This document shows positions 1-9,797 of a stretch of DNA of 9,797 bases, one piece after another (the first letter of the stretch is position 1; each line of letters begins with the position of its first letter). Position numbers and translations under genes: made by a program. Under the pieces are notes generated by a model. The model saw only the letters and a program-made list of their open reading frames with translations, had not been told where the DNA came from and did not search any database. Source of the DNA: Dehalococcoidia bacterium (lineage in GTDB: Bacteria; Chloroflexota; Dehalococcoidia; Dehalococcoidales; RBG-16-60-22); the NCBI GenBank assembly GCA_013202615.1, contig JABMRL010000235.1, forward strand, positions 1 through 9,797, in the 5' to 3' direction.

Positions 1-825
1 CTGGACCTCGATGGACTGAAAAAGAACGTGGACTTCCTGATTAAAAACGGCGTCATCCAGATAATGTGTCTGGGCAGCACCGGTGAAGCCGCTACCCTGA
101 CCAGAGAGGAGAACATCAGGGTAATCGAGGCCACCGTAAAAGCGGCCAATGGCAGGGTTCCCGTTATGGCCGGTACCGGCGCCACCAGCACCCGCGAGGT
201 CATCGAGCGTTCCAAAGAAGCCAGAAGTGCCGGCGCCGATTCGGTAATGATTGTCACCCCGTTTTACGAGATACCCAATCAGGAAGGCCTGTATAAACAC
301 TATGTCTCCATCGCAGAAGCGGTGGACATCCCCATCTGCCTTTACAACATTCCGCCGCACACTCAGGTCGAGATTGCGCCCGAGACACTGGAGAAGCTGG
401 CCGACATCGATAATATCGTGGCTTTGAAGGACAGCAGCAGCAACCTGAGCTATTTCGCCGAGGTGCTGCGACGGGTCGGCGATAAAATGGCGATTCTGAC
501 CGGCGGCGACGATATCGCCCTGCCCTGCTTTGCCCTCGGCTGCCACGGCGCCATACTGGCACTGGCCAACATCGCACCGCGCATGGTGGTCGACCTCTTC
601 CAGGCTGTCCAGCAGAAAGAGAGCCAGAAAGCGCTGGATATCTTTTTCAAGCTGCTGCCCATCTCCCGCGCCATAAGTGTCGCCCAGAACTTCCCCGCTC
701 CCGTGAAAGAAGCGGTCACCATGCTCGGCAGACCGGCCGGCCCCGCCCGCAGCCCCATAGTACCGCAGGGCAACGCGGAAAAAGAAGAGATTAAGAAAGC
801 GCTGCAGTACGCCGGACTATTGTAG
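1..825 (+). CDS. DapA/NAL-family class I aldolase or lyase (5' partial)
   Basis: The reading frame is open from base 1, so the gene begins upstream of the window; 274 residues are visible and roughly 20 N-terminal residues are missing against the usual 290-300. The fold is the TIM barrel of the dihydrodipicolinate synthase/N-acetylneuraminate lyase family. Visible family marks are GSTGEA near residue 25 (the pyruvate-carboxylate loop, GTTGE in DapA), the catalytic Tyr in LYNIPPHTQ (TAC at 343-345) and the Schiff-base Lys in ALKDSS (AAG at 427-429). The arginine that DapA has in its YNVPSRTG loop, used to bind aspartate semialdehyde, is His here (358-360). I therefore infer a catabolic keto-acid aldolase or dehydratase and not the lysine-pathway enzyme. 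The gene ends in TAG, 18 bases before an enolase-superfamily gene, and is probably the upstream member of a three-gene operon. The family is sure; the substrate is unknown. Confidence 0.9.
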   Translation: MDLDGLKKNVDFLIKNGVIQIMCLGSTGEAATLTREENIRVIEATVKAANGRVPVMAGTGATSTREVIERSKEARSAGADSVMIVTPFYEIPNQEGLYKHYVSIAEAVDIPICLYNIPPHTQVEIAPETLEKLADIDNIVALKDSSSNLSYFAEVLRRVGDKMAILTGGDDIALPCFALGCHGAILALANIAPRMVVDLFQAVQQKESQKALDIFFKLLPISRAISVAQNFPAPVKEAVTMLGRPAGPARSPIVPQGNAEKEEIKKALQYAGLL

Positions 826-843
826 AAAAGGGGCAGAATCATC

Positions 844-1962
844 ATGAAAATCACCGGCGTTGAAGCCATTGAACTGCGCCTTCCCGAATCATATTCCGGG
901 CCGCGCCTAATCGTCCGCCAGACACTGATTATAAAAGTCCATACCGACGAGGGCATCGTCGGCATCGGTGAGGTTGATTCCTGCCCCATGGTAGTCAGGG
1001 CTACAGTTAACGCCCCACCAGCTAACAGTCCTATCTCCGGTCTGGCCAGCGTCATCATCGGCGAGAACCCGCTGGAAATCCGCCATCTCAACGACAAGAT
1101 GTATGAGGCCAGCTTTGACTACGGCCGGGGCGGCGTCGTCTTCCATACTATCGGCGGCATTGATATCGCCCTCTGGGATATTGCCGGCAAATACTACAAC
1201 CAGCCGGTGTACCGGCTTCTCGGCGGTCCGTTCCAGACCAGGATACCTGCTTACGCCAGCACTCTTTTCGGCAGTAACGGAAAGGAGACCGCGGAAGAAG
1301 GTAAAAAGTGGGCCGGCAAAGGTTTTACCTCGGTCAAGTTCGGCTGGCACCCGATGGGACAGAGTGAAAAGCTTGACCTGGAGCTTGTCGAGGGAGCGCG
1401 GCAGGGCATCGGCGATAACCGCAACCTGCTGGTTGACGCCGGCTGTTGCTGGGACACCGCCACCGCCATCAAGCGTGCCCAGCAGTTTGAGGACTACAAT
1501 CTTTTCTGGCTGGAAGAACCTCTCGCCCGGGACAACATTGATGGATACAAACAGTTGAGCACCGTGTCGCGGATACCGATTGCCGCCGGCGAGGGAGAGG
1601 CCGGGCGTTATGCTTTTAGAGAGCTGCTTGAGCACGGCGGTATTCACATCGCACAGATTGACCTTGTCCGTAACGGCATCACCGAGACGATGAGAATTGC
1701 TGATATGGCGGAAGACCGGGGCTTGAAAGTGGTCAACCACCACTGGAGTTCCGATATCAATCTTGCCGCCAGTCTTCATTTCCTCGCGTCCCGGAAAAGC
1801 ACCTTCATCCTGGAGTACTGCGTGGCGGAAAGCCCGCTCCGGTGGGAAGTGACCAGGGAAAAAATGGGGCTTGATGCCGAAGGTTATGTCCACGTACCGG
1901 AAGGGCCGGGGTTGGGCATCGAATTGAATGAAGAGACAGTAGAACGCTACCGGGTTAATTAA
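844..1962 (+). CDS. Enolase-superfamily enzyme, mandelate racemase/muconate lactonizing type (probable acid-sugar dehydratase)
   Basis: The 372-residue product has the N-terminal capping domain (about 1-125) followed by the modified TIM barrel. The Mg ligands appear in order: Asp198 (LLVDAG), Glu224 (WLEEP) and Glu250 (IAAGE). The mandelate-racemase-type His-Asp dyad is Asp273 (QIDLVRNG) and His299 (VVNHHW). On the second strand the sequence is SVKFGW, so Lys165 is present, but Gly167 stands where mandelate racemase has its second, general-base Lys; this fits a dehydratase using the His side better than a racemase. Enzymes of this group abstract the alpha proton of a carboxylate and often dehydrate aldonic or aldaric acids to 2-keto-3-deoxy acids. 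The ATG lies 10 bases after AAGGGG (828-833). A flanking DapA-family aldolase and a phosphotriesterase-family hydrolase suggest a shared catabolic route. The exact substrate is not readable. Confidence 0.9.
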   Translation: MKITGVEAIELRLPESYSGPRLIVRQTLIIKVHTDEGIVGIGEVDSCPMVVRATVNAPPANSPISGLASVIIGENPLEIRHLNDKMYEASFDYGRGGVVFHTIGGIDIALWDIAGKYYNQPVYRLLGGPFQTRIPAYASTLFGSNGKETAEEGKKWAGKGFTSVKFGWHPMGQSEKLDLELVEGARQGIGDNRNLLVDAGCCWDTATAIKRAQQFEDYNLFWLEEPLARDNIDGYKQLSTVSRIPIAAGEGEAGRYAFRELLEHGGIHIAQIDLVRNGITETMRIADMAEDRGLKVVNHHWSSDINLAASLHFLASRKSTFILEYCVAESPLRWEVTREKMGLDAEGYVHVPEGPGLGIELNEETVERYRVN

Positions 1963-1977
1963 AGAGAGGGAGGAAAG

Positions 1978-3045
1978 ATGGAGAAAAAACTTGCGGGCAA
2001 AGTGCAAACGGTACTGGGCCTGATTGACGGCGATGAGCTGGGACTGACCACGCCTCACGAGCACCTTCTCCTCGACCTGACCGTGCGCTTCAAGCTCATG
2101 GATGGAAGCGTCACCGCCAGGACCATAGCCGAAAAACCGATGTCGCTGGATATGGCGGGCTGGATTCGGTTTCACCTCTTTGAGAACCGGGACAACCTGC
2201 TGCTTGATGATGAAGCGCTGGCAATCGAGGAAATCACGCGCTTTAAGCTCGCCGGAGGGAAGAGCGTGGTGGACGTCACCAACTGGGGCATCGGGCAGGA
2301 CCCGCACGCCATGACCCGCATTGCCCGCACCACCGGCCTCAATATCATCATGGGCACCGGCTACTACACTATGGATTCCGGCTGCGCCGAAGCGCTGGCC
2401 AAAAAATCGGAGGATGAGATTTGCCAGGAAATCATCGATGATATTACCACCGGTACCGATGGTATCTGCGCCGGTATAATTGGTGAAATCGGGGCTGACT
2501 CCTGGCCGCTTCACGATATCGAGATAAAATCACTGCGGGGGTCGGTTAAAGCCCAAAAGGCCACCGGCGCCGGGCTGACCATCCACCCTGGCCGCTTTGA
2601 CGAGTCACCGCTTCAAATCGTTGACATCGTTAAAAAAGCCGGCGCCGATATGAGCCGGGTGGTCATCGAGCATATCGACCGCACCGCCTACACCTTCGAC
2701 ACAATGGTGGAAATCGCCAAAGCCGGGTGCTACCTTGAATTCGATTGCTTCTCCATGGAGGGCTACTACCCCAAGCGCTATGGCGTGTTCGATATTCCCA
2801 ATGATGCCCAGCGTGTCAACTATATCATCCGGCTCATCGAACTGGGTTACCTGAACCAGATACTCATCGCCACGGACACGGCCATGAAATCTCGACTGAC
2901 AGCCTACGGTGGCCCGGGCTATGCCCACATCCCGGAAAATGTCATCCCCTGGATGCGCGCCAAGGGCATGTCTGAGGAAACCATCCGCGCCATTTCCGAG
3001 GAGAACCCGAAACGACTTTTAACCTTCGTTGCGCCGTCGCGGTAA
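1978..3045 (+). CDS. Phosphotriesterase-family metal-dependent hydrolase (lactonase/esterase-like)
   Basis: This 355-residue protein is an amidohydrolase-superfamily barrel of the phosphotriesterase (PTE) family. The binuclear-metal ligands are visible: His27 and His29 (TPHEHLL), His203 (TIHPGR), His232 (IEHIDR) and Asp300 (IATDTA). The bridging position, a carbamylated Lys in PTE and PTE-like lactonases, is Glu170 (IIGEIG), as in the E. coli phosphotriesterase homology protein. The usual family ending, ENPKRLL, is present. The start is supported by GGGAGG at 1968-1973, 4 bases ahead of the ATG and 15 bases after the previous stop. Known relatives hydrolyse lactones or phosphodiester-like substrates, and native phosphotriester hydrolysis is rare. 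Beside a putative acid dehydratase and a keto-acid aldolase, a lactone-opening role is a reasonable inference. It is the last gene of the plus-strand operon and converges on the methyltransferase genes. Confidence 0.88.
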   Translation: MEKKLAGKVQTVLGLIDGDELGLTTPHEHLLLDLTVRFKLMDGSVTARTIAEKPMSLDMAGWIRFHLFENRDNLLLDDEALAIEEITRFKLAGGKSVVDVTNWGIGQDPHAMTRIARTTGLNIIMGTGYYTMDSGCAEALAKKSEDEICQEIIDDITTGTDGICAGIIGEIGADSWPLHDIEIKSLRGSVKAQKATGAGLTIHPGRFDESPLQIVDIVKKAGADMSRVVIEHIDRTAYTFDTMVEIAKAGCYLEFDCFSMEGYYPKRYGVFDIPNDAQRVNYIIRLIELGYLNQILIATDTAMKSRLTAYGGPGYAHIPENVIPWMRAKGMSEETIRAISEENPKRLLTFVAPSR

Positions 3046-3080
3046 CGGGCATTATTTGATTTCAGCTTCTACCGGATACA

Positions 3081-4466
3081 TCACAGGTAAGGCGAAGTGA
3101 GAGGCAGCTTCACTCCGAACTGCCCGGTAAATCTTTGCCTCATCTTCCGGTAGAATTCGATGCATTCTTTATTCGGCTTCCCGGAAGCGATGTCGAAATA
3201 GTCCGGCAATTTCTTACCAAGCGGCGGGTCTTTCAGTTTATCCTCGTAATTCCCTATCAGCTTCGCCACTATCGTATTTGCTTCTTTACGGCTCATGCCC
3301 GCGGACGCATGGGCTACGGCATTGGCGAAAATATTCTCCAGGGGGTCGCTGTAATCCTCCATGGTGCCTCTTGAGGGAGGTCCCACCTCAACGGAACCGC
3401 CGGATACCACCGTCGCCATCACCCAGGCAGCGAACTCATCGTAGCACATTTCGGTCATCGGTCCGGCCGAGGTATAGCCAGGGGCAACTATGGGCAGCGG
3501 GCTGTTCCGGGTAGCTGCCTGAATCGCCAGGCTCCGGGCCCAGATAACTTCCCGATTGGACGTCGTGCCGCCTTCAACGGGGACTGCCAGCGGGTGCTGC
3601 ACCACGCCGCGTGTAACGAGAATGTCCACCGGATTGTAGGCGGCGCACACCACCGCCACCCCCACCGGGCCACCGGCAAATCCGCCCAGAATCACGCCGT
3701 TCTCGGCGAAAGTCAGATTCCCCACTGCCCGGCAGTAAGCTACTTTGTTCAAAGCATCGAAGTCAACTTTCAGTTCATGAATGGTACCGATTTCCAGGGT
3801 ATCAGTCTTGGGATTGCCGAAGGCATGACCGGCGATATGCTCCGTCGCCCGCACCGCCGACGCCACTTCGTTGACCACAGGCATCCCCGGACGCCCGGCG
3901 CGGCGCAGCGCCTCACGTACCAGAATCACCGTCCTGATGGCGCCTTCCACACCCCGGGGACTGCCGGCCACCAGGTCTCGGCCGTCCAGATTGGTAAGGC
4001 ACGGTGCGGTGATACCGCAGGACAGCGGGTCTTCCGCATAGGCCTTCACGACATTAATCAGGTTCCACTCGGTAGAGACCGGCCCGGCTCCGCAGCCGGA
4101 GCACCAGGGAAGCGTCTTATCCTCGGGAACACGCCTCGGCATCAACCGGGCATCTCTACCATCCCCGAAAACCACGTCGCGCGGGGCCGATTCAAGCGCA
4201 CCCTCTATCTCCTCCCGCGTGAACAGGATGCGCCTCTCCGTATCCAGGCAATATACGCCGGTCTCGACCAGGAACTCCATTCCTGCTTCCCAGACGCGGT
4301 CAGCCAGGTCGTCATCAGAGGGCACCGGGTTCTGCGGGTCATATTTAATGCCGTACTTCTCAATTATCTTGCGCAAGTTGGGCACGAAAATGTCAAGGTC
4401 AAAGTCGCGTTCCGTGCAAATCGGGCCGGTTAACGCCCTCTCCACAACCGTATCAAAGCTGAGCAT
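3081..4466 (-). CDS. MtmB-family corrinoid methyltransferase lacking pyrrolysine, paralogue 2
   Basis: The 461-residue product aligns along its length with monomethylamine:corrinoid methyltransferase MtmB (about 458 residues): CTERDFDLD near the N terminus, GVYCLDTER, AGRPGM, IHELKVD, GGFAGG, SAGPMTEMC and the C-terminal LGKKLPDYFD region. MtmB moves a methyl group from monomethylamine to a Co(I) corrinoid protein, using pyrrolysine as the reactive residue. Here that position, two residues after AGRPGM, is a valine codon GTC at 3873-3875. Glutamates matching the MtmB active-site acids are kept (IHELK, FAENG), as is the Tyr of PGYTSAGP. The loop after PWCS (GCGAGP) departs from MtmB and from the upstream paralogue. 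I chose the second ATG of an ATGATG pair: AAGGAG at 4474-4479 is 7 bases from it against 4 for 4469, and its N terminus then matches the paralogue exactly. Family confidence is high; the substrate is unknown. Confidence 0.88.
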   Translation of the reverse strand: MLSFDTVVERALTGPICTERDFDLDIFVPNLRKIIEKYGIKYDPQNPVPSDDDLADRVWEAGMEFLVETGVYCLDTERRILFTREEIEGALESAPRDVVFGDGRDARLMPRRVPEDKTLPWCSGCGAGPVSTEWNLINVVKAYAEDPLSCGITAPCLTNLDGRDLVAGSPRGVEGAIRTVILVREALRRAGRPGMPVVNEVASAVRATEHIAGHAFGNPKTDTLEIGTIHELKVDFDALNKVAYCRAVGNLTFAENGVILGGFAGGPVGVAVVCAAYNPVDILVTRGVVQHPLAVPVEGGTTSNREVIWARSLAIQAATRNSPLPIVAPGYTSAGPMTEMCYDEFAAWVMATVVSGGSVEVGPPSRGTMEDYSDPLENIFANAVAHASAGMSRKEANTIVAKLIGNYEDKLKDPPLGKKLPDYFDIASGKPNKECIEFYRKMRQRFTGQFGVKLPLTSPYL

Positions 4467-4473
4467 CATTCGT

Positions 4474-4479
4474 CTCCTT
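4474..4479 (-). promoter_or_regulatory. Ribosome binding site of MtmB paralogue 2
   Basis: AAGGAG on the minus strand sits 4 bases before the ATG at 4469 and 7 bases before the ATG at 4466. The longer spacing is the better one and favours the second ATG. The 57 bases between the two methyltransferase genes (4470-4526) show no hairpin that I can see, so co-transcription is expected. Confidence 0.7.
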
Positions 4480-4526
4480 CATTTTTATGGCTACTCTACC
4501 TGATTAACCTTTCCATACTATTGAAA

Positions 4527-5915
4527 TCAAATGTAAGGCGAGGCACTGGTCAGCCGAATGCCAAACTGGTCAGCCATCTCTCGCCTGACCTCCCGGTAAA
4601 GCTCAAGAAACTCCGGTTTCGGCTTTCCGGTTACGGGGTCGCAGCATTCCTGGTATTTCTGTCCGACGGGAGGCTCGCGGAGCTGTGATTCATATTTCTC
4701 CAGCAGAGCCTTCACGATGCCATCGGCTTCCCGACGACTCATGCCGGCCACAGCGTGAGCTACCTCGCTGGCCAGGAGAGGCTCCACCGGACTGGTATAG
4801 TCAAGAGCGGTACCTCTTGCCGATGCCCCCACCTCAACCGAACCACCGGAGACCACCGAGGCAATAACCCAGGCGCAGTGTTCATAGAAGAGCATCTTGG
4901 TCATCGGGCCTGCCGCGGAATAGCCAACGTTTACCACCGGCAGGGAGCTGTTGCGGGTAACGGCCTGATTGGCCACGCTGCGCGGCCAGAGAGTATCTCG
5001 CGCCGAGGTAACACCGAGGTCAAAATGGGTCGGGAAAGGGTGCTGTACAGCGCCCCGCAGAAGCAGCAGGTCCACCGGATTATAGGCGGCCGTCACTACA
5101 GCCACGCCGGCCGGTCCGCCGGCCAGTCCGCCCAGTATGACCCCATTCTCGGCAAAAATCAGGTTCCCGGCGGCCAGCGAATAGGCCACCTTGTTCATGG
5201 TGTCAAAATCGACCTTCATCTCGTGGATGGTACCGATTTCCAGCGCGTCCGTCTGACGGATGCCAAAGTGGCTGGCAGCGATGTGTTCCTGTGCCCTGAC
5301 CGCCGTGGTAACGCCATTGACGATAGGCATCCCCGGTCGCCCGGCGCGGCGCATGCCCTCGCGCGTCAGCAGTACCGCCCTGATGGAGCCCTCTACCCCC
5401 AGAGGACTGCCGCCAACAATCGGTTGCCCATCTACGCTGGTGAGGCAGGGTATGGTAATCCCATCCCCCAATGGATTTTCAGCGTGTGCCTTTACCAGGT
5501 TGACATAGTGCAACTCCGATGAAAGCGGCGAGGAGGTCGGTCCAACCGAACACCACGGTAATGTCGTATCTTCGGGGACACGCCTGGGCATGACCCGGGC
5601 ATCCCGGCCCTCACCGAAGACGCGACCGCGCGGGCCTGATGCCAGCGCACCCTCTATTTCTTCACGGCTGAAGAGAATCCGCCGTTCGGTATCAACACAG
5701 TAGACCCCGGTCTCGATAAGGAATTCTATTCCCGCCTGCCAGACCCTGTCCGCAAGGTCATCATCAGCAGGCACCGGGTTCTGCGGGTCATATTTAATGC
5801 CGTATTTCTCAACCGCCTTGCGCAAATTAGGCACGAAGATATCGAGTTCGAAATCCCGCTCCGTGCAGATAGGGCCGGCAAGTGCTCTCTCAACGACCGT
5901 CCAGAAACTAATCAT
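4527..5915 (-). CDS. MtmB-family corrinoid methyltransferase lacking pyrrolysine, paralogue 1
   Basis: The product has 462 residues, is clearly homologous to the downstream paralogue (well over half the residues identical by eye) and to MtmB. It is the more MtmB-like copy: GPTSSPLSSE (125-134) resembles the MtmB GGPTGSPISED loop as I recall it, and GQKYQECCD resembles GKTFQECYD near the C terminus. The pyrrolysine position after AGRPGM (191-196) is Val199, codon GTC at 5319-5321, which is not one base from TAG. Glu232 (IHEMK), Glu256 (FAENG) and Tyr332 (VGYSAAGP) keep the active-site acids and tyrosine. It presumably demethylates an unknown small methylated compound onto the corrinoid protein encoded just upstream. 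The start is supported by AAAGGAG (5924-5930), 8 bases before the ATG. The gap to the corrinoid gene is 15 bases. Monomethylamine itself as substrate is doubtful without pyrrolysine. Confidence 0.9.
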   Translation of the reverse strand: MISFWTVVERALAGPICTERDFELDIFVPNLRKAVEKYGIKYDPQNPVPADDDLADRVWQAGIEFLIETGVYCVDTERRILFSREEIEGALASGPRGRVFGEGRDARVMPRRVPEDTTLPWCSVGPTSSPLSSELHYVNLVKAHAENPLGDGITIPCLTSVDGQPIVGGSPLGVEGSIRAVLLTREGMRRAGRPGMPIVNGVTTAVRAQEHIAASHFGIRQTDALEIGTIHEMKVDFDTMNKVAYSLAAGNLIFAENGVILGGLAGGPAGVAVVTAAYNPVDLLLLRGAVQHPFPTHFDLGVTSARDTLWPRSVANQAVTRNSSLPVVNVGYSAAGPMTKMLFYEHCAWVIASVVSGGSVEVGASARGTALDYTSPVEPLLASEVAHAVAGMSRREADGIVKALLEKYESQLREPPVGQKYQECCDPVTGKPKPEFLELYREVRREMADQFGIRLTSASPYI

Positions 5916-5930
5916 ATACCCGGCTCCTTT

Positions 5931-6584
5931 CTACTTCTGCGCTACCGCTTTCAACGCCAGAGTGGTCGCGTCACCGGCGGTCCTGCCGTATCCGTCAGCA
6001 CCGATACTGTCCGCCCACTCCTGGCTGGTCGAGCCGCCGCCGACCAGTACACAGTACTTGCCACGCGCGCCACGCGCCTCAATATGCTCGATAATGCTCT
6101 TCTGCTGCGGGATGGTGGTGCTCATCAGCGCCGAGGCAGCAATGATATCGGCACCGACTTCCTCCGCTTTGGTGACAAAGGCGGAGGCGTTAACATCAAC
6201 TCCGAGGTCAAAGACCTCGAAGCCGCTCATCTTTAACAACGCCCCGACGATGTTTTTCCCGATGGAGTGGATATCCCCCTTCACCGTGCCGATGACCACC
6301 CGCCCCGTTTTCTTCCGCTCGCTTCCTGATTCCAGCAGTTTCGGCTCCAGAATCTGCATCGCGCCCTCCCATGCCTCCGCCGCCATCATCATTTCCGGCA
6401 GATATATCTCATACCGGGCGAATCGTTCGCCAACCTCTTTCATACCGGGTGACATCCCTTTTTCAATTATGTCCGAGGGCGTGACACCCTCTTTCAGAGC
6501 ATCACCAACCCCCTGTTCCAGACCGCTTTTGTCGCCGGCGATAAGGGCATTATTCAATTTTTCAAAACTAGACTCGTCCGACAT
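5931..6584 (-). CDS. Corrinoid (B12-binding) methyl-carrier protein, MtmC/MtbC type
   Basis: This 217-residue cytoplasmic protein carries the methyl group on a cobamide between a substrate methyltransferase and an acceptor methyltransferase. The N-terminal four-helix cap (about 1-90) includes YLPEMMMAAEAW. The Rossmann-like B12 domain follows, with the full base-off/His-on signature GDIHSIGKN (Asp104, His106, Gly109), then ASALMST (Ser151, Leu153) and VGGGSTSQEWADSIGADGY (181-199). AAGGAG at 6591-6596 lies 6 bases before the ATG. It is the first gene of the C-B-B cassette, matching the mtmC-mtmB order of methanogens, and one carrier probably serves both methyltransferases. The gene ends in TAG (5931-5933), which lies in frame with the next gene; see the separate finding. 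Dimethyl- or trimethylamine carriers (MtbC, MttC) look very similar, so the exact subtype is open. Confidence 0.93.
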   Translation of the reverse strand: MSDESSFEKLNNALIAGDKSGLEQGVGDALKEGVTPSDIIEKGMSPGMKEVGERFARYEIYLPEMMMAAEAWEGAMQILEPKLLESGSERKKTGRVVIGTVKGDIHSIGKNIVGALLKMSGFEVFDLGVDVNASAFVTKAEEVGADIIAASALMSTTIPQQKSIIEHIEARGARGKYCVLVGGGSTSQEWADSIGADGYGRTAGDATTLALKAVAQK

Positions 6585-6590
6585 TACGTA

Positions 6591-6596
6591 CTCCTT
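6591..6596 (-). promoter_or_regulatory. Ribosome binding site of the corrinoid protein gene
   Basis: AAGGAG on the minus strand, 6 bases before the ATG. It lies in the 26-base gap after radC (6585-6610), which is too short for an obvious separate promoter plus leader. Confidence 0.7.
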
Positions 6597-6610
6597 TCTT
6601 TTTATCGATA

Positions 6611-7342
6611 TCAGAACATACCTTCCCTCTTCAGGCTCAGGTATTTCCGGTCTCCAATGATAACATGGTCCAGCACATCGATGCCCATAATCTCACCTGC
6701 GTCGGCGAGGCGTTTGGTCAAGCTGATATCATCCTCGGAGGCTTCCGGGTCACCGGAGGGGTGGTTATGGGCAAAGATTACTGAAGCCGCGCTGGCAGAA
6801 ATCGCCTCTTTGAACACCTCCCGGGGATGGACAATACTGCTGTCCAGGCTGCCGACTGATATCTCAGCTACCCTTATCAGCTGATTCCTGGTATCCAGCA
6901 GAAGAGCCAGAAAATATTCCTTCTTCTTGCTTTTCAGGCGACTGCGGACCTGCGCCACGACGTCTTCCGGTGTCTTGACCACCTCTCTCTTTTCGCTATC
7001 GTGGTAATCTTCGATACGGCTGACCAATTCAAAAACGGCTCTTATCTGCGCCGCCTTGGCGAGGCCGATTCCCTTGACCCCGGACAGCTCCTCAAGCGAG
7101 GCACCGGCAATCCCTTTGAGGCTGCCGAACTTGCTTAAGAGCCTCTGGGCGGTTACCATCACCGACTCGCCGGAGATGCCCCGGCCCAGAATAACCGCCA
7201 GAATCTCCTGAGCGGAAAGCGCCTCGGCACCGAACTTCTGCAGCCGCTCTCTCGGCCGTTCCGAAGCCGGCAGGTCATGGATGGTGAATGACTTTTTTAC
7301 TTTGCTTTTTTCCACTGCGCTGCCGAAACTTATTGGGCTCAT
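6611..7342 (-). CDS. radC: RadC/JAMM-domain protein
   Basis: This is a 243-residue RadC-family protein. It has the PASERPRERL N-terminal motif (25-34), a helix-hairpin-helix around LSGVKGIGLAKAAQI (86-100), and a C-terminal JAMM/MPN+ metal-binding domain with the signature AHNHPSGDPEAS (191-202: His192, His194, Ser196, Asp198). RadC was long called a DNA repair protein; its real role remains unclear, and a metal-dependent hydrolase function is suggested by the JAMM residues. The start ATG overlaps the TGA of the upstream peptidase gene in ATGA (7339-7342), and I see no good ribosome binding site of its own, so translation probably depends on coupling. The N terminus is about 18 residues longer than usual, with a lysine- and serine-rich lead, but no later in-frame ATG gives a better fit. 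Confidence 0.93.
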   Translation of the reverse strand: MSPISFGSAVEKSKVKKSFTIHDLPASERPRERLQKFGAEALSAQEILAVILGRGISGESVMVTAQRLLSKFGSLKGIAGASLEELSGVKGIGLAKAAQIRAVFELVSRIEDYHDSEKREVVKTPEDVVAQVRSRLKSKKKEYFLALLLDTRNQLIRVAEISVGSLDSSIVHPREVFKEAISASAASVIFAHNHPSGDPEASEDDISLTKRLADAGEIMGIDVLDHVIIGDRKYLSLKREGMF

Positions 7343-8433
7343 TTTACGATATAGCTGAGCCAGAGTCCATTTAAACCATCCATATCAAAGCCATATACTT
7401 TGAGCAGGGCTTCATCGTAGCCGCTCCCCTCTTGAAATGTGCCCAACAACTCAAGCATCTTACTCTGGCCATAATTGTTAATCAATAAGTCAACCAGACT
7501 GTAGCTCTGGGCATAGGCGAGTATCGATTCCTCGGCATAAGCGGAAAAGGGGCTGGCGAGGCTGCGCACCGTTATCAGCGTATCTTCATCAATAGCTTTG
7601 ACAAGCAGGTTGACGAATACCGGCTCCAGCGACCCTTCGGCGTACATGGCGAAGCCCTCGTCGAGCCATGTAGGCAGGTCATTATAGGGGTTGAAGACCA
7701 CCTGGTGGATTACCAGATGCGTCAGCTCATGAGTCATCGCCCGCTTGCCCCAGCCAAGGTTGTCCGGGGGGATGCCAATGGCAATGGTACTGAACCTGGT
7801 ATAGGCTACACCCCCCGTCCATTCCTGAGGGAATATCATGGCGCCGAGCAGGTCTTCTGACCTGGCGTATATATATATCTCAGCCGGACTCTCCAGTCCG
7901 GCGCCGGTATCGCTGTGCAGGCGCACCAGTGTCTGCTGTGCCGTGTCCATTAGTTCCCGGGCGAAGGCATCATCCCCCTTATACCAGTACAGGGTTATTA
8001 ACCCCTCGCTCAGGCTGCGCCAGGAATAGCGGTCGTCATTGACCTGAACTGTCGCCGGTTCGGTTTCTAACTCCTCGCCGGCAGCATCTCTAACCGTCCA
8101 CCAGTAGCTCAGGCTGCTGCCCGGCGGCAGGCCACCGGTCTTTCTCATATCCCAGCTCCACTCCGCATTGACCATCTCCGCCGGTTCAAACTCGAGGGAC
8201 ACTTCGCTGATAACCTCGGCATGACGCATCCGGTCAACGGTATAGTGCAGACGGATATCGGTGATAGAAGCATCGCTGGCCGCGGAGAGACCAAAATTGA
8301 CCTTCATCGGAAAATCAACTTCAACCCGGCTCTCCAGCACCTGCAGCCCGTCAGCGGCCCGAACGGTCGCCGGACTCAGAGGTATAAAGAGCAAAATGGC
8401 AATCAGGATTAACTGCCCTGCCTTTTTTATCAC
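7339..8433 (-). CDS. Secreted HExxH metallopeptidase (Peptidase MA-like family)
   Basis: The gene starts with GTG, overlaps the prfB stop in GTGA, and has GGAGG at 8439-8443, 5 bases ahead and inside prfB. The 364-residue product begins with a signal peptide (MIKK, then a hydrophobic stretch at about 8-20, with likely cleavage after VRA26). A beta-rich N-terminal domain (about 30-130) includes LSYWWTVRDAAGEELET. The catalytic domain has the zinc motif THELTH (His235, Glu236, His239) and the third ligand Glu259 in WLDEGFAMYAEG, typical of gluzincin peptidases and of the Peptidase MA-like family. It is probably exported to the cell surface or medium. No lipobox Cys and no second transmembrane segment are visible. 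The substrate is unknown. Its place between prfB and radC with overlapping ends suggests a stable operon without explaining its role. Confidence 0.85.
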   Translation of the reverse strand: MIKKAGQLILIAILLFIPLSPATVRAADGLQVLESRVEVDFPMKVNFGLSAASDASITDIRLHYTVDRMRHAEVISEVSLEFEPAEMVNAEWSWDMRKTGGLPPGSSLSYWWTVRDAAGEELETEPATVQVNDDRYSWRSLSEGLITLYWYKGDDAFARELMDTAQQTLVRLHSDTGAGLESPAEIYIYARSEDLLGAMIFPQEWTGGVAYTRFSTIAIGIPPDNLGWGKRAMTHELTHLVIHQVVFNPYNDLPTWLDEGFAMYAEGSLEPVFVNLLVKAIDEDTLITVRSLASPFSAYAEESILAYAQSYSLVDLLINNYGQSKMLELLGTFQEGSGYDEALLKVYGFDMDGLNGLWLSYIVK

Positions 8434-9528
8434 TCTTCCCTCCCCAGGCCGGACCGATGATAGGCCTCCAGAAAGCCGTCCAGTTCGCCGTCGAGCACGG
8501 CGTCAGGGTTGCTCGTCTGAAAGTCGGTCCGATGGTCTTTGGTCATCTTGTAGGGATGCAGGATATAACTTCTAATCTGGTTTCCCCAGCCCGCAACGAT
8601 GTGCTTTCCTTTGAGCTTGGCTTTTTCCTCGGCGCGTTTCTTCAGTTCCAGCTCCAGCAGGCGCGACCGGAGTATCGTCATCGCAGTCTCTTTATTACGG
8701 AATTGAGAGCGCTCGCTCTGGCAGGTAACTGCCAGCCCCGTGGCCAGGTGAGTTAATCTGACCGCGCTGCTTGTCTTCTGCATGTGCTGCCCGCCCGGCC
8801 CGCTGGAACGGAAAGTCTCCACTTTCAAATCTTCGGGGTCGATTTTGATATCAACATCCGCTTTCGCCTCCGGCATTATCTCAACCAGGGCGAATGAGGT
8901 ATGTCGGGCGTGGTCGGCGTCAAATGGGGACAGCCGAACCAGCCGGTGAACACCATGCTCCGCTCTCAGGTACCCGTAGGCGTAATCGCCGGCAATATCA
9001 ATGAGCACGCTCTTCACGCCGGCTTCCTCGCCGGCGGTACTTTCCAGTACCTCTGCCTGGTAGCCATGCCGCTCGGCCCACCGGAGGTACATCCGCATCA
9101 GCATCTCCGCCCAGTCCTGAGACTCGGTGCCTCCAGCGCCGGCGTGGACTGCCAGAATGGCATTGCGCTCATCAAACTCACCACTGAAAGCAAGCTGGAA
9201 TTCAAGCTGAGCGAGAATCGACTCAACTTCCTCTGTCTCTGAGATTATCTCTGTCTGCAATGATTCGTCTTCTCCGGTCAGGTGAGCCAGTTCGACCAGG
9301 TCCGTTACTCTTTTCTCCAGTTCCCGCCATCGTTCCGCAGTCCTCTTTTGCCCCACCAGGCAACGCATGGTATCCTGTGCTTTGGACTGGTTCAGCCAGA
9401 AGTCCGGCTGCGCCGACTCTTTCTCTAGCCTGCTGACGGCCACTTCTTTGCCGGCAATGTCAAAGATGCACCAGTGCCATTGAAATTCGAGACCGCAGGT
9501 CTTCCAGTTTGTCCAGTAACTCCGGCAT
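8430..9528 (-). CDS. prfB: Peptide chain release factor 2, expressed by +1 programmed frameshift
   Basis: RF2 recognises UGA and UAA stops and triggers peptide release. The first 22 codons run from ATG at 9526-9528 to CTT at 9463-9465, followed by in-frame TGA (9460-9462). Skipping one T resumes at GAC (9459-9461) and runs to TGA at 8430-8432, giving 365 residues, the usual RF2 length. In the joined protein the RF2-specific SPF anticodon-like tripeptide is at about 200-202 (RLSPFDADHARHTSF) and the catalytic GGQ at about 245-247 (SSGPGGQHMQKTSSAVR). The first start is supported by GGAG at 9537-9540, 8 bases upstream. A reading that begins at the GTG at 9443 would lose the conserved N-terminal helix and has no supporting ribosome site. 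The gene is 32 bases after nfi and overlaps the peptidase gene by 4 bases. Readthrough efficiency should depend on RF2 level (autoregulation known in other bacteria). Confidence 0.95.
9459..9470 (-). promoter_or_regulatory. RF2 +1 programmed frameshift site
   Basis: The minus strand reads CAT CTT TGA C, the classic CUU-UGA-C slippery stop of prfB. Directly before it is GGTG within CTGGTGCAT. It sits at the same distance as the internal Shine-Dalgarno AGGGGG of E. coli prfB and can pair with the CCAC part of the anti-Shine-Dalgarno sequence. Reading shifts from CTT to TTT in the P site and then to GAC. The protein continues DIAGKEVAVSRLEKE, which matches the RF2 N-terminal helix, so the shift is real and not a sequencing error. 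Confidence 0.93.
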
Positions 9529-9536
9529 TTATGCCA

Positions 9537-9540
9537 CTCC
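9537..9540 (-). promoter_or_regulatory. Ribosome binding site of prfB
   Basis: GGAG (in ACAGGAGTGG) lies 8 bases before the ATG at 9526-9528. It fixes the zero-frame start upstream of the frameshift site. Confidence 0.7.
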
Positions 9541-9560
9541 TGTTATCAGAACAGTCTACT

Positions 9561-9797
9561 CTAACCGCTCATTTCATGAGCCGGCACGAATTCTTTCTCT
9601 TTCAGGTTTCCTCCCGCCGCCAGATGGGCCAAACGCAGCGGCTCCGGTATACGATAGCCCCGACAGCACGCCAGCACCCAGCGAATGGAAGCCTCAAGGT
9701 CCACTTTATGACCGATGGAAATATAGAGCGGGCTTATAGCCGTCTTCGTGCGCAGGACGGCCCCGATGACCTCACCATTATCCACCAGGTCGGTGCA
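9561..9797 (-). CDS. nfi: Endonuclease V, C-terminal part (cut by window edge)
   Basis: The frame is open to the right edge, leaving 78 C-terminal residues and a TAG stop. Visible Nfi features are GEVIGAVLRT, the SIGHKVDLEASIRWVLACC segment with its conserved GH, and the closing RIPEPLRLAHLAA motif. Endonuclease V cuts the second phosphodiester bond 3' of deoxyinosine and other deaminated bases in DNA, and some members also act on inosine in RNA. The catalytic N-terminal acids lie outside the window and cannot be checked. The tail after LAHLAAGG (NLKEKEFVPAHEMSG) is somewhat longer than in many family members. It is followed after 32 bases by prfB, probably in one transcript. Confidence 0.9.
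   Translation of the reverse strand, partial: CTDLVDNGEVIGAVLRTKTAISPLYISIGHKVDLEASIRWVLACCRGYRIPEPLRLAHLAAGGNLKEKEFVPAHEMSG

Follow-up and report, generated by a model that had tools for sequence, protein, structure and literature searches.

For the MtmB family, the pyrrolysine-free member whose substrates have been reported comes from Methanococcoides methylutens Q3c: this homologue, MtqB, removes methyl groups from tetramethylammonium and choline, and its description in March 2026 included a tree of 1,061 MtmBs, both Pyl and non-Pyl (PMC13044021). An earlier report had already linked a non-Pyl MtmB-family protein to dichloromethane: in Ca. Formimonas warabiya such a protein, Ga0180325_111810, showed the strongest increase on this compound, with a log fold change of +11.87, and the same source gives glycine betaine, proline betaine, carnitine and gamma-butyrobetaine as substrates of non-Pyl enzymes of the MttB family (PMC9768040). 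The view in the initial annotation that no characterised pyrrolysine-free MtmB member is known is therefore not supported. With regard to the bacterial lineage, 'mtm, mtb, mtt' ORFs were reported in three Dehalococcoidia MAGs from Lake Towuti (PMC11650866), and Pyl systems were described in one Chloroflexi group in a paper whose available part does not treat the clade analyzed here (PMC5424206). The available part of PMC5736913 mentions no MtmB, and that of PMC13222342 concerns a UroD-family system.

Organization of the cassette

The window, by which we mean the whole analyzed stretch of 9,797 nucleotides, belongs to a bacterium related to the Dehalococcoidia, and the host is a non-methanogen, as had been proposed from the sequence. 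The cassette occupies positions 3081..6584, exactly as first annotated, and the gene calls and Pfam matches confirmed one corrinoid protein gene and two methyltransferase genes. All three are located on the minus strand, so that the reading order is the corrinoid protein (5931..6584; 217 aa; stop codon TAG), MtmB-b (4527..5915; 462 aa) and MtmB-a (3081..4469; 462 aa), which agrees with the mtmC-mtmB order noted previously. The genes are separated by 15 and 57 bases, in reading order, and each is preceded by a GGAG-type ribosome-binding sequence. The two methyltransferases share 66% identity. The neighbours of the cassette on the same strand are the housekeeping genes radC and prfB.

The first gene encodes an MtmC/MtgC-like methyl carrier with the B12-binding domains PF02607 and PF02310, as in corrinoid proteins of the methylamine type. 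The sequence DIHSIG at residue 104 corresponds to the motif DxHxxG, which we take to be the cobalt-ligand motif. The protein lies below every NCBIfam cut-off listed; its best-scoring model is NF047995 MtgC (222 bits, cut-off 310), and TIGR02370 gave 209 bits against a cut-off of 215.3.

Family assignment and the pyrrolysine site

Both methyltransferases have PF05369 (MtmB) as their sole Pfam match at an E value of 0.001, with 280 bits for MtmB-a and 297 bits for MtmB-b (cut-off 25) and a nearly full-length coverage of the profile (6-445 and 4-447 of 450). A match to a rival family, which would have spoken against MtmB membership, was looked for and is absent. Specifically, PF06253 (MttB superfamily) had no match in either methyltransferase at the same E value or in the contigs of the host genome, and a profile search of this genome for MtrH gave no match. 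Moreover, the structure of MtmB-b, predicted with 109 input sequences, is a confident MtmB TIM-barrel fold whose best match is 1nth.

As already proposed from the sequence, neither methyltransferase contains pyrrolysine: the frames are open, without an in-frame TAG, and the site of Pyl202 is occupied by Val199 (GTC) in both proteins. This assignment follows an alignment register kept without gaps from GRPGM (192-196 versus 195-199 in MtmB1) through E226/E256/Y332 versus E229/E259/Y335, whereas one MAFFT alignment places Asn200 in the Pyl202 column. The two codons concerned, 199 and 200, are GTC and AAT in MtmB-b (5316..5321, minus strand) and GTC and AAC in MtmB-a (3870..3875, minus strand). 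PylB (TIGR03910), the only pyl gene sought, was not found in the host genome, which is 76.6% complete, and no tRNA was found on the contig of the cassette.

Phylogenetic position and conserved active-site residues

The first tree was built after dropping 10 gappy rows of 189, and the second from 71 of the 189 rows, picked by hand. In the second tree, the 14 rows chosen for the window clade, with its sister P0115 counted among them, all fall on one branch with an SH-aLRT of 100. In the 71-row tree the window proteins and the pyrrolysine-containing MtmBs are found on separate branches, and a grouping of the two as one was rejected (p-AU 9.25e-05). A third set, comprising Asgard, Desulfobacterota and Formimonas sequences, also forms a branch separate from the window clade (SH-aLRT 100). 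Placement inside a biochemically characterised clade had been named as a reason to abandon the initial proposal; it is set aside for the pyrrolysine-MtmB clade, and the tree was calculated without MtqB. No Methanococcoides entry was present among the 58 rows or the best 120 of 1000 matches listed.

The window proteins retain Glu229, Glu259 and Tyr335 (MtmB1 numbering) as Glu226, Glu256 and Tyr332. We take these three to be the catalytic residues of M. barkeri MtmB1, a role for which our literature searches found nothing. The complete set is present in 44 of the 189 aligned rows, 39 of them tree rows that belong to the window clade, the others being M. barkeri MtmB1, P0121, P0122, P0123 and P0141. 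L067 was not scored at these columns because its sequence, one of the dropped gappy rows, is cut before them. P0115, which is 64% identical and located just outside the window clade, has Ala at 259. Additionally, Gln333 of MtmB1 is replaced by Pro or Val in the window proteins, and the paralogues MtmB-a and MtmB-b differ from each other in two regions, one surrounding the pyrrolysine site and one at 298-302 in MtmB1 numbering.

Association with aminotransferases and a possible methyl outlet

Related loci place class III aminotransferase genes next to the methyltransferases in operon-like arrangements; the window contig itself contains no aminotransferase, the genes around the cassette there being DHDPS, MR/MLE, PTE and radC, and the association is therefore drawn from relatives. 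On L015, an OCD-family alanine-dehydrogenase-like gene (TIGR02371, 408 bits, just below the cut-off of 409), the corrinoid gene, MtmB-b and a class III aminotransferase gene follow each other on one strand. L017 carries the corrinoid gene, MtmB-b and an aminotransferase, and then an aminotransferase and MtmB-a; L067 has an aminotransferase, the corrinoid gene and MtmB before the contig ends; and on L020 an alanine dehydrogenase gene (TIGR02371, 415 bits, cut-off 409) precedes MtmB-a. Overall, a class III aminotransferase was found on 8 of 27 stretches of varying length from the window clade and its nearest sisters versus 0 of 50 others (Fisher test, p 1.1e-4), or in 6 of 16 versus 0 of 50 when counted by synteny type (p 8.8e-5). 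The p values serve only as description, since we defined the clades with the tree already in view and sorted the synteny types by visual inspection. The background is 4-9 class III aminotransferase genes per genome in the genus. In the third MtmB copy of the host, found on another contig (L004, L018; 440 aa, cut at the contig end), an aminotransferase-like gene is convergent to MtmB and thus belongs to a separate transcript.

A possible outlet for the methyl group is provided by the Wood-Ljungdahl genes of the host, which encode Fhs, FolD, AcsD, CODH and RACo (C48), AcsC and an AcsE-like protein (C104), and ACS (C25). In four of the six genomes of the genus (G395, G394, G393 and G307), a methyl-THF methyltransferase (in G307, NF005719 with 324 bits, cut-off 259), RACo and an aminotransferase that shares 59-60% identity with the L017 enzyme form one cluster; searches of the window genome (77% complete) and of G326 did not reveal it. 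The cluster contains no MtmB, and it may serve other proteins, since genes for URO-D proteins are present on three of the four stretches and a gene for a different corrinoid protein on two. The gene following the corrinoid gene on C162 (L080) had no Pfam match at 1e-10.

Proposed function and alternatives

We consider that the cassette would serve the N-demethylation of an amino compound, presumably one not yet described, with the methyl group passing to corrinoid Co(I), to tetrahydrofolate and into the Wood-Ljungdahl pathway, a reading to which we assign a probability of about one half. The two methyltransferases would take a nitrogen-bound methyl group of the compound and load it onto the carrier's Co(I). 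Instead of a covalent pyrroline adduct, Glu226, Glu256 and Tyr332 would hold a cationic substrate with its methyl group toward the corrinoid, and the paralogues may accept two related substrates while sharing one carrier. From the corrinoid protein the methyl group would be passed to tetrahydrofolate and enter the Wood-Ljungdahl (acetyl-CoA) pathway, probably by a methyl-THF:corrinoid methyltransferase with a RACo-type activator encoded elsewhere. The demethylated amine would then be a substrate of the class III aminotransferase, with pyruvate recycled by alanine dehydrogenase.

The most serious alternative, which we regard as distinctly less probable, is an MtqB-like demethylation of quaternary amines, in which choline, tetramethylammonium or a betaine would be the substrate and the acidic pocket would bind its permanent cation. 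Such an activity is that of the sole proven non-Pyl MtmB (PMC13044021), it resembles that of the non-Pyl MttB enzymes on betaines and carnitine (PMC9768040), and the best model of the corrinoid protein is MtgC, albeit under its cut-off. However, the window clade branches apart from the Asgard/Desulfobacterota/Formimonas group, the nearest stand-in for the organisms of the MtqB paper, and its active-site columns read EEY whereas those of that group are mostly LLF, FLF or ILF; MtqB itself is not among the rows.

A narrower version of N-demethylation, which we put forward only tentatively and judge rather unlikely, is that the bacterial clade is a pyrrolysine-free counterpart of MtmB whose acidic site with valine acts on N-methylated amino or omega-amino acids, e.g. 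of the N-methyl-beta-alanine and N-methyltaurine types, with the amine passed on to the class III aminotransferase while the Wood-Ljungdahl pathway receives the methyl group. The Glu/Glu/Tyr pattern and the aminotransferase link were not met in print in a limited literature search.

Three genes converge on the cassette from the plus strand: a DHDPS/NAL-family lyase cut at the contig start (1..825; PF00701; TIGR00674 dapA, 256 bits, cut-off 206), an MR/MLE enolase-superfamily enzyme resembling sugar-acid dehydratases (844..1962; PF13378 and PF02746; best solved relative 3sjn, 267 bits) and a PTE-family hydrolase (1978..3045; PF02126; nearest solved chain 9efa, 261 bits, named a phosphotriesterase-related protein). 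Together with the cassette they might degrade a small methylated acid, such as a sugar acid: after demethylation, a lactone or amide would be hydrolysed and the product dehydrated and split by aldol cleavage. This we hold to be improbable. The three genes are indeed kept beside MtmB in the window, L011, L016, L019 and L105, and the PTE gene also at a contig edge in L013; beyond them, L011 continues with genes for a hydrolase, an aldo/keto reductase, an HPP membrane protein, an Iso_dh-family dehydrogenase and a family-5 solute-binding protein. Yet, being on the opposite strand, they share no transcript with the cassette, they were not found on the stretches L014, L015, L017, L020 and L067 or on those of the third copy (L004, L018), and the synteny may reflect shared descent.

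A hydroxyproline-betaine pathway (MR/MLE plus DHDPS) was considered and rejected, as the structure codes of the corresponding epimerase were absent among the best 60 of 180 PDB matches and no NCBIfam model scores the MR/MLE protein above its cut-off. Another pathway, for taurine or beta-alanine, was deduced from the PTE gene, whose best chain is 9efa, and is retained as a hint only; PTER hydrolyses N-acetyltaurine and N-acetyl-beta-alanine (PMC11374699; PMC13311154).

Demethylation or dehalogenation of a non-amine C1 donor, e.g. a halomethane, as the Formimonas protein might perform, would suit the Dehalococcoidia, which include organohalide respirers, and would recall the response of Ga0180325_111810 to dichloromethane (PMC9768040), but it appears very unlikely, because L035, the Formimonas family member compared here and not necessarily Ga0180325_111810, is only 39% identical, belongs to another clade and is without the two glutamates. 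That the genes are relics or mis-annotated, with no enzymatic role, as their housekeeping same-strand neighbours might suggest, is scarcely credible in view of intact frames, a confident predicted fold, MtmB-family genes in all six genomes of the genus, and purifying selection against the congener L105 similar to that on radC (dN/dS about 0.09 for MtmB-a and about 0.07 for MtmB-b, compared with 0.11 for radC; the corrinoid gene has 0.13), low values that argue against a chance assembly. Of the 77 MtmB stretches fetched, 64 also have a corrinoid gene.

N-demethylation as preferred here suggests catabolism of N-methyl compounds in the Dehalococcoidia, which are known mainly through uncultured genomes. 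The clade offers a natural contrast for the role of pyrrolysine, since an entire separate branch lacks this residue and retains both glutamates and the tyrosine. Activity of this clade on protonated or secondary amines would mean that such chemistry can proceed without pyrrolysine; activity on quaternary amines only would support the idea that the function of pyrrolysine is to convert a simple amine into an adduct resembling a quaternary one.

Comparison with known systems

The cassette resembles M. barkeri MtmB1/MtmC (PDB 1nth, 1l2q, 1tv2) in the full-length fold, with about 30% identity, in Glu229/Glu259/Tyr335 and presumably in gene order; it differs in having Val for pyrrolysine 202 and Val or Pro for Gln333, in its separate clade and in a host in whose 76.6%-complete genome PylB was not found. 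MtqB/MtqC, as far as the available text describes it, likewise pairs a pyrrolysine-free MtmB-family protein with one adjoining corrinoid protein, but has a single methyltransferase, in a methanogen, and delivers the methyl group to coenzyme M. The Lake Towuti MAGs share methylamine methyltransferase annotations within the same bacterial class; these are annotations only, read as aiding CO dehydrogenase, and the available text does not take up pyrrolysine (PMC11650866). The protein of Ca. Formimonas warabiya DCMF is also bacterial and without pyrrolysine, and a corrinoid gene adjoins L035, the Formimonas family member; L035, however, is in another clade at 39% identity, with Leu at both glutamate positions. 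Finally, MtgB/MtgC and other non-Pyl MttB-family systems (PDB 2qne, 9yce) resemble the proposed pathway in coupling corrinoid-dependent N-demethylation to tetrahydrofolate in bacteria.

Gene organization of the MtmB cassette and its relatives

The window comprises an entire contig of a metagenome-assembled genome (MAG) of 1.34 Mb, with a completeness of 76.6%. Its minus strand carries prfB, a peptidase MA-like gene, radC, the corrinoid protein gene (5931-6584) and two tandem MtmB-family genes (MtmB-b, 4527-5915, and MtmB-a, 3081-4469), and genes of the DHDPS, MR/MLE and PTE families on the plus strand converge towards this cassette; the coordinates and gene order proposed in the initial annotation are correct. 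Both MtmB frames are open throughout, from an ATG start to a TGA end without internal stops, and the terminal codon of the corrinoid gene is TAG, here taken as a stop.

Matches to the Pfam MtmB family (PF05369) were found in 12 of the 393 genomes sampled from the class and in all six genomes of the genus, the window genome included, and a corrinoid gene was present on 64 of the 77 fetched MtmB stretches. The nearest named relative, locus L011, has MtmB proteins 97-98% identical to those of the window. L011, L016, L019 and L105 share the DHDPS, MR/MLE and PTE neighbours, and L013 has part of them; class III aminotransferase genes are neighbours in L015, L067 and L017 (two genes), and an alanine-dehydrogenase-like gene in L015 and L020. 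L014 has none of these and carries epimerase, MmgE/PrpD, DeoC-type and dehydrogenase genes instead. Beside the third MtmB copy (L004, L018, L108) lie a TRAP transporter and, in convergent orientation, a glutamate-semialdehyde-aminotransferase-like gene; in L018 (8208-9890), Carboxyltransferase C_D and A_B genes of the 5-oxoprolinase/allophanate-hydrolase type lie directly upstream of this MtmB type.

With groups drawn after the tree was seen and stretches of differing length, class III aminotransferase genes were confined to the window clade and its nearest sister clades (8/27 stretches versus 0/50 elsewhere), which hints at an amine as the product of the cassette reaction. Congeneric genomes each encode 4-9 such genes. 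Five Anaerolineales/Chloroflexi contigs (L059, L061, L063, L066, L068) hold 2-4 MtmB paralogues and 2-3 corrinoid genes within ~14-21 kb, an indication that the families of methyl donors are large.

Pyrrolysine site, active-site residues and phylogeny

The Pyl202 site of Methanosarcina barkeri MtmB1 corresponds to Val199 in both MtmB proteins in an ungapped register (one alignment gives Asn200), and PylB had no match in the window genome, an incomplete MAG. In NCBI records, the relative P0003 and others are named "monomethylamine:corrinoid methyltransferase [Dehalococcoidia bacterium]". Five full-length proteins with 44-57% identity to MtmB1 have Gln (P0121, P0122), Cys (P0123), Thr (P0128) or Met (P0132) in the pyrrolysine column, reflecting either the source's translation of TAG or close MtmB relatives genuinely lacking pyrrolysine. 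In a Bathyarchaeota MtmB homologue (L058, 5666-7045), codon 263 of the 460-codon match is an in-frame TAG, off the pyrrolysine column; the L065 homologue has no stop.

Glu229, Glu259 and Tyr335 (MtmB1 numbering), which we take to be catalytic residues of MtmB1, are present in both window proteins, and Gln333 is absent from both. The triple occurs in 44 of 189 aligned rows, some of the remaining 145 being gapped at these columns. Thirty-nine are window-clade rows that entered the tree, many so closely related that they do not represent 39 independent cases; the others (MtmB1, P0121, P0122, P0123 and P0141) all belong to the pyrrolysine-MtmB group. Asp-Glu-Tyr was found in nine further rows, and those among the rows listed fall in the pyrrolysine group. 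P0115, the next-nearest sequence to the window clade, has Glu-Ala-Tyr; among the four sister rows, position 229 is Leu in three and Met in one.

In an IQ-TREE tree of 71 rows (quick search), the window, pyrrolysine and Asgard/Desulfobacterota/Formimonas groups each formed a single branch (SH-aLRT 100, 99 and 100, respectively), and a union of the first two was rejected (p-AU 9.25e-05). Since these two are not joined, their common glutamates were either regained or are an ancient trait lost elsewhere; by parsimony the acidic pair, scored as Glu/Asp at 229 and Glu at 259, needs three changes.

Inside the window clade, 21 rows of the MtmB-b type group together with support 0.90, apart from the a and c types, for which the comparison set of 14 rows has a weak support of 0.36, with 3 or 4 more rows beside it. 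The two are distinguished by 22 columns, among them 298-300, 302 and, flanking the pyrrolysine site, 201, 203 and 206 (MtmB1 numbering). L017 carries one b-type and one a-type gene (80% and 70% identical to those of the window), so that, judging from the sequences, the a/b duplication appears to predate the divergence from L017.

Predicted destination of the methyl group

The window genome encodes formate-THF ligase, FolD, AcsD, CODH, a RACo-type activator, AcsC, an AcsE-like protein and ACS. The Pfam matches were clear; short of their NCBIfam cut-offs were the AcsE-like protein (220 bits; cut-off 259), AcsV (637; 800), CODH, which is ended by a contig edge (411; 478), and FolD, which exceeded no cut-off among the 25 NCBIfam models listed. 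MtrH had no match in this 76.6% complete genome.

In four of the six congeneric genomes, the window genome and G326 being the other two, a methyl-THF:corrinoid methyltransferase gene (G307 copy, 324 bits; cut-off 259) directly precedes a second RACo-family gene. One to three genes away is a class III aminotransferase gene (59-60% identity to that of L017), and these stretches also encode URO-D proteins (3/4) and another corrinoid protein (2/4). In the more distant relatives L106, L109 and L110, the methyl-THF methyltransferase, alone or with RACo, adjoins the corrinoid and MtmB genes. Because of the Wood-Ljungdahl genes and the methyltransferase/RACo genes of relatives, the methyl group of the cassette would likely be passed to tetrahydrofolate via a putative partner methyltransferase.

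The cluster kept in the four genomes (L134-L137; G395:C165, G394:C35, G393:C78 and G307:C82) comprises Fe-alcohol dehydrogenase, class III aminotransferase, methyl-THF methyltransferase, RACo and PanB-like genes. Two of the four also carry an ADP-ribosylglycohydrolase-type gene and three encode URO-D proteins; an MtaA/CmuA-family protein of L137 scores above its NCBIfam cut-off. Elsewhere in the window genome (L079, G000:C261), a further corrinoid protein gene adjoins a URO-D-family methyltransferase gene, together with SDR- and dehydrogenase-like genes named by eye.

Comparison with known systems

According to PMC13044021, non-pyrrolysine MtmB homologues are already known and one, MtqB, has been characterised; the initial annotation knew of no characterised pyrrolysine-free member. 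Methylamine methyltransferase annotations in Dehalococcoidia are likewise in print (PMC11650866). As far as our literature searches reach, the novel elements are the window clade itself, an active site in this clade that resembles that of pyrrolysine-MtmB yet contains no pyrrolysine, the pairing of two paralogues in one cassette, and the link to aminotransferases.
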